Source of the DNA: Saccharopolyspora thermophila
GTDB lineage: Bacteria > Actinomycetota > Actinomycetes > Mycobacteriales > Pseudonocardiaceae
Direction of reading: 5' to 3'
Assembly: GCF_014646075.1 (NCBI RefSeq)
Contig: NZ_BMMT01000022.1
Location: 1-64,000, forward strand
DNA length: 64,000 bases
Position numbers and translations under genes: made by a program
Notes under the pieces: generated by a model
Database searches by the model: none
Seen by the model: only the letters and a program-made list of their open reading frames with translations
Told to the model about the DNA's origin: nothing
Shown: positions 1 to 64,000 of the stretch, piece after piece
Numbering within the stretch: the first letter of the stretch is position 1
Layout of the letters: each line of letters begins with the position of its first letter

Positions 1-1
1 C

Positions 2-103
2 CGCCGACGCTGCGACGTCCTGTTCGCCATGCTCCGCAACAAGACCCTCTACCAGCCAACCCGCCCCACAACCCAACCCCCGGCACCCCCAGCCGCCGCT
101 TGA
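2..103 (+). mobile_element. C-terminal end of an IS110-family transposase (cut by window edge)
   Basis: The first frame open from base 2 reads 33 residues containing RCDVLFAMLRNKTLYQP and stops at TGA 101-103. That block is the typical extreme C-terminus of IS110/IS116/IS902 transposases (DEDD N-terminal plus serine-motif C-terminal domain), where RCDVLFAMLRDGTFY-like text is strongly conserved. The Pro/Ala-rich tail is normal for the group. Only this end is visible, so the integrity of the element cannot be judged. IS110 elements leave no long terminal inverted repeats, and none is seen in the next 100 bases. Its position next to a nonsense-broken gene marks the left edge as accessory DNA. 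Confidence 0.72.
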
Positions 104-231
104 CAAAACCATAGGAACACCCCCCCCCGACCGGCACGGCCACCGGTCACCATGCCGGACCGTCGCGCACCGTGCAGATCACTCCTATCCGGTAACCCGC
201 AACAGAGAAGCAAGCGAGTCAAACACCACCC

Positions 232-498
232 ATGAACGTCGAAGAGATCAAAGCCCAGCTTTCCGCCATACCCGAGCAAATTCTCGATGAAATCGTCGGT
301 CCGCTCATGGAAATCGAGAACAAGTTCGAACAGCACTACATCCACATCCGGATGCTCACCCATGGTTCCAACGATCCTGGCGGCAGCGTCACCGAAATGT
401 TGGGACTACTCGCGCAGGCCAAGTAGGACACAGCCGATCTCATCGGCTACGAGGATAGGATTCGCACCGCAATCCAGTCATATGTAGGCGGCCTGTGA
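232..498 (+). pseudogene. Small conserved actinobacterial protein (DUF6244-like) broken by an in-frame TAG
   Basis: An ATG at 232 opens 64 codons (begins MNVEEIKAQL) and stops at TAG 424-426. The same frame continues without another stop for 23 codons to TGA 496-498. Including the post-stop part, the sequence aligns without gaps around the break to the intact 86-residue protein encoded at 23039-23299: both have an ED/EIKA-type start, P-E-x-I-L, GSN(D/N)P, and a C-terminal EDR(I/V)RT block. The TAG falls exactly opposite a CAG glutamine codon of the paralog, so one C-to-T transition explains it. Assignment to DUF6244 rests on memory of the family's appearance and is uncertain. Function is unknown; these proteins are usual cargo of actinobacterial accessory regions. 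Confidence 0.7.
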
Positions 499-734
499 CC
501 CCAGTTGTCCGAACAACACCACCGCTGGCAGCACCCAGGAAAAATGCAGACGCACGCGGGATGCTGGCCGAGGTCATGCAGGCCAATCACCTGCATGCGG
601 TGCATTTTCGGCGCAACCATCACCGCCACTAAAGGCTACACGGGTCGACGGTAGCGGCCCGCTATGAAATGAGTTCACCGGTCAGCGCGGGGATCGGCGC
701 AGGTCCCCGCGTGCATATCACCAAGAAGGAAACG

Positions 735-896
735 ATGCGCGTCAAAACATTAGGCATCCTCATCGCAGGAGCCCTTCTCGCGACTCTATTCGTGGAGGCG
801 AGAACCCGTTACGAAAGCACTGACCGAGTTTCAACCGACCTGATGGCTGATCTCAATGACTCCATCCAACAGCTCTGGTGGGGAGTAATTCGGTGA
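735..896 (+). CDS. Small single-pass membrane protein
   Basis: 53 residues starting MRVKTLGILIAGALLATLF. The ATG at 735 follows AAGAAGGAAA with good spacing; an upstream in-frame start at 669 lacks a ribosome site. Residues ~5-20 form one hydrophobic segment after a positively charged N-terminus, which could be a signal anchor. The rest is polar and ends in WWGVIR. No family recognised. Base composition here is lower in G+C than in most of the window. It lies downstream of the broken DUF6244-like gene; the intact paralog at 23 kb also has a small membrane protein next to it, so the two loci may be related. Confidence 0.5.
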   Translation: MRVKTLGILIAGALLATLFVEARTRYESTDRVSTDLMADLNDSIQQLWWGVIR

Positions 897-1210
897 CACG
901 CCCAAGCCCACGGCCATCGTCCGCGTGGGCGGAGGACGCCGCCTGTGAGGCGCGGGCGACGAACGGATTCAGATCGATATCGCGCCTGCCACGACTCTGA
1001 ACCGCGGTGAAGCGGGTCGTTGCCGAATTTTTCTCTACAAGATCAAGGGGCGCCGCCACGGCGGCGCCCTGCCGGGGACCCGCGCGGGCTGCGCCTGCGG
1101 CCTGGCGGCCGACCGCGCCCGCGCACCCCGGCAGCCGCCCGGGACGGACGCCAGCCACGGGCCTGTGATCAACGGACGTGCTAGCCAGAGACCGACACCT
1201 TCGACGCAGC
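897..1210. other. Gene-poor stretch with a GC-rich hairpin
   Basis: I see no convincing gene here. Bases 1048-1069 form a hairpin with 10-bp perfect arms (GGGCGCCGCC / GGCGGCGCCC) and a two-base loop. It could terminate transcription from the small membrane-protein gene about 150 bases upstream, but no T-tract follows. Confidence 0.4.
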
Positions 1211-1462
1211 CTACGTACGTGATCCATCCCCGATCTCGCTTTCCAACACCCCCGGTGAGGCATCCTGCTCCGCATCGTCTGTGTGAACCACGAGTAGCTC
1301 AACCGAGGTTCGCCGCGAGTGGAACCTGAACGCCACCCGCCGCAACTTGCTTGCGTCGTCGCAGTGCCGAAGAACCCGGTAGAGCCCCCATGCTCCGAAC
1401 ACCAGGAACGCGACCGTCACGATGACAAGCACCGACAACGCAAGACCGACGTTGTGGAACAA
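1211..1462 (-). CDS. Possible small membrane protein
   Basis: 83 residues from a TTG at 1462, preceded on the minus strand by TGAGG at six-base spacing. Residues ~6-28 are one strongly hydrophobic stretch (LALSVLVIVTVAFLVFGAWG), followed by a basic segment rich in Arg and a polar, acidic tail. This hydrophobic-then-basic layout is protein-like and unlike the random high-G+C frames around it. No family recognised and no operon partner is visible. The TTG start and isolation keep confidence low. Confidence 0.4.
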   Translation of the reverse strand: MFHNVGLALSVLVIVTVAFLVFGAWGLYRVLRHCDDASKLRRVAFRFHSRRTSVELLVVHTDDAEQDASPGVLESEIGDGSRT

Positions 1463-1624
1463 GGCATACCTCAGACATCACCACCGCCCAGTTCCGCGCG
1501 CCTGGACAATGCTGGTTGCCATGTCCTCAACGCGCCAAGCCACGTGGGGGTGATCCGGCTGCCGCCCCTACGCGGAGCCTGGTCCCCTCCCAGATTACGA
1601 CCAGGCGAAGGCGGCCAGCCACGT

Positions 1625-2392
1625 TCACCAACGTGAACGGCGGACCCTGACGCAACCCCCACGCCACTCAGCGTGTTCAACCATAAACAGGACGTGACGT
1701 CGCCCTGTGCGCGGGGCACGACTGGGGCGCTCGCCGCCCCCAGACCCCAGGCAGGCCAGCAGGAAAAAGGAGGAGCCCGCAGGCTGCGGTCCGTTCGCGG
1801 ACCTGCGCTCTTCCCGCCGACCTCCCCAAGGGGTATCAGACAGCGTCAAGGGGCAGACCGCATCCACCCTCACGTAAGACGCGAAGAGCGCCCCTTGACA
1901 CTGCCTGATACGGCTAGCGCCAGGTCGGCGGGAAGAGCGCGAAGGCCCCTCACTTGCAGGTGGAGACCACCTACCACGAAACGAGCGGAGCACGAGGCAG
2001 CCTCGCCACCCCGTGCCCCGCTCATACTCACGACCTGGCGCGTCCGCTACCCCCGCCGACGCCGAGCGACCGAGCCACCGCCGCACCGGAACCAGCCGCC
2101 GTCGAGCGTCCGCCACGGCCGCCTCCACGTTGCCGAGCACTTCCGCCAGCCGCATCCACTCGTCAGCCGGACCGCCGCAGACCACCCACTCGCCATCACC
2201 CATGTGATGGTGCGCGAGGTCCGCGACCATCACCGCCATCACCGAGCCCGCGTGAGCGATCACCGCAGCATCAGCAGAGCTGAAATAATCATCACGGCAC
2301 CACCCCGGCCGATCTTGCCCACCGTCCGCCAGGCCGTCACCAGGCCGTCCGAGGGTCGGAAACCGTCCAAACACGTCGGTACTCCTCAGCAC
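1625..2392 (-). CDS. Hypothetical protein, possibly truncated or fused through an inverted repeat
   Basis: This frame is open for 255 codons. The part at about 2310-1960 reads like real protein: an AVIAHAGSVMAVMVADL block, an Asp/Glu-Trp-Met-x-L-AEVL segment and a helix with NVEAAVADARRRLVP. The remainder runs through the inverted repeat at 1804-1940 and becomes Arg/Ser/Pro-rich, like a chance open frame. Either the native 3' end was replaced when the repeat arrived, or only the first ~120 codons are genuine. A GTG at 2263 is the likeliest start. Family unknown. Confidence 0.3.
   Translation of the reverse strand: MLRSTDVFGRFPTLGRPGDGLADGGQDRPGWCRDDYFSSADAAVIAHAGSVMAVMVADLAHHHMGDGEWVVCGGPADEWMRLAEVLGNVEAAVADARRRLVPVRRWLGRSASAGVADAPGREYERGTGWRGCLVLRSFRGRWSPPASEGPSRSSRRPGASRIRQCQGALFASYVRVDAVCPLTLSDTPWGGRREERRSANGPQPAGSSFFLLACLGSGGGERPSRAPRTGRRHVLFMVEHAEWRGGCVRVRRSRW
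1804..1940. repeat. Long inverted repeat, ~51-bp arms
   Basis: Arms 1804-1854 and 1890-1940 are inverted copies separated by 35 bases. Outer parts match perfectly (GCGCTCTTCCCGCCGACCT against its complement), and inner parts (TATCAGACAGCGTCAAGGGG) match with two differences; small unmatched stretches lie between. The structure could fold as one long hairpin. It resembles a MITE-like insertion or the remains of a palindromic element. No gene is recognisable inside it. Confidence 0.7.
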
Positions 2393-2453
2393 TGTTTGTG
2401 CTGGTCAGAGCCCATATATGGACTGTCGACGCAGGCCCCGAAGGCCCCCGATA

Positions 2454-2498
2454 CAAAGGGAACCTTCCTGTCACTTCTGGCAGGAAGGTTCCCTTGCT
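2454..2498. terminator. Hairpin made of two facing copies of the dispersed GGGAAC repeat
   Basis: Perfect 15-bp arms (AAGGGAACCTTCCTG at 2456-2470 and its complement at 2481-2495) surround a ten-base loop. The hairpin lies 31 bases past the glcF stop codon (minus strand) and is the likely end of the glc operon. Each arm is one copy of the repeat family described at 34951-35098 and 46661-46946. It is the leftmost member in the window. Confidence 0.7.
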
Positions 2499-2529
2499 GG
2501 CGAACCCGCGGCGCCGCAGGGGCGTTCGG

Positions 2530-3837
2530 TCAGCTGCGGAGGAGGGAATCCACTCCCGCGCCGCGGATCGAGGCGTCGAGGACCTGGACCGTGTGCGCCA
2601 TCGGGAGGTGTTCACCTCGGCGTTCGAGGGCCGTGCGGATCTGCATCGAGCAGCCCGGGTTGGCGGTCACCAGCAGTTGGGCCCCGGTGGCGAGGACGTT
2701 GGCCGCCTTGCGGTCGCCGAGTTCGCGGGCCGCCTGGGGTTGCAGGAGGTTGTAGACGCCTGCCGAGCCACAGCACAGTTCGGCCCGGTTGATCTCCCGG
2801 ACCTCCAGTTGGGGGATGGCGCGGAGGAGTTCCCGGGGTTGGGACCGGATGCCCTGTCCGTGGGCGAGGTGGCAGGCGTCGTGGTAGGCGACGGTCACCG
2901 GCAGCGGGTGCCGTTCGGCGACCGGGCCGAGTTCGACGAGGAGTTCGGCGATGTCGCGCACGCGTGCGGAGAACTGCTCGGCGAGTTCGGCGTACTCGGG
3001 GTCGTCGCGCAGCAGCCGCGGGTATTCCTTGAGCGTGGAGCCGCAGCCCGCGGAGTTGATGACGACGTAGTCCACATCGGATCGGCGGAAGGTGTCGAGT
3101 AGGTCGCGGGCGAACTTCACGGCTTCGGTTTCCCGCCCGGAGTGTTCGCTGAGCGCCCCGCAGCAGCCCTGGGCGGGTGGGATCACGACGTCGCAGCCTT
3201 CGGCGGCGAGGATGCGCGCGGTGGCGGCGTTGACGTCGGGGAAGAAGGCGCTCTGCACGCAGCCGGTGACCATGCCCACGACTGCCCGGCGTTTGCCGCG
3301 CGCGGGCACCCGGGTGCCGAGTTTGGGGGCGCGGGTGATGGGTGGCGCGAGGGATTCCATCACCTGCAGGGCGTCCGGCAGTTTCGCCATGAGCCCGGTC
3401 CGCTTCAGCAGCCGCCCGAGGCCGAGGCGTTGGTAGAGGGCGAGCGGTCCGCGCAACGCCCGGAGCCGCCGGGGGTACGGAAACAGCGTGAAGATCGCGG
3501 TGCGCAGCAGTTTCTCCCAGCCGCTGCGGGGGTGCCGCCGTTCCACCTGGGCGCGTGTCTCGGTGATGAGGGTGCCGTACTGCACGCCGGAGGGGCACGC
3601 GGTCACGCAGGCCATACAGCCGAGGCAGGCGTCGAAGTGGCCGACCATGGTGTCGGTGAGCGGTTCGCCTTCCAGGCCCTGCTTCATGAGGTAGATGCGG
3701 CCGCGCGGGGAGTCCATCTCCTCGCCCCACAGCTCGTAGGTGGGGCAGGTCGGGAGACAGAACCCGCAGTGGACGCAGTCGTCGATGAGTTCGCGCTGCG
3801 GCGGGTGCAGCGCGTCGAAGGCACCGGTGTCGGTCAT
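2530..3837 (-). CDS. glcF: Glycolate oxidase iron-sulfur subunit
   Basis: 435 residues. Two ferredoxin-type 4Fe-4S motifs lie in the first ~100 residues (CVHCGFCLPTCP and CLGCMACVTACP). Two CCG-domain motifs follow (GCCGALSEHSG and ELCCGSAGVYN), the standard GlcF layout. The protein should pass electrons from the flavin subunits GlcD/GlcE during oxidation of glycolate to glyoxylate, at the membrane face. The ATG at 3837 shares one base with the glcE stop (TGATG), so translation is probably coupled. It is the last gene of the operon and is followed by a repeat-built hairpin. Confidence 0.93.
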   Translation of the reverse strand: MTDTGAFDALHPPQRELIDDCVHCGFCLPTCPTYELWGEEMDSPRGRIYLMKQGLEGEPLTDTMVGHFDACLGCMACVTACPSGVQYGTLITETRAQVERRHPRSGWEKLLRTAIFTLFPYPRRLRALRGPLALYQRLGLGRLLKRTGLMAKLPDALQVMESLAPPITRAPKLGTRVPARGKRRAVVGMVTGCVQSAFFPDVNAATARILAAEGCDVVIPPAQGCCGALSEHSGRETEAVKFARDLLDTFRRSDVDYVVINSAGCGSTLKEYPRLLRDDPEYAELAEQFSARVRDIAELLVELGPVAERHPLPVTVAYHDACHLAHGQGIRSQPRELLRAIPQLEVREINRAELCCGSAGVYNLLQPQAARELGDRKAANVLATGAQLLVTANPGCSMQIRTALERRGEHLPMAHTVQVLDASIRGAGVDSLLRS

Positions 3838-5102
3838 CAGATCCCTCCCACGTACCGGCCTGGGGCGAGCCGGTGCTCCGGGTCGAACTGGTCCTTGGTG
3901 CGCCGCATCAGCGCGAGCAGCCCAGGGTCGACGGGCCCCCACGGGTCTGTAGCGGTGAGCACGATGCGGGGTGCCCGTTCCAGCACCGTGTATTCGGTGC
4001 GGGCGCGCAGCGCGGCGAGGAGTCCGGCGACCGCGCTGGGGTCGGCGTCGCCGGGGAGTCCCGCGTGCAGCACGCCGAGTCCGGCGGCGCCTCGCACCGC
4101 CAGCGGTAGGCCGTGGGCGGACGCCGCTTCGCGGGTGGCGGTGAGCAGTCGCGCGAGCGCGGCGGGTTCGACGCCCATCCGCAGCCCGATGCCCGCGGCC
4201 GGGTCGAAGGGGTATTCGCCCCACCATCGCGGTGCGCGGTCGAGGACCTCGGCGCCGTGCCCGATGGCCGCGGCGAGCGCGACCGCGCGGTCGTGGGTGG
4301 CGGTGGGTCTGCCCTCGAGTTGCGCGCACACCGTGATCGGCCCACCAGGGTCGGGCTGGTCGAGTTCGATCGCGGTGGGCATGGCCTGGGAGTGCCGGAC
4401 GGTGTCGGCGGCTTCGGCGGCGGTCGCGGGATCGTCGGTGGTGAGGGTGATCCAGCGGTGTTCGGCGGCGAGCGGGTGCAGACGGAACACCGCTTCGGTG
4501 ATCACGCCGAGGGTTCCGTGGGAGCCGGTGTAGAGCTTGCCGAGGTCGTAGCCGGCGACGTTCTTGACGACTTTGCCGCCGGCGGTGGTGACCGTGCCGT
4601 CGGCGCGCACCACGGTGATGCCGATGAGCAGATCGCGGACGCCGCCGAAGAGGTGGCGGGCAGGACCCGCGGTGCCGGTGGCGATCACGCCGCCGACGGT
4701 GGCGGTCGGCAGCGGCTGGTCGATGGCGAGCTGCTGGCCCGCGGCCCGCACGGCCGCGTTGACCTCGGCGAGCGGTGTTCCGGCGAGGGCGTGCACGACG
4801 AGGTCGCCGGCGGCGTGCTCGACGATTCCGGTGGCGGCCGAGACGTCCAGCAGCAGGTCGACCGATCGCGGCGGCGCGCCCCAGTCGAGTTTGCTGCCGG
4901 AGCCCTTGGGCACCACCACCAGGCCGTGCTCGGCGGCGACCTTCATCGCCGCCGAGGCGCTTTCGGTGCCGTCCACGGTGGCCACCCAGCGGGGCTGGAC
5001 CCCGCTGATGGCGTCATCAGCTGTCGCGTCCCGCACGTGTTCCGCGCCGAGCGCTGCAGCCAGCGCGTCCCGCGCGGTGTTCTCGGTTCCGGTGGTGTGC
5101 AT
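3837..5102 (-). CDS. glcE: Glycolate oxidase FAD-binding subunit
   Basis: 421 residues. The N-terminal half is a FAD-binding type 4 (PCMH) domain with a PKGSGSKLDWG phosphate-binding segment and TATVGGVIATGTAGP; the C-terminal part is the FAD-oxidase cap ending in a DPEHRLAPGRY motif. It is shorter than GlcD and lacks that subunit's HAGDGN signature, as expected for GlcE. The ATG at 5102 overlaps the glcD stop by one base and its own stop overlaps the glcF start, giving a tightly coupled glcD-glcE-glcF order. Confidence 0.9.
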   Translation of the reverse strand: MHTTGTENTARDALAAALGAEHVRDATADDAISGVQPRWVATVDGTESASAAMKVAAEHGLVVVPKGSGSKLDWGAPPRSVDLLLDVSAATGIVEHAAGDLVVHALAGTPLAEVNAAVRAAGQQLAIDQPLPTATVGGVIATGTAGPARHLFGGVRDLLIGITVVRADGTVTTAGGKVVKNVAGYDLGKLYTGSHGTLGVITEAVFRLHPLAAEHRWITLTTDDPATAAEAADTVRHSQAMPTAIELDQPDPGGPITVCAQLEGRPTATHDRAVALAAAIGHGAEVLDRAPRWWGEYPFDPAAGIGLRMGVEPAALARLLTATREAASAHGLPLAVRGAAGLGVLHAGLPGDADPSAVAGLLAALRARTEYTVLERAPRIVLTATDPWGPVDPGLLALMRRTKDQFDPEHRLAPGRYVGGI

Positions 5103-6589
5103 CAGAACTGGTCCGCCAATCCCGCTTCGGTCAGGGGGTGCACGCCACGCCGGGGCCCGGGGACCTCGCCGCAGAGCCTCGGCGTGGGGAAGATCTTGCC
5201 CGGGTTGCAGATGCCGACCGGGTCGAAGGCGCAGCGCACGCGCTGCATGGTGTCGAGGTCGTCGGCGGTGAACATGCGGCCCATGTACTTGACCTTGTCC
5301 GCGCCGACGCCGTGTTCACCGGTGATCGAGCCGCCGTGCTCGATGCACAGGTCGAGGATCGCGCCGGAGACCGCCTCGGCGCGTTCGCCGGCGCCGGGTT
5401 CGGCGTCGTCGAACAGCACCAGGGGGTGCAGGTTGCCGTCGCCGGCGTGGAAGACGTTGGCCACCCGCACCCCGGTCTCGGCGGACAGGCGAGCGATGCG
5501 GCCCAGCACCTCGGGCAGCGCGGTCCGCGGGATCACCCCGTCCTGCACGATGTAGTCGGGGCTGATGCGACCGACCGCGGCGAACGCCGACTTGCGGCCC
5601 TTCCAGATCATTGCCCGATCGTGGTCGTCGGCGGCGACCCGGATCTCGAACGCGCCGTGCTCGCGGCAGTGCCGCTTCACCTCGGCGAAGGTGTGTTCGA
5701 CCTCGGCGGCCGGGCCGTCGAGTTCGACGACCAGCACCGCCCCCGCGCCCGGCGGGTAGCCGCACTGCACGGCCTGTTCCGCAGCCTCGATGGCCAGGGC
5801 GTCCATCATCTCGATCGCCGCGGGGGTGACGCCGTCGGCGATGATCGCCGACACCGCCGCGCCGGCCTCGTCGGTCGAGGCGAACCCGGCCAGCAGGGTC
5901 TGCACGGCTTCCGGTTTCCGCAGCAGCCGCACGGTGATCTTGGTGACCACGCCGAGCGTGCCCTCGCTGCCGATGAAGGCACCCAGCAGGTCGTAGCCGG
6001 GGGCTTCGCGGGCGGGGCCGCCGAGTTGCACGATCTCGCCGTCGGGTGTGACGACCTCCAGGCCGAGGATGTGGTTGGTGGTGAAGCCGTACTTCAGGCA
6101 GTGCGCGCCGCCGGAGTTCTCCGCGACGTTGCCGCCGACCGAGCACACCTGCTGGCTGGACGGGTCGGGCGCGAAGTAGTAGCCCTGCGCGGCGACGGCG
6201 CGGGTGACGTCGAGGTTGATCACCCCGGGTTCGACCACGGCCCGCTCGTTGGCCAGGTCGATCTCCAGGATGCGCCGCATCTTCGAGGTCACCAGCAGGA
6301 CCCCGTCGGCGTGCGGGAGGGCGCCGCCGGACAGGCCGGTGCCGGAGCCGCGGGCCACGAACGGCACCCGGTGTTCGGCGCAGATCCGCACGACCTGCTG
6401 GACCTGTTCGGCGGTTTCGGGCAGCACCACGACGGCGGGCACGACGCGGTGGCTGGTGAGCCCGTCACACTCGTAGGTGCGCAGCTGCTGGGGGTCGGTG
6501 ATCACCAGGTCGGGCGGCAGTGCCTCGTGGAAGCGCCGCACCACCGCGGGGAGCGCGGGCCGCTCGACGTCGGGGCTGGTCGACTGCAT
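5102..6589 (-). CDS. glcD: Glycolate oxidase catalytic flavoprotein subunit
   Basis: 495 residues, close to the ~499 of E. coli GlcD. The PCMH FAD domain carries PFVARGSGTGLSGGALP, and the C-terminal domain carries HAGDGNLHP and EHGVGADKVKYM, typical of FAD-linked 2-hydroxyacid dehydrogenases. It should oxidise glycolate (possibly also D-lactate) to the oxo acid. The ATG at 6589 has GGGAGG six bases upstream; the frame is open further upstream but without a ribosome site. It is first in the operon. A TTGTTCACAA dyad lies 64 bases upstream. No dedicated regulator gene is adjacent. Confidence 0.93.
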   Translation of the reverse strand: MQSTSPDVERPALPAVVRRFHEALPPDLVITDPQQLRTYECDGLTSHRVVPAVVVLPETAEQVQQVVRICAEHRVPFVARGSGTGLSGGALPHADGVLLVTSKMRRILEIDLANERAVVEPGVINLDVTRAVAAQGYYFAPDPSSQQVCSVGGNVAENSGGAHCLKYGFTTNHILGLEVVTPDGEIVQLGGPAREAPGYDLLGAFIGSEGTLGVVTKITVRLLRKPEAVQTLLAGFASTDEAGAAVSAIIADGVTPAAIEMMDALAIEAAEQAVQCGYPPGAGAVLVVELDGPAAEVEHTFAEVKRHCREHGAFEIRVAADDHDRAMIWKGRKSAFAAVGRISPDYIVQDGVIPRTALPEVLGRIARLSAETGVRVANVFHAGDGNLHPLVLFDDAEPGAGERAEAVSGAILDLCIEHGGSITGEHGVGADKVKYMGRMFTADDLDTMQRVRCAFDPVGICNPGKIFPTPRLCGEVPGPRRGVHPLTEAGLADQF

Positions 6590-6652
6590 TGTCAGCCTCC
6601 CGATGGAATTCCGGGCTACGGAAGAGCTGTTCCGATCACCGGGAACCCTAGG

Positions 6653-6662
6653 TTGTTCACAA
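6653..6662. promoter_or_regulatory. Candidate FadR/GntR-type operator upstream of glcD
   Basis: TTGTTCACAA has the form TNGTN(0-3)ACNA recognised by the FadR subgroup of GntR regulators, the class that includes GlcC. It sits in the 267-base divergent region between glcD and the ESX-like genes, next to a second CTTGT-containing stretch (CTTGTATCTATCTTGT on the minus strand). No GntR gene is in the window, so the regulator would act from elsewhere. Inference from pattern only. Confidence 0.3.
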
Positions 6663-6856
6663 GATAGATACAAGAGGTGGACCAGATGTCCGCTCCGCGC
6701 CCATTGTCCCCCGTGGGAGGATTGCGCCGATGATCTCGCGGCGCCACCGGAGCCCGGCGCCGCGCAATCGGACGGAACCGAGCGAACCCGGCGAACGTCA
6801 GAAGCCGACAACCAGACCCTACGACCGGAACCGGTCTGGCGTTGGGAGGTGACGAC

Positions 6857-7183
6857 GTGGGTGGCCAACTGCAGGTGACGCCCGGGACGCTGTCCGGGCA
6901 CGGCGGCGGCTGCGAAAGCCTCGCCGACAAGTTCGGGCAGCTGGCGCAGCTGCTGGAGCAGGCGCGCACCGACGACCAGTGCTTCGGCCCGGTCGGCAAC
7001 GCGATCGGCATCAGCGACAGGTACTTCGAAACGCTGCAGGGCTGTCAGGAGACCGCCCGCAAGGCGCGGCAGTTCCTGATGGAGACCAAGCAGGCGCTTG
7101 AGGACACCATCAAGGACTACGACGAGACCGAGCGCAAGATCATCGAGGTGCTGAACAAGGCCGGGGAGGGACTCGCAGGATGA
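6857..7183 (+). CDS. EspC-like small ESX (type VII) secretion-associated protein
   Basis: 108 residues starting VGGQLQVTPGTLSGHG. The pattern of an N-terminal LxVxPxxLxxHG followed by a long amphipathic helical region resembles T7SS EspC/DUF2580 proteins, relatives of WXG100 helical hairpins. The GTG at 6857 is placed by GGGAGG seven bases upstream; a TTG 15 bases earlier lacks such a site. The next gene overlaps it by four bases (ATGA), so the two are made together and may be secreted as a pair. No ESX core gene (EccC, EccD, MycP) is nearby. The family call rests on appearance. Confidence 0.6.
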   Translation: MGGQLQVTPGTLSGHGGGCESLADKFGQLAQLLEQARTDDQCFGPVGNAIGISDRYFETLQGCQETARKARQFLMETKQALEDTIKDYDETERKIIEVLNKAGEGLAG

Positions 7184-8340
7184 CCGGACCGGGAACCTTC
7201 ACCGAGCTGAACCAGGGCGACGCCACCCGCAAGAACTGGGCGGAGCAGACCCTCTCCCGCGGGTCGTCCGTGGCCAACGCGGCCTACGGGGTGCGCGACG
7301 CGGCGCTCAACACCAACGGCGACAACCTCACAGACGGCTCCGCCGCGCCGGAGTGGACCTCGGCGCTGATCTCCGGACGTCAGGAGACGCTGCAGCTCCT
7401 GCAGAATCCCGGACAGGCCCTACTGGACAACGGCCTGGGCTTTTTGGTGTCGATCGTGCTGACCCCGCTGATCGAGATCGCCGAACAGGCCATCGGCGAC
7501 CCCGAGCAGATGCGCGCCACCGGCAAGGGCTGGGAGCAGGTCGCCCGGTGGCTCGACGAGGTCGCCGAGCAGGAACCCAAGCGCGCCGCGGCGACCGCGA
7601 GTACCTGGGTCGGCCAGGACGGCGACGCGTTCCGCAAGCAGATGACCGAGTTCGGCGCCGGGGCCAAGGCGCTGGCCGAGGACGTCCGCGGGCTCAAGGA
7701 CACCCTCGACGGCATCGCGGACATGTTCGACATGTTCGTCGAGCTGGTCATCAACATCATCACCGAGTTGATCATCAGCCTGATCATCCAGTGGCTCGCC
7801 GCCCTCGCCGCGTCCTGGATCACCGCGGGCGCCTCCGTGGGCGCGGCCAGCGCCACCACCACGGCATCGGTCGGCGTCACCGGCGGCCGGATCGCCGCCC
7901 AGGTCGCGAAGGTCCAGGCACAGCTCTACAAGTGGCTGAAGAAGCTCGAGGAGCTGCTCAACAGGATCCGGTCCCAGGGCCGTTTGCAGCGGTTCCTGGT
8001 CGACCGGCTGGCCAAGACCAAGAGCAAGGAGATCGGCACCAACCCCGACGGCACGCCGATCTTCGCGTCCAAGACCAGCAACGTGTTCATGGGCCGGTTC
8101 GGAATGGAGAAAACTGGCGAGGCAGCCTTGGCGGCCAGCGTCAGCGGCAAGGTGATCGGCGGGGTGCTCGGCGGCAAGGACTCGCTCGGTAAAGCCGCGA
8201 TGTCCGGTGTCGTCGAAACCGCCGAGGGCCAAGCCGTCAAGCAGATCCCCAAGGAGATGTACGACCAGGCAAACCAGCGCCTCAACGGCCAGCTCACCCC
8301 GGAGGAACGGAAAGCCGTGCAGGAGAAGGGCTTCTCGTGA
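7180..8340 (+). CDS. WXG100-like ESX secretion target with hydrophobic core
   Basis: 386 residues. Around residues 135-155 a helix contains WVGQDGDAF, the W-x-G...F feature of WXG100 proteins, within a helical hairpin running to ~185. It is followed by a very hydrophobic stretch (~185-225, FVELVINIITELIISLIIQW), typical of long actinobacterial ESX substrates. The C-terminal 160 residues are mixed charged and show no nuclease or other toxin motif I recognise. It overlaps the upstream EspC-like gene by ATGA. Probably exported, or partnered at the membrane; function unknown. Confidence 0.6.
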   Translation: MTGPGTFTELNQGDATRKNWAEQTLSRGSSVANAAYGVRDAALNTNGDNLTDGSAAPEWTSALISGRQETLQLLQNPGQALLDNGLGFLVSIVLTPLIEIAEQAIGDPEQMRATGKGWEQVARWLDEVAEQEPKRAAATASTWVGQDGDAFRKQMTEFGAGAKALAEDVRGLKDTLDGIADMFDMFVELVINIITELIISLIIQWLAALAASWITAGASVGAASATTTASVGVTGGRIAAQVAKVQAQLYKWLKKLEELLNRIRSQGRLQRFLVDRLAKTKSKEIGTNPDGTPIFASKTSNVFMGRFGMEKTGEAALAASVSGKVIGGVLGGKDSLGKAAMSGVVETAEGQAVKQIPKEMYDQANQRLNGQLTPEERKAVQEKGFS

Positions 8341-8363
8341 TCACGTTAGGAGTCCGCTGACCG

Positions 8364-9131
8364 GTGTACTACTCCCAGGAACACCTCATGCTCAGCGCGC
8401 GCAGGTGGTGGTGCGAACCGGGGGAACCCATCGTGTGGGCGTTCCCCGACCCTTACCACACCCCGCTGTTCGAGGTGCGTGGCCTCACCGAACACGGCAA
8501 GAAGCGTCGCAACATCCTCACCCGCGCCGCTTTCCAGGCCGGGGCGCTGCCGATCCGCATCAACGCGTGGCTGTTCGACAGCGCCGAGCAGGCTGACCAA
8601 CGTTCCCGCCCGACCGCGGTGGTGTCGGCCCGGCAGGTCGACAGCCTGGCCGTGCGGATGACAGCGACCTCGGGCGAGGCCGTCCCCGGCGAGCTTCCCG
8701 GGATTCTGGTCGCCACACCTGCTCGCCTGGCACTGCTGGAGCTCGCCAAGCTTCCCGAGCAGCCGCGTGACGCTGTCGACAAGGTGCTGGACAAGGTCGA
8801 CGCGTTCGTCAAGGGCAACCCGGTCGGCAGGCTCCTGGAGGACTTCACCGCCACCATGGGCTCCGTCGACAACTTCAAGGGCCGCATCATCCCCAAGGAG
8901 GGGGTGCCCGAGGTCGTCGAACGCGCCTGCGTGCGCACCGATCAGATCAGCGGCTACGAGGTGGTGCGGCGGGAGTTCCGCTGGCTCGGCTACGACAGGG
9001 ACAACCGCGACGGCCAGTACCTGCGGATCACCTTCACCGACGGGTCGCGGCTCGACCTGCACATCCCCTCGGGGGCGGAGCCGGATCTGGTGCTGGGCCT
9101 GGTACGGGGCAACGGGGGCGGAAGTTGGTAG
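8364..9131 (+). CDS. Hypothetical protein of the ESX-like cluster
   Basis: 255 residues from a GTG preceded at a distance by TAGGAG. No signal peptide or membrane segment. It ends with an F-T-D-G-S-R-L-D-L-H-I-P strand, and the next gene's product ends with a similar FADGSTLLLRR strand. Both also carry a (T)xxRLAxx(I/L) segment earlier, so the two look distantly related. The third gene of the cluster, 23 bases after the WXG100-like gene. It could be a cytosolic partner or immunity-type protein for the large secreted protein, but nothing in the sequence proves this. Confidence 0.55.
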   Translation: MYYSQEHLMLSARRWWCEPGEPIVWAFPDPYHTPLFEVRGLTEHGKKRRNILTRAAFQAGALPIRINAWLFDSAEQADQRSRPTAVVSARQVDSLAVRMTATSGEAVPGELPGILVATPARLALLELAKLPEQPRDAVDKVLDKVDAFVKGNPVGRLLEDFTATMGSVDNFKGRIIPKEGVPEVVERACVRTDQISGYEVVRREFRWLGYDRDNRDGQYLRITFTDGSRLDLHIPSGAEPDLVLGLVRGNGGGSW

Positions 9132-9670
9132 CGACACCGAACGACCTCACGCAGCTGGCCGGGCAGGGGTGGCTGCGCCCGGGCGAGTCGCTGCACCGGA
9201 TCTTCGAGCGGCGCCCGGGGTTCCTGGCGTCCACAGTGGCCGGTCACAGCCGCGTGCCGCACGCACCGGTCAACCCGGTACCGACGTGCACGCAACCGGT
9301 GTCGGAGGACTACCCCGAGCCGTCCGAGCTGGTCGCCCGCGGGGAGCACCTCGGCGACGAGTGGGTGCACGACCGCGGGATTCGCGGGTGGGCGACGGCC
9401 GCCGAGGGCCGCCAGCTCGCCGTGCAGGTCGCCGACGTGCTGACGGCCGGAAACGGCTACGCCTGGCTGGTCGCCACGACGCAGCGGCTCGCCGTGGTCA
9501 TCCCGGCCCGGTTCGTCGAGCAGCCCCCGGCCCCGCTGGTCACGTGGTGGGAACAGCCGCCGAGCGCGGTGCGGGGTGTCCGCGACGTGGTGCTGGGCCG
9601 CACGTTCCTCGGCGCACCGTTCGCGCAGCTCGACTTCGCCGACGGCTCGACGCTCCTGCTTCGCCGGTAG
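9125..9670 (+). CDS. Hypothetical protein, distant relative of its upstream neighbour
   Basis: 181 residues starting at TTG 9125, which overlaps the end of the previous gene by seven bases after a GGCGGAAG ribosome site. The C-terminal 80 residues (AWLVATTQRLAVVIP ... FADGSTLLLRR) match the pattern of the upstream protein's C-terminus, suggesting duplication and divergence. No catalytic motif or export signal is seen. It closes the four-gene ESX-like cluster and is convergent with the phosphodiesterase gene 66 bases away. Confidence 0.55.
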   Translation: MVATPNDLTQLAGQGWLRPGESLHRIFERRPGFLASTVAGHSRVPHAPVNPVPTCTQPVSEDYPEPSELVARGEHLGDEWVHDRGIRGWATAAEGRQLAVQVADVLTAGNGYAWLVATTQRLAVVIPARFVEQPPAPLVTWWEQPPSAVRGVRDVVLGRTFLGAPFAQLDFADGSTLLLRR

Positions 9671-9736
9671 TCAGGTCCGCGACAGCGATCCCGGCCAGCA
9701 GGTCGCCGGGTCACTCACCGCGGCCCGAACAGCCCC

Positions 9737-10888
9737 TCACCCGCCCAGCACCAGCACCGGGACCAGCTGCTCGGCGGAGGTCAGCGACCCGTGGTGGCCG
9801 CGCAGCGCCGACTCCCCCGGCTCCACCGCGGAGCGGATCACCGCGCTGTCGCGCATGATCGCGAGCACGTCGCCGATGCGGCCGCGCACCCCGTCGCCGA
9901 CCACCGGCCCGAACCAGCCGTCGTCGATGGCCTGCTGGCCGGTGATCACGACACCGCGGTCGCCGATCGTCTCCGACCACGTCGCCTGCACGTCCACCAG
10001 CGCCCCGGGTTCGACATAGACCTGGCGGGCGCGTGGTTCACCGCCGAGCAGGCGGACCCCGGCGCGCAGCGCGGGATCGGTGTCGGCGTCGAAGGCGTCG
10101 GCGGGGTCGACGGCGACCATGCCGTGGTCGGCGACCACCGCGAGCACCGCCGACGGCGGCAGGTGCTCGGCCAGCGTCACCACCAGCCGGTCGATCTGGG
10201 TCAGTTGCAGCCGCCACGGCAGCGAACCGGGCCCGTGGACGTGCCCGAGCAGGTCGAGGTGCCCGTGGTAGCCGTAGCACAGCGCAGGGCCGCCGGCGCC
10301 GAGCGCGGCCAGCAGTTCGGCGGCGAGGTCGCCCAGCGCGCTGACCCCGCGGAACTCGCCGCCGCGCAGCGCGGCCCGGGTCAGGCCGGTACCGCGGAAC
10401 TCCCGCGGCACCGCGGTGCGGACGTCCACGCCCGCGGCGGCCGCGCGCTCCAGCACCGTCGCCGTCGGCTGCGCCTGCTCCGGCGGCCACTGCTCCAGCA
10501 GGCTGCGGCGGTTGCCGGTGGTGCCGTGGGTTCCCCAGCTCAACGGGTGCAGCAGCCCGCCCGAGGGTTCGGCGAAGGTGTAGCCGACGACGCCGTGCTC
10601 ACCGGCGCAGCGGCCGGTGCCCAGCGAGGTGAGGCTGGTGACCGTGGTGGTCGGGAATCCCGCCTTCAGCGGTGGGGACGTCAGCAGCGAGGCCATGAAC
10701 GGCGCGTCGGCGGCGTGCTCGCGCAACAGGTCGTGGCCCAGGCCGTCGACGAGCAGCACCGCGGCCGTGCGGCAGGTCGGGAAGCCGATGGTGTCGACGA
10801 AACCCGCCACCCCCATCGCGCCCAGCAGCGACGGCAGCACATCGGCCAGCGCACGCCCGTCGTGGTCGGGGGCGACGATCCAGTCCAT
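9737..10888 (-). CDS. Alkaline phosphatase superfamily protein (nucleotide pyrophosphatase/phosphodiesterase-like)
   Basis: 383 residues. LLVDGLGHDLL near residue 45 gives the first metal-binding Asp. FPTTTVTSLTSLGTGR around residue 80 carries the nucleophile Thr. YHGHLDLLGHVHGPGS and VVADHGMV supply further Asp/His metal ligands. This is the type I phosphodiesterase/nucleotide pyrophosphatase arrangement. No signal peptide is seen, so it is probably cytoplasmic. ATG 10888 is preceded by CAGGAGGC. It lies 25 bases past the acyl-CoA dehydrogenase gene and may be co-transcribed. Substrate unknown. Confidence 0.8.
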   Translation of the reverse strand: MDWIVAPDHDGRALADVLPSLLGAMGVAGFVDTIGFPTCRTAAVLLVDGLGHDLLREHAADAPFMASLLTSPPLKAGFPTTTVTSLTSLGTGRCAGEHGVVGYTFAEPSGGLLHPLSWGTHGTTGNRRSLLEQWPPEQAQPTATVLERAAAAGVDVRTAVPREFRGTGLTRAALRGGEFRGVSALGDLAAELLAALGAGGPALCYGYHGHLDLLGHVHGPGSLPWRLQLTQIDRLVVTLAEHLPPSAVLAVVADHGMVAVDPADAFDADTDPALRAGVRLLGGEPRARQVYVEPGALVDVQATWSETIGDRGVVITGQQAIDDGWFGPVVGDGVRGRIGDVLAIMRDSAVIRSAVEPGESALRGHHGSLTSAEQLVPVLVLGG

Positions 10889-10913
10889 GGCTGTGCCTCC
10901 TGCCGGCCGCGGG

Positions 10914-12056
10914 TCAGAAACCCATTCCACGCCCGATGATCTCCTTCATGATCTCGGTGGTGCCGCCGTAGATCGTCTGGATGCGCGAGTCCAGGAACGC
11001 CTTCGCGACCGGGTACTCGGTCATGTAGCCGTAGCCGCCGTGCAGCTGCAGACAGCGGTCCACGACCCGCTTGTTCAGCTCGCTGAGCCACCACTTGGCC
11101 ATCGCCGCGTGCTCGCCGTCCAGTTCACCGCGAACGTGGTCCTGGACGCAACGATCGGTGAACACCCGGCCGATCTCCACCTCGGTGGCCATCTCGGCCA
11201 GTTCGAAGCGGATGTGCTGGAACGTGCCGATCGGGCGGCCGAACGCGGTGCGGTCCCGGCAGTACTGCTTGGTGAGCTCGAGGACCTTCTCGGCGGTGGC
11301 GGCCGCGGCGACGGCGATCGACAGCCGTTCCTGGGGCAGATTCTGCATCAGGTAGATGAAGCCTTTGCCCTCCTCGCCGAGGAGGTTGCGGGCGGGCACC
11401 CGCACGTCGTTGAAGAACAGCTCGGCGGTGTCCTGCGCCTTCTGGCCGATCTTGTCGAGGTTGCGGCCGCGTTCGAACCCGGGCATGCCGCGTTCCACCA
11501 CCAGCAGGCTGATGCCCTCGTGCCCGGCGTCCGGGTCGGTGCGGGCCACCACGATCACCAGGTCGGCGAGGATGCCGTTGCTGATGAAGGTTTTCTGCCC
11601 GTTGAGCACGTAGTGGTCGCCGTCGCGGACCGCGGTGGTGCGAATGCCCTGCAGGTCGCTGCCCGCGCCCGGTTCGGTCATGGCGATCGCGGTGATCAGC
11701 TCGCCGGAGCAGAACCCGGGCAGCCAGCGCTGCTTCTGCTCCTCGTTCGCCAGCGCGATCAGATAGGGGGCGATGATGTCGTTGTGCAGCGGTGAACCGA
11801 ACCCGGAGACGCCGGCGGCGACCAGTTCCTCGTCGAAGACGACATTGAAGCGGAAGTCGTCCACGCCGCCACCGCCGTAGCGCTCGTCGACAGCGAAGCC
11901 CAGCAGCCCCTGGGCGCCGGCGGCCAGCCACGCCTCGCGGCTGACCACCCCGGCGGCCTCCCACTCCTCGGTGTGCGGCACGAGTTCCCTGGCGATGAAG
12001 GCGCGCACCGTCTCGCGGAACGCCTCGTGCTCGGGTTCGAACAGCTCCCGGCGCAT
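10914..12056 (-). CDS. Acyl-CoA dehydrogenase
   Basis: 380 residues. N-terminal helical domain (FRETVRAFIAREL), middle beta domain with AMTEPGAGSDLQGI, and C-terminal helical domain with RTAFGRPIGTFQ, LHGGYGYMTEYPV and IYGGTTEIMKEIIGR. All are classical FAD-dependent acyl-CoA dehydrogenase signatures. It introduces the 2,3 double bond in fatty or branched acyl-CoAs. ATG 12056 follows GAGAGGAAG; two tandem copies of the GGGAAC repeat lie immediately upstream. Its neighbour, an alpha-methylacyl-CoA racemase, suggests beta-oxidation of branched-chain or sterol side-chain acyl-CoAs. Electron acceptor presumably ETF. Confidence 0.9.
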   Translation of the reverse strand: MRRELFEPEHEAFRETVRAFIARELVPHTEEWEAAGVVSREAWLAAGAQGLLGFAVDERYGGGGVDDFRFNVVFDEELVAAGVSGFGSPLHNDIIAPYLIALANEEQKQRWLPGFCSGELITAIAMTEPGAGSDLQGIRTTAVRDGDHYVLNGQKTFISNGILADLVIVVARTDPDAGHEGISLLVVERGMPGFERGRNLDKIGQKAQDTAELFFNDVRVPARNLLGEEGKGFIYLMQNLPQERLSIAVAAAATAEKVLELTKQYCRDRTAFGRPIGTFQHIRFELAEMATEVEIGRVFTDRCVQDHVRGELDGEHAAMAKWWLSELNKRVVDRCLQLHGGYGYMTEYPVAKAFLDSRIQTIYGGTTEIMKEIIGRGMGF

Positions 12057-12093
12057 CAGGTCACGCTTCCTCTCGATGTCCAGGCCCGCGGTG

Positions 12094-12144
12094 AGCAAGG
12101 GAACGTTCCTGCCACGGGTGCGAGCATGGGAACTTTTCTGTCAC
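12094..12144 (+). repeat. Two tandem copies of the dispersed GGGAAC repeat
   Basis: Copies at 12094-12115 (GCAAGGGAACGTTCCTGCCA) and 12121-12144 (GCATGGGAACTTTTCTGTCA) are in the same orientation, 27 bases apart. The second copy covers the stop codon of the racemase gene. They lie in the 84-base gap between the racemase and the acyl-CoA dehydrogenase genes. As direct copies they cannot form the hairpin seen elsewhere. Confidence 0.8.
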
Positions 12145-13274
12145 TCACCGGCGGGCAGGATGGCGCCGGATTCGGCCAGTTCCGCGGGGATCTTCCAGTC
12201 CTGCAGCACCTCGACAGTGTCCGCGCCCGGCCGGGCGACCGGTCCGGGCGGCGGGTTGGGGGTGCGGCTGAAGCGGGGCGCGGGCGCCGGTTGCAGGACA
12301 CCGTCGCGCCGCACCAGGGTCCGCCGGGCAGCGATGTGCGGGTGCGCCTCGGCTTCGGTCATCGACAGCACCGGGGCGACGCAGGCGTCGGAGTCGGCGA
12401 ACAGCTCCGCCCACTCCTGGCGGGTGCGCTGCCGGAACACCGCGGCGAACCGCTCCCGCAGCGCGGGCCAGTTCGCCGGGTCGTCGCGGTCGGGCACCTG
12501 GCCGGTCAGGCCGAGGCGCTCCAGCAGCTCGGCGTAGAACTGGGGTTCGAGAGCGCCGACCGAGACGTACTCGCCGTCGAAGGTCTCGTACACGTCGTAG
12601 TAGGGCGCTCCGGTGTCGAGCAGGTTCGTGCCACGCTCGGTCCGCCAGTCTCCGGAGGCGAGGAAACCGAACAGCATGGCGCCCAGGTGCGCGGCGCCAT
12701 CGACGATGGCGGCGTCGACGACCTGGCCGCGGCCGCTGGTGCGGGCCTCCAGCAGGGCGGCGAGCACCCCCACCGCCAGGTAGAGGGCACCGCCGCCGAA
12801 GTCACCGAGCAAATTAGCCGGGACCTGCGGCGGACCGCCCCGGCGGCCGATGGCGTGCAGCATGCCGGTCAGCGAGATGTAGTCGATGTCGTGCCCGGCG
12901 GTGGGCGCCAGCGGCCCGTCCTGCCCCCACCCGGTCATCCGCCCGTAGATCAGCCGCGGGTTGACCGCCCAGCACTGCTCGGGCCCCACGCCCAGGCGTT
13001 CGGTGACACCGGGCCGCAGCCCTTCGAGCAGCACGTCCGCCCGCTCGGCCAGGGCGAGCACCACGGCCGCGCCCTGCTCGTGTTTGAGGTCGACCCGGAG
13101 GGACCGCTTGCCCCGGTTGAGCAGGTCGTGCGCGCCGCTGACGGCGCCGGGTCGGTCCACCCGCACCACGTCGGCGCCCAGATCCGCCAGCAGCATCGCG
13201 CAGAACGGAGCGGGGCCGATACCTGCCAGTTCCACGACCCTGACCCCGGCCAGCGGGCCACCCGTCCCCGTCAC
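12141..13274 (-). CDS. mcr: Alpha-methylacyl-CoA racemase (CaiB/BaiF CoA-transferase family III)
   Basis: 377 residues. It opens with LAGVRVVELAGIGPAPFCAM and has DLGADVVRVDRPG, both diagnostic of the family. Two segments mark it as a racemase rather than a CoA transferase: AGHDIDYISLTGMLHAIG (catalytic His) and NLLGDFGGGAL (catalytic Asp), as in M. tuberculosis MCR. It would interconvert R and S 2-methylacyl-CoA so that branched chains can enter beta-oxidation; the adjacent acyl-CoA dehydrogenase fits. GTG 13274 is chosen because GGAGGGG lies six bases upstream; an in-frame TTG 15 bases earlier overlaps that site. Confidence 0.85.
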   Translation of the reverse strand: MTGTGGPLAGVRVVELAGIGPAPFCAMLLADLGADVVRVDRPGAVSGAHDLLNRGKRSLRVDLKHEQGAAVVLALAERADVLLEGLRPGVTERLGVGPEQCWAVNPRLIYGRMTGWGQDGPLAPTAGHDIDYISLTGMLHAIGRRGGPPQVPANLLGDFGGGALYLAVGVLAALLEARTSGRGQVVDAAIVDGAAHLGAMLFGFLASGDWRTERGTNLLDTGAPYYDVYETFDGEYVSVGALEPQFYAELLERLGLTGQVPDRDDPANWPALRERFAAVFRQRTRQEWAELFADSDACVAPVLSMTEAEAHPHIAARRTLVRRDGVLQPAPAPRFSRTPNPPPGPVARPGADTVEVLQDWKIPAELAESGAILPAGE

Positions 13275-13658
13275 GCCACACCCCTCCAAGCCCTGTGTCG
13301 CGCACCACGAAGCACGACGCGACCAGTGTTACACCGCAACTGTCACGGAGGTCAACACGCGACCCGTCCGGGCAGCGTTCTCCGGAAGAGCACCTGATCA
13401 GCTGCATTGTCCTCCACTCCACCGCCGCACCGAAGCCTTCGACGTCATGAGCAGCGGTGGCACGGATGCATCCGCACTCGTTGGGGCGCGCGGCTGATCA
13501 GCGCATGGCAAGGGTGATGTACCCCGGCAGCAGATCGAGGAGGCCCTGATCGCGGTTCTCGACGCGAAGCGCTGGCCGACCAGTTCATCCTCGGTGCGGG
13601 CGCGGCCAGGCTCCGGAGCGCCGCGAATCCCGGCGGGAGCCAGACGTTCCGCGCACGG
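13275..13658. other. Intergenic, no gene supported
   Basis: The promoter of the racemase operon must lie in its right-hand neighbourhood. Short frames in the rest show no protein-like pattern. None of the dispersed GGGAAC repeats is present. Confidence 0.4.
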
Positions 13659-13916
13659 CTAGCGCAGCCTCGGGGGACGGGTCCGGAAACGCGTAGGTGC
13701 TTCTTCCTGACCGCGGGCCTGGTCGACCGCGTGCTCGAGCTGGTCGGTTAGTTCTCTGACGAGCCGTTGCAGGGAACCACTCCACTCTGGACTGACCCCG
13801 AGGCGGACCACCCGCCGCTGGAGGGCGCTGAGGAGGTCGCGGATCTCCGCGTACTCGCGCTGCAACTCGTCGATCACATCATCAGTATGAGTGGCCTGCA
13901 CCACACGGGCAGACAT
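13659..13916 (-). CDS. Small helical protein, hemerythrin-like start
   Basis: 85 residues from ATG 13916. The first helices read DDVIDELQREYAEIRDLLSAL and LQRLVRELTDQLEHAVDQ, reminiscent of the first two helices of HHE cation-binding (hemerythrin-like) proteins. The protein is too short for the full four-helix fold and has only two of the usual metal-binding His residues. It may be a truncated hemerythrin or an unrelated helical protein. The basic C-terminal tail has no counterpart in the family. It stands alone, divergent from the MerR gene. Confidence 0.45.
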   Translation of the reverse strand: MSARVVQATHTDDVIDELQREYAEIRDLLSALQRRVVRLGVSPEWSGSLQRLVRELTDQLEHAVDQARGQEEAPTRFRTRPPRLR

Positions 13917-13985
13917 CGTTCCGGTAACCGTTCGGGCAACAGACCCGGTCGTAACCGCCGCAGCGCGACCATCGCGCGTCAGACC

Positions 13986-14058
13986 TGCCCGGGGCGGAGC
14001 ACCGTCGACGCGGTGGACTGCCGGACCCTCTGGGGATGGAGACCGTCCGCCCCGGGCA
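13986..14058. ncRNA. Candidate structured RNA or long hairpin in intergenic DNA
   Basis: Perfect 13-bp arms (TGCCCGGGGCGGA at 13986-13998 and its complement at 14046-14058) enclose 47 bases. Inside, CACCG...CGGTG (14000-14015) forms a second hairpin and CCC...GGG a third, giving a branched fold. It sits in the 411-base region between the small helical gene and the MerR gene. A 12-bp palindrome (TGGTGATCACCA, 14191-14202) follows. No T-tract is next to it, so a simple terminator is unlikely. It matches no RNA class I know. Confidence 0.3.
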
Positions 14059-14296
14059 AGCCGCGCGCCGGTTTCCCGGCACCGCCGATCGTGGGACACG
14101 CGAGCGAGTGAACAGCAGAGCACAACGTCCCGGGACCACTCTCGGACAGAGGTAAGCGCCTCCCGGCGGTGGACACCCGGACTGCGGCCTTGGTGATCAC
14201 CACCAGGTCCCCCAACACCGGGTATCAACTCCCGCGCCCTGGCAGCGAGACGACCTCGGAACGCGATGATCACAGCACTGGTGCGACATCGTTGGT

Positions 14297-14318
14297 GTTA
14301 CAGCAGCCCGGAGGTAAC
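14297..14318. promoter_or_regulatory. Candidate MerR-type operator
   Basis: GTTAC and GTAAC half-sites are separated by 12 bases just upstream of the MerR start codon; the second half overlaps the GGAGG ribosome site. The position suits autoregulation. Inference from pattern only. Confidence 0.3.
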
Positions 14319-14327
14319 GTTGCGGGC

Positions 14328-15044
14328 ATGCTCCGAACTGCGGACGAAGAGCTCACCATCGACGAACTGGCCGCCCGCGCCGGAGTCACCGTGCGGACCG
14401 TTCGGTTCTACTCGTCGCGCGGCCTGCTGCCGCCGCCCCGGCTGCGCGGGCGCCTCGGCCTCTACAGCGGCGACCACCTCGCCCGGCTCGAGCTGATCCG
14501 CGAACTGCAGGGGCTGGGCTTCACGCTCTCCGCGATCGAGCGCCACCTGGAGCGCATTCCCGCCGACGCCTCCGCCGACGAACTGGCGTTGCAGCGGGCG
14601 CTGATCGCCCCGTGGACCGACGAACACGCCGAGGACCTGGAGCGGCACGAACTGGACCGCCGCGCCGGTCGGCATCTCGACGACGCGCTGATCGACCAGC
14701 TCGTCGAGCTCGGCATCCTGCAGCGCATCCCCGACTCGACGCGGCTGCGGCTGCCCAGCCCGGCGATGCTCGGCGTCGGCCTGCAGATCCTCGACCTCGA
14801 CCTGCCGCTGGACATGCTGGTGCAGGCCAAGGGAATCGTCGAGCAACACACCGCGCAGATCGCCGCGGAGCTGCGCGAGCTGTTCGCCGCGAACGTGCTG
14901 CGCCCCTACGTGGAGCGGGGCCGTCCGGAGGACGAGCGGGAACGCGTCCGCGCGGTCACCGACCAGCTGCGTCCGCTGACCATCCAGGTGCTGGTCAACG
15001 GGTTCCAGCGGGCGGTGAACGACGTCATCCGCGACCACGTGTGA
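14328..15044 (+). CDS. MerR-family transcriptional regulator
   Basis: 238 residues from ATG 14328, preceded by GGAGG. Residues ~8-75 are the winged-helix MerR DNA-binding domain (LTIDELAARAGVTVRTVRFY, then YSGDHLARLELIRELQGLGF). The C-terminal ~160 residues are helical and acidic, without the Cys ligands of metal sensors, so a small-molecule or acyl-type ligand is more likely. It is followed on the same strand after 110 bases by an acyl-CoA synthetase gene, the likely target besides its own promoter. Confidence 0.85.
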   Translation: MLRTADEELTIDELAARAGVTVRTVRFYSSRGLLPPPRLRGRLGLYSGDHLARLELIRELQGLGFTLSAIERHLERIPADASADELALQRALIAPWTDEHAEDLERHELDRRAGRHLDDALIDQLVELGILQRIPDSTRLRLPSPAMLGVGLQILDLDLPLDMLVQAKGIVEQHTAQIAAELRELFAANVLRPYVERGRPEDERERVRAVTDQLRPLTIQVLVNGFQRAVNDVIRDHV

Positions 15045-15154
15045 CACCGGTGGCGCCGATTGCGGCTTTGGGTGCTGGCCAACATCGCCCCGGATGAGGT
15101 TTCATCGCGTCGTGACGCACGTCACCTGGAGGGACCGAGGGGAGACCCGCTGCG

Positions 15155-16873
15155 ATGAGCGATCCGCCGAACTGGGCCGAGACCGCGGTGAACACGACCG
15201 TCCCCCGACTCCTCGCCCGCAACGCCGCGCACTATCCGGACCGCCCCGCGCTCACCGACGGTGATCGCCGGTCGCGCACCTTGACGTGGGCGCAGGTGCA
15301 GGACGACGTGCACGTGCTGGCCGCCGGACTGGCGGCGCTGGGCCTGCAGCGCGGCCAGACGATGCTGATCATGATGCCCAACCGGGCTGAGCACTGGCTG
15401 GTGGACGTGGCGGCCACCCACCTCGGTGCGGTGCCGAGCACCCTGTACCCGACGCTCAGCCAGGACCAGGTGCACTACATCGCCCACCACAGCCGGGCCC
15501 ACATCGTGGTCCTCGAAGGCGCCGACCAGGTGCGCCGCTGGTCCAAGGTGCTGCGCAACGCCTCCGCGGTCGAGCACGTGGTGGTGCTCGACGAGGCGGC
15601 GATGGTCAGTGCCGACCACCGGTTCCGCACGTGGGAACGGCTGCGGACACTCGGCGAGCAGCGGTTACGGGAGGACCCCGGGCTCGTACAGCGGGCGGGC
15701 GAGTCAGTCGCCCCCACCGATCCGGCCGCGGTGCTCTACACCTCGGGCACCACCGGTGAACAGAAGGGCGTGGTCCTCACCCACCGCAACATCTGCTTCG
15801 CGGCCGCCGCGCTGCACCAGGTCACCCGCGCCATACCGCATGCGCCGCGGTTGTGCTACCTGCCGCTCGCGCACATCGCCGAACGCGTGGTCGGGCTCTA
15901 CTCGGCCCTCCACGACGTCGCCCACGTGCACTTCTGCGCGGACCAGGAGCGGATCGCGACCGCGTTGGCCCGGGTCCGGCCCGCGTTGTTCTTCGGCGTG
16001 CCGCGGGTCTGGGAGAGGCTCGCCGCCGTCGTCCGCACCGCGCCGCCCGAGCAGCGCGCCACCCCGCAGGGGCTGCGGCAGTTGCGCGCGCGCATCGGAC
16101 TGGACCGCGCGGTGTGGCCCGCCAGTGGGGCGGCGCCGATCGACAGCGCGCTGCTCGATCTGTTCAGCGACATCGGCGTGGACATCCACGAGCTGTGGGG
16201 CATGGCCGAGACGACGGGCTGCGTCACCACCAATCACGCGGGCGCTCGCCGCCGCGGCACCGTCGGCCGCGCCGTGCCCGGTGTCGAGGTGCGCATCGCG
16301 CCGGACGGGGAGGTCCTGGTACGCGGCCCGCTGGTGTGCGCGGGATACCTGCAGGCGGACGGGGTGGTGCGGCCCGTGGTCGACGCCGACGGCTGGCTGC
16401 ACACCGGCGACGCCGGATTCGTCGACGAGGACGGGTTTCTCACCATCACCGACCGCAAGAAGGAACTGATCATCTCCTCCGGCGGCACGAACATCGCCCC
16501 CACCCTGGTGGAGAACGCGCTGCGCGCGCATCCGCTGGTCGGGCACGCGCTGGCGTTCGGCGACCGCCGCCCGTACCTGGTGGCGCTGGTGGTGCTCGAC
16601 GAGGAGACCGCGCCGCGGTGGGCGCGGGAGCACGGCATCGAGTTCCGGGACCTCGCCGAGCTCGCCGAGCACCCGGCGGTCCGATCCGAAGTGGACCGCG
16701 CGGTGCGGGACGCGAACGCCCGGCTGAACCCGCCCGAGCAGGTCAGGCGGTACCGGATCCTCGGCCAGCAGTGGGGCGTGGAGGGCGGCGAGCTGACCCC
16801 GACGCTGAAGATCCGGCGGCACGTGATCCAGCAGAAGTACGCCGACCTCCTCGACGAGCTGTACCGGGGCTGA
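15155..16873 (+). CDS. Long-chain fatty-acid--CoA ligase (AMP-forming)
   Basis: 572 residues. The AMP-binding P-loop is YTSGTTGEQKGVVLTHRN (~190-208); A5 is ELWGMAETTG; A7/A8 are GWLHTGDAGFVDEDG and TDRKKELIISSGGTNI; the C-terminal catalytic Lys lies in TPTLKIRR. The lineup resembles FadD15-type long-chain acyl-CoA synthetases. It activates fatty acids with ATP and CoA. ATG 15155 follows a GAGGGGAGA stretch. It stands downstream of a MerR gene, and the acyl-CoA dehydrogenase and racemase genes lie nearby on the other strand. The stop codon overlaps the outer arm of a repeat-centred inverted structure. Confidence 0.9.
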   Translation: MSDPPNWAETAVNTTVPRLLARNAAHYPDRPALTDGDRRSRTLTWAQVQDDVHVLAAGLAALGLQRGQTMLIMMPNRAEHWLVDVAATHLGAVPSTLYPTLSQDQVHYIAHHSRAHIVVLEGADQVRRWSKVLRNASAVEHVVVLDEAAMVSADHRFRTWERLRTLGEQRLREDPGLVQRAGESVAPTDPAAVLYTSGTTGEQKGVVLTHRNICFAAAALHQVTRAIPHAPRLCYLPLAHIAERVVGLYSALHDVAHVHFCADQERIATALARVRPALFFGVPRVWERLAAVVRTAPPEQRATPQGLRQLRARIGLDRAVWPASGAAPIDSALLDLFSDIGVDIHELWGMAETTGCVTTNHAGARRRGTVGRAVPGVEVRIAPDGEVLVRGPLVCAGYLQADGVVRPVVDADGWLHTGDAGFVDEDGFLTITDRKKELIISSGGTNIAPTLVENALRAHPLVGHALAFGDRRPYLVALVVLDEETAPRWAREHGIEFRDLAELAEHPAVRSEVDRAVRDANARLNPPEQVRRYRILGQQWGVEGGELTPTLKIRRHVIQQKYADLLDELYRG

Positions 16874-16906
16874 GCGGAGCAAGGGAACTTTCCTGTCACT
16901 CCGCTC
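16872..16906 (+). terminator. GGGAAC repeat embedded in a 7-bp inverted repeat
   Basis: One repeat copy (16877-16899, GCAAGGGAACTTTCCTGTCA) is framed by GAGCGGA (16872-16878) and TCCGCTC (16900-16906), which pair perfectly. The structure begins at the stop codon of the acyl-CoA ligase gene and lies 28 bases before the end of the convergent MarR gene, so it could end transcription from both sides. Confidence 0.5.
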
Positions 16907-16933
16907 CCGGTGCGCCGGGACGCCGGCTCGGGC

Positions 16934-17461
16934 TCACCGGCCGATGTCGTCGCCGCGGTCGCCGGTCCGGTGCTCCGCGTCGTGGCGCGGGCCGCGGTCG
17001 CGGTCCGCCGGTGTGGCCCGCAGCCGCGCCAGTTCGGCCGCGCTGTTGTCGTGGACCCGCTGGATGAAGCGCAACACGGCGGTGAGTTCGGCATCGGTGA
17101 AGTCAGCGAGGTCGTCGCGGGTGTGCGCGGCCAGCTTGGCGTAGTAGGCGCGGACCCGCTCGAGTCCTTTGGCCGTGGGTTCGATGAGCACCCTGCGCCG
17201 GTCGCCGGGATCGCGGACCCGCTCGATGCATCCGGCCGCGTCGAGCCGGTCGATCATGCGCGAGACCGAGCCCGACGTCAGCCCCACGCGCTTGGCCAGG
17301 TCGGCCGCGGTGGCGGGTCCGTGCTTGTTGAGCGTGTGCAGGCAGTCCAGGTCGCTGAGCGTGACGCCCATCCGCTTGGCGATCTCGGCGTTGAGCTGGG
17401 AGGTGGTGTTCCCCCAGTCCGGCAAGGCGGCCAGCACCCGTCGGATCGCCGTGTCGCTCAC
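16934..17461 (-). CDS. MarR-family transcriptional regulator
   Basis: 175 residues. The winged helix is clear: LSDLDCLHTLNKHGPATAADLA, then the recognition helix SGSVSRMIDRLDAAG and the wing RVRDPGDRRRVLIEPT. The GTG at 17461 is placed by a GGGAGGG ribosome site. The last ~30 residues are an Arg/Asp-rich tail not needed for the fold. It is divergent from the glycosyltransferase gene; the 115-base gap holds a perfect operator-like palindrome, so this protein probably represses both genes until a ligand binds, as is usual for MarR regulators of resistance genes. Confidence 0.9.
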   Translation of the reverse strand: MSDTAIRRVLAALPDWGNTTSQLNAEIAKRMGVTLSDLDCLHTLNKHGPATAADLAKRVGLTSGSVSRMIDRLDAAGCIERVRDPGDRRRVLIEPTAKGLERVRAYYAKLAAHTRDDLADFTDAELTAVLRFIQRVHDNSAAELARLRATPADRDRGPRHDAEHRTGDRGDDIGR

Positions 17462-17513
17462 GTCCGCGTTGCCCTCCCATCCGGCTTGCGGCCCGGACCC
17501 TAACACCACTAAC

Positions 17514-17558
17514 CTGCGTGACGCAATTACTGCGTCACGCAGTTAATGTGCGACGCAG
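17514..17558. promoter_or_regulatory. Probable MarR operator array
   Basis: CTGCGTGACGCA (17514-17525) and TGCGTCACGCAG (17531-17542) form perfect 12-bp arms around five bases. The second arm is itself the middle of an AATTACTGCGTCACGCAGTT palindrome. A third TGCG-ACGCAG site follows at 17549-17558. The array lies between the divergent MarR and glycosyltransferase start codons, ending 18 bases before the latter. Confidence 0.75.
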
Positions 17559-17576
17559 CTTTCTGAGGAGGTTCGC

Positions 17577-18812
17577 ATGCGGGTGTTGTTGTCGACGATC
17601 GGGTCGCGCGGGGAGGTCCAGCCGGTGGCGGCGTTGGCCTCGCGGTTACAGGCGCTCGGCCAGGACGTTCGCGTCTGCGTGTCTCCCGACTTCTGCGACT
17701 GGATCGAGGACCTGGGGATTCCGGCGATCCCCCTCGGCCCGGCGATGCGCCCGGCGGCGACATCCGGGGAGCGGAGCTGGGACCTGTCCTCACCGGAGGG
17801 ACGGCGTCGGGCGGCAGCGGACGCCGTGGCCGCGCAGTTCGCAACGCTCCCGGAGGCCGCGCGGGGGTGCGAGGTCCTGGTGGCGTGCGGGGCGGTGCTC
17901 GTCGCTGGGCGGTCGGTCGCCGAACTGGTGGGGGCCGGCTACGTCCACGTCCACTACTGCCCTGCCACCGTGCCGTCGCCGCACCACGCGCCGGCCCCGT
18001 GGCCGGGATGGCCGCAGGACGAGACGGGCCCCCACCGCCAGCGGTGGGCGTGGGACGCTCGGCGCTGGAACGACACATGGGGCCCCGCGCTGAACGCCCA
18101 CCGCGCCCGTGCCGGTCTGGCCCCGGTCGAGGACGTGCGAAGCCACGTCCTCGGCGACCAGCCGCTGCTGGCCGCCGACCCCGTGCTGGGTCCCTGGCCC
18201 GAGCCCGACGACCCCGCCGTGCGCCAGACGGGCGCGTGGATCCTGCCGGACAAACGCCCGCTGCCGCCCGAACTGGCGGCCTTCCTTGACGCCGGCGAAC
18301 CACCCGTCTACTTCGGACTGGGCAGCATGAGGTCCCCCCACGAAGACGTCAGCCGGGTGCTGGTCGACGCGGCCCGCGCGCTCGGCCGCCGTGTGATCAT
18401 CTCCCGCGGGTGGGCAAATCTGCCGCTGCCGGACAAGGGAGACGACTGCCTGCTGGTCGGAGAGGTCAACCACCAGGCGCTGTTCCGCCGGGTCGCCGCC
18501 GTCGTGCACCACGGCGGCGCGGGCACCACGACCGCCGCCGCGAAAGCCGGGGCTGCCCAGGTCGTACTCCCTCAGGTCTACGACCAGCACTACTGGGCCC
18601 GGCGGGTCGACCACCTCGGGATCGGGGTCGCGCACCCGCGGGGCGTGCCGACGGTCGACTCGCTGACCGGAGCGCTCAGCCGCGCCCTGGCACCGGACGT
18701 CGCGGCCCGCGCCCGGGATGTCGCCACGACGATCCGCACCGACGGCACGAGGGTGGCCGCGCAACACCTGCTGGACCCACAGCTGCGGCCATCACGCGAA
18801 AGCCGGCCCTGA
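17577..18812 (+). CDS. Family 1 glycosyltransferase (UGT/vancomycin-Gtf type)
   Basis: 411 residues. The N-terminus MRVLLSTIGSRGEVQPVAAL is the acceptor-domain signature of GtfB/GtfE and macrolide glycosyltransferases. VVHHGGAGTTTAAAKAG (~310-325) is the NDP-sugar-binding block, followed by PQVYDQHYWARRV. Such enzymes glycosylate aglycones in secondary metabolism or inactivate macrolide-like antibiotics. No other biosynthetic gene is adjacent, and the divergent MarR gene with shared operator suggests an inducible, possibly self-protective or detoxifying, enzyme. ATG 17577 follows GAGGAGG. Acceptor and sugar donor cannot be told from sequence. Confidence 0.88.
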   Translation: MRVLLSTIGSRGEVQPVAALASRLQALGQDVRVCVSPDFCDWIEDLGIPAIPLGPAMRPAATSGERSWDLSSPEGRRRAAADAVAAQFATLPEAARGCEVLVACGAVLVAGRSVAELVGAGYVHVHYCPATVPSPHHAPAPWPGWPQDETGPHRQRWAWDARRWNDTWGPALNAHRARAGLAPVEDVRSHVLGDQPLLAADPVLGPWPEPDDPAVRQTGAWILPDKRPLPPELAAFLDAGEPPVYFGLGSMRSPHEDVSRVLVDAARALGRRVIISRGWANLPLPDKGDDCLLVGEVNHQALFRRVAAVVHHGGAGTTTAAAKAGAAQVVLPQVYDQHYWARRVDHLGIGVAHPRGVPTVDSLTGALSRALAPDVAARARDVATTIRTDGTRVAAQHLLDPQLRPSRESRP

Positions 18813-18849
18813 TGCCCCACCCCGGCCGGAGTTCGATGTGGACCGTCGG

Positions 18850-19408
18850 TCACGCCGGTGCGGGCTCAGGTTCGCGGGCCCAGCGGGTCGGGTCGCCGGT
18901 GATGATCAGGCACGTGACCGTGATCAGCGCACCGACCACGAGGTAGGCGGCGATCGGCCAGGACGCCCCGCCCGACAGCGTCAGCAGGCTCGTCGCCAGC
19001 AGCGGGGACAGCCCGCCGCCGAGCACCGAACCGCCCTGGTATCCCAGCGAAACCCCGGTGTAGCGGACGTTCGTGGTGAACAGCTCCGCGCAGAACGCCG
19101 CCATCGGGCCGAACACCGCGGCCGAACCCGCGTACCCGAACGTCATCGCGAGCACGATCAGCGCCGGGTTCGCGGTGTTGAGCAGCCAGAACATCGGGAA
19201 CGCGTACACCGCCAGGAAGATGCCGCCGCCCAGCATCACGCGGGTGCGGCCGAGCCGGTCCGACAGGTGCGAGAACAGCAGGATTCCGGCGATCTGCGCG
19301 GCCGATCCGCACAGGCTGCCCAGCAGCATCAGGTCGCGGGTCGCGCCGAGCTCCTCGGTGCCGTAGGTCAGCAGGAACGTGGTGAGGATGAAAATGAACG
19401 TGTGCCTG
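18850..19408 (-). pseudogene. C-terminal half of an MFS transporter interrupted by a 7.4-kb insertion
   Basis: Reading leftward from 19408, the frame gives about 185 residues of a major facilitator C-terminal half: HTFIFILTTFLLTYGTEEL, GILLFSHLSDRLGRTRVM (the conserved inter-helix loop), and FGPMAAFCAELFTTNVRYTG, ending EPEPAPA. This is the metabolite:H+ symporter style. There is no own start with a ribosome site. Its missing first half lies at 26857-27614 in the same orientation. Joining the two at CCTG gives 1,317 bases, exactly 438 codons plus stop, through a natural ...GLLRHTFIF... junction. Confidence 0.9.
19405..19408. other. attL core (CCTG) of the 7.4-kb insertion
   Basis: CCTG at 19405-19408 is repeated at 26853-26856. 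It is the only sequence shared at the two broken ends of the transporter gene, and short cores of this kind are typical of large serine integrases. The exact crossover dinucleotide within it cannot be fixed from one sequence. Confidence 0.65.
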
Positions 19409-19666
19409 TCCCCGATGGGGCTCGCCAGGATGGAACGCGCCTATCTCCCACGTATCGAGGCAGCCGAGAAGCGGGCCGCGGAACTGCGCATCCCGTCCGT
19501 GCTCCGCCACGTCGTGCGACCGGACATCGCCCGGCATTGGCCGACGTTGGACATGAACCAGGAACGCGAAGTTCTGCGGGCGCTCATGGAGATTCACGTG
19601 ATGCCGGCCGGGCGGGGGCGCAGGGTGGACCCCGTCGACCGGGTGAACATCACGTGGGTTCGGTGA
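19409..19666 (+). pseudogene. C-terminal stub of a large serine integrase
   Basis: The last ~77 residues read ERAYLPRIEAAEKRAAELR, then a long helix with REVLRALMEI, and end in AGRGRRVDPVDRVNITW. That ending (A-G-R-G-R-x-x-D-P-x-R-V-x-I-x-W) is the standard C-terminus of actinobacterial large serine recombinases of the phiC31/pSAM-like resolvase-integrase class. The catalytic resolvase domain and zinc domain are absent anywhere in the element. The stub abuts attL, so most of the gene was lost after integration. It ends at TGA 19664-19666. Confidence 0.75.
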
Positions 19667-19699
19667 AGCTCGGCCTCACCGCGAGATGCTGGGGCGCCG

Positions 19700-20152
19700 T
19701 CACGATGCGGGCGATTCGGTGGCTACCGAGGCGACCAGGGGTGCGCGGTTCTGCAGGATGTGGATCGGGACGTTGGGAACCGTAGGCGGTTCCGTCTGCT
19801 CGCCCGGCCGTCCCTCGATGTTGGGCTTGGCCATGCCGATGCTCGCGACCGCGGCCAGGGTCGAGGCGACAGCCGTGGTCGTTGCTGGGTGTTCGCGGGC
19901 GTACCCCTGAAGGCGCCCGGCGGGTCCCGTGCTCTTGACGCTGCGCAAGTGGCGACGATGCCGGGGCTGCGATGGGGCGGGTTGGTCGACCAGTCGCAAC
20001 GCGGCTTCGTACTGGTCAATGCGCCGTTGCGCCCGGTGCGCATCCTGCCGTGCCTCTTCTGCATCTTGGCGAGCGCGGCGCGCACAGCGGATCGCGCAGA
20101 CAGCTAACGCGATGGTGACCACCAATGCCGCTGTGAACATCAGTTCGAGCAT
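19700..20152 (-). CDS. Membrane-anchored coiled-coil protein of the element
   Basis: 150 residues. An N-terminal membrane segment (MFTAALVVTIALAVCAI) is followed by a charged coiled coil (RRARQDAEEARQDAHRAQRR) and a Pro/Thr-rich tail with a second weakly hydrophobic stretch (TTTAVASTLAAVASIGMA). The ATG at 20152 has only a weak ribosome site; ATG at 20140 is an alternative. No family recognised. It is the last minus-strand gene beyond the graspetide genes, separated from them by a terminator-like hairpin. Confidence 0.5.
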   Translation of the reverse strand: MLELMFTAALVVTIALAVCAIRCARRARQDAEEARQDAHRAQRRIDQYEAALRLVDQPAPSQPRHRRHLRSVKSTGPAGRLQGYAREHPATTTAVASTLAAVASIGMAKPNIEGRPGEQTEPPTVPNVPIHILQNRAPLVASVATESPAS

Positions 20153-20260
20153 GAGCCGATGCTCTCTCGCGGGTGGCGGTCGATGCCAGATTCAACCGGC
20201 CGCGCTGACCGAGGCCGCGAGGGCGTCGAGCGTCCTCCGGGATGACCTGCACGACGAACA

Positions 20261-20290
20261 CGCCCCGCACCGGTCACCAGGTGCGGGGCG
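20261..20290 (-). terminator. Hairpin after the graspetide operon
   Basis: CGCCCCGCACC (20261-20271) and GGTGCGGGGCG (20280-20290) pair perfectly over 11 bp with an eight-base loop, 39 bases past the tgmC stop. Likely terminates the tgmA-tgmB-tgmC transcript. Confidence 0.65.
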
Positions 20291-20329
20291 CATTCCCGTT
20301 CTGCCGCGGCGCAGCCGTTCAGCCGCCCA

Positions 20330-21481
20330 TCACAGGTCGGTGACCGGGTTCGAGGGTTCGTCGAGCCAGACGCGGTGTTTCCCAGCCTCGACGGTGAGGC
20401 CGAACCGGTCGCGGGCCGGGCTGCCGAGCGCCTGCCATTGCTGGTGCGCGCGCTCGATGGTGTCCCACAGCCGGGCGGGGCCGCCTTGGCGCACGAGGTG
20501 TCGGCCGAGCTCTGGGGTGGTGTGGCAGACCCATGATCCGTCCGGGCGGATGAGCCAGGTTTCGGGCGCAGAGCCGTCGGCGGAGGTGAAGCCGATCCGG
20601 CTGTACGGGCCGGTGTGCAGGGCGGCGAAGAACTCGAACTCCCGCCCCGTGGCGACGTCCACGGCCAGGCTGGTCGGCTCGGGTTCGGTGGTGGCGGCGT
20701 CTCGGTGCGGGATGGTGGCGGCCGGTATCTGCTGGTCTCGGGTGGGCATGAACATGCCCGCGTCCGGGAGGAACGCGCCCTCGGCCCGGCCGTCGTCGAC
20801 GGTGAGCCGAGCCAGCAGCCCCCCGACCGTGAGCGGGGCGAGGATGATGCCGCCGGGGCGGGTCTGGTCGATCCACGCGGCCGGGATGCGGTGCACGCCG
20901 ACGGTGGCGATGATCCGGTCGAACGGCGCCTGCTCGGGGCAGCCGTCGCGGCCGTCGACGGCGGCCAGGTGCGGGGTGTAGCCGAGCTTGACCAGGCGGT
21001 CGCGGGCGAAGTCGACCAGCACGGGGTCGACGTCGACGCTGGCGACGTGGTCGCTGCCCAGCCGGTGGCAGAGCAGGGCGGCGTTGTAGCCGCTACCGGT
21101 GCCGATCTCCAACACCCGGTGCCCGTCGTGGACGTCGAGGGCTTCAAGCATGAGCGCCATCAACGACGGCGCCGAGCTGGAGGATGTCGGCTGACCGGTG
21201 ACGGTTTCACCGCGCCGGGCGGCCAGCACCCCGTCGGGGTTGTTGTCGATCTGGGTGATGTGCGCGGCGTTGCGGTACACCCCATCGCGCCATTCGTCGC
21301 TGCGCTCCAGCAACCGCCAGCCGGGCCGGTCGGTGCGCGCCTCGAAGTAGTACGGGACGAACAACCCGCGGGGCGTGTCGCTGAACGCGGCGATCCACGC
21401 GGGGTCGCGCAGGTAGCCCTCGCCGGTGAGCTGGGCGACGAGTCGGGCCCGCAGGGCTTCGGTTTCGGTCGTGGTGGTCAC
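20330..21481 (-). CDS. tgmC: PIMT-like methyltransferase of a graspetide (ATP-grasp RiPP) system
   Basis: 383 residues. The SAM-binding Rossmann motif is HRVLEIGTGSGYNAALL (~125-140) with DHVASVDVDP after it, as in protein-L-isoaspartate O-methyltransferases. It is much longer than a housekeeping PIMT (~210 residues) because of a C-terminal extension of ~160 residues. That size and the tgmB partner fit the methyltransferases that act with ATP-grasp peptide ligases. In characterised graspetides (fuscimiditide, amycolimiditide) the homolog methylates an Asp of the ester-crosslinked peptide, leading to aspartimide. GTG 21481 overlaps the tgmB stop by four bases (GTGA). Intact here although tgmB is frameshifted. 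Confidence 0.85.
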   Translation of the reverse strand: MTTTTETEALRARLVAQLTGEGYLRDPAWIAAFSDTPRGLFVPYYFEARTDRPGWRLLERSDEWRDGVYRNAAHITQIDNNPDGVLAARRGETVTGQPTSSSSAPSLMALMLEALDVHDGHRVLEIGTGSGYNAALLCHRLGSDHVASVDVDPVLVDFARDRLVKLGYTPHLAAVDGRDGCPEQAPFDRIIATVGVHRIPAAWIDQTRPGGIILAPLTVGGLLARLTVDDGRAEGAFLPDAGMFMPTRDQQIPAATIPHRDAATTEPEPTSLAVDVATGREFEFFAALHTGPYSRIGFTSADGSAPETWLIRPDGSWVCHTTPELGRHLVRQGGPARLWDTIERAHQQWQALGSPARDRFGLTVEAGKHRVWLDEPSNPVTDL

Positions 21482-22423
21482 AGAGGTCTCTCCTGGGTCA
21501 GGGCGTCGGCGAGCGCGGTGGTGATCTGATCACGTAACGGGTGGTCCCAGGCCCATTGACCCGCCGGATTCGCCTCAAGGAACCACCACCGGCCGTCGTG
21601 GTCGACGGAGAAGTCGCACGCGGCGAACCGCAGGTCGAGGCGATCGAGCAGCACCACCAGGCGGGCCCGCACCTCGGCCGGGATCTCGACGGCCTGCCAG
21701 GTGTTCGCCGCGTGGTCGACCCGCCAGTCCAACTGCGCCGCACCGGATTCCGTGCGCGGGGCGACCGCGAACACCCGCCCGTCAACGCGGGTGACGCGTG
21801 CGTCGAATGCCTTGTCGATGCGGTGCTGTAGCAGGATCGGGGCCACCCTCACCGACTCGGCGTGGCACTGCTGCGGGGGTGACCTCGGTGGCGTAGAACA
21901 GCCGCGGCTGCCCGTCGATCTCAACCGGGATTCCCCGGAACGCCTTGTAGAGCACCGGGTTCGCGCGCTCGGCGAACTCCGCGGCCTTCTCCGGGTCGTT
22001 GGTGATCAGCGTGTCCGGGACGGGCAAACCCGCCTCGGCGGCCTGGGCGAGCTGGTAGGGCTTGTGCTCGGCGGCATGCACCGCCGGGGGCCAGTTCACC
22101 CACGTGGCGCGGGGAAGGGCTGCGAGAAGACCCCGCAGCCCCCACCGCTGTTCGGTCTCGATCCACTTGGCGGCATCCCCGCTCACACCCTCCGTCGCGG
22201 TCGGGTTGGTGGGCCGCCGGTAGTAGATGCCCGTCACGTCGTCGACCTTCACCGCGTGGTGGCGGGTGGCGAGAACCCCGCTCCAGCGCGCGCCGTCGAG
22301 CTCGGCGGACACGATGAGGTCGCCGAGGTCGGCCCGCACCAGCGGCACCCCGCGCCGGTTGAGTTCGTCGATCACCACATCGGCGGTGGCGTCGAAACGC
22401 TGGGGCAGAACGAGAACCGCCAC
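21478..22423 (-). pseudogene. tgmB: ATP-grasp graspetide ligase with a +1 frameshift
   Basis: Frame one (22423 down to about 21880) reads a TgmB/MvdD-type N-terminus and central domain: VLVLPQRFDATADVVIDEL, GIYYRRPTNP, and the NPVLYKAFRGIPVEIDG lid region. Frame two (about 21875 to 21478) continues with SVRVAPILLQHRIDKAFDAR, FAVAPRTE and the metal-binding end FAACDFSVDHDGRWWFLEAN. The switch falls in a run of five C's (five G's on the plus strand, 21875-21879). Four C's would give an unbroken 314-residue enzyme reading ...EVTPQQCHAESV. GTG 22423 lies four bases after the tgmA stop. Intact homologs form Thr/Ser-to-Asp/Glu side-chain esters with ATP. Confidence 0.85.
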
Positions 22424-22427
22424 AGGA

Positions 22428-22664
22428 TCAGTCCTCGGTCCAATCCGTGTCGGTCTCGGGCCCGCCGTGCCCGTCGGCGTTGGAGTTGGTCGTGGTCTGC
22501 CCGTCGGAGTGCTTGCACCACGGCGTGTTCACCCCGTCCTCGCCGGGGGCGAGCATGATCTGCCGCTTCGGGTCGAACACCAACCGGGTCAGATCCACCT
22601 CGCTGACCGGAATCGGCTTGCGGGCCGCGACTTCCAACCCGAACGCGGTCACAGATGCACTCAT
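22428..22664 (-). CDS. tgmA: Graspetide precursor peptide
   Basis: 78 residues. The leader carries FGLEVAARKP (residues 8-17) and FDPKRQ (30-35), the conserved recognition elements of ATP-grasp-modified precursors (R-P-F-G-L-R-like and Y/F-D-P motifs). The C-terminal core from W49 is rich in ester-forming residues: CKHSDGQTTTNSN (Ser and Thr donors) and an acidic tail (E70, D72, D74, E77, D78). Two Asp-Gly pairs (54-55, 64-65) are candidate aspartimide sites for the methyltransferase. ATG 22664 follows GGAAGG. The gene precedes tgmB by four bases, the usual order. Confidence 0.85.
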   Translation of the reverse strand: MSASVTAFGLEVAARKPIPVSEVDLTRLVFDPKRQIMLAPGEDGVNTPWCKHSDGQTTTNSNADGHGGPETDTDWTED

Positions 22665-23002
22665 GCTGCCATTCCTTCCTCTTCCGTGATCCCTGGTGAT
22701 CCTCGATGGGGTCCACCGGGGGCGTATACCCCTAGGCGGGTGGCTGTCGCCGCGGACGCATACGCCGAGCCCGGCGGGTTCCCCGGCGCGGTCGGGGCCG
22801 GTTGCGGCCCACCTGCCGCGCGTCGCCCCGTCACGGGCGCACAGGCCAGGCAACCCCGAGCCTGGCCCGTCCCGAATCCGCGGCCGTGCCGCGCCGGGGG
22901 CTGGGGTGGTCGGGCGACCGTCGGGGGGCTCGCCAGTCGCCCGACCGTCCGGGTGCCCATCCCGCCCTGGGGGATCGACGGTCAGGGAACCCGGATTCCG
23001 AA

Positions 23003-23034
23003 CCGGTCGGCGCGCCGGGGGAAGCGCCGACCGG
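23003..23034 (-). terminator. Hairpin after the DUF6244-like gene
   Basis: CCGGTCGGCG (23003-23012) and CGCCGACCGG (23025-23034) pair over ten bases, starting five bases past the stop codon at 23039. It separates that gene from the graspetide operon. The tgmA promoter should lie in the following 338 bases (22665-23002), which hold no gene. Confidence 0.6.
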
Positions 23035-23038
23035 CAGC

Positions 23039-23299
23039 TCAAAAGGTCGCAATCAGGTTGCGGATCAGCGTCCGTACGCGATCCTCCCCGCCCTCCAATG
23101 CGAACGCGGCTTGCTTGTTCGCGTTCAGTTCTTCGAGCAGCGCGGCGACGTTCGGGTTGTTGCTGCCGGTCATCAGACTGCTGACCGTCACGTATGCCTG
23201 CTCGTACGCGGCGGTGACCGCATTCGCGGCGGTGCCCACGGCAAGGATGGCCTCAGGCACCTGGAGCAACGCCGCCTTGACGTCCTCGATGGAACTCAT
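23039..23299 (-). CDS. Small conserved actinobacterial protein (DUF6244-like)
   Basis: 86 residues from ATG 23299 (MSSIEDVKAALLQVPEAIL). Mostly helical, with a central MTGSNNP turn and a C-terminal EDRVRTLIRNLIATF helix. The broken gene at 232-498 is its paralog. The fold suggests a helical hairpin superficially like WXG100 proteins, but the Trp-x-Gly motif is absent. Family assignment is from memory and uncertain; function unknown. A terminator follows immediately. The next gene upstream (a membrane protein) is 130 bases away and may share a promoter. Confidence 0.6.
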   Translation of the reverse strand: MSSIEDVKAALLQVPEAILAVGTAANAVTAAYEQAYVTVSSLMTGSNNPNVAALLEELNANKQAAFALEGGEDRVRTLIRNLIATF

Positions 23300-23429
23300 C
23301 AGGTCCTCTCGTGCTGGGCGCGGTCTGCGCCAATGTGGAACCCGGCGGGGCGGTGAACCGAGGGGCGATCCACCGCCCGCGCCGGGGCGACTCGGTGCCG
23401 GTCGGGGAAGTCACGACACCGAGCCGGGC

Positions 23430-23771
23430 CTACAGGTCTTCGAGCTTGGCCAGCACCCGCCGCAGCAAGCCGGGATGCTTGGCCATGGCGTGACGGTCGT
23501 CGACAGGTAGGCCGGATTCGACGAGCGGCAGGAACCGCGTTTCCTCGACGGCGAGCGCGTCGGCCAGGTCCCCGCGCAGCTGGACCGTGCGCGGCTCGCG
23601 CAGCCGGTGACGGCCGCCGCTCGTCTCGGCCTCGACTCGCGCGACCAGGTAGGCGACGGTCAGCGCGCCCTCGCCTCCACCGGCATGCCGCGCCGGTACG
23701 TAGTAGAACGTCGCCCACAACGCCAGTGCGCCGACGCCGAGCAGTCCGGCGGCGATCAACGCTGTGATCAT
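23430..23771 (-). CDS. Small membrane protein of the element
   Basis: 113 residues from ATG 23771, preceded by GGGAGGGAAG. Residues 1-25 (MITALIAAGLLGVGALALWA) are one membrane helix followed by YYVPARHAGG. The remainder is a charged cytoplasmic domain with RHRLREPRTVQLRGDLADAL. No family recognised. It overlaps the upstream small gene by four bases (ATGA), making a three-gene minus-strand operon 24240-23430 that continues toward the DUF6244-like gene. Confidence 0.6.
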   Translation of the reverse strand: MITALIAAGLLGVGALALWATFYYVPARHAGGGEGALTVAYLVARVEAETSGGRHRLREPRTVQLRGDLADALAVEETRFLPLVESGLPVDDRHAMAKHPGLLRRVLAKLEDL

Positions 23772-23980
23772 CGTTCTTCCCTCCCGTCGACCACGCGGGG
23801 CGGCACGTAGGTGGCGGAATGGTCGCGCAGCGCTGCGGAGACCTCGTCCAACAAATCGGCCATCTCGGTGAGCTGGTGGTCGGTGGCGCGCCGCTCGCGC
23901 ACGTCGTCGGCCAGGTCCTCCAGCACGGCCGCCGTGCGCACCAACAGCGTGTGCAGGGGCGTCGTAGGTTGCTCGCTCAT
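23768..23980 (-). CDS. Small helical protein of the element
   Basis: 70 residues, starting MSEQPTTPLHTLLVRTAAVL, with a continuous helical heptad-like region (LEDLADDVRERRATDHQLTEMADLLDEV). It overlaps the next gene and the previous gene by four bases each, so it is translated within the operon. Probably cytoplasmic; no family recognised. Confidence 0.6.
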   Translation of the reverse strand: MSEQPTTPLHTLLVRTAAVLEDLADDVRERRATDHQLTEMADLLDEVSAALRDHSATYVPPRVVDGREER

Positions 23981-24240
23981 CGCGCGCCGCCCGTCTTGGC
24001 GACCGCAGCGCCCAACATCGGCGGGAGCCCGGCGAGCACCCGCGCCGCGGCGTTGCAGTCCGGGCACGTCTCCCACAACCAGGCGAGTTCATCGGTTTCG
24101 GCCTTGACGCGGCGCTCGCACAGCGTCGTGACGTCGGCTCCTGTGGCGTACACGTTCCCGGCGCTGTGCGGGTCGGTGCTCGCGTGCCGTTGCCCAGCGG
24201 CGGGCACCCAGTGGAACGGGTGAGGCCGGTATGTGGCCAT
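23977..24240 (-). CDS. Zinc-finger-like small protein
   Basis: 87 residues from ATG 24240, placed by CAGGAGGTC. It contains HPFHWVPAAGQRHA near the N-terminus and a TLCERR...TCPDCNAAARV pair of Cys-containing segments, which together look like a CHCC zinc site. Similar proteins commonly accompany XRE/DUF397 genes in actinobacteria. First gene of a minus-strand operon divergent from the DUF6879/XRE module, with a palindrome in between. Confidence 0.65.
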   Translation of the reverse strand: MATYRPHPFHWVPAAGQRHASTDPHSAGNVYATGADVTTLCERRVKAETDELAWLWETCPDCNAAARVLAGLPPMLGAAVAKTGGAR

Positions 24241-24293
24241 GGTGACCTCCTGTGGTGCTCGGGCCACGCTGAGCATGGACCACAAGAAACATC

Positions 24294-24307
24294 CGCGAAG
24301 CTTCGCG
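24294..24307. promoter_or_regulatory. Palindrome between divergent operons of the element
   Basis: CGCGAAGCTTCGCG is a perfect 14-bp palindrome in the 176-base divergent region; TTGCGCGAAC about 60 bases later resembles one half of it. It is a plausible binding site for the XRE regulator encoded downstream. Inference from position and symmetry only. Confidence 0.35.
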
Positions 24308-24416
24308 AACAACTCACCCAGTTGGGCCAAGGCGTGCGTGTGGTTCCTGGCGTTCGCTGGTGGTTGCGCGAACCGTGCGCGCTTGGTTCACTACCGGCCG
24401 ACAAGGAGAGACCGAC

Positions 24417-24617
24417 ATGAAGCTCACCCACCTCGGCACCACGAGCGGCGGCGGCGGCTGCCCGGAGCTGTACGAGACGGACCGGGACACCTACGTCGTG
24501 CAGGGAACGCGAATCACCGACCCCGAGGCGTTGGCCACGCTGCGCGAACGGGGGCTACCGGACCACGAAACCGCTGTCGAGATCCCGAAGGCCCTGCTGC
24601 GGTTTGCGAGGGACTGA
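24417..24617 (+). CDS. Small protein upstream of the DUF6879 gene
   Basis: 66 residues from ATG 24417, preceded by AAGGAGAG. It begins MKLTHLGTTSGGGGCPELYE and continues with TYVVQGTRITDPEAL and a PKALLRFARD end. Proteins with this look are frequent immediate neighbours of DUF6879 genes in actinobacteria. The downstream gene begins two bases after its stop. No biochemical function known. Confidence 0.65.
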   Translation: MKLTHLGTTSGGGGCPELYETDRDTYVVQGTRITDPEALATLRERGLPDHETAVEIPKALLRFARD

Positions 24618-24619
24618 CC

Positions 24620-25150
24620 ATGGTTGATCTGGTCTCAGGTGCGGAGTTCGACCGGCTGTTCCGAACGTTCCGCGACACGGCGTTCCGGCTGGAAACCCAA
24701 GGCGTCTACCGGGAACCAGTCGAGGACGAGCCGCTGCGGCGGTTCCTGAACGGTGAACCGCCGGACGACTCGTGGCTGGCGCCCTGGACCGACAACGTCC
24801 GGGCCGCGACGAGCGAGGGACGCAAGTTCCAGCGCGTCCGGGTGCTCACCGAGCCGTTGACCGACTACCTGCGGTTCGAGATGGACCTGGCGCTGCGGGC
24901 GAACCTGCCCGCAGGAGAAGAGATCCGCAGCTTGTCGATGTCCAAGGCCGAGTCCCTGGGGTTGCCCATCGGGACCGACTTCTGGATGTTCGATGACGAC
25001 CGGGTCGGCGTGATGCACTTCGGGGAACGGGGGATGCTCGGCCTTGAGATGATCACCGACGTGACCGAGATCGAGCGGTACCGGCAGTGGCGGGACCGAG
25101 CGTGGAGCGCCGCGGCACCAGCCGAGGAATGGGCCGTGCTGGTGCGGTGA
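24620..25150 (+). CDS. DUF6879-family protein
   Basis: 176 residues. Characteristic pattern: EFDRLFRTFRDTAFRLETQGVY at the start, then GRKFQRVRVLTEPLTDYLRFE, LSMSKAESLGLP, DFWMFDDDRVGVMHF and IERYRQWRDRAW at the end. DUF6879 proteins almost always stand beside an XRE regulator and are thought of as part of small regulatory or conflict modules; their activity is unknown. The XRE gene starts 13 bases downstream on the same strand. Confidence 0.75.
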   Translation: MVDLVSGAEFDRLFRTFRDTAFRLETQGVYREPVEDEPLRRFLNGEPPDDSWLAPWTDNVRAATSEGRKFQRVRVLTEPLTDYLRFEMDLALRANLPAGEEIRSLSMSKAESLGLPIGTDFWMFDDDRVGVMHFGERGMLGLEMITDVTEIERYRQWRDRAWSAAAPAEEWAVLVR

Positions 25151-25163
25151 GGAAGAGGAGAGC

Positions 25164-26012
25164 GTGACCAGCTTCGAACAGCGACGACAGGACTTCGGCG
25201 AGCGCTTGCGCCGCTTCCGAGAAGAAGCGGGCATGACCGGCCGCGAACTGGCGTCTGCGCTGGGCTGGCCGCACTCGAAGATCTCCAAGTTGGAGAACGG
25301 TAAGCAGACGGCCGAGGACTCCGACGTCACCCAGTGGCTCGACGCGCTCGGTGCGCCGGATTCCTCGGTCCGTCAGATGCTCGACGAACTCGCCGAGCTG
25401 CGCATCAGCAAAGCCGCGTGGCGGGCGCAGCTCCGCGCCGGACACCGGGCCCGGCAGCAGCAGAGCTTCGACCGCGAGCACGCCGCCGCCCGCATCCGCA
25501 ACGTCGAATTCGGTGTCGTCCCGGGCCTGCTCCAGACCGCGGACTACGCACGGGCGGTGTTCCGCACCCAAGCCGAACTACTCCAAGTGCCCGACTCCGA
25601 CATCGAAGCGTCGGTGCGCGTCAGGATGCAGCGACAGCAGGTGCTCTACCAGGGCAAAGACATCGAGATCATCGTGTCGCAGCACGCGCTACGGCATCCT
25701 GTCGCGGCGCCGGACGCCATGCTGGGCCAACTCGACCGGCTCGTGTCCGCCGTCGACATCCCAGGCTTGCGGTTCGGTGTGCTGCCCGAGTTCCGACGTC
25801 TGCCCAACATCACGATGAACGGCTTCACCATGCTCGACGACCTGGTGCAAGTCGAGCACGTCTCCGCCGAACTCAGCATCGACGACCCCGACCAGGTCGC
25901 CATCTACCACCGGCTCATGGACCGGCTGTGGCAGGTCGCATGCGAAGGAGACGACGCCCGCGCCATCCTGCAACAACTCGCCGCCGAGTACCGGCACCAG
26001 ACCGAAGGGTGA
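25164..26012 (+). CDS. XRE-family regulator with DUF5753 domain (WhiJ-like)
   Basis: 282 residues from GTG 25164 with GGAAGAGGAGAG just upstream. Residues ~10-70 are a helix-turn-helix (FREEAGMTGRELASALGWPHSKISKLENGK). The remainder is the DUF5753 ligand-binding-like domain (FDREHAAARIRNVEFGVVPG, LLQTADYARAVF, VSQHALRHPV, YHRLMDRLW). This is the WhiJ architecture of Streptomyces. The DUF397 gene overlaps its stop codon by a GTGA, the canonical pairing in which the small partner modulates the DNA-binding protein. Confidence 0.88.
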   Translation: MTSFEQRRQDFGERLRRFREEAGMTGRELASALGWPHSKISKLENGKQTAEDSDVTQWLDALGAPDSSVRQMLDELAELRISKAAWRAQLRAGHRARQQQSFDREHAAARIRNVEFGVVPGLLQTADYARAVFRTQAELLQVPDSDIEASVRVRMQRQQVLYQGKDIEIIVSQHALRHPVAAPDAMLGQLDRLVSAVDIPGLRFGVLPEFRRLPNITMNGFTMLDDLVQVEHVSAELSIDDPDQVAIYHRLMDRLWQVACEGDDARAILQQLAAEYRHQTEG

Positions 26013-26203
26013 CGTCCGTGTCCGTCAGCGCGTGGAGGAAGTCCAGCCACAGCGGAACCCACAACTGCATCGAGGTCAGGCGCTTCGGTGACGGCGCCGC
26101 GGTGCGCGACACCAAGAACCGCGCCGCAGGGTACTTCACCACGACCGCGCCGCAGTGGTCTGCGTTCGTCGACGCGATCAAGGGCGGCCGGTTCGACCGC
26201 TGA
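26009..26203 (+). CDS. DUF397 protein, partner of the XRE regulator
   Basis: 64 residues containing WRKSSHSGTHNCIEVRR, AVRDTKNR and PQWSAFVDAIKGGRF, the three conserved blocks of DUF397. The start GTG 26009 overlaps the XRE stop; a GTG 12 bases later is also possible. In the WhiJ system such small proteins relieve or modify repression by their XRE partner. Confidence 0.85.
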   Translation: MTSVSVSAWRKSSHSGTHNCIEVRRFGDGAAVRDTKNRAAGYFTTTAPQWSAFVDAIKGGRFDR

Positions 26204-26215
26204 CCGCAGATAGAG

Positions 26216-26250
26216 AACCGCCCCCGGCATCCGTGGCGCCGGGGGCGGTT
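26216..26250 (+). terminator. Terminator of the DUF6879/XRE/DUF397 operon
   Basis: AACCGCCCCCGGC (26216-26228) and its complement (26238-26250) form a perfect 13-bp stem with a nine-base loop, 12 bases past the DUF397 stop; TTCCGTT follows. Confidence 0.8.
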
Positions 26251-26363
26251 CCGTTCACATCATGAAGCGCGGCCCGACTGGGCAACGACCCGTTCCGGGT
26301 CCGGCACTCGTGGTGCATCCCTCAATGGATCACACTCGGCCGGGGCGTTCGTCGTTTCGATGC

Positions 26364-26779
26364 TCACCAGTGATCGGCGGGAAGCTCATCAACGGGCACG
26401 ATGCGCTCGCGGCATGCCTCGATGTCCCAGATGCGCGCGAACGTCCGGGGGCGCATCACCTGGCATTCACCACGTTCGTCGGGACTGACCGCCCATTCCT
26501 CGTGGCGGCATCCGGCGCGTTCGGCGTAGGTAGTCGCGTGGAGGCGCAACGTCAGGCACGGGAAGGCGTCCCCGCAGGCGCGCACCCGTCCTCGCCGGGC
26601 CGGTGCAACATGATCTGCTGGCGAGTCACCCACGTGTACCTGCACAGCACCTCGTCCGGCTGCTCGCCGTACTCGTCTCGCAGGCACTCGCGCCACAGCC
26701 ACACCGGCAGATCGCCGGTGAGCCAGTCTGGCAGACCGGTCTGGTCGGAGTCCTCATCGAAGATGCGCCGCTCGCTCAC
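26364..26779 (-). pseudogene. Cys-containing hypothetical protein with a 2-bp frameshift
   Basis: The first frame (GTG 26779) reads VSERRIFDEDSDQTGL, LPVWLWRECLRDEYG and LCRYTWVTRQQIML up to PGEDGC; a second frame then continues CGDAFPCLTLRLHATTYAER, EEWAVSPDERGECQV and ends at 26364. The switch falls in a GCGCGC run (26578-26583). Removing one GC pair gives an unbroken 137-residue protein (416 minus 2 bases is divisible by three). It has several Cys and His residues, but no family is recognised. It is the last gene before attR. Confidence 0.65.
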
Positions 26780-26852
26780 CTCTACACCCCACCTCTTTCA
26801 GCCGCTCACAGGACCGACGGCGAAGATCAGCAGGAAACAGGGTCTAAGAAAA

Positions 26853-26856
26853 CCTG
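26853..26856. other. attR core (CCTG) of the 7.4-kb insertion
   Basis: The second copy of the CCTG shared by the two element ends. It lies where the transporter N-terminal half loses family similarity (…GVNLGLLR, then a chance Phe-Ser-stop). Confidence 0.65.
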
Positions 26857-27614
26857 AGCAACCCGAGGTTCACTCCGGCGGCGAGCAGAATCTGCCGCCA
26901 CGAGCGGGACAACGCCTCGGCGACCGGCAGCCGGGCGCGCTGGCCGCGCTGCCGCAGCCGCGCGAACTCGGGGCTCTCCCCCAGCCGCAGCCGCACGTAG
27001 AGGCCCACGCCCACGAGCACCAGACTCACCAGGAACGGCACCCGCCAGCCCCAGGCGAGGAACTGGTCGCCGGAGATCGCGGTGGCCGCCGCGAAGGCCC
27101 CGGTAACCAGAAACATCCCGGTCGGCGAGCCGAGGAACGTCCAGCCCCCGTACCAGCCATGGCGGTGCGGTGGCGCGTGCTCGACGGCCATCAGCACCGC
27201 GCCGCCCTGCTCACCGCCGAGAAAGAAGCCCTGCACCAGCCGCAGGGTCACCAGCATCAGCGGCGCCCACACCCCGACCTGCCCGTAGGTGGGCAGCAGC
27301 CCGATCGCGGCCGTGCACAGCCCGGTGACGGTGAGGGTGATCACCAGCATGAGCTTGCGGCCCACCACGTCGCCGAAATGGCCGATCACCGCGGCGCCCA
27401 GCGGGCGGGCCAGGAACCCCGCGCCGAACGTGGCGAACGCCAGCAGAGCGCCCACCCACGGGTCACCGGCGGGGAAGAACAGCTTGGTGAACACCACAGC
27501 CGCGGCGGTGCCGTAGATCAGGAAGTCGTACAGCTCGATGGTGTTGCCCACCGCGCTGGCGAACGCCGCCTTGCGCACCGTGGCCCTGCCCGGCTCTGCG
27601 AATGCCGTCGCCAT
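26857..27614 (-). pseudogene. N-terminal half of the interrupted MFS transporter
   Basis: About 253 residues from ATG 27614 (GGAGA upstream). It has the first six membrane helices and the MFS signature loops: GNTIELYDFLIYGTAAAVV (metabolite:H+ symporter family start), RPLGAAVIGHFGDVVGRK and RLVQGFFLGGEQGGA, with PESPEF-like GESPEFARL at the central loop. After GVNLGLLR it runs four residues into the insertion and stops at 26844. With 18850-19408 it reconstitutes a 438-residue transporter. The substrate (organic acid, betaine or shikimate type) cannot be decided. Confidence 0.9.
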
Positions 27615-27785
27615 CAGGTCTCCTGTCGCTGTCGGACGGGGTCGATCTTGTGCACCACAATGACCAGTCGACGACGAAAGGTCCACCATCTTTTCGAGGC
27701 AGTACGCCGCTTTCGAGCGACCTGCCGAGCGGCCGTATGCCCGTGTTTCGTGACGAGTGGTGACCAAAGCCGGTTCGAGTGAAAC

Positions 27786-27807
27786 ACCTTCCAGTGATCT
27801 GGAAGGT
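27786..27807. promoter_or_regulatory. Palindrome upstream of the subtilisin-inhibitor gene
   Basis: ACCTTCCAG (27786-27794) and CTGGAAGGT (27799-27807) are perfect 9-bp arms with a TGAT spacer, 84 bases before the start codon. The symmetry and position suit an operator; it lacks a T-tract. Inference only. Confidence 0.35.
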
Positions 27808-27890
27808 CATCAGCGAGCAACCGGGGCAGCTGCGGCGATAAAGGGAAGCGAACGTACCCAACGCACCCTTCGGAGGAGGGGATTACCACA

Positions 27891-28301
27891 ATGGCTGCAC
27901 AACAGCTGTTCGGCCGCGCTGTCCTCGTCGCTGCGACCCTCGCGGGGACGGTGCTGACCCCGGCGCTGGCCTCCGCCGAGCCCACCACCGCTTCGGCGGG
28001 CAGCATGCTGCACCTGTCGGTGCAGGGCACCGCGCGCGACGACCTGCCACGCACGGTGGTCCTGACCTGTGACCCGGCGGGTGGCTCACACCCGTACGCC
28101 CCCGCCGCCTGCCAGACCCTGCAGGCGGTCAACGGCAACCTGGACCTGCTCAACAGCGGGCACGCGATGTGCACGCTGAACTACGCGCCGGTGACGCTCA
28201 CCGCCCGCGGCCACTGGCACAACCGGCCGGTCACCTTCGAGAAGACGTTCCCCAACGCGTGCGTGGCCGAGGCCGCGACGGGCAAGGTGTTCGCGTTCTG
28301 A
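27891..28301 (+). CDS. Secreted subtilisin inhibitor-like protein (SSI family)
   Basis: 136 residues. Signal peptide in residues 1-29 (LVAATLAGTVLTPALASAE, cleavage after ASA). The mature part has four Cys in the SSI pattern: LTCDPAGGSHP, ACQTL, the reactive-site loop AMCTLNYAPV, and FPNAC, ending GKVFAF. Aligned to Streptomyces SSI the P1 residue is Leu, which predicts inhibition of subtilisin- or chymotrypsin-type serine proteases outside the cell. ATG 27891 follows GGAGGAGGGG. A 22-bp palindrome lies upstream. Confidence 0.9.
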   Translation: MAAQQLFGRAVLVAATLAGTVLTPALASAEPTTASAGSMLHLSVQGTARDDLPRTVVLTCDPAGGSHPYAPAACQTLQAVNGNLDLLNSGHAMCTLNYAPVTLTARGHWHNRPVTFEKTFPNACVAEAATGKVFAF

Positions 28302-28404
28302 TCCGGGCACGGGTGCCGGGCCTCGCCGCGTGCGGGGTCCGGCACTCGCTGTGCGGGGTCGGCGCGGGGCTCATACCACGATGTGGGCGGGCTACCGTGA
28401 GGCC

Positions 28405-28791
28405 ATGGCGCGAGACGACGAGGATTCCCGCTGGCCACGACGGCTGTACCAGGACGGCGCGGAACCCGATCCTCGGTTCACGCTCGCCAACGAGCGGACG
28501 TTTCTGGCCTGGATCCGGACCGCGCTGGCGCTGATGGCCGGCGGGGTCGGGATCGAGGCGCTCAACGCCGTGTCCGGCCACCCTGATCCACTTCGGACGG
28601 CACTGGCGGTGCTGCTGCTGCTCGCGGGAACACTGTGCAGCGCAACGGCTTTCACGCGTTGGATGATCACCGAGCGGGCGTTGCGGCTGGGGCGTCCGCT
28701 GCCCGCGCCGCGGTTGGCGCCGGTGCTGGGATACGGGCTCGGCGTGATCGGGCTGCTGGCCTGCGTGCTGGTCTTCCTCACGGGGTGGTAG
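28405..28791 (+). CDS. DUF202 (YidH-family) membrane protein
   Basis: 128 residues. The N-terminal DPRFTLANERTFLAWIRTALAL is the DUF202 signature, followed by three membrane helices (MAGGVGIEAL, ALAVLLLLAGTLCSA, LGVIGLLACVLVFLTGW). The ATG at 28405 starts MARDDEDSRW; an in-frame ATG at 28381 is possible and neither has an ideal ribosome site. A second DUF202 gene follows after two bases. Function unknown; such pairs are common in actinobacteria. Confidence 0.8.
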   Translation: MARDDEDSRWPRRLYQDGAEPDPRFTLANERTFLAWIRTALALMAGGVGIEALNAVSGHPDPLRTALAVLLLLAGTLCSATAFTRWMITERALRLGRPLPAPRLAPVLGYGLGVIGLLACVLVFLTGW

Positions 28792-28793
28792 GC

Positions 28794-29132
28794 ATGTCGA
28801 CACCGCCGAGGAGCCCGTGGGACCCGGGGCTGCAGTTGGAGCGGACCACACTGGCCTGGCTGCGCACCACGCTCGCGTTCGTGGTGGGGATGATCGTGCT
28901 GCTGCGATTGCTCGGCCACGCGAACGCGGTGGCGGCGGTGGTGTGCGGGGTGCTCACCCTGCCGCTGGCGGCGGTGGTGGTGTTCTGGCTGGTCTGGCGG
29001 CGCCACGTGCTCGGCGACCGCTGCCTGCGGGCCCGGCAACCGCTGCCGGGCGGGGCGCTTCCGGCTGCTGTCGCGGCGCTTTCCGTGCTGGTCGCCTGCT
29101 CGGGTCTGGTCTACGTCATGGTGACCGCGTAG
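28794..29132 (+). CDS. Second DUF202 membrane protein
   Basis: 112 residues. DPGLQLERTTLAWLRTTLAF is the DUF202 signature, with three membrane helices following. It is the partner of the preceding gene and probably a hetero-oligomer subunit. Its 3' end overlaps the convergent zinc-ribbon gene by 17 bases, an unusual tail-to-tail overlap. Confidence 0.8.
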   Translation: MSTPPRSPWDPGLQLERTTLAWLRTTLAFVVGMIVLLRLLGHANAVAAVVCGVLTLPLAAVVVFWLVWRRHVLGDRCLRARQPLPGGALPAAVAALSVLVACSGLVYVMVTA

Positions 29133-29712
29133 CCAACGGACCGCGGCTGCGGACCAGCTCGTCGACGAGCTCGGCGACGCGGCCCGGGTCAGTGTCCTCG
29201 TTGACCACTGCCTTCAGGCGCTGGGCTTCGGCTGTCGTCGGCAGGAATCCCACCAGCAGGGCGGGCAGCAGCAGGCGGCGGACGAGCACTTCCGGTGCCG
29301 AGGTCGCCTGTGGTCGGCGCACGACGGAGACGTTCACCCGCACCGCGTGTTCGTTGCCGGGTGGAACACCGGGTCGGTCGGTTTCGATGGCGGCATACCG
29401 CAAGCCGTGGGCGAGCTCGCACGCGGCGCAGTCGACCGGGCCGCGGCCGAGCCGGTCGCCGCACCGGTCGCAGGTGATCCGGTCCAGGGCCGCGTCCACC
29501 ACCCGCCAGTCGTGCCGGTCGGGTTCAGCCGCGACGAGCTCGGCAACCTCGGTTTCGGGGACGTCGCGCCAGTCGGCGAGGAACCTCCGCCACTCGTCCT
29601 CGACGATGCCGTCCACCAGCTCGGCGCACCGGCGGCAACCAGGCGCGCCAGCGTGTTCCCAACCGCCGCACTCGTCGCACCGGACCAGGACGGCACCCAC
29701 CGCAGGTCGCAC
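29116..29712 (-). CDS. Hypothetical protein with two zinc-ribbon motifs
   Basis: 198 residues from GTG 29712. Two Cys4 knuckles: CDECGGWEHAGAPGCRRC (~12-29) and CDRCGDRLGRGPVDCAAC (~81-98). Between them is a helix with DEWRRFLADW. The C-terminal half has charged and hydrophobic segments without a recognised domain. It is divergent from nothing and convergent with the DUF202 pair. Role unknown; zinc ribbons of this sort suggest nucleic-acid or protein binding. Confidence 0.6.
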   Translation of the reverse strand: MRPAVGAVLVRCDECGGWEHAGAPGCRRCAELVDGIVEDEWRRFLADWRDVPETEVAELVAAEPDRHDWRVVDAALDRITCDRCGDRLGRGPVDCAACELAHGLRYAAIETDRPGVPPGNEHAVRVNVSVVRRPQATSAPEVLVRRLLLPALLVGFLPTTAEAQRLKAVVNEDTDPGRVAELVDELVRSRGPLATRSP

Positions 29713-29830
29713 GGCCCCATCATCCCGCGACGCCGATGATCACGACCACTGGTTTTCGACGCGCCACACCGTCATCCAGGCGCCGACCGCCGCCTCGCGA
29801 TCTTGGCTGGTCAGCGCGGTATCGGGCCGG

Positions 29831-31186
29831 TCAGCATTCGATGACGTTGACCGCGAGACCGCCGCGGGCCGTTTCCTTGTACTTGACCTTCATGTCCCGA
29901 CCGGTCTCCCGCATCGTCTTGATCACCTTGTCCAGGGAGACGAAATGCGTGCCGTCCCCCCGCAACGCCATCCGCGCCGCCGTGATGGCCTTGACCGAGG
30001 CCACCGCGTTGCGCTCGATGCACGGGATCTGCACCAGACCGCCGATCGGGTCGCAGGTCAGCCCCAGGTTGTGCTCCATCGCGATCTCCGCGGCGTTCTC
30101 CACCTGGCGCGGCGTGCCGCCCAGCACCTCGGCCAACCCGGCCGCGGCCATCGAACACGCCGAACCCACCTCGCCCTGGCAACCGACCTCGGCCCCGGAG
30201 ATCGAGGCGTTCTCCTTGAACAACACCCCCACCGCACCCGCGGCCAGCAGGAACCGCACCACCCCGTCCTCGTCCGCGCCCGGCACGAACCGCATGTAGT
30301 AGTGCAACACCGCCGGAACGATGCCCGCCGCACCGTTGGTCGGCGCGGTCACCACCCGCCCACCGGCGGCGTTCTCCTCGTTGACCGCCAACGCGAACAA
30401 CGTCACCCACTCCAGCGGATCGTCCTGCGGGGTCAACGTGGCGGCCAACTCCGCCGCCCGACGCCGCACCCGCAGCCCACCGGGCAGCTCACCGGTGTTG
30501 CGGCACCCGTTGTCCACGCACTCCCGCATCACCCGCCAGATGCCCAGCAGCTCCTCGCGGACCGCGTCCTCCGAGCGCCACGACAGCTCGTTGGCCAGCA
30601 TCACACCGCTGATCGACAATCCCGACTCCGCGGTGCGGGCCAGCAACTCCGCCCCGGTCCGGAACGGATACCGCACCGCGGTCTCATCCGGTTTGATCCG
30701 GTCCGCACCGGTGGCCTGCTCGTCCACCACGAACCCGCCACCCACGGAATAGAACACCGCGCTGTCGACCTCACCGCCGTCGGCGTCGGTCGCGGTGAAC
30801 CGCATGCCGTTCGGGTGCAGCGGCAGCGACCTGCGCCGGTGCATCACCAGATCCCGCTCGACCACGAACCGGATCTCCCGGTCACCGTCCAGCCGCAACC
30901 GGCCCGTCTCGCGGATCTCCGCGACCCGGCCTTCCACCGCTGCCGGATCGACGGTTTCGGGGCGGTGGCCCTCCAGGCCCAGCAACACCGCCTTCGGGCT
31001 GCCGTGACCGTGCCCGGTCGCCCCCAGCGACCCGAACAGCTCGACCTTGACCCGGACCACGTGCGACAACCGACCCGCCGCACGCAACCGCCGGACGAAC
31101 ATCCCCGCCGCACGCATCGGACCCACGGTGTGCGAGCTGGATGGCCCGATCCCCACCGAGAACAGGTCGAAGACGCTGATCGCCAT
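29831..31186 (-). CDS. sdaA: L-serine dehydratase (single-chain iron-sulfur type)
   Basis: 451 residues. The beta domain starts [21 protein letters not shown]. The alpha domain carries [18 protein letters not shown] and the 4Fe-4S cysteines in [18 protein letters not shown] and [20 protein letters not shown]. It deaminates L-serine to pyruvate in the cytoplasm. ATG 31186 follows GAGGAGGCGG. It lies 85 bases behind gcvH in one transcript headed by a glycine riboswitch, so it is made when glycine is in excess. With the glycine cleavage system and GlyA (encoded elsewhere) it would drain glycine through serine to pyruvate. Confidence 0.95.
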
Positions 31187-31271
31187 TGACCGCCTCCTCT
31201 TTCCCCACAGGTGTCGAGCGGACCGCGCCGCAGCCGGCAAGCTCCTGGCGGCCAGTCCGCAGAAGGTCGGG

Positions 31272-31646
31272 TCAGCCTTCGATCAGGGCCGCGTACTGAT
31301 CGGCGGTGAGCACGGCACCGGTGGCGGTGGCCCGCACCTCCAGCAGCCAGCCGCCCTCGAACGGCTCGGAGTTGACCAGCCCGGGGTCGTCCACCACGGC
31401 CTGGTTGGTCGCCACCACCTCGCCGGTGACCGGCGCGAACAGGTCGCTGACGGACTTGGTGGACTCCAGTTCCCCGCAGGGCTGACCGGCCTCGACCTGG
31501 TCGCCCACCTCGGGCAGCTGCACGTAGACGATGTCGCCGAGGGCGTCGGCGGCGTGCCGGGTGATGCCGATGCGGACCAGGTCGTCACCCCGGTCCGCCA
31601 GCCACTCGTGCTCTTCGGTGTAGCGCAGGTGCGTGGGAACGGACAT
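31272..31646 (-). CDS. gcvH: Glycine cleavage system H protein
   Basis: 124 residues, the normal length. It starts [14 protein letters not shown] and carries the lipoylation site in [14 protein letters not shown], with [14 protein letters not shown] before it. It shuttles the aminomethyl group between GcvP, GcvT and Lpd. The ATG at 31646 has GGAG nine bases upstream; an in-frame GTG 18 bases earlier has none. gcvT and gcvP are not in the window. The glycine riboswitch lies directly upstream. Confidence 0.95.
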
Positions 31647-31711
31647 CTCGGGAGGCTCCGTCACTGTCGGGGGGCACGGTCGTGCCCTCGTTGGTCTGGG
31701 CCTCCCCCTCT

Positions 31712-31890
31712 GTTTCGGGACCTGAGAGCTTCACCGCGGCAGCCGCGGCTTGCACCGTGGGTGGCGCGTCGGCGGCGACGCGCGCTTTCCAGAGTTGCCT
31801 CGCCCGAACGGTCGTGGGTGCCTGAGAGTTTGCGGGGAGTCTTGCTCCTTCGGCGCCCGGTCAGCACGGCTGGCCGGGTCTCTCCCGCAC
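31712..31890 (-). ncRNA. Tandem glycine riboswitch controlling gcvH-sdaA
   Basis: On the minus strand the first aptamer begins GCGGGAGAGACCC and shows GCGCCGAAGGAGCAA, then CGCAAACTCTCAGGCACC. A short linker leads to the second aptamer with GAGGCAACTCTGGAAAG and GTGAAGCTCTCAGG. The paired GGAGAG...CTCTCAGG(C/T) blocks in two consecutive copies are the hallmark of the gcvT-type tandem glycine riboswitch. It ends ~65 bases before the gcvH start. In known examples glycine binding turns the downstream gene on. The expression platform (translational or transcriptional) is not obvious. Confidence 0.93.
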
Positions 31891-32012
31891 GGGGTCGACG
31901 GCCGGTATGCGATTGTCGGTGATGCTCAGCAACGATAGACGGGTCCGCCCCGGTGTCAACGCCCCTCCCCCGGTGCGAGGGCGGTCCGATGTGCTCGGCG
32001 AGGAGGCCGGTG

Positions 32013-33569
32013 ATGCTGGACATCCGGGCGCTGGTCGAACGGGTGGGGCCCACCCTGCTGCGGCCGGTGGTGCTCCCGGAGCCCACCTCGTGCGTCGGGG
32101 ACGTCGTGATCGCCGAACCCGGCGAACCGGTGAACCCGGCGGGCGGTGACCTGGTGCTCGGCGTCGCGGTGTCCGACGTTGAGCCCGCAGTGGCGCTGAT
32201 CGAGTCCTGCGGCGCTCGGGACGCCGCCGCGGTGCTGCTCAAGCCACCGGTCGCCACGCAGCAGGCGGTGTCCGCGGCCGCCGAGCGGGCCGGGGTCGCG
32301 CTGGTCGAGGTGCGGCCCGGCACGGCGTGGGCGCAGCTGGTGTGGCTGGTCCGGGCCGCGCTGGCGGGCACCGGCATCGAGGACGCCGACGCGCGCGGCC
32401 CCGGCGTCAGCGACCTGTTCCGCCTCGCCGACGCCGTCGCGGACGTGGTGGACGCGCCGGTCACGATCGAGGACGCGCACTCCCAGGTCCTGGCCTACTC
32501 GGCCCGGCAGGACCTCATCGACCCGGCCCGGGTGTCCACCATCATGGGCCGCAGGCAGCCCGACGACGTGCTCGCCAAGTTCCGCGCCCGCGGCACGTTC
32601 CGGCAGATCAGCAAGGGCAGCTCGGCCATCTTCGTGCCCGCCCAGCAGGACGGCACGCTGCCGCGCCTGGTCGTGCCGATCCGGATGGGCGGCGAACTCC
32701 TCGGCTCCATGTGGGCGGTCGTGCCCGGCGAGGTGTCGGAGGAGCGGTCGACGGCGTTCGCCGAAACCGCGCCGCTGGTCGCGCTGCACCTGCTGCGGTG
32801 GCGCGCGGTGGCCGACGCGGGGCGGCGGCGGACCGCCGAGCAGGTGCGGCTGCTGCTCGAAGGCGGCGAGGGCTGGCGGGCCGCCGCCAACGAGCTGGCC
32901 GTACCCAGCGAGGCGCACCGCGTCGTCGCCATCGAGACACCCGCCTCCGCCGGGCCCGCCGAAGGCCACCGGCTGGCGATGTGGGAGTGGATCACCCGCG
33001 GCATCGGGCGGCGCCCGCTGGTCACCGAGATCGGCACCCTGCTGTATGCGCTGGTGTCCGACCGCGCCGGGCCCGGCGGCTGGCCGGACCTGCGGGCCGC
33101 GCTCGCATCGCACGACGTGACACCGCGCCCCCTGATCGCCGTGGGCACCGCCGTGGCGGTCGCCGACCTGCCGCGGTCGCGGGCCCAGGCCGAGGAACTG
33201 ATCAGCCTGCTGCGCGCCGGGCACCTGCAGCAGCGGGTGGCCGTGTACGAGCAGAACTGGCACCGCGTGGTGCTGAGCCGCATGGCGGGTGCGGCGACCG
33301 ACGCCGGGGTGGGTGCCCTCGGGCCGCTGCCGGTGCTGCGGGAGCACGACCGCACACAGGGCACCGACTATCTCGCCACGCTGCACGCGTGGCTGCGCCA
33401 CCCCGGCGATCCGCGGCAGGCCAGCCGGGAGCTGAGGGTGCACCCGAACACCTTCCGGTACCGGATGAAGCGCCTCACCCAACTCGTCGACATCGACCTC
33501 GACGACCCGGAGATCCGCTCCGCGCTCCTGGTCCAACTCCTCGCCGACCGCTGGGCCCAGCACGGCTGA
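32013..33569 (+). CDS. PucR-family transcriptional regulator
   Basis: 518 residues. The C-terminal helix-turn-helix_30 domain is clear (WLRHPGDPRQASRELRVHPN, TFRYRMKRLTQLVDIDLDDP). The centre has a GGDEF-like PucR domain with LADAVADVVDAPVTIEDAHS, and the N-terminus a sensory region. ATG 32013 has AGGAGG six bases upstream; GTG 32010 is too close. The next gene on the same strand is alanine dehydrogenase. In Bacillus the PucR-type AdeR activates ald, so the same relation is likely here. Divergent from the gcvH-sdaA riboswitch transcript. Confidence 0.85.
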   Translation: MLDIRALVERVGPTLLRPVVLPEPTSCVGDVVIAEPGEPVNPAGGDLVLGVAVSDVEPAVALIESCGARDAAAVLLKPPVATQQAVSAAAERAGVALVEVRPGTAWAQLVWLVRAALAGTGIEDADARGPGVSDLFRLADAVADVVDAPVTIEDAHSQVLAYSARQDLIDPARVSTIMGRRQPDDVLAKFRARGTFRQISKGSSAIFVPAQQDGTLPRLVVPIRMGGELLGSMWAVVPGEVSEERSTAFAETAPLVALHLLRWRAVADAGRRRTAEQVRLLLEGGEGWRAAANELAVPSEAHRVVAIETPASAGPAEGHRLAMWEWITRGIGRRPLVTEIGTLLYALVSDRAGPGGWPDLRAALASHDVTPRPLIAVGTAVAVADLPRSRAQAEELISLLRAGHLQQRVAVYEQNWHRVVLSRMAGAATDAGVGALGPLPVLREHDRTQGTDYLATLHAWLRHPGDPRQASRELRVHPNTFRYRMKRLTQLVDIDLDDPEIRSALLVQLLADRWAQHG

Positions 33570-33576
33570 AATTGCG

Positions 33577-33692
33577 AACCCACACGCCCGCACGCGCCGG
33601 GATGAAGCTCCCAAGTTTGTTTGCCGAAACCTGGGAACCAACACGCCCCCGCGTGTCGGGGCGAGACTCCCAACTTTGCCGAAACCTGGGGA
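33577..33692 (+). repeat. Second repeat family: two tandem ~57-bp units with a CCCAA-TTT/AAACCTGGG hairpin
   Basis: Unit 1 (33577-33636) and unit 2 (33637-33692) share ACACGCCC, CTCCCAA(G/C)TTTG and CCGAAACCTGGG(A) in the same order. Inside each, CCCAAGTTT or a variant pairs imperfectly with AAACCTGGG. They lie in the 241-base gap between the PucR and ald genes. They differ from the GGGAAC family in core sequence. No other copy is seen in the window. Confidence 0.6.
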
Positions 33693-33810
33693 CGGATGCG
33701 CGTTGTGCTGCGAGCACAAAGCAGCCGGGGCAATCTCATTGCGCGGGAATGATGCGCCTCCGGCAGCGGCAGCGGATCGTTGTCCGCAACAGCCGAGAAA
33801 GGATTTCGTC

Positions 33811-34926
33811 GTGAAGATCGCAGTTCCGCGCGAGATCAAGAACCACGAGTACCGGGTCGCGATCACTCCTGCGGGTGTGCACGAACTCGTCTCCCGCGGT
33901 CATGACGTCTTCGTCGAGACCAACGCGGGCGCCGGCTCCTCGATCCCCGACGAGGACTATCTCTCGGCGGGCGCGAAGGTGCTGCCCACCGCCGAGGACG
34001 TCTGGGCCGAGGGCCAGCTGGTGCTCAAGGTCAAGGAACCCATCGCCGAGGAGTACCCGCGGCTGCGCCGTGACCAGGTGCTGTTCACCTACCTGCACCT
34101 GGCCGCCTCCGCCGAGCTGACCCAGGCGATGCTCAGGTCCGGCATCACGGGCATCGCCTACGAGACGGTGCAGACCGCCAACGGAGCCCTCCCCCTGCTT
34201 GCGCCGATGAGCGAGGTCGCTGGCCGTCTCGCCCCGCAGGTCGGCGCGTATTCGCTGATGCGCCCGAGCGGTGGTCGGGGCGTGCTGCCTGGCGGTGTTC
34301 CGGGCGTGCACCCGGCGCGGGTCGTGGTGATCGGCGGCGGCGTCGCGGGCCTCAACGCCGCCCGCGTGGCCGTGGGCATGGGCGCTGACGTGGAGCTGCT
34401 GGACACCAACGTCGACAAGCTGCGCGAGATCGACCGGGTCTTCCACGGCCAGATCCGCACGGTGACGTCCAACCGGTACTCGGTGGAGCAGGCCGTGCGG
34501 GCCGCGGACCTGGTCATCGGCGCGGTGCTGATCCCGGGCGCCAAGGCCCCGAAGCTGGTGTCCAACCAGCTGGTGTCGGAGATGAAGCCGGGTAGCGTGC
34601 TGGTGGACATCGCGATCGACCAGGGCGGCTGCTTCGCCGACTCGCGACCGACCACGCACGACGACCCGACCTACCAGGTGCACAACTCGGTGTTCTACTG
34701 CGTGGCGAACATGCCCGGCGCGGTGCCGAACACGTCGACGTACGCGCTGACCAACGTGACGCTGCCCTACGTGGTGCGCATCGCCGACCAGGGCTGGCAG
34801 CAGGCGTGCCGGACCGACGCGGCGCTCGCCGGTGGCCTCAACACCTACGACGGAAAGCTGGTCAACGCGCCGGTCGCCGAGGCCCACGGTCTCACCAGCA
34901 CCCCCATCAGCGACGTCCTGTCCTGA
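33811..34926 (+). CDS. ald: Alanine dehydrogenase
   Basis: 371 residues, the standard length. It starts VKIAVPREIKNHEYRVAITP (GTG 33811, GAAAGGA upstream). LKVKEPIAEEYPRLR and LFTYLHLAA contain substrate residues; VVVIGGGVAGLNAARVA is the NAD-binding loop; a YYRCVAN-like VFYCVANMPGAVPNTST closes the active site. It converts L-alanine and NAD to pyruvate, ammonia and NADH, or the reverse. Preceded by a PucR regulator and followed by a perfect 20-bp terminator hairpin formed from two facing GGGAAC repeats. Confidence 0.96.
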   Translation: MKIAVPREIKNHEYRVAITPAGVHELVSRGHDVFVETNAGAGSSIPDEDYLSAGAKVLPTAEDVWAEGQLVLKVKEPIAEEYPRLRRDQVLFTYLHLAASAELTQAMLRSGITGIAYETVQTANGALPLLAPMSEVAGRLAPQVGAYSLMRPSGGRGVLPGGVPGVHPARVVVIGGGVAGLNAARVAVGMGADVELLDTNVDKLREIDRVFHGQIRTVTSNRYSVEQAVRAADLVIGAVLIPGAKAPKLVSNQLVSEMKPGSVLVDIAIDQGGCFADSRPTTHDDPTYQVHNSVFYCVANMPGAVPNTSTYALTNVTLPYVVRIADQGWQQACRTDAALAGGLNTYDGKLVNAPVAEAHGLTSTPISDVLS

Positions 34927-34951
34927 TCGGCGACCGCACCGGCGCCGATTC

Positions 34952-34999
34952 AGCGAGGGAACTTTCCTGCCACCCGCGCGGCAGGAAAGTTCCCTCGCT
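34952..34999 (+). terminator. ald terminator built from two facing GGGAAC repeats
   Basis: AGCGAGGGAACTTTCCTGCC (34952-34971) pairs perfectly over 20 bp with 34980-34999, with an eight-base loop and GTTTT following. It starts 26 bases after the ald stop codon. This is the clearest case in which the repeat family acts as an intrinsic terminator. Confidence 0.85.
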
Positions 35000-35030
35000 C
35001 GTTTTCCCGGGGACCTCCCGTGCCGCTGGG

Positions 35031-35098
35031 GTGGCAGGAAGGTTCCCTTCCGCACGTCGGGCCGGGCCTGCTCCGGTGGCAGCGGAGTTCCCTTGCTC
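35031..35098 (-). repeat. Two further copies of the GGGAAC repeat
   Basis: Reverse-orientation copies at 35031-35050 (GTGGCAGGAAGGTTCCCTTC) and 35076-35098 (a degenerate copy with GCAGCGGAGTTCCCTTGCTC). They follow the ald terminator hairpin. The rest of 35099-35508, up to the next gene, holds no supported gene. Confidence 0.75.
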
Positions 35099-35508
35099 GG
35101 GTTGGGGGATAGGGCCACTGGACGCTGTGCAGGCACCCCTGGATGAGCGGTTCATCACTGGTCCGGGGGCGAAATCCGACGAGAAATCGGTTACGGAGAG
35201 TCGCCAATCGGCGTGACATTACGGGGCGGCCCGCTCAACCAGCCTGGGGGTCACCGGGAGCAGGCCGCCACTGTCAGTGTAGGACACGACTGCCCGTTTG
35301 CCGACGCCGTGCGCCGCCCGCACACGGCCAATTTCGCGCCGAATCGATAACCACTCGATGGGGTGAGCACGGGGCGCGGGGCGTGCAGGCGGGCACGCCG
35401 ACTGCCGATGTCACCCGTTGGAGTCGGCGCGGATGCTCCTGCCGTTCGCAGGCTCCACCCACGGCACCGACGCACCCCGAACGTTCGACAACGGTGGGAG
35501 ACGACGTG

Positions 35509-36033
35509 ATGGCGACAGCGCTGCGCACGGCTGTTCTTGAGCGGCTCGACAGTTTGGACCGGGTGGTGGCCGAGGACCAGACCGAGGTGCTGCTGCCGGT
35601 GGCCCGCTCCGAGCTGTACCGGCTCACCGAAGCGCTGCGCGCCCTGCTCGCCGCGCACCACCCGGGCGAGGACGGCCGTTGCCCGTCCTGCCAGGGCACG
35701 CTGCGCAGCAGGCCGTGGCCGTGCACGGTGTGGCGCACCGCCCACAAGCAGTTCATCAGCGACGCGGCAGCCCACCCGCTGCGCGCCCGCACCTCACGTT
35801 CGGCGGAACGGCGGCGTGGAGCCGCGCACACGGCCTCGGAGGTCGAGGTGGTGCCCACACCGATCGTGTCCTCGGGTGGGCGAGGTCCCGGCGACTGGGA
35901 CACCAGCGAGTTCACCCGCCCCGACCTGACGACCGCACCGCCGCCCGTGCCGCCGATGGGCGGGTACCTGGAAACCGACCACACCAGGATCTACCGGGCG
36001 TCGGTGAGCGACCCGTCGATCCACTGGCCGTAG
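35509..36033 (+). CDS. Hypothetical protein
   Basis: 174 residues from ATG 35509 (GGGAG eight bases upstream; a GTG three bases earlier is also possible). The N-terminal ~70 residues are helical with [20 protein letters not shown] and [21 protein letters not shown] knuckle ([16 protein letters not shown]) follows, then a long polar tail rich in Thr, Pro and Ser ending in a [16 protein letters not shown] segment. No known domain. It precedes the ABC-2 type transporter genes by 113 bases. Confidence 0.55.
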
Positions 36034-36146
36034 TCACCGCAGGTCACGCGGGCCGCACACGGCGAAACGACCACACCGCACCCCACGCCCGTTCCGGTCC
36101 GGCAGGATGAGCGCGGACGGGTGAACGGTGACGTGGGAGGGCGCGC

Positions 36147-37127
36147 GTGCACGACGGCAGCGGCCAGATCATGGTGCGGGGGCTCAGCAAGAGCTTCGGT
36201 CCGATCCACGCCGTGCAGGACCTCAGCTTCACGGTGCGGCCTGGTGCGGTCACCGGGTTCATCGGCCCGAACGGTTCCGGCAAGACGACGACCCTCCGCA
36301 TGATCCTCGGTTTGGTCGCGCCCACCGCGGGCACCGCGACGATCAACGGTCTGCCGTTCCACCGGCTGCCGAACCCGGCGCACGTGGTCGGGGCGGTGCT
36401 GGACGCGCAGAGCTTCCACCCCGGCCGCACCGCGCGCAACCACCTGCGCTGCTACGCCGCTGCCATGGGCGTGCCGGACGCGCAGGTCGACCGGGCCCTG
36501 GAGCTGGTCGGCCTGGCCAGCGCGGGCAAACACAAGACGGGCGTGTTCTCACTGGGCATGCGGCAGCGCCTGGCGCTGGCCACGGCGCTGCTCGGCGACC
36601 CGCAGGTGCTGGTGCTGGACGAGCCCGCCAACGGACTGGACCCGGAGGGCATCGCCTGGCTGCGCAACTTCCTGAGAACCTTCGCCGCGAGCGGTCGCAC
36701 GGTGCTGATGTCCAGCCACTTCCTCCGGGAAATCGAGCACACCGTCGACCAGCTGGTGATCATCAGCCGGGGCAGGTGCGTCTACGACGGGCATCTCGAC
36801 GAGCTCCGCGCGGCGCAGCGCTCCCGCGCCCTGGTGCAGGCCGCCGAGCCCGGCAGGCTGGCCGACACACTGCAGCACGCCGGGTTCGGCATCGAGTACC
36901 TCCCCGACGGCAGGCTCGCCGTCAATGGCGCTGATTCGCGGACGGTGGCGGACCTCGCGCTGGAAGCCGGGGTCGCACTGTACGGGATGCAGGACGAGCG
37001 GATCGGGCTTGAGGAGTTGTTCTTCCAACTCACCAGCGGCCAGTACACCGGGGCTCGGCCGCCGGCGGACGCGCAGCAGTGGGCCCCGCCGGGCGGCGCG
37101 GGTCGTGGTTTCGGGGGGAATGCCTGA
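36147..37127 (+). CDS. ABC transporter ATP-binding protein (ABC-2 type)
   Basis: 326 residues from GTG 36147 (GGGAGG upstream). Walker A GPNGSGKTTT (~44), signature FSLGMRQRLALA (~135; a normal LSGGQ variant for this family), Walker B VLVLDEPANGLDP and a switch His in TVLMSSHFL. The C-terminal ~100 residues are the accessory domain of DrrA/CcmA-type export ATPases. It shares a TGATG stop-start overlap with its permease. Substrate unknown; such systems export drugs, lipids or peptides. Confidence 0.88.
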   Translation: MHDGSGQIMVRGLSKSFGPIHAVQDLSFTVRPGAVTGFIGPNGSGKTTTLRMILGLVAPTAGTATINGLPFHRLPNPAHVVGAVLDAQSFHPGRTARNHLRCYAAAMGVPDAQVDRALELVGLASAGKHKTGVFSLGMRQRLALATALLGDPQVLVLDEPANGLDPEGIAWLRNFLRTFAASGRTVLMSSHFLREIEHTVDQLVIISRGRCVYDGHLDELRAAQRSRALVQAAEPGRLADTLQHAGFGIEYLPDGRLAVNGADSRTVADLALEAGVALYGMQDERIGLEELFFQLTSGQYTGARPPADAQQWAPPGGAGRGFGGNA

Positions 37128-37981
37128 TGCTTGGGCTGATCAGGGCCGAGTTCCGCAAGATCTTCACCACCAACCTGTGGTGGGCACTGCTCATCCCGGT
37201 GGCGTTGCTCGGTTTCGGGGCGGGCTGGTTGGGTACCGCCGTGGTGGCGATCATCGACATGGTCGAACAGTTCAACCGGTCGGTCCCGCTCGGTCTGCTG
37301 TCGGTGTCGATGTCGACGAACTTCAGCACCATCTTCGCGGCCCTGTTCGGGGCCATGGCGTACGCGGGCGAGCACCGCAACAAGAGCATCACGACCACCT
37401 ACCTGACCGGCAACCCGCGCGGGGCTGTGCTGTGCGCGAAGCTCGTCGCCTACGGGGCTGTCGGGTTCGTGTACGGGTTGACCAACGTGCTCAGCGCGAG
37501 CCTGGGCGGGCTGCTCGGGGCCGGTCAGGACTTCAGGAACTTCGGCGACCCGGTCGACTGGATCAGCGTCGGCGCCGCGGGCGTGCTGGCGATGGTCCTG
37601 TGGACGCTGCTGGGCGTCGGCTTCGGGGCGCTGGTCGCCAACGCGGTGCTCGCGATCATCGTGCCGCTGGTCTACAAGTTCGTGGTCGAGTTCATCCTGT
37701 CACTGGGGCTGATGGACTCCCATGCGGCCGGGATCGGCCCCTATCTGCCGGGCGCGGCGGGCAACGGGATCGTGTCGAATCTGGCGGTGCCGCTGTTCGT
37801 GGCGGCGGTGGCGGGCCCGGACGAGCCGAACATCCCGCGCGCCGCGTTCGAGTTCCTGCACCTGTTCTTCGGCGGCGACTACGGCCACCCGTGGTGGGCG
37901 AGCCTGCTGACGTTCGCCGTCTACACCGCCCTGTTCATCACCGGTGGATGGCTGATCAGTCGCCGCCGCGACATCGCCTGA
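37127..37981 (+). CDS. ABC-2 type permease
   Basis: 284 residues with six predicted membrane helices: an N-terminal LWWALLIPVALLGFGAGWLG, later GVLAMVLWTLLGVGFGALVANAV, and a last helix FAVYTALFITGGWLISRRRD. ATG 37127 overlaps the ATPase stop by one base. It forms the membrane half of the exporter with the preceding ATPase. A pair of facing GGGAAC repeats follows. Confidence 0.85.
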   Translation: MLGLIRAEFRKIFTTNLWWALLIPVALLGFGAGWLGTAVVAIIDMVEQFNRSVPLGLLSVSMSTNFSTIFAALFGAMAYAGEHRNKSITTTYLTGNPRGAVLCAKLVAYGAVGFVYGLTNVLSASLGGLLGAGQDFRNFGDPVDWISVGAAGVLAMVLWTLLGVGFGALVANAVLAIIVPLVYKFVVEFILSLGLMDSHAAGIGPYLPGAAGNGIVSNLAVPLFVAAVAGPDEPNIPRAAFEFLHLFFGGDYGHPWWASLLTFAVYTALFITGGWLISRRRDIA

Positions 37982-37989
37982 CGCCTCCT

Positions 37990-38107
37990 GGAGCAAGGGA
38001 ACTTTTCTGCAATCCATCCCGCCGACACCCACCCCGCCAACCAGCGGGTTCGGGGGCAGGCTCACGGCCTTCGCGACCGCCTGGTGACAGGAAAGTTCCC
38101 TTGCTCC
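37990..38107 (+). repeat. Facing pair of GGGAAC repeats around 72 bases
   Basis: Copies at 37990-38011 (GGAGCAAGGGAACTTTTCTG) and 38084-38107 (reverse orientation, ending TTGCTCC) are inverted and can pair over ~20 bp with one mismatch. They are positioned just after the permease stop, with a longer loop than in the ald terminator. Confidence 0.75.
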
Positions 38108-38188
38108 ACCTCCGCGGACCGGGTTGGTGAGGTCACATCGGTGGATGACGCGGGCTGCGCGGTCGGTGGCGCGGAATAACCTGGCGGG

Positions 38189-41100
38189 GTGAGCGACTCC
38201 GGTAGTCCCCCGTCGACGGGCGGCTGGATCCGCCGCCTCTTCGCCGCCTGCCGACGCCACCCGGTGGCCCTGTGCCTGGCGATGGGCGCCTCGGTCACCG
38301 CAGTGGGGTTGGAGGCGCTGGTCCCGCTGCTGACCAAGCTTGCGGTTGACGACGCGGTCGCGAACAGCACCGACCGGTTGTGGTGGATCGTGCTCGCCCT
38401 GGTGGGGTTGGGCCTGTTCCGCTTCGGCTCGGCGTTCGTGCGCCGCTACAGCGCGGGGCGACTGGCGCTGGACGTGCAGCACGACCTGCGCCGGGCGGTG
38501 TTCGCGGCGATGCAGCGGCTCGACGGCGGCAAGCAGGACGCCCTACGCACCGGGCAGGTGGTGTCCCGGTCGATCAGCGATCTGCAGCTGGTGCACTCGC
38601 TGCTGGCGATGCTGCCCCTGGCGGCCGGGACGGCGGTGCTGGCGCTGTTCGCACTGGCCGCGATGCTGTGGCTGTCGCCGCTGCTGACGGTGGTGGCGCT
38701 GGTGGTCGCGCCGTTGATCGCCGTGGTGTCGGCGCGCAGCAAGAAGAGCCTGTTCCCGGCGACCTGGTCGGCCCAGCAGCGGGCCGCCGACATCGCGCAG
38801 CAGGTCGAGGAGACGGTGACCGGGGTCCGCGTGGTGAAGGGCTTCGGCCAGGAGGAGCGGGAGGTCGGGCGCCTGGAGGCTCGGGCGCGGCGACTGTTCG
38901 CCGAGCGGCTGCGCGCGGCGCGGATGACGTCGCTGCCGGCGGCGAGCCTGGCCGCGCTACCTTCCGCCGGGCAGGTCGGGGTGTTGGGCCTCGGCGGGTG
39001 GATGGTGCTGCAGGGGCAGGTCAGCCTGGGCACGTTCGTCGCGTTCGCCGGTTACGTGGCGATGCTGTCCGGCCCGGCCCGGATGCTGTCGAGCGTGATG
39101 ATCCAGGCGCAGCTCGCGCGCGCCGGGGTGGAGCGCATCCACGAGTTGATCGACTCGCAGCCGGAGGTGCAGGACAAGCCGGACGCCGCGGTGCTGCCGG
39201 CGGGTCCCCTGCAGGTGCGGTTGACCGACGTGAGCTTCGGCTACACCCGCGACCAGCCGGTGCTCAACAACGCCTCACTGCACGTCCGCCCGGGCGAGAC
39301 GGTGGCGCTGGTGGGCCCGGCCGGGTCGGGCAAGTCGACGGTGTCGCTGCTGCTGCCCCGGTTCTACGACGTGCATTCGGGGAGCATCACGATCGGCCCG
39401 GAGGGGGACGGTTCCCCGGGACACGACATTCGCGACCTGCGGTTGGATTCGCTGCGGTCCGCGGTGGGGGTCGTGTTCGAGGAGGCGTTCCTGTTCTCCG
39501 ACACCATCCGCGGCAACATCGCCTACGGCCGTCCGGACGCCACCGAAGCGGAGATCGTCGCCGCGGCGAAGGCGGCCGAGGCGCACGATTTCATCACCGC
39601 GCTCGCCGACGGCTACGACACGGTGGTCGGTGAGCGCGGCCTGACGTTGTCCGGTGGTCAGCGGCAGCGGGTGGCCCTGGCGCGGGCGCTGCTGTCCAAC
39701 CCGCGGATCCTGGTGCTCGACGACGCCACGTCGGCCGTGGACCCGGCCACCGAAGCCGCCATCCACGACACGCTGCGCTCAGTGACGGCGCAGCGCACGA
39801 CGTTGTTGATCGCGCACCGCAGGTCGACGCTGGCGCTGGCGGACCGGATCGCCGTGCTCGACGAGGGCCGGGTGGTGGACGTCGGCACCGAGCAGGAGCT
39901 CACGCAGCGGTGCGAGCTGTTCCGGTCGCTGCTGGCCGGGCCGGGTGAGTCGATCGACGACCGCTGCGATGGCCGCGACTCGGCGGACGGGGCGGGGACC
40001 ACGCCGGAGCTGTGGCCGCCGGTCGAGAAGGACGAGTTCGCGTTCGCGAGCAGCGCGCCGACCCCGGCCGGGCCGCGCGCCATGGGCGGCATGGGTGGCA
40101 TGGTGATGCCGCCGACCCCGGAGCTGGTCGAGGGCATCCGCACGCTCCCGCCCGCAACCGACCAACCGGTGCTGCGCGACGAGGACCCCACCGCCCCTGA
40201 TCCGCGGTTCCGGCTGGCCCGGTTGCTGCGGCCCATCCGCTGGGGCCTGCTGCTGACGGTGCTGCTGGTCGCCGGGGACGCGTTGACCTCGGTGCTGCTG
40301 CCGTCGCTGGTGCGGCACGGCATCGACGGCGGCGTGAGCGCTGGTGATGTCGACGTGCTGTGGGTGGCCACGGGGGTGGGGGCGCTCGTCGTGGCGGCCG
40401 GGTGGCTGGTGGTCAAGCTGCAGACGGTGGTCACCGCGCGCACCGGCGAGACGCTGCTCTATTTGCTGCGGCTGCGCAGCTTCGCGCACCTGCAGCGGCT
40501 CGGCCTGGACTACTACGAGCGGGAGCTTGCGGGGCGGATCATGACCCGGATGACCACCGACGTCGACGCGCTGTCGACGTTCCTGCAAACCGGGTTGGCG
40601 ACGTTCGTGGTCAGCGCGTTGACCCTGGTGGGGATCAGCGGGGCGTTGCTGGTCACCGACGTGTCGCTGGCACTGGTGGCCTTGGCGGTCCTGCCGGTGC
40701 TGGTGGTGGCGACCGTGCTGTTCCGGAGGGTTTCGTCGACTGCGTACGCGGAGGCACGGGAGCGGGTGAGCACGGTCAACGCCGACCTGCAGGAGAACGT
40801 CTCCGGGATGCGGGTGGCGCAGGCGCACCGCCGCGAGGGGCACGCGGCGAAGGCGTTCGCCCAGCGCAGTGACGCCTACCGGCGTTCGCGGCTGCGGGCA
40901 CAGCGCTACATCGCCACCTACTTCCCGTTCGTCGCGCTGCTGTCCGAGATCGCGCAGGCCGCGGTGTTGGGCGTGGGCGCGGCGCGGGTCGCCTCCGGTG
41001 ATCTCACTGCGGGGGTGCTGGTGGCGTTCCTGCTCTACCTCGGCCTGTTCTTCTCACCGGTGCAGCAGTTGTCCGGTGTGTTCGACGGGTACCAGCAGGC

Positions 41101-41959
41101 GAAGGTGGGGCTGCGGCGGATCGCAGACCTGCTGCGCACGCCCACCTCGGTTCCCGAAGCCGCTGAGCCGGTGCCCGTGCCGCCGCGGTTCGACGGCGAG
41201 GTGGAGCTGCGCGGGGTCTCGTTCCGGTATCCGGGCACCGACCAGTTCGCCCTGCGCGACATCGAACTGCGGGTGCCGCCGGGCGAGACGGTGGCGCTGG
41301 TGGGCGCCACCGGTGCCGGTAAGTCGACGCTGATCAAGCTCATCGCCCGGTTCTACGACGCCACCGAGGGCTCCGTGCTGGTCGACGGGGTCGACATCCG
41401 GCGTTACGACCTGGCCGCGTTCCACCAGCGGCTGGCCGTCGTCCCGCAGGAGGGGCACCTGTTCACCGGGGACATCGCCACCAACATCGCCTACGCGCGG
41501 CCCGACGCGACCCCGGCCGAGATCGAGGCGGCGGCGCGGGCCGTCGGGGCGCTGCCGGGGATCGCGATGCTGCCGCACGGGTTCCGGCAGCAGGTCGGTG
41601 AGCGGGGGCGGGGGTTGTCCGCGGGGCAGCGTCAGCTCGTCGCGCTGGCCCGCGCGCAGCTGGTCGACCCGGACATCCTGCTGCTGGACGAGGCGACCGC
41701 GGCCCTGGATCCGGCGACGGAGTCGATGGTGATCGCGGCCAGCGACCGGCTCGCCGCCAGGCGCACGACTTTCGTCGTCGCGCACCGGCTGGCGACCGCG
41801 GCGCGCGCCGACCGGATCGTGGTGGTCGACGGCGGCCGGATCGTCGAGCAGGGCACACACGACGACCTGCTCGACGCCGGTGGCCACTACGCGCGCCTGT
41901 GGCGGGCGGCGTCGGCGGATGCCGAACCCGACGAACTCGACGCCACCAACATCGCCTGA
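38189..41959 (+). CDS. Fused two-module ABC exporter
   Basis: 1,256 residues: membrane domain 1 (~1-320), ATPase 1 (~345-585), linker (~590-670), membrane domain 2 (~670-960), ATPase 2 (~995-1235). ATPase 1 has GPAGSGKST, LSGGQRQR and ILVLDDATS; the residue after the Walker B Asp is Asp instead of the catalytic Glu. ATPase 2 has GATGAGKST, LSAGQRQL and ILLLDEATA with Glu intact. Heterodimeric exporters show the same asymmetry, here on one chain. The linker is rich in Gly/Met/Pro (AMGGMGGMVMPP). Start GTG 38189. Likely multidrug- or lipid-type export; substrate unknown. Confidence 0.9.
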   Translation: MSDSGSPPSTGGWIRRLFAACRRHPVALCLAMGASVTAVGLEALVPLLTKLAVDDAVANSTDRLWWIVLALVGLGLFRFGSAFVRRYSAGRLALDVQHDLRRAVFAAMQRLDGGKQDALRTGQVVSRSISDLQLVHSLLAMLPLAAGTAVLALFALAAMLWLSPLLTVVALVVAPLIAVVSARSKKSLFPATWSAQQRAADIAQQVEETVTGVRVVKGFGQEEREVGRLEARARRLFAERLRAARMTSLPAASLAALPSAGQVGVLGLGGWMVLQGQVSLGTFVAFAGYVAMLSGPARMLSSVMIQAQLARAGVERIHELIDSQPEVQDKPDAAVLPAGPLQVRLTDVSFGYTRDQPVLNNASLHVRPGETVALVGPAGSGKSTVSLLLPRFYDVHSGSITIGPEGDGSPGHDIRDLRLDSLRSAVGVVFEEAFLFSDTIRGNIAYGRPDATEAEIVAAAKAAEAHDFITALADGYDTVVGERGLTLSGGQRQRVALARALLSNPRILVLDDATSAVDPATEAAIHDTLRSVTAQRTTLLIAHRRSTLALADRIAVLDEGRVVDVGTEQELTQRCELFRSLLAGPGESIDDRCDGRDSADGAGTTPELWPPVEKDEFAFASSAPTPAGPRAMGGMGGMVMPPTPELVEGIRTLPPATDQPVLRDEDPTAPDPRFRLARLLRPIRWGLLLTVLLVAGDALTSVLLPSLVRHGIDGGVSAGDVDVLWVATGVGALVVAAGWLVVKLQTVVTARTGETLLYLLRLRSFAHLQRLGLDYYERELAGRIMTRMTTDVDALSTFLQTGLATFVVSALTLVGISGALLVTDVSLALVALAVLPVLVVATVLFRRVSSTAYAEARERVSTVNADLQENVSGMRVAQAHRREGHAAKAFAQRSDAYRRSRLRAQRYIATYFPFVALLSEIAQAAVLGVGAARVASGDLTAGVLVAFLLYLGLFFSPVQQLSGVFDGYQQAKVGLRRIADLLRTPTSVPEAAEPVPVPPRFDGEVELRGVSFRYPGTDQFALRDIELRVPPGETVALVGATGAGKSTLIKLIARFYDATEGSVLVDGVDIRRYDLAAFHQRLAVVPQEGHLFTGDIATNIAYARPDATPAEIEAAARAVGALPGIAMLPHGFRQQVGERGRGLSAGQRQLVALARAQLVDPDILLLDEATAALDPATESMVIAASDRLAARRTTFVVAHRLATAARADRIVVVDGGRIVEQGTHDDLLDAGGHYARLWRAASADAEPDELDATNIA

Positions 41960-41961
41960 CC

Positions 41962-42084
41962 GAAGCAAGGGAACTTTCCTGCCACCCGGCTTCCCGTGCG
42001 GCGGGTGCCGTGACGTGCGCAAGGGAACCTTCCTGCCACTTCCGCCCGGGCGTCGCGGGTTGGAGCAGGGGAACCTTTCTGTCA
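41962..42084 (+). repeat. Three tandem copies of the GGGAAC repeat
   Basis: Same-orientation copies at 41962-41985, 42016-42039 and 42062-42084 follow the fused ABC exporter gene. All carry GGGAAC(C/T)TT(T/C)CTG(C/T)CA. None faces another, so no hairpin forms among them. Confidence 0.8.
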
Positions 42085-42520
42085 TCCCGGGGCTGCTGCG
42101 GGCGGCGCGCGGCGTGCCAGGGATCCTCCTGGCACCGACCGCCACGGCCGGTTGGTGTTGGTCCCGCCGGGCTGGGGTGGGCGTGGCTGGTGCGGTGCGA
42201 GGTGTCGATGCGCTCGAAGGGATCGGGCGGTCCGGGACACAGTGTGTCCGTGAAACGTCATACTGGTCGTGGACGACAACCCAGATGGAGTAGTACCAGC
42301 AGCGCTGAACCGAGTGGGACATGCTACGGCGGTCGTCGATCGTTCTTGTGAGCCGAACAGGGTCTCTCACCCCTCATCAGGGCTTTCCTGATCGATCTTG
42401 TGACGGAGCTCTTCCGCCCGAATGGCCGTACTGTGTGTCAACCTCGCGAATCGGACCGCTAGCCTGGTATCCGAGTGTGTCTGTAAACCACGAGCATATG
42501 GATCGAGGCGAACGCCAGCC
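42085..42520. other. kgd upstream region
   Basis: No gene is supported here. The promoter of kgd must lie in it. ATCAGG...CCTGAT (42376-42392) is a small inverted repeat 130 bases before the kgd start. Confidence 0.4.
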
Positions 42521-45500
42521 GTGTCCAGCAGCCCTGCGTCACAGTTCGGCCCCAACGAGTGGTTGATCGAGGAGATGTACGAGCAGTTCCTCCAAGATCC
42601 CACATCCGTAGACTCGGCGTGGCACGAATTCTTCGCCGACTACAAGCCGGGCCAGGCAGCCATCGAGAACACCGCTGCTGCGGCCACCGCGACAGCGGCC
42701 CAACCGACGACCACGGTTACCGCCACCCGGACGAGCGAGTCCAACGGCCAGGTTCCCGCCACTGCGACCGCCCCGGCGACGAAGCCCGCTGCTGCGCCCA
42801 AGCCCTCCCCACAGCAGGCAGCCAAGGCTGCTCCGGTCAAGGAGCCGCAGGCTGGTGGGGACGTCAAGCCGTTGCGCGGTGCCGCGGCTGCGATCGCCAA
42901 GAACATGGACCAGTCGCTGACCGTGCCGACCGCCACGAGCGTGCGCGCGGTGCCGGCCAAGCTGCTGTTCGACAACCGAATCGTCATCAACAACCACCTG
43001 AAGCGGAACAAGGGCGGCAAGGTCTCGTTCACCCACCTGATCGGCTACGCGCTGGTCCAGGCGGTGAAGGACTTCCCGAACATGAACCGCCACTACGGCG
43101 AGGACGCCAAGGGCAAGCCCGCGGTCGTCACGCCGGAGCACATCAACCTGGGTCTGGCGATCGACCTGCCGGGCAAGGACGGGTCGCGCAACCTCGTGGT
43201 CGCCTCCATCAAGGGCTGCGAGGACATGACCTTCTACCAGTTCTGGCAGGCATACGAGGACATCATCCGCAAGGCGCGCAGCAACTCGCTGACCGCGGAC
43301 GACTTCGCCGGCACCACGATCTCGCTGACCAACCCGGGCCCGTCGGGCACCAACCACTCGGTGCCGCGGCTGACCAGGGGGCAGAGCGCGATCATCGGCG
43401 TCGGCGCGATGGACTACCCGGCCGAATTCCAGGGCGCCAGCGAGAAGACGCTGGTCGACATGGGCATCAGCAAGATCGTGACGCTGACGTCCACCTACGA
43501 CCACCGGGTGATCCAGGGCGCCGAGTCCGGTGACTTCCTGCGCAGGATGCACCAGCTGCTGCTGGGCGAGGACGGTTTCTACGACGACATCTTCGCGTCG
43601 CTTCGCATCCCGTACGAGCCGGTGCGCTGGACGCAGGACATCCCGGAGGGCGCGGTCGACAAGACCGCCCGGGTGCTGGAGCTGATCGACGCCTACCGCA
43701 CCCGCGGCCACCTGATGGCCGACATCGACCCGCTGAACTACCGGCAGCGGCGGCACGAGGACCTCGACGTGCTGTCGCACAGCCTGACGCTGTGGGACCT
43801 GGACCGGGAGTTCGCCGTCGGTGGCTTCGCCGGCAAGGAGCACATGAAGCTCCGCGACGTGCTGGGCGTGCTGCGCGACTCGTACTGCCGCACCGTCGGC
43901 ATCGAGTACATGCACATCCTCGAGCCCGACGAGCGGGAGTGGCTGCAGCAGCGGGTCGAGAAGCCGCACACCAAGCCTGAGGCGTCCGAGCAGAAGTACA
44001 TCCTGTCGAAGCTCAACGCGGCCGAGGCGTTCGAGACATTCCTGCAGACCAAGTACGTCGGGCAGAAGCGGTTCTCGCTGGAGGGTGCCGAGACCGTGGT
44101 GCCGCTGCTGGACGCGGTGCTGGACACCGCGGCGGCGCACGAGCTCGACGAGGTCGTCATCGGCATGCCGCACCGCGGTCGGCTCAACGTGCTGGCCAAC
44201 ATCGTCGGCAAGCCGATCTCGCAGATTTTCCGCGAGTTCGAGGGCAACCTGGACCCGGGGCAGGCGCACGGTTCCGGTGACGTGAAGTACCACCTCGGCG
44301 CCGAGGGCAAGTACTTCCGGATGTTCGGCGACGGCGAGACGAAGGTGTCGCTGACGTCCAACCCGTCGCACCTGGAGGCCGTGGACCCGGTGCTGGAGGG
44401 CATCGTCCGTGCCAAGCAGGACCTCCTGGACAAGGGTCAGGAGGGCTTCACCGTCCTGCCGGTGCTGCTGCACGGTGACGCCGCGTTCGCCGGGCAGGGT
44501 GTGGTCGCCGAGACCCTGAACCTGTCGTTGCTGCGGGGCTACCGCACCGGCGGCACGGTCCACGTGATCGTGAACAACCAGGTCGGTTACACCACCGCGC
44601 CGGAGAACTCGCGGTCCAGCAAGTACTGCACCGACGTGGCGAAGATGATCGGTGCCCCCGTGTTTCACGTCAACGGTGATGACCCGGAGGCGTGCGTCTG
44701 GGTGGCGAAGCTGGCCGTGGAGTACCGCCAGGCGTTCGGCAAGGACGTCGTGATCGACATGGTCTGCTACCGCCGTCGCGGCCACAACGAGGGCGACGAC
44801 CCGTCGATGACGCAGCCGAAGATGTACGACGCCATCGACAAGATGCGCAGCGTCCGCAAGGTCTACACCGAGGCTCTGATCGGACGCGGTGACATCACCG
44901 TCGACGAGGCCGAGAAGGCCCTGAAGGACTACGCCGCCCAGTTGGAGCACGTGTTCAACGAGGTGCGCGAGCTGGAGAAGCACCCGCCGGAGCCGAGCCC
45001 GTCGGTGGAGTCCGAGCAGCAGCTGCCCAAGGGTCTGTCGACCGCGATTCCGCGGGAGGTCGTGGAGCGGATCGCCGAGTCGCAGATCAACCTGCCGGAG
45101 GGCTTCACCCCGCACCCGCGGGTCAAGCCGGTTCTGGAGCGGCGCGCCAAGATGGGCCGCGAGGGCGGCATCGACTGGGCCTTCGGCGAGCTGCTGGCGT
45201 TCGGTTCGCTGGTCATGGAGGGCCGTCAGGTCCGCCTGACCGGTCAGGACAGCCGCCGCGGCACGTTCGGCCAGCGACACTCGGTGCTCATCGACCGCAA
45301 GAACAACAGCGAGTACACGCCGCTGCAGCACCTGTCGCCGGACCAGGCGAAGTTCATGGTCTACGACTCGGCTCTGTCGGAGTTCGCGGCGCTGGGCTTC
45401 GAGTACGGCTACTCGGTCGGCAACCCCGACGCGCTGGTGCTGTGGGAGGCGCAGTTCGGCGACTTCTTCAACGGCGCCCAGTCGATCATCGACGAGTTCA

Positions 45501-46198
45501 TCTCGTCCGGTGAGGCGAAGTGGGGTCAGCGTTCCGATGTGGTCCTGCTGCTGCCGCACGGCCACGAGGGCCAGGGCCCGGACCACACTTCCGGTCGCAT
45601 CGAGCGCTGGCTGCAGCTGTGCGCCGAGGGTTCGATGACGGTCGCGATGCCGTCGACCCCGGCGAACTACTTCCACCTGCTGCGGCGGCACGCGCTGGAC
45701 GGCATCCACCGCCCGCTGGTGGTGTTCACGCCGAAGTCGATGCTGCGGTTGAAGGCGGCGACCAGCCCGGTCGAAGCGTTCACCGAAGGCAAGTTCACCT
45801 CGGTGATCGACGACCCGACGCAGCCGGACCCGAAGTCGGTGCGCCGCGTGGTGCTGTGCACCGGCAAGCTCTACTACGAGCTGGCCGCGCACCGCGACAA
45901 GAACGGCATCACCGACACCGCGATCGTGCGTCTGGAGCAGCTGTACCCGCTGCCGCACCGCAAGCTGGGTGCGATCTTCGAGCGCTACGCGAACGCCGAC
46001 GAGATCCGCTGGGTGCAGGAGGAGCCGGCGAACCAGGGCGCCTGGCCGTTCCTGGGTCTGGCGCTGCCGGAGCTGTTCCCGCAGCTGCTGGGTCGCCTCA
46101 AGCGAGTGTCGCGTCGCGCGATGGCCGCCCCGGCGACCGGTCTGGCCAAGGTCCACGAGGTCGAGCAGGCCGAGGTCGTGAACAACGCCTTCGCCTGA
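42521..46198 (+). CDS. kgd: Multifunctional 2-oxoglutarate decarboxylase/dehydrogenase (E1 with fused E2 domain)
   Basis: 1,225 residues, matching actinobacterial Kgd/SucA. The GTG at 42521 gives [20 protein letters not shown], the typical N-terminus. An Ala/Thr/Pro-rich linker leads to the E2-like acyltransferase domain (~125-345; [20 protein letters not shown], and the active-site [13 protein letters not shown]). The ThDP-dependent E1 domain follows ([55 protein letters not shown]). It decarboxylates 2-oxoglutarate in the TCA cycle, working with Lpd and AceF, and in mycobacteria is inhibited by GarA. A strong terminator follows. Confidence 0.96.
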
Positions 46199-46213
46199 TC
46201 CCGGGCTCGAAGC

Positions 46214-46243
46214 GGGCCGCCGGTTCCCCGGAACCGGCGGCCC
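46214..46243 (+). terminator. kgd terminator
   Basis: GGGCCGCCGGTT (46214-46225) and AACCGGCGGCCC (46232-46243) form a perfect 12-bp stem with a six-base loop, followed by GTTCCTTTT. It begins 15 bases after the kgd stop. Confidence 0.85.
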
Positions 46244-46272
46244 GTTCCTTTTACCCGCCCCTGGCCTGACGG

Positions 46273-46294
46273 GTGGCAGGAAGGTTCCCTTGTT
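46273..46294 (-). repeat. GGGAAC repeat, reverse orientation
   Basis: GTGGCAGGAAGGTTCCCTTG between the kgd terminator and the next small gene. A single copy. Confidence 0.75.
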
Positions 46295-46376
46295 GAGGTC
46301 GCGGCGGGGTTTCGTACCCTGCTGTTCTGCCAGGCAGATCGCATCGGCAGACATCGGAGAGAACGAGGAGGAAACG

Positions 46377-46553
46377 GTGTACTTCACCGACCGCGGCATT
46401 GAGGAGCTCGAGGATCGTCGCGGTGACGACGAGGTCACCCTGGCGTGGGTCGCCGACCGGATGCGGGCCTTCGTCGACCTCAACCCGGAGTTCGAGGACG
46501 CCACCGAGCGGCTGGCCACGTTCCTCGCCCGCGACGACGCCGACGACGACTGA
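46377..46553 (+). CDS. Small acidic protein that follows kgd (DUF6104-type)
   Basis: 58 residues from GTG 46377 with GAGGAGG upstream. The sequence YFTDRGIEELEDRRGDDEV, then ADRMRAFVDLNPEFE and an Asp-rich end, is the small protein found immediately after kgd in many actinobacteria (DUF6104 as I recall it). Its role is unknown. Position conservation suggests a link to Kgd, although a terminator lies between them. Confidence 0.75.
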   Translation: MYFTDRGIEELEDRRGDDEVTLAWVADRMRAFVDLNPEFEDATERLATFLARDDADDD

Positions 46554-46660
46554 GGCGCGGCGCCTCCGCCCCGTCGGAGATCCCGGCCCTGCCCTGGCCC
46601 CACCCGAGGCAGGATTGCGCCGCTGAGATTCATCGCGCCTGGGAGCTCGGGGACCTGCTG

Positions 46661-46946
46661 GGCAGGAAGGTTCCCGGCTCCACACTGCGCGCACCACTCG
46701 CCCACTTCCCCATCGCACCGGCACCGGCGGACTCCCCGCCATGCCCGCACCTCCGCACCAGGCGACAGAAAGGTTCCCGTGCCGCCTCCCGGGCCAGCGG
46801 TGACAGGAAAGCTCCCTTCCTCCACCTCCGCCGGGCCCGTTGTGGCAGGAAAGTTCCCTTGCTGCTCTTCGTGAGCCGAAGTGGCAGAAAGGTTCCTGTG
46901 CTCCACCCCCACCGGGCCCGTTGTGGCAGGAAAGTTCCCTTGCTCC
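46661..46946 (-). repeat. Cluster of six GGGAAC repeats, all in one orientation
   Basis: Copies at 46661-46681, 46763-46782, 46799-46822, 46842-46865, 46881-46904 and 46923-46946. The last three follow each other at ~40-base steps, and a CCGGGCCCGTTGTGGCAG stretch precedes the fourth and the sixth. The cluster fills the 399-base space between the small kgd-associated gene and the monooxygenase pseudogene. It is the densest group in the window and looks like local amplification. Confidence 0.85.
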
Positions 46947-46952
46947 AGGCGG

Positions 46953-47575
46953 TCACGACACCCGGGTGAGGCTGCGGTGTAGGTGGTAGAGGTTGCTGGG
47001 CGTCAGGGGTTCGGTGTGGTGGGTGCTGGTGGTCGCCGATTCCGCGTCCGTCCACTCCTCGTAGAGCAGGACGCGGGTGCCGTCGGTGCTGATGTGGAAG
47101 TGGGCCGCGACGAGGCCCTGGGGCAGCGGCGGGCCGGCGATCCGGTCGTGGACGTCGGTGACCAGGTGGCGGGCCGCGTCGTGGCCGTCGGTGTCGACGG
47201 TGCGGACGGCGACCAGGTTCGCCGGTCTCTGGTCGGGCGCCACGATGCTGCCGCGCAGCCGGTACCGGACCAGCCCGGGGCGCTCGATGCCGGGCACGAC
47301 TTCGTCGATGCCGCGCACCAGGGTCGGCCGGTGGTGCGCATGAACTCGCGGTGCGCGTCGTCGTCGGTCCACTGCGCGTAGTTGAGGACCGTCGTGCCGT
47401 CGGCGCTGATGAAGCAGTTCAGCGACAGGAACGCCGGTGGCCGCGGCGCGACGCGCCATTCGGCGATGGTGGCGTCGACCGTGGCGCGCTGCCGCTGGGG
47501 CGTGCCCACCAGCCACGCGCTCACGAGGATGGTGCCAACGTCGCGGCGGGTGATGTCGGGCAGCACGGGCGTCAT
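46953..47575 (-). pseudogene. Two-domain antibiotic-biosynthesis-monooxygenase (ABM) protein with a frameshift
   Basis: From ATG 47575 the first frame gives one ABM domain: GTILVSAWLVGTPQRQRATV, then FLSLNCFISADGTTVLNYAQ and WTDDDAHREFM. Near 47331-47333 the frame changes and a second ABM domain follows: NLVAVRTVDTDGHDAARHLV, then VAAHFHISTDGTRVLLYEEW, ending at 46953. The break is in a C-run (CCC where CCCC would keep the frame). With one C added the gene has 207 codons plus stop. ABM proteins are small cofactor-independent oxygenases or heme-binding proteins. Whether the break is real or an assembly error is open. Confidence 0.75.
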
Positions 47576-47767
47576 CGAAGGCTACTCGCTGGTCGTGTTC
47601 CACCCGATCCTGTGACTTCCACTGAGGTGGAGGTCAAGACGGCACCGCTCGGGTGTCCCCCGGAATTGGGAAGTTGGTCCCCGTCATGGGGATCCACTCG
47701 GCAGGTTCCGTCGGAGTGTGATCACCTCCCTTCTGCCACAGCCCGAACGATCACGGAGGAACGCTTC

Positions 47768-48115
47768 ATGCGACGTCTGCTCGCCAGCACCCTGTTCATC
47801 GGCCTGGCCACGCTGGGCACCACCGGAACCGCCGCCGCGGTCGACGAACCGCATGGCCTGGCCCAGGTGTCCGCGGTGTACAACGCCGTCTTCGCCGACG
47901 AGCCGCAGACCACGCCCGCGCCGCAGCTACAGCACTCCATCTCGACGCAGCACTCGGTGCAGCACCACGGGCAGCCGGTGTCGCAGCACAACCATTCGAC
48001 GCAGAACGGTCCGGAGCACAACCAGAACTTCCAGCACAACTCGTACTCGAGCTCGCACCACTCGGTCCTGCACAACGGCAGGCCGGTGCCCGGCGGCTGG
48101 GACTGGCTCGGCTGA
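47768..48115 (+). CDS. Secreted Gln/His/Ser/Asn-rich small protein
   Basis: 115 residues from ATG 47768 (ACGGAGGAA upstream). Signal peptide 1-24 ([19 protein letters not shown], then TAAAVDEP). The mature part is low-complexity: from ~residue 55 on it is dominated by Gln, His, Ser and Asn and contains two imperfect copies of HSVxHxGxPV ([11 protein letters not shown] and [11 protein letters not shown]) with [14 protein letters not shown] between them. It has no Cys. The composition suggests a disordered, metal-binding or amyloid-like extracellular peptide. No family recognised. A terminator hairpin follows. Confidence 0.7.
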
Positions 48116-48128
48116 GCACCGGTGTTCC

Positions 48129-48162
48129 CGCGCCCCGCTCGTCGCCCGACGGGCGGGGCGCG
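48129..48162 (+). terminator. Terminator after the Gln/His-rich gene
   Basis: CGCGCCCCGC (48129-48138) and GCGGGGCGCG (48153-48162) pair over ten bases with a 14-base loop; TTGTG follows. It begins 13 bases after the stop codon. Confidence 0.65.
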
Positions 48163-48264
48163 TTGTGCAGGTCCGCTAACCAGGCAGTGCAGAAAGTCGA
48201 GATGGACCTGCCCGCGGTCCGGCGCGAAACTCCGTTGCAGCCATTGAGGAGAGAGGGAAGGACC

Positions 48265-49305
48265 TTGCGTGCACTGGTGAAGACCTCACCCGCACCCGGT
48301 CTGGAGCTGACCGAGCTGCCCGACCCCACGCCCGGCCCGAACGAGGTCGTGGTGCGGGTCGTGCGCACCGGGATCTGCGGGACGGACCTGCACATCGCGT
48401 CGTGGGACGACTGGGCGGCGCGCACGGTGCCGACGCCGCTGGTGGTGGGCCACGAGTTCGCCGGTGAGGTGGTGGCGGTCGGCGCCGCTGTCACCCAGAC
48501 GAGGGTCGGTGACTTCGTCAGCGGCGAGGGGCACCTGGTGTGCGGCCGGTGCCGCAACTGCCTCGCCGGGCGGCGGCACCTGTGCGCGCACACCGAGGGG
48601 CTGGGCGTGCACCGCGACGGGGCGTTCGCCGAGTTCGCGGTGCTGCCGGAGCAGAACGTGTGGGTGCATCGTGGGCAGGTGGACCCGGACGTCGCGGCGA
48701 TCTTCGACCCGTTCGGCAACGCGGTGCACACCGCGCTCAGCTTCCCGGTCGTCGGCGAGGACGTGCTGATCACCGGTGCGGGCCCGATCGGGCTGATGGC
48801 CGCGAGCGTCGCCAAGCACGCCGGGGCGCGGCACGTGGTGATCACCGACGTCAGCGAGCACCGGCTGGAGCTGGCGCGGCGCGTCGGCGTGGACCTGGCG
48901 GTGAACGTGTCGAAGACCCGGGTCGCCGACGCACAGCAGCAGCTGGGGATGAGCGAGGGCTTCGACGTCGCCATGGAGGTTTCCGGGCAGCCCGCCGCAC
49001 TGCGGGAGGTCGTGGCGAACATGGCGCACGGCGGCCGGATCGCGATGCTGGGGTTGCCCGCCGAAAGTTTCGCGGTGGACTGGAGCGCCGTGGTGTTCAA
49101 GATGCTCACCGTCAAGGGCATCTACGGGCGGGAGATGTTCGAGACCTGGTACTCGATGTCGGTGCTGCTGGAGGCGGGCCTGGACCTGTCGCCGGTGATC
49201 ACGCACCGGTTCCCCTACACGCAGCACGCCGAGGCGTTCGAGACGGCCCGCGGTGGCCGTTGCGGCAAGGTCATTCTGGACTGGACAGCGGGAGGTTCCG
49301 CCTGA
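48265..49305 (+). CDS. tdh: L-threonine 3-dehydrogenase
   Basis: 346 residues. TTG 48265 is chosen because the protein then starts [20 protein letters not shown], in register with E. coli Tdh, and AGGGAAGG precedes it; an in-frame ATG at 48202 lacks family similarity. Catalytic zinc ligands are in GICGTDLHI and GHEFAGEVV; the structural zinc site is [15 protein letters not shown]; the NAD fold is [14 protein letters not shown]. It oxidises threonine to 2-amino-3-ketobutyrate. The stop overlaps the kbl start (TGATG), giving a coupled threonine-to-glycine pathway. Confidence 0.93.
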
Positions 49306-50492
49306 TGTACGCGTTCGCCGATGACCTGCGGGCCGAGCTGGCCGAGATCCGCGCCGCCGGCCTGTACAAGGACGAGCGGGTGCTGGATTCGCCGCAGCGC
49401 GCCCGGGTGGGGGTCGCGGGTACCGAGGTGCTCAACTTTTGCGCGAACAACTACCTGGGGTTGGCCGATCACCCGGCGCTGGTCGCAGCCGCCGAGCAGG
49501 CACTGGCCAAGTGGGGTTTCGGGATGGCGTCAGTGCGGTTCATCTGCGGCACGCAGGCCCCGCACAAGGAGCTGGAGCGGCGGCTGTCGCGGTTTTTGGG
49601 CACCGACGACACGATCCTGTACAGCTCGTGCTTCGACGCCAACGGCGGGCTGTTCGAGACGCTGCTCGACGAGCGGGACGTGGTGATCTCCGACGAGTTG
49701 AACCACGCGAGCATCATCGACGGCATCCGGTTGTGCAAGGCGCGGCGCGCCCGCTACCGCAACCGCGACATGGCTGATCTGGCGCGGTTGCTGGAGGAGC
49801 ACCGGGACGCGCGGCGCAAACTGGTCGTCACCGACGGCGTGTTCTCGATGGACGGCTATCTGGCGCCGCTGGACGAGATCTGCGCGCTCGCCGACGAGCA
49901 CCGGGCGCTGGTGGTGGTCGACGATTCGCACGCCGTCGGGTTCACCGGGCCGACCGGTGCGGGCACCCCGGAGCTGTTCGGCGTGACCGACCGGGTGGAT
50001 GTGGTGACCGGCACATTGGGCAAGGCGCTCGGTGGCGCCAGCGGTGGCTACGTGTCCGGGCGGGCCGAGATCGTGGAGATGCTGCGCCAGCGGTCCCGGC
50101 CGTATCTGTTCTCGAACTCGCTGGCCCCGTCGATCGTGGCCGCGTCGCTGGCGGCGCTGGACCTGGTGGCCGCGCAGCCGGAGCTGCGCCAGCGGTTGCG
50201 GGACAACAGCGAGCTGTTCCGCCGCCGGATGACCGAGGAGGGCTTCGACCTGCTTCCCGGATCGCATCCGATCATCCCGGTGATGATCGGGGACGCCGCC
50301 GAGGCGGCGCGGATGGCGGACCTGCTGCTGGCGGAGGGCGTGTACGTCATCGGGTTCTCCTACCCGGTGGTGCCGAAGGGCAAGGCCCGCATCCGCACCC
50401 AGATGTCGGCGGCGCACAGCGCGGCGGACGTGGAGCGGGCGGTGGCTGCGTTCGTCGCGGCGCGCGAGCGGATGGGTACCCTCCGGGGGTGA
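49305..50492 (+). CDS. kbl: Glycine C-acetyltransferase (2-amino-3-ketobutyrate CoA ligase)
   Basis: 395 residues (E. coli Kbl 398). Alpha-oxoamine synthase features: [30 protein letters not shown], and the PLP-binding Lys in [15 protein letters not shown], then [11 protein letters not shown]. It cleaves 2-amino-3-ketobutyrate with CoA into glycine and acetyl-CoA. It overlaps tdh by one base and the LysR gene by four, so all three are probably in one operon. Its glycine product would feed the riboswitch-controlled gcvH-sdaA route. Confidence 0.95.
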
Positions 50493-51394
50493 TCGACCCC
50501 CGTCGGCTGCAGGTCCTGCGCGCGCTCGCCGATCACGGCACGGTGCGAGCGGCGGCGGAAAAGCTGTATCTGACGCCGTCCGCGGTGTCGCAGCAGCTCA
50601 CCGCGTTGGAGCACGAGGTCGGGCAGGCGCTGCTGGTGCGGCAGGGGCGGCGGGTGCGGTTGACCGCGGCGGGTGAGCTGCTGGTGGAGCACGCCAAGGC
50701 GGTGCTGGCGGAGCTGGAGCGCGCGGAGGCGAGCCTGGCCGCGTGCGCGGGAGGTACCGTCGGCACCGTCGAGGTGGCGTCGTTCGCGTCGGCGATCACG
50801 CAGGTGGTCGCGCCGGCGATCGTGGCGCTGCGGGAGCGGGCGCCGGGGGTGCGGGTGCTGGTGCGCGACGCCGAGGCGCACAACAGCCTGGTGATGCTGC
50901 TGGCCGGGGAGATCGACATCGCGATCTCGATGGAGTACACCTCGACGTTGCAGGCCGATGCCCGGCGGGTGAGCCGTTTCCCGCTCTATGCCGAGCCGTT
51001 CGACGTGGTGCTGCCGCCGGAGCACCGGCTGGGCGCGGCCGCCGAGGTGGCGTTGGACGAGTTGCGCGACGAGGACTGGATCGCGCCGCTGCCCGGTAAC
51101 CCGTGCCGCGCGGTGGCGCAGGTGTCGTGCGAGAGCGCGGGTTTCCTGCCGCGGATCACGCACACGTCGGACGACTTCCACGCCGTCGTGGCGCTCGTGG
51201 CGGCGGGCACGGGGGTCGCCCTGGTGCCGCGCACCGCGATTTCCCATGAGCACGGCGCGGTCGCGCGGCCGGTTGCGGGCCGGGCCCCGACCCGCCGGGT
51301 GTTCGCGGCGGTGCAGTGCGGCCGGGAGGAGCATCCGCTCGTGCGCGTGGTCCTCGACGCACTGCTGGAGCAGCGCGCCCCCGCGATCGACTGA
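50489..51394 (+). CDS. LysR-family transcriptional regulator
   Basis: 301 residues from GTG 50489, overlapping the kbl stop (GTGA). The N-terminal helix-turn-helix is [20 protein letters not shown] with [20 protein letters not shown]. The type 2 periplasmic-binding-like effector domain has [20 protein letters not shown] and ends with [15 protein letters not shown]. Its place at the end of tdh-kbl suggests control of threonine catabolism, but LysR genes more often regulate a divergent neighbour; here the neighbour is the convergent hut operon. Confidence 0.88.
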
Positions 51395-51480
51395 ATCTGT
51401 CCACAGTGGTCATTGCGCGGCGGCCGGCACCGGGAATCCGGCGGTAACGGCGAGGTTGTGGAGCACGCGGGGACCTGCGC

Positions 51481-52638
51481 TCATCTGACGCGGGTGCCCC
51501 TGCGCCAGACGGCGTGGGTCAGCGGGACTCCGGGCCGGTATGCGAGCCAGGCCGCGCTGGGTGCGTCGAGGACGTGCACGTCCGCGCGGGCGCCCACGCG
51601 CAGGATGCCGACCGCACCGTCACCGGACTCGCGCCGCAGCGCCCGCGCTCCGCCCCACGTCGCGGCGCGCACGGCTTCGTCGATGCTCATCCGCATCTGC
51701 AGCACCGCGGTCGTCACGCAGAACGCCATGGATGACGTGTACGAGGACCCCGGGTTGCAGTTGGACGCCAGGGCCACGGTCGCGCCCGCGTCGAGCAGGG
51801 CCCGCGCGTTGGGCAGCGGTTGGCGCGTGGACATATCGCACGCGGGCAGCAGCGTCGCCACCGTGTCCGACCCCGCCAGGGCGTCCACATCGGACTCCGT
51901 GAGGTAGGTGCAGTGGTCCACGCTGGCGGCGCCGAGTTCGACCGCCAGCTGCACGCCCGGCCCCGGGGCGAGCTGGTTGCCGTGCACCCGCAGGCCCAGG
52001 CCGCGTTCCTTCGCCGCCACCAGCACCCGCCGCGACTGGTCGGCGTCGAAGGCGCCCGTCTCGCAGAACACGTCGCACCAGCCGACGTGCGGCGCCACCG
52101 CGTCGAGCATCTCGCCGCATACCAGGTCCACGTAGCGGTCCGCGTCCTCCCCGGGCGGGACGAGGTGGGCGCCGAGGAACGTCACCTCGTCGGCTTCCGC
52201 CGCGATGCGGGCCGCGCGCAGCTCGTCGGCGACGGTCAGCCCGTAGCCGGTCTTGGTCTCCACGTAGGTGGTGCCCTGCGCGGCGGCCTCGGCGAGGTGT
52301 TTGCGCAGGTTGGCCGCCAGCTCTGCGTCGCTGGCGGCACGCGTCGCCCGGACGGTCACCGCGATGCCGCCGGCCTGGTAGGGCTTGCCGTCCATCCGGG
52401 CGGCGAACTCGGCGGTGCGGTCCCCGGCAAAGACCAGGTGGGTGTGGCTGTCCACCCAGCCGGGCAGGACCGCGCGCCCGGCCACGTCCACCTGCTCGTC
52501 GGCTGCGGGGGCGCGCGAGGCGGGCCCGACCCAGGCGATCCGGTCGCCGTCGATGACCAGCGCGGCGTCGGTGAGCGCGCCCAGCTCCTCGTCGTTGGTC
52601 GTCAGCTCGCCGATGCCGGTGATGGCGGTGCTCGTCAT
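51481..52638 (-). CDS. hutI: Imidazolonepropionase
   Basis: 385 residues. The amidohydrolase metal site is [14 protein letters not shown]; substrate and metal residues lie in [52 protein letters not shown] and [13 protein letters not shown]. Hydrolyses imidazolone-5-propionate to N-formimino-L-glutamate, the third step of histidine breakdown. ATG 52638 follows GAGGATCC. It is the last gene of the hut operon, 44 bases after hutF, and convergent with the LysR gene. Confidence 0.95.
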
Positions 52639-52682
52639 CGTTGGATCCTCGTCGGTCGTAGGAGCGAAGACACGCGCGGGTT

Positions 52683-53999
52683 TCAGCCGCGTAGGGCGGT
52701 GATCGCGTCGTGCAGTTGCCGCGCCACGTCGATGGACTCGTGCGCGCCGTCGTGGACGATGCGGCGGCCGTCAACGAACACCTCCCGCACGTCGTCGGCG
52801 CGGGCGACGGCCGGGACGGCCTGCGGCGCGACCCCCGCCAGGCGGGGCGAGCCGAGGTCCACGGTGACGAAGTCGGCGCGGGCCCCGGTGTCGAGCCGGC
52901 CCGCGTCGGTCCAGCCGAGCGCCCGGTGTCCCGCCGCGGTGGCCGCCTCCAGCAGGTCACCGGCGGTGAAGTGGCCGCGGGTCTCGCTGTCCAGGCGCTG
53001 GTAGGACTCCACGGCCTGCACCTCGGCGAACGGGTCGATCACCGAGTGCCCGTCGCTGCCGACCGACAGCGGGCTGCCCGCGACGCGCAGTGCCGCGGCG
53101 GGGCCGATGCCGTCGGCGAGGTCGGCTTCGGTGGTCGGGCACAGGCACACACCGGTGCCGCTGCCGCCGAGCAGCGCCACGTCCGCCGCGGCGAGGTGCG
53201 TGGCGTGTACGGCGGTGACGTCGCAGCCCAGGACCCCGTGCGATTCCAGCAGTTGCGTCGGGGTGCGGCCGTGGGCGGCGAGGCACGCCTCGTTCTCCGC
53301 GCGCTGCTCCGACAGATGCAGGTGCAGCGGTGCTTCGGTCTTGCGCGCCCAGGCGGTCACCTCCGGGATCTGCTCGGCCGGCACCGCGCGGACGGAATGC
53401 AGTGCGGCACCGAGACGAACCCGGCTCCCGTCCAGTGTGGACTCGCTGAGGCGGTCGGCCCAGCCCGCCGCGTCGCCGTCGGAGAAGCGCAGCTGCACGC
53501 CGTGCAGCGGCCGGCCGAAACCGCCCGCCAGGTAGCAGGTGTCCAGCAGGGTCAGCCGGATGCCGACGTCCTGGGCCGCCTGCGCGAGGGCGTGGCCCAT
53601 GACGTTCGGGTCGGCGTAGCGGGCGCCGCCGGTGTCGTGGTGCACGTAGTGGAACTCGCCGACGCAGGTGATCCCGGCCGCCGCCATCTCGGCGTAGACG
53701 CCCAGCGCCAGCTGGTAGTAGCGGTCGGGGTCCAGCGCCGCGGCCACCTGGTACATCTGCTCGCGCCAGGTCCAGAACGTGCCGCGTGCTCCGGTGTTCC
53801 AGCCGCGCAGCGCCCGGTGAAACGCGTGCGAGTGCGCGTTCGCCATGCCCGGCAGGGTCAGGCCGGCGAGGCGTTGGGCGTGCTCGGGCGGGCGCTGCGC
53901 CGCGCCCACCCCGGTAATGCGGCCGTCGGTGACCTCGACGACCACGCCCGGCCGCGCGCCTTCGGGCAGCCAGGCCCATTCGCACCAGTAGGTCGTCAT
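52683..53999 (-). CDS. hutF: Formimidoylglutamate deiminase
   Basis: 438 residues. Amidohydrolase motifs: [16 protein letters not shown] (zinc-binding HxH), [30 protein letters not shown] and [22 protein letters not shown] is typical for HutF. It deiminates N-formimino-L-glutamate to N-formyl-L-glutamate and ammonia. ATG 53999 is taken (GGGGTGAG upstream); GTG 54008, overlapping the upstream stop, would add three residues. Its presence shows that the five-step hut route is used, so an N-formylglutamate hydrolase is also needed. Confidence 0.92.
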
Positions 54000-54004
54000 C
54001 CGTC

Positions 54005-55207
54005 TCACCCCGCCAGGTGTTCCAGGACGCGGGCGAGCGCCTGCGCCCCCGACTCGCAGTCGTCCGGTTCGGCGTGTTCCTCGGGCGCGTGGCTGATGCC
54101 CGTCGGGTTACGCACGAACAGCATCGCCGCGGGCACCTCGGCGGCGAGGACACCGGCGTCGTGCCCGGCCCCGGTGGGCAGGGCGGGCGCGCCGTCGAGC
54201 AGGCCGCTGAGCTGGTCGCGGAACGCGGTGTCGAAGTGCACGGTGTCCCCGTAGGACTCCTCGGTCACCGCCACGTCGCATCCTTCCGCGGCGGCGAATT
54301 CTCGTGCCAGCGCGGAGAGTTCGGTGACCATGGCGCGGGTCGAGCGGTCCTCGGGGGACCGCGCGTCCAGCCATACGTCCACTGTAGAGGGGATGACGTT
54401 GGTGCCGCCTGGGTTGGGCACCAGGCGGCCCACCGTGGCCCGCCCGCCCTCGGTGCCCGCGGCCACCCGGCGCGCCTCCAGCACCAACCGCGAGGCGGGC
54501 AGCATCGGGTCGCGCCGGTCGCCGATCAGGGTCGCGCCCGCGTGGTTGCCCTGGCCGTGGAACCGGAACCGCCACCGGCCGTGCGCGAGGATCGACGACG
54601 CCACCGCCACCGGCCGGTCCAGGTCGACCAGGCCGCGGCCCTGCTCCACGTGCAGCTCGACGAACTGCCCGATGCGCCGCAGCGCCTCCTCGTCGCACCC
54701 CAGCCGCGCGGGATCGGCGCCGAAGGAGCGCACCGCTTCGGCGAGCGTCACGCCGTCGGGGTCGCGCAGGGCCAGTGCGCGGTCACGGTCGATCGTGCCC
54801 GCCAGCAGCCGCGAACCCAGGCACGGAACGCCGAACCGGCCGCCCTCCTCCTCGGCGAACACCACCACAGCCAGCGGACGCCGCGGCTGGAAATCCCGGG
54901 CGCGCAGCAGATCCACGGCGCTCAACGCGCTGACCACGCCCAGCGGGCCGTCGAAGGCACCACCGCCGGGCACCGAGTCCAGGTGGCTGCCGGTGACCAC
55001 CGCGTCGTCACCCGGCTCGCCCCACCACGCCCAGATGTTGGTGTTGCGGTCGGCCTCCACCCGCAGGCCGCGGGCCTCGGCCTGCTCGGTGAACCACTCC
55101 CGCAACTGCCGCTCGGCGTCGTCGAAGACGTGCCGCGAGTAGCCGCCCCGCCGCCGGTCGACACCCACCTCGGCGATGGCCGCCATCAACTCGTTCGGAC
55201 CCGCCAC
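54005..55207 (-). CDS. M20-family amidohydrolase (allantoate amidohydrolase/ureidopropionase-like)
   Basis: 400 residues. Metal-binding motifs GSHLDSVPGGGAFDGPLG and VVFAEEEGGRFGVPCLGSRL, ELHVEQG, and the late PTGAGHDAGVLA and RNPTGISHAPEE, all of the AllC/hydantoinase-carbamoylase type. Annotation by similarity would be allantoate amidohydrolase, yet it sits between hutU and hutF, which it overlaps by four bases. hutG is absent from the cluster, so this enzyme may hydrolyse N-formyl-L-glutamate to glutamate and formate. That role is inferred from context only. GTG 55207 follows GTGAGGAG. Confidence 0.85.
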   Translation of the reverse strand: MAGPNELMAAIAEVGVDRRRGGYSRHVFDDAERQLREWFTEQAEARGLRVEADRNTNIWAWWGEPGDDAVVTGSHLDSVPGGGAFDGPLGVVSALSAVDLLRARDFQPRRPLAVVVFAEEEGGRFGVPCLGSRLLAGTIDRDRALALRDPDGVTLAEAVRSFGADPARLGCDEEALRRIGQFVELHVEQGRGLVDLDRPVAVASSILAHGRWRFRFHGQGNHAGATLIGDRRDPMLPASRLVLEARRVAAGTEGGRATVGRLVPNPGGTNVIPSTVDVWLDARSPEDRSTRAMVTELSALAREFAAAEGCDVAVTEESYGDTVHFDTAFRDQLSGLLDGAPALPTGAGHDAGVLAAEVPAAMLFVRNPTGISHAPEEHAEPDDCESGAQALARVLEHLAG

Positions 55208-55254
55208 ACCTGCTCCTCACTCCACGTCACCAGCACCGCGCATTCCCGCCCCGG

Positions 55255-56907
55255 TCACACCAACGGAGTGCGGACGCCGCGTTCGGCGGCGACCTGCTCG
55301 GCCCGCTCGTATCCCGCGTCGACGTGCCGGATCACGCCCATGCCCGGATCGTTGGTCAGCACCCGCTCCAGCTTCTGCGCCGCCAGCCCGGTGCCGTCGG
55401 CGACGCTGACCTGCCCGGCGTGCAGCGACCGGCCCATGCCGACCCCGCCACCGTGGTGCAGCGACACCCAGGTGGCCCCGGACGCCGTGTTGACCAGGGC
55501 GTTGAGCAGCGGCCAGTCCGCGACCGCGTCGGAGGTGTCGGCCATCGCCTCGGTCTCCCGGTACGGGGAGGCCACCGACCCGCAGTCGAGGTGGTCGCGG
55601 CCGAGCACCACCGGCGCCCGCAGCTCCCCGGACGCCACCATCTCGTTGAACCGCAGCCCCGCCTTGGCGCGCTCGCCGTAGCCGAGCCAGCAGATCCGCG
55701 CGGGCAGGCCCTGGAAGGACACCTTCTCCCCGGCCAGCCGGATCCACCGCGCCAGGTGCTCGTCCTCCCCGAACAGCTCCAGGATCGCCCGGTCGGTCCG
55801 GGCGATGTCGGCCGGGTCACCGGACAGCGCCGCCCACCGGAACGGGCCCTTGCCCTCGCAGAACAGCGGCCGGATGTAGGCGGGCACGAACCCGGGGTAG
55901 GCGAAGGCCCGCTCGTAGCCGCCGAGCTGCGCCTCGCCGCGCAGCGAGTTGCCGTAGTCGAAGACCTCCGCACCGGCGTCGAGGAACCCGACCATCGCCT
56001 CGACGTGCCTGGCCATCGAGTCCCGGGCCCGCTCGGTGAACTCGTCGGGTTTGCTGGCCGCGTAGTCGTCCCAGTCCTCCAGGGCGACGCCCAGCGGCAG
56101 GTACGACAGCGGGTCGTGCGCGGAGGTCTGGTCGGTGACGATGTCCACCGGGACGCCGCGCCGCAGCAGCTCCGGCAGCACCTCCGCGGCGTTGCCGATC
56201 AACCCCACCGAGTGCGCCCGCCTCTGCTGCTTGGCCGCCACCGCCTTGTCGATGGCGTCGTCGATGCCGTCGGCCACCTCGTCGAGGTAGCCGTGCCGGA
56301 CGCGGCGGTGCGCGCGTTCCGGATCGCACTCGACGATTAGCGCCGCGCCCTCGTTCATGGTCACCGCGAGCGGCTGCGCGCCGCCCATGCCGCCGAGCCC
56401 GGCGGTGACGGTCAGCGTGCCGGCCAGGGTGCCGCCGAACTTCGTGCGGGCCACCGCGCCGAAGGTTTCGTAGGTGCCCTGCAGGATGCCCTGGGTGCCG
56501 ATGTAGATCCACGATCCGGCGGTCATCTGGCCGTACATCATCAGCCCGAGCGCGTCGAGGCGGCGGAACTCCGACCAGTTCGCCCAGTCGCCGACCAGGT
56601 TGGAGTTGGCGATCAGCACCCGCGGCGCCCACTCGTGGGTGCGCAGCACCCCGACGGGCTTGCCGGACTGCACCAGCAGCGTCTCGTCCTCGCGCAGGTC
56701 GGTGAGCTCGCGGACGATCGCGTCGAAGCAGGCCCAGTTGCGCGCGGCCTTGCCGGTGCCGCCGTAGACGACCAGGTCGTCGGGCCGCTCGGCGACCTCG
56801 GGGTCGAGGTTGTTCATCAGCATCCGCAGCGGTGCTTCGGTGCTCCAGCCGCGCGCGGTCAGGGTCGTGCCGCGCGGGGCCCGCACGGTTCGTGCTTCAG
56901 CGGTCAT
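55255..56907 (-). CDS. hutU: Urocanate hydratase
   Basis: 550 residues, normal length. Signatures include [52 protein letters not shown], the NAD-binding [17 protein letters not shown] and GNSLRGEAQ. It converts urocanate to imidazolone propionate using tightly bound NAD. ATG 56907 follows GGAGGGTGGC. It lies 76 bases after hutH; a tract with ACTGTGTACT in that gap might hold an internal promoter, but nothing firm is seen. Confidence 0.96.
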
Positions 56908-56983
56908 GCCACCCTCCGGTCCACTGTGTACTGCGGGACACCCGCACCCGGTCGGCTCACATGAGCGAGAGTTGGAACACCGC

Positions 56984-58537
56984 TCATGACTCCTCCAGGG
57001 CGGAGTCCACGAATCCGGCGGCGGTGGCGCGCACCGCGCCGGAGCGGATCAGGTCCTCGGCCGCGGCGATCTCCGGCGCGATGTGGCGGTCCGCGCCCGG
57101 GCCGGGCACGCGGCCGCGCAGCAGGTCGCGGACCGCGGCGGTGGCCGGGGCCGGGGTCAGCGGGGCGCGCAGGTCCAGGGCGCGGGCCGCGGTGAGCAGT
57201 TCGACGGCGAGCACGGTTGTCAGCCCGTCGATGCCGCGGCGCAGCTTGCGCGCCGCCGACCAGCCCATCGACACGTGGTCCTCCTGCATGGCGCTGGTGG
57301 GGATGGAGTCCACCGACGCCGGAACCGCCAGCCGCTTCAGCTCCGACACCAGCCCGGCCTGCGTGTAGTGGGCGATCATGTGCCCCGAGTCCACGCCCGG
57401 GTCGTCGGCCAGGAACGCGGGCAGTCCGTGCGAGCGGGCCACGTCGAGCATCCGGTCGGTGCGGCGTTCGGCCATGCTCGCCACGTCGGCGAGCGGGATG
57501 GCCAGGAAGTCCAGCACGTAGGCCAGCGGGGCGCCGTGGAAGTTGCCGTTGGACTCCACGCGTCCGTCCTCGAGCACCACCGGGTTGTCGATGGCGGCGG
57601 CGAGTTCGCGATCGGCCACGGTTTCGGCGTGGGCGACGGTGTCCCGGGCCGCGCCGTGCACCTGCGGGGCGCAGCGCAGCGAGTAGGCGTCCTGCACCCG
57701 GGTGCAGTCGGGGCCCCGGTGGCTGGCCACGATCTCCGAACCCGACAGCAGCGCCGCCATCCGGGCCGCGGACACCGCCTGGCCGGGGTGCGGGCGCAGC
57801 TGCTGCAGGTCGGCGGCGAAGACCCGGTCGGTGCCCAGCAGCGCCTCCACGCTCATCGCCGCGGTCACGTCGGCCACGTCGAGCAGGGCGGACAGGTCGT
57901 GTGCGGCGAGCACGAGCATGCCCAGCATGCCGTCGGTGCCGTTGGTCAGCGCCAGGCCCTCCTTCTCGGCCAGCGAGACCGGCTCGATGCCCGCCTCGGC
58001 GAGCGCCTCCGCGGCCGGGCGGCGGCGGCCGGCGGCGTCGAACACCTCGCCCTCGCCGATGAGGGCCAGCGCCACGGACGCCAACGGCGCGAGGTCACCG
58101 GAGCAGCCGAGGGAGCCGAACTCGTGCACCACCGGCACGATCCCGGCGTTGAGCAGCGCCACCAGCGCGTGCGCGGTCTCCGGCCGGACCCCGGTGCGGC
58201 CGGTGGCGATGGTGTGCAGGCGCAGCAGCATCTGCGCGCGCACCACCTCCGGTTCGACGGCCGCTCCGGCGCCCGCGGCGTGCGAGCGCACGAAGGACTG
58301 CTGGAGGGCGGCGCGCCGGTCGGTCGGGATGTGCCGGACGGCCAGCGCGCCGAAACCGGTCGAGACCCCGTAGACGGGCCGCTGCTCGGCGGCGAGCGCG
58401 TCGATGTGTTTGCGGGTCGCCGCGATGCCCTGCTCGGCGAGCTGGGTCAGGGCCACCTGGGCGCCGCCACGGGCGACCTGGACCACCTGGTCGCGGCGCA
58501 GCGGTTCCGGGCCGACGTCGAGCACGTTGTCCTGCAT
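56984..58537 (-). CDS. hutH: Histidine ammonia-lyase
   Basis: 517 residues. It carries [18 protein letters not shown] near the start, [13 protein letters not shown] for the MIO cofactor, [26 protein letters not shown] and a [13 protein letters not shown] end. The MIO tripeptide reads Cys-Ser-Gly here instead of the usual Ala-Ser-Gly; I recall the same in Streptomyces enzymes, so it is probably functional. It releases ammonia from L-histidine to give urocanate. ATG 58537 with GGAG nearby. First gene of the hut operon, divergent from the IclR regulator. Confidence 0.95.
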
Positions 58538-58591
58538 GACTCCATCCCAGCGCCGCTGCCGCGCTGGCTGAAGCCCGGATAGGGTGAGAGT

Positions 58592-58607
58592 GTCTGAGAT
58601 ACCAGAC
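58592..58607. promoter_or_regulatory. Candidate operator between hutH and the IclR gene
   Basis: GTCTGAGATACCAGAC has GTCTG/CAGAC arms with a six-base, nearly symmetric centre. It lies 12 bases before the IclR start codon and 54 bases before hutH, suited to control of both. Inference from symmetry and position. Confidence 0.5.
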
Positions 58608-58619
58608 GGGAGGTCGCAG

Positions 58620-59411
58620 ATGGGTGGCAGCAGCGACGTCCCGGCGCTGCGGCGGGGGTTGGCGATCCTGCAGGTGCTGGCGGGGCGGGCGGGACCGGTG
58701 TCGGCCAGCGTCATCGCCCGCGAGCTCGGCCTGCCCCGCTCGACGACCTACCACCTGCTGGCGGAGCTGGTGTCGGCCGGGTTCGCGATCCACCTGCCGG
58801 AGGAGCGGCGCTACGGGCTGGGCATGGCGGCCTTCGAACTCGGCTCGGCCTACCTGCGGCACGACCCGTTGGAACGTCTCGCCGGGCCGCTGCTGCGGCG
58901 GCTGGTGGACCAGGTGGGCCGCACCGCGCACCTGGGCGTGCTGCACGCGGGCGAGTCGCTGTATCTGATCAAGGAGCGGCCGTCCCAGCCGCAGACGCTG
59001 GTCACCGACGTGGGGGTGCGGCTGCCCGCGCAGCTGACCGCGTCGGGGCGCGCGATGCTGGCGCACCTGCCCGCCGCGCACGTGCGGGCCCTGCTGCCCT
59101 CGCGGGAGCAGTTCGTGCTGCGCACCGACCGGGGCCCGCGGAACCTGCCGGAACTGCGCCGCCTGCTGGCGGCCGAGCGCCGCCGCGGCTGGGCGGTGGA
59201 GGACGGTTACGTGACGGCGGGTTTCGCCTCGGTGGCCTGCGCGGTGTTCGACCACTCGGCCCGGCCGATCGCCTCGATCAGCGTCACCTTCCGCCATTTC
59301 TGCGACACCCCGGACGGCACCGAGTGCGGCAACACCTGGCCGGAGCTGGCGGAGCAGGTCCGGCGCACGGCGGCGGAACTGACCACCCGCATCAGCGGGC
59401 GCACCGCCTGA
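58620..59411 (+). CDS. IclR-family regulator, probable hut repressor
   Basis: 263 residues from ATG 58620 (GGGAGG upstream). Winged helix: LRRGLAILQVLAGRAGPVSA, VIARELGLPRSTTYHLLAEL. The C-terminal effector domain has GRTAHLGVLHAGESLYLIKE and LPAQLTASGRAMLAHLP, with VEDGYVTAGFASVACAVFD near the end. It is divergent from hutH with a palindrome between, so histidine catabolism is its likely target, probably sensing urocanate or histidine. It ends 16 bases from the convergent solute-binding protein gene. Confidence 0.88.
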   Translation: MGGSSDVPALRRGLAILQVLAGRAGPVSASVIARELGLPRSTTYHLLAELVSAGFAIHLPEERRYGLGMAAFELGSAYLRHDPLERLAGPLLRRLVDQVGRTAHLGVLHAGESLYLIKERPSQPQTLVTDVGVRLPAQLTASGRAMLAHLPAAHVRALLPSREQFVLRTDRGPRNLPELRRLLAAERRRGWAVEDGYVTAGFASVACAVFDHSARPIASISVTFRHFCDTPDGTECGNTWPELAEQVRRTAAELTTRISGRTA

Positions 59412-59427
59412 CGCGCCGCCGGGGTGG

Positions 59428-60306
59428 TCAGCGGCCGAGCGTGGCGACGAACTCCTTGGCGACGTCCGCCGGGTTGGCCTTGTCCACCTCCAGGCGGCGG
59501 TTGAGCTCGGTGAGCTTGGCGGTGTCGAGCGCGCGGGAGACCCGGTTCAGCGCGTCCGCCTGCTGCGGCGTCAGCGCGCCCTTGTGGACCAGCGGGACCA
59601 CGTTCTGTGCCGGGAACATGTGCTTCGGGTCCGCCAGCGGCACCAGGTTGTTCACCGCGATCTGGGACGAGGTGGTGAACAGGTTCGCCACCTGGATCTG
59701 GTTGCTGGTCAACGCGTCCACCGTGATGGTGCCCGCCTCCACGCTGCGGATCTCCTTGAACCGGCAGCCGTAGTCCACGGCGATCCTGGCCTCCCACCGC
59801 GACTTCCACTCGGCGGGCGCGCCGAGCACGAACTCGCCACAGCGCGGCCCCAGATCGGCCATCGACCGCACCCCGGTCGCGGCCGTCGCGGCGGTCACCG
59901 CCAGCACGTCGGAGTCCTCCGCCGGGGACGGCTCCAGCAGCTCCATGTCCGGCCCGACAGCGCCCTGGAGCTGGTCGTAGACCTGCTGGGACTCGGTGGC
60001 GGACGACTGGGGGTCGAGGTACTCCAGCAGGTTGCCGGTGTAGTCGGGCACCACGGCCAGCTCACCGTTGCGGACCGCGTTGACGTAGAACTCGCGAGCC
60101 CCGATGCGCGGCCGGGTCTCCACCTGCGCCCCGGTGGTTTTCAGCGCCTCCGCGTAGATGTGCATCAGCAGCTCGCTTTCGGCGAAGTCGGCCGAGCCGA
60201 CCACCAGCGCACCGCCCTGCTCCCGGTTGGCCTCCAACGGGTCCCGCGCGCCGCAGCCGGTCAGCAGCAGAACGGCCGCGGCCACGCCCGCCAGCAAGCG
60301 CCTCAT
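59428..60306 (-). CDS. Glycine betaine/choline-type substrate-binding lipoprotein (OpuC family)
   Basis: 292 residues. Lipoprotein signal MRRLLAGVAAAVLLLTGCG with lipobox LTGC. The OpuAC domain follows: GGALVVGSADFAESELLMHI, PDYTGNLLEYL, LEPSPAEDSDVLAVT and NLVPLADPKHMFPAQNVVPL. It binds a quaternary amine (betaine, choline or carnitine) outside the membrane. ATG 60306 shares one base with the upstream permease stop; GGAGG precedes. It is last in an ATPase-permease-permease-binding protein operon. Exact ligand not decided. Confidence 0.9.
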   Translation of the reverse strand: MRRLLAGVAAAVLLLTGCGARDPLEANREQGGALVVGSADFAESELLMHIYAEALKTTGAQVETRPRIGAREFYVNAVRNGELAVVPDYTGNLLEYLDPQSSATESQQVYDQLQGAVGPDMELLEPSPAEDSDVLAVTAATAATGVRSMADLGPRCGEFVLGAPAEWKSRWEARIAVDYGCRFKEIRSVEAGTITVDALTSNQIQVANLFTTSSQIAVNNLVPLADPKHMFPAQNVVPLVHKGALTPQQADALNRVSRALDTAKLTELNRRLEVDKANPADVAKEFVATLGR

Positions 60307-60986
60307 CAATCCCTACCTCCTCGTCGGGCGGCCAGCACCAGGCCGCGCGGCACCAGCAACCGCGTCGCACCGGCCAACACCAGGTCCAGCAGCACCGCCA
60401 GCACCGCGATCGCGATCGCCGCCGACGCCATCTGCGCGTAGTCGCTGATCTTCAACCCGTCCAGCAGGATTCGGCCCAGCCCGCCGAGCCCCACGTAGGC
60501 AGCGACCGCCGCGGTGGCCACCACCTGCAACATCGCGCTGCGCACCCCGCCGAGCACCAGCGGCAGCGCGGTGGGCAGCTCGACCTGCCACAGGCGCTGC
60601 GCGGACGTCATGCCCACGCCCCTGGCCGCGTCGACCGCGTCGGCCGGGGCGTTGCGGACACCGGCGTAGGCGCCGGAGAGGATCGCCGGGACGGCCAGCA
60701 CCACGAGCCCGGCCAGCGCGGGCGCCTCGCCCAGCCCGAAGCCGAGCACCAAAAGCGTCACCAGGCCCAGCGTGGGCAGCGCGCGCATCGCGTTGCTCAG
60801 CCCCACCACGACCACCGAACCCCGCCCGGTGTGTCCGATGTAGACGCCCAGGGGCACGGCGATCAGTGCCGCGACGGTCACCGAGAGCACGCAGTAGTAC
60901 AGGTGGCGGAGGGTCTGTGCCAGCAGGCCGCCCGGCCCGGTCCAGTGCGCCGGGTCGGTCAGCCAGATGACGATCTCGTCGATCAT
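60306..60986 (-). CDS. Betaine/choline ABC transporter permease
   Basis: 226 residues with five to six membrane helices and the binding-protein-dependent permease EAA loop (AARGVGMTSAQRLWQVELPT, then ALPLVLGGVRSAM). ATG 60986 overlaps the previous permease stop by four bases (ATGA). It forms the channel with the second permease. Confidence 0.88.
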   Translation of the reverse strand: MIDEIVIWLTDPAHWTGPGGLLAQTLRHLYYCVLSVTVAALIAVPLGVYIGHTGRGSVVVVGLSNAMRALPTLGLVTLLVLGFGLGEAPALAGLVVLAVPAILSGAYAGVRNAPADAVDAARGVGMTSAQRLWQVELPTALPLVLGGVRSAMLQVVATAAVAAYVGLGGLGRILLDGLKISDYAQMASAAIAIAVLAVLLDLVLAGATRLLVPRGLVLAARRGGRD

Positions 60987-61627
60987 GCGCGCCTCGCCCA
61001 CGGGGTCGCCCACCGCCACAGCACCACCAGCAGCAGGTCCACCACCAGCGCCAGCAGCAGCGTCAGCACGATGCCCACCACGATCTGTACCGGGTAGTCG
61101 CGCTGGAAGCCGTCGGTGAACAGCCGCCCCAACCCGCCGATGCCCACCAGCGCGCCCACGCTGACCAGGCTGATGTTGCTCACCGACGCCACCCGCACCG
61201 AGGCGGCCAGCACCGGCACCGCCAGCGGCAGCTCCACCGCCAAAAACCGCCGCCCCGGCCGGTAGCCCATCGCGGTGGCCGCGGCGACGACGTGCGCGGG
61301 CACGGACTCCAGCGCGTCCAGCACCGGGCGCACCAGCAGCGCCGCGGTGTAGAGGGTGAGGGCGATGACCACGTTGGCCGACGACAGCAGCGGTGTGCCG
61401 AGGATGCCGGGGATCAGCACGAACAGCGCCAGCGACGGGATCGTGTAGACGATGTTCGCCGCGGCCTGCAGGGGGCCACGCAGCCACGGCACCCGCTGGG
61501 CGAGCCGCCCCAGCGGCAGGGCCAGCAGAACGCCGAGCAGCAGCGGCAGCAGAGCCAGGTAGAGGTGCTCGGCGAGCTGCGCGAGCACCAGTTCGCGGTT
61601 GCTGGGGCTGGCGAAGAAGTCGATCAC
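60983..61627 (-). CDS. Betaine/choline ABC transporter permease
   Basis: 214 residues, with the EAA-type loop AATAMGYRPGRRFLAVELPL followed by AVPVLAASVRVASVSNISLV, and IVYTIPSLALFVLIPGIL as a characteristic OpuC/ProW helix. GTG 61627 overlaps the ATPase stop by four bases. Paralogous to the next permease; together they form a heterodimer. Confidence 0.88.
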   Translation of the reverse strand: MIDFFASPSNRELVLAQLAEHLYLALLPLLLGVLLALPLGRLAQRVPWLRGPLQAAANIVYTIPSLALFVLIPGILGTPLLSSANVVIALTLYTAALLVRPVLDALESVPAHVVAAATAMGYRPGRRFLAVELPLAVPVLAASVRVASVSNISLVSVGALVGIGGLGRLFTDGFQRDYPVQIVVGIVLTLLLALVVDLLLVVLWRWATPWARRA

Positions 61628-62709
61628 GGCACCCCACCCCGCTGCTGGTCCAGCACGTCCAGGACGTGCCGGGCGGTGATCACGCCGACGTAGCGGCCGT
61701 CGTCGTCGACCACGACACCCAGCCCTGACGGCGCGGACAGCGCGGCGTCCAGCGCACCGCGCAGCGACGTGTGCTCGGTGTAGAGCGAGCCGCCGGCGAC
61801 CAGTTGGTCCTCGGTGAGCGGACCGTCCACCCCGGTGCCCGGCGGCAGCCAGCCGCGCGGTCGGCCCGCCGCGTCCAGCGCCAGCCGCCACTCCGGGTTC
61901 GGCTGCGTCCGCTCGCCGAGGTCCACCGTGCAGACCGGTTTCGGCCGCACCCCGTCGGAGTCCACGAAGGACAGCCGCCGGTAGCCCCGGTCGCGGCCCA
62001 CGAACGACGTCACGAAGTCGTCGGCCGGTTCGGCGAGCAAGTCGTCCGGCTCGGCGTACTGCACCAGGTGGCCGCCCTGCCGCAGCACCGCCACCTTCTC
62101 CCCGAGCTTGATCGCCTCGTCGATGTCGTGGGTGACGAACAGGACGGTCTTGTCCAGCTCGCCCTGCAGCCGCAGCAGCTCGTCCTGCAGCCCCTCGCGC
62201 ACCACCGGGTCGACGGCGCTGAACGGCTCGTCCATCAGCAGCACCGGCGGGTCGGCGGCCAGCGCCCGCGCCACCCCGACGCGCTGTTGCTGGCCGCCCG
62301 ACAGTTGCGCCGGGTAGCGGCTGCCGAGGTGCTGCGGGAGCCCGACCAGTTCGAGCAGCTCCCCGGCGCGCGTCCGGGCGGCGCGCCGGCTGGCGCCCGA
62401 CAGCACCGGCACGGTCGCGATGTTGTCCAGCACGGTGCGGTGCGGGAACAGCCCGGCCTGCTGGATGACGTAGCCGATGCCGCGGCGCAGCTGCGCCGGG
62501 TCGCGGTCACGCACGTCCGCGCCCCCGACCAGCACAGTGCCCGACGACGGCTCGATCATCCGGTTCACCATCCGCATCAGGGTGGTCTTGCCGCACCCCG
62601 ACGGCCCCACCAGCACGGTGATGGTGCCCGACTGCACCGACAGGCTCAGCTCGTGGACGGCGACGGTGCCGTTGTCGTATTCCTTGCGCACGGCCTGGAA
62701 CTCGATCAT
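61624..62709 (-). CDS. Betaine/choline ABC transporter ATPase with CBS-domain tail
   Basis: 361 residues from ATG 62709. Walker A GPSGCGKTT (~36), Q-loop YVIQQAGLFPH, signature LSGGQQQRVGVARAL, Walker B VLLMDEPFSAVDP, switch VTHDIDEAI. Residues ~250-361 hold CBS-like sequence (GVVVDDDGRYVGVITARHVL), the osmosensing or regulatory part found in OpuA/OpuC ATPases. First gene of the operon, divergent from the BpsA-like gene across 185 bases. Confidence 0.92.
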   Translation of the reverse strand: MIEFQAVRKEYDNGTVAVHELSLSVQSGTITVLVGPSGCGKTTLMRMVNRMIEPSSGTVLVGGADVRDRDPAQLRRGIGYVIQQAGLFPHRTVLDNIATVPVLSGASRRAARTRAGELLELVGLPQHLGSRYPAQLSGGQQQRVGVARALAADPPVLLMDEPFSAVDPVVREGLQDELLRLQGELDKTVLFVTHDIDEAIKLGEKVAVLRQGGHLVQYAEPDDLLAEPADDFVTSFVGRDRGYRRLSFVDSDGVRPKPVCTVDLGERTQPNPEWRLALDAAGRPRGWLPPGTGVDGPLTEDQLVAGGSLYTEHTSLRGALDAALSAPSGLGVVVDDDGRYVGVITARHVLDVLDQQRGGVP

Positions 62710-62894
62710 CCGAGCCCCCTCACGGATCGTCGCGTCCCTCGAACGCGGCCGACCCTAGCTCGATCGACGCCATCCTGCGATCGTGCGAGATCGACGCGTG
62801 ATCTTCGCAACTCGCCGGACCAGCGTGGTCCCACCCAGTGGGAGGTCCGGCGCGGCGGCGACCGCGCCGGACACGCCGTAAGCTCGACAATCCG

Positions 62895-64000
62895 ATGAAC
62901 ACTGCCCAGCACTCAGAACCCACGGCACCGATCGACGCCGTGCAGGCCCTGCTCGCCGACACGGGGGTTCTCGCCCGTCGGCTGCGCGAGGTGCTCGCCG
63001 AGCTCAGCGAGCGCCCGGTGAAGCTCGACGAGCTGATCCGCCGCACCGCGGTGTCCCGGCGCACCGTGGAGGACCTGCTCGCCGCCGCGGGATCCGACGT
63101 GGACGCCGCCGACGACACCTACCGGCTGACCGCGGACGCCGCCGAGCGCTACCGCGCGCGCTTCGCGCTGGACGAGCTGCGCACGCCCGCCCCGCCCGAC
63201 GATGAGGCCCTGGAGCTGATGCGCGGGTTCGTGGCCGGTGGCCCGGTGCCCGCGACCGCGCTGGACCACGTGACGGCCACGCCGGAGACCGCGCTGCGCC
63301 GCGCCGAGTGGATGCGCGACAACTACGACCTGGCCGGGGCGAGGGTGCTGTGCCTGGGCGACCACGACCTGACGTCGCTGGCGCTGGGCCTGGTGGTGCC
63401 GTCGGCGTCGGTGACCGTGGTGGACGTCGACGAGCGGATCCTGGAGCACATCGACACCGTCGCGGCGCAGCGCGGTTTCGCGGTGCGGACCCTGCACGCC
63501 GATCTGCGGTTCGGGGTGCCTCCGGTGCTGGAGGGCTGGGCGGACCTGGTGTTCACCGACCCGCCCTACACCCCGGAGGGCGTCGGGCTGTTCGCCACGC
63601 GCGCCGCCGAATGCCTGGCCGGACCGCACAGCCGCCTGCTGCTGGCCTACGGCTACAGCCCGCGGACGCCCGCGCTGGGCCACAAGGTGCAGCAGGAGCT
63701 GCTGCGGCTGGGCATGGTGTTCGAGGCGATCCTGCCGCGGTTCCACCGCTACTTCGGCGCGCAGGCCATCGGCAGCGCCAGCGACCTGTACGTGTGCCAG
63801 CCGACCGCGCACACCCGCAAACTGGCGCTGCGGCAGGCCCCGGGTATCTACACGCACGGCCCGCAGTCGGTGGAGGCGCTGGAGGCTGCGGCGCCCCAGG
63901 AGTTCCTGGCGGCCGTCGGCGAGCGGGTCGGTGCGCCGGTGGCGTCGCTGCGCGAACCGGGCTGGTCGCGGCCGATCCGGCCGCGGCAGGGCGTGCCGGT
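62895..64000 (+). CDS. Branched-chain polyamine synthase-like aminopropyltransferase (BpsA family), cut by window end
   Basis: At least 368 codons from ATG 62895, running off the right edge. An N-terminal winged-helix-like part (VKLDELIRRTAVSRRTVEDL) is followed by a Rossmann domain: GARVLCLGDHDLTSLALGL, VTVVDVDERILEHID, and the DPPY-type motif LVFTDPPYTPEGVGLF. These are the features of BpsA/N4-bis(aminopropyl)spermidine synthases of thermophiles (formerly DUF43). In a mesophilic actinomycete its product is unknown. It could act on a polyamine-like or other amine acceptor. Confidence 0.75.
   Translation, partial: MNTAQHSEPTAPIDAVQALLADTGVLARRLREVLAELSERPVKLDELIRRTAVSRRTVEDLLAAAGSDVDAADDTYRLTADAAERYRARFALDELRTPAPPDDEALELMRGFVAGGPVPATALDHVTATPETALRRAEWMRDNYDLAGARVLCLGDHDLTSLALGLVVPSASVTVVDVDERILEHIDTVAAQRGFAVRTLHADLRFGVPPVLEGWADLVFTDPPYTPEGVGLFATRAAECLAGPHSRLLLAYGYSPRTPALGHKVQQELLRLGMVFEAILPRFHRYFGAQAIGSASDLYVCQPTAHTRKLALRQAPGIYTHGPQSVEALEAAAPQEFLAAVGERVGAPVASLREPGWSRPIRPRQGVP

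Follow-up and report, generated by a model that had tools for sequence, protein, structure and literature searches.

A transporter gene of the soil bacterium Saccharopolyspora thermophila is interrupted by what is most likely a defective integrative element, placed in this MHS-type gene by a large serine integrase at a fixed attB and now devoid of mobility. The window analysed here is a stretch of 64,000 nucleotides (contig NZ_BMMT01000022.1, positions 1 to 64,000) of a 5.36-Mb genome assembled in 59 contigs. In the scenario that we favour, a small integrative element would have integrated in the transporter gene by large-serine-integrase recombination, with crossover at or just 5' of GGGTT-CAACACG in the fixed attB, for which the transporter-gene sequence around GGGTTCAACACG is our candidate. 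A related but different element would have independently used the same attB in S. spinosa. A later deletion, or faulty repair at the left crossover, would then have cost the element attL together with some 400 codons from the start of the integrase gene.

An MHS-family transporter gene split in two

A sequence-only reading of the window had described two minus-strand half-genes about 7.45 kb apart, and our analysis confirmed that they are one transporter gene, genuinely split. The 5' part of this shikimate-transporter-like MFS gene lies at 26860-27614 and the 3' part at 18850-19403, both on the minus strand. A profile search located positions 1-233 of TIGR00883 (metabolite/H+ symporter) in the 5' part and positions 237-399 in the 3' part; both parts belong to a single transporter. 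The shikimate transporter was the top-scoring equivalog for both parts, under its cut-off.

Orthologs were searched in 61 genomes, 22 of which belong to the genus Saccharopolyspora, the window's own included. The gene was uninterrupted in 12 of these 22 genomes (83-90% identity) and interrupted in two, the window's and that of S. spinosa, and eight had no ortholog above ~51% identity; the gene bearing the candidate attB is thus present, whole or split, in 14/22. Uninterrupted orthologs were also found outside the genus in G033 (82%) and G031 (65%). At the insertion site, all 14 uninterrupted loci fetched (L001-L014) read GG[C/G]TTCAA, and the encoded protein reads GFNTF or GFNAF. One in-frame TGA was reported in the ortholog of G017, with the insertion site uninterrupted.

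In the window, ortholog homology stops at GGGTT (26860-26861) in the 5' part and restarts at ACACGTTC (19396-19403) in the 3' part. The dinucleotide CA, located between these two motifs, is absent from both halves. The ends of ortholog homology therefore redefine the inserted DNA as 19404-26859. Furthermore, the dN/dS ratio of the window transporter was 0.14-0.19 against 11 orthologs, compared to ~0.125 among those orthologs, indicating that the gene is only slightly relaxed and, therefore, that the split is of no great age.

A second insertion at the same base in S. spinosa

In S. spinosa, homology to the gene breaks off exactly where it does in the window, immediately after GGGTT. The S. spinosa 5' part, which contains a frame change, reads GGGGTT followed by GGGCAGGTTTTCTTAGACCCTGT, and the 5' part of the window reads CGGGTT followed by GCTCAGGTTTTCTTAGACCCTGT. 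In both, 20 identical bases, CAGGTTTTCTTAGACCCTGT, start three bases past GGGTT, and the sequences are unrelated beyond. In the window, this block occupies 26837-26856 on the minus strand, and the three bases separating it from the gene homology (26857-26859, minus strand) are GCT, compared to GGG in S. spinosa. We consider the 20-base block a putative shared attachment half-site, derived from attP and lying within attR.

Sequences matching the 19-base core of this half-site with at most two mismatches were found in 2 of 390 family genomes, and a search of viral contigs with the core gave no matches. Exact matches in a collection of 84,980 species, from which the window's own record may be left out, were confined to S. 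spinosa and one Akkermansiaceae MAG. The match in the MAG (L047:3930-3948) is probably due to chance.

To place the two interrupted alleles, we used a tree built from 342 codons common to 16 transporter sequences. The S. spinosa allele paired with L009, the intact allele of G006 (support 0.998, 96.8% nucleotide identity), and the window allele stood on a separate branch, at 84.5% identity to that of S. spinosa in the same comparison. Since the S. spinosa allele groups with an intact allele rather than with the window's, its insertion looks independent. Graspetide-type genes are present in both elements, as is what remains of a serine integrase at the end opposite the half-site, and the order is similar: regulator, precursor, ATP-grasp gene, methyltransferase and integrase remnant.

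A single insertion in the common ancestor of both species, followed by divergence of the cargo, would account for the common base, the common half-site, the similar gene order and the stretches of the two elements that can be aligned at 72-74% nucleotide identity. However, the nearest relative of S. spinosa in the set has an intact gene and the interrupted alleles are not sisters, so that precise loss would have had to occur repeatedly. Furthermore, the element proteins are far less alike (methyltransferase, 44%; ATP-grasp, 34-45%; regulator, 31%; two small ORFs, 57-58%) than the transporter parts, which share 79-88% of their amino acids. One ancestral insertion was rejected on the transporter gene tree, and we regard it as highly unlikely. 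These comparisons are best read as two elements that reached one site separately. Large-serine-integrase elements are characterised by a fixed attB common to independent insertions and by a conserved half-site of attP origin at their edge, and both features were found here.

The integrase remnant and the missing attL

At the left edge, the element retains the C-terminal stub of a large serine integrase (19406-19666, plus strand; ~86 codons and a stop), cut at the junction. An integrase stub had already been proposed from the sequence, and alignment to related integrases supports its identity as the C-terminal end. The stub matched proteins in 20 of 296 other family genomes searched, and relatives were found in two viral contigs (45-47%). 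Reading the surroundings of 15 such matches (13 of the 20 genomes and the two viral contigs) placed each match at the C-terminal end of an ORF. The best homolog, L048, contains Resolvase, Recombinase and Zn-ribbon domains. The stub itself had no Pfam match and no match in phage records, and its match to integrase in PHROGs was weak (E 0.0015). The possibility that the integrase gene was split by its own attP was rejected, as L048 used as a query at E 0.01 matched only the stub within the window.

Homology of the stub to these integrases reaches the junction, where it takes in an L-S-P stretch; the CTG of the CCTG at 19405-19408 encodes the Leu of this stretch. Therefore, integrase codons at the left edge are fused to the transporter gene, and attL is gone. 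Some 400 codons of the integrase have been lost along with this attachment site, and the window element contains no complete serine integrase. The proposed insertion into a transporter gene is supported; the statement that the boundaries are all directly readable is not, the left one being this fusion.

In S. spinosa, the matching end holds what is left of a Resolvase domain, with an in-frame stop; it has the same orientation and is likewise fused to the transporter gene, about 40 codons past the crossover. A search of the window's own genome with this fragment, carried out without a positive control, returned no match. We recognised attL in neither genome, and no crossover core common to attL and attR was found. 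Without attL and some 400 codons of its integrase, the window element is not expected to excise itself; loss of mobility would be the consequence, and this copy can probably no longer jump out.

The sequence-only reading had instead proposed an intact insertion with CCTG as the shared core, whose excision would restore a gene of 438 codons. CCTG does occur at both edges (19405-19408 and 26853-26856), the joined frame is open and its length of 1,317 bases is correct. Nevertheless, the left copy lies inside integrase coding sequence and the right copy inside the half-site block common to S. spinosa. The uninterrupted alleles for which that reading had called differ from CCTG at the junction in all 14 cases, the very outcome that it had named as evidence against itself, and CAGG, the coding-strand form of CCTG, is found at the site in 0/14. 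The CCTG join is 6 bases longer than the ortholog site and therefore does not restore the gene; the supposedly natural junction would read GLLRHTF, with four residues (LLRH) where the orthologs have two (FN). The TTCAA of the orthologs and the position of CCTG in integrase codons rule it out as the crossover core, and we give an intact insertion of this kind next to no credence. Thus, where one boundary is a scar, a brief repeat at both edges together with an open frame across the join can mimic a perfect excision site. GC as the crossover dinucleotide (right, GGGTT-GC-TCAGG; left, GACAG-GC-ACACG) is very unlikely. It stands in the correct register at both edges and would give a gene of exact ortholog length with attL intact; yet it requires TTGCACACG as the ancestral site, against TTCAA in 14/14 orthologs, S. 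spinosa has GG at the corresponding place, and the left arm would fall within integrase codons, some 400 from the start of that gene. Capture of the DNA at a chromosome break by end joining, without a site-specific enzyme, would agree with the direct fusion of the integrase fragment to the gene at the left and with the presence of Ku in both genomes. We consider it very improbable, as it leaves unexplained two events at the same base with an identical 20-base sequence. A transposon was likewise rejected, as no terminal inverted repeats were seen by eye in the element ends.

Insertion by a large serine integrase thus remains our preferred explanation. The integrase lineage of the stub would have made the insertion, and TT is the favoured crossover dinucleotide. 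Several observations weigh against this explanation. No intact integrase or attL for the site was found, which makes the link between enzyme and site circumstantial. The two remnants do not overlap (the window retains the C-terminus, S. spinosa a portion of the N-terminal half), and membership in one family is therefore not demonstrable. The stub has no relatives in the other 21 genus genomes, and none of the 15 loci of related integrases adjoins a transporter half or the peptide cargo. In addition, the closest methyltransferases and a copy of the regulator module lie outside this site.

The loss at the left edge is uneven, as the transporter side lacks only CA and the integrase side lacks about 400 codons. 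A tentative, rather doubtful explanation is that the integrase cut attL, or completed only the attR half of the reaction, and that Ku-dependent end joining sealed the broken left end, Ku being encoded in both genomes. Such self-locking would destroy attL and the integrase gene together, in a single event, fixing the cargo in the chromosome. If true, it would explain why about two bases were lost on the transporter side compared to about 400 codons on the integrase side, and why the S. spinosa element also lacks attL and the integrase start at the same end. The uneven loss could also have arisen by chance.

Peptide cargo and comparison with known systems

The predicted cargo resembles a graspetide-type cluster. 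A methyltransferase of the PIMT type encoded by an open frame (20330-21481, minus strand) matches TIGR04188 with 389.1 bits (cut-off, 380), as expected of a graspetide cluster with a methyltransferase. The ATP-grasp peptide maturase (TIGR04187; 21478-22423, minus strand) is spread over two overlapping ORFs in different frames, reflecting either a frameshift or a sequencing error. The ORF at 21782-22423 covers profile positions 1-194 (199.3 bits) and that at 21478-21924 covers positions 187-312 (134 bits), each under the cut-off of 350, so that no maturase in one frame was found. A putative precursor (22428-22664, minus strand) matches TIGR04186 and PF14408 with 20.5 and 21.2 bits, respectively (cut-off, 25). 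Together, the methyltransferase, the two-frame ATP-grasp gene and the sub-threshold precursor are best described, from their profile matches, as a graspetide-type cluster. The minus strand also encodes an ORF with an N-terminal hydrophobic stretch seen by eye and no PHROG match (19700-20152) and a small zinc-finger protein (23977-24330; PF16827). The plus strand encodes a DUF6879 protein (24635-25150) and an HTH_31-DUF5753 regulator of the XRE type (25164-26012), followed by a short ORF without a Pfam match (26019-26203), which we take to resemble DUF397. No transfer or mobilisation genes were found among the element ORFs scanned, a set without some of the small ORFs, such as 23039-23299. A PHROGs scan of 10 element ORFs revealed no virion structural genes, and returned the weak integrase match, the methyltransferase, regulator families and one weak match of unknown function.

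The methyltransferases closest to that of the window are found in S. spinosa (89%) and G021 (84%), both elsewhere in those genomes, and no integrase was detected near either in the 19.9 kb fetched for each. The regulator module of the window (24207-26255) is 86% identical in nucleotides, and its regulator 92% identical in amino acids, to a piece of S. spinosa located outside the transporter gene; therefore, the cargo has also moved or been copied in other ways. The S. spinosa copy (L021:17151-19001 and L022:1-216) sits between blocks matching window positions 13355 and 14270. S. spinosa also carries a second graspetide-type methyltransferase and an ATP-grasp fragment inside a split acyl-CoA synthetase gene (L021:11324-14924; N part, 13635-14924; C part, 11324-11469), beside which lies a fragment that presumably resembles a TnpB zinc ribbon. 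Eight Streptomyces phage records matched the methyltransferase gene. In phages Austintatious (L101:6458-9541) and Alderaan (L102:6458-9534), a methyltransferase, small ORFs and a helix-turn-helix/XRE regulator adjoin repressor or Cro genes, possibly forming a peptide cluster that is carried by phages and lacks an ATP-grasp gene; proteins of L101 are 38% and 28% identical to those of the window. The S. spinosa ATP-grasp protein matched two distant phage records, and a comparison of the element with plasmids returned one record covering 1% of the query.

Two elements with ATP-grasp peptide genes thus share one landing site, and the candidate attB may be useful for integrating vectors, given an intact integrase. 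The element type itself, an integrative element of a large serine integrase, is already known, and the integrase of SP-beta is a large serine integrase. An attB in an MHS transporter gene was not found described: the available portions of the literature searched contained no serine-integrase attB in an MFS or MHS transporter gene, although the supplement of a survey of predicted large serine recombinases and attachment sites (PMC10083194) may list one. That survey follows the same logic as used here, comparing genomes with and without the insertion. Within the genus, the sites of phiC31, phiBT1 and VWB vectors in Saccharopolyspora erythraea comprise an FTR1-family gene, a tRNA-Arg gene and phiC31 pseudo-sites in other genes (PMC13346255); several are likewise within protein genes, but the word transporter is absent from that text. 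Fixed-site insertion in a conserved protein gene is also described for the SP-beta prophage in spsM (PMC4191935), Bxb1 in groEL1 (a study cited in PMC8092301) and Samy in a radical-SAM gene (PMC12924846). Unlike these three, the window element targets an MHS transporter gene, carries a peptide cluster, and lacks attL and most of the integrase, so that excision is not expected to restore the gene. Graspetide clusters with a PIMT-like methyltransferase, as described in two reports (PMC10787088, PMC13001092), also bring precursor, ATP-grasp enzyme and methyltransferase together, and the window methyltransferase scores above the TIGR04188 cut-off; in contrast to them, the ATP-grasp gene of the window lies in two frames and its cluster resides inside the relic of a mobile element.
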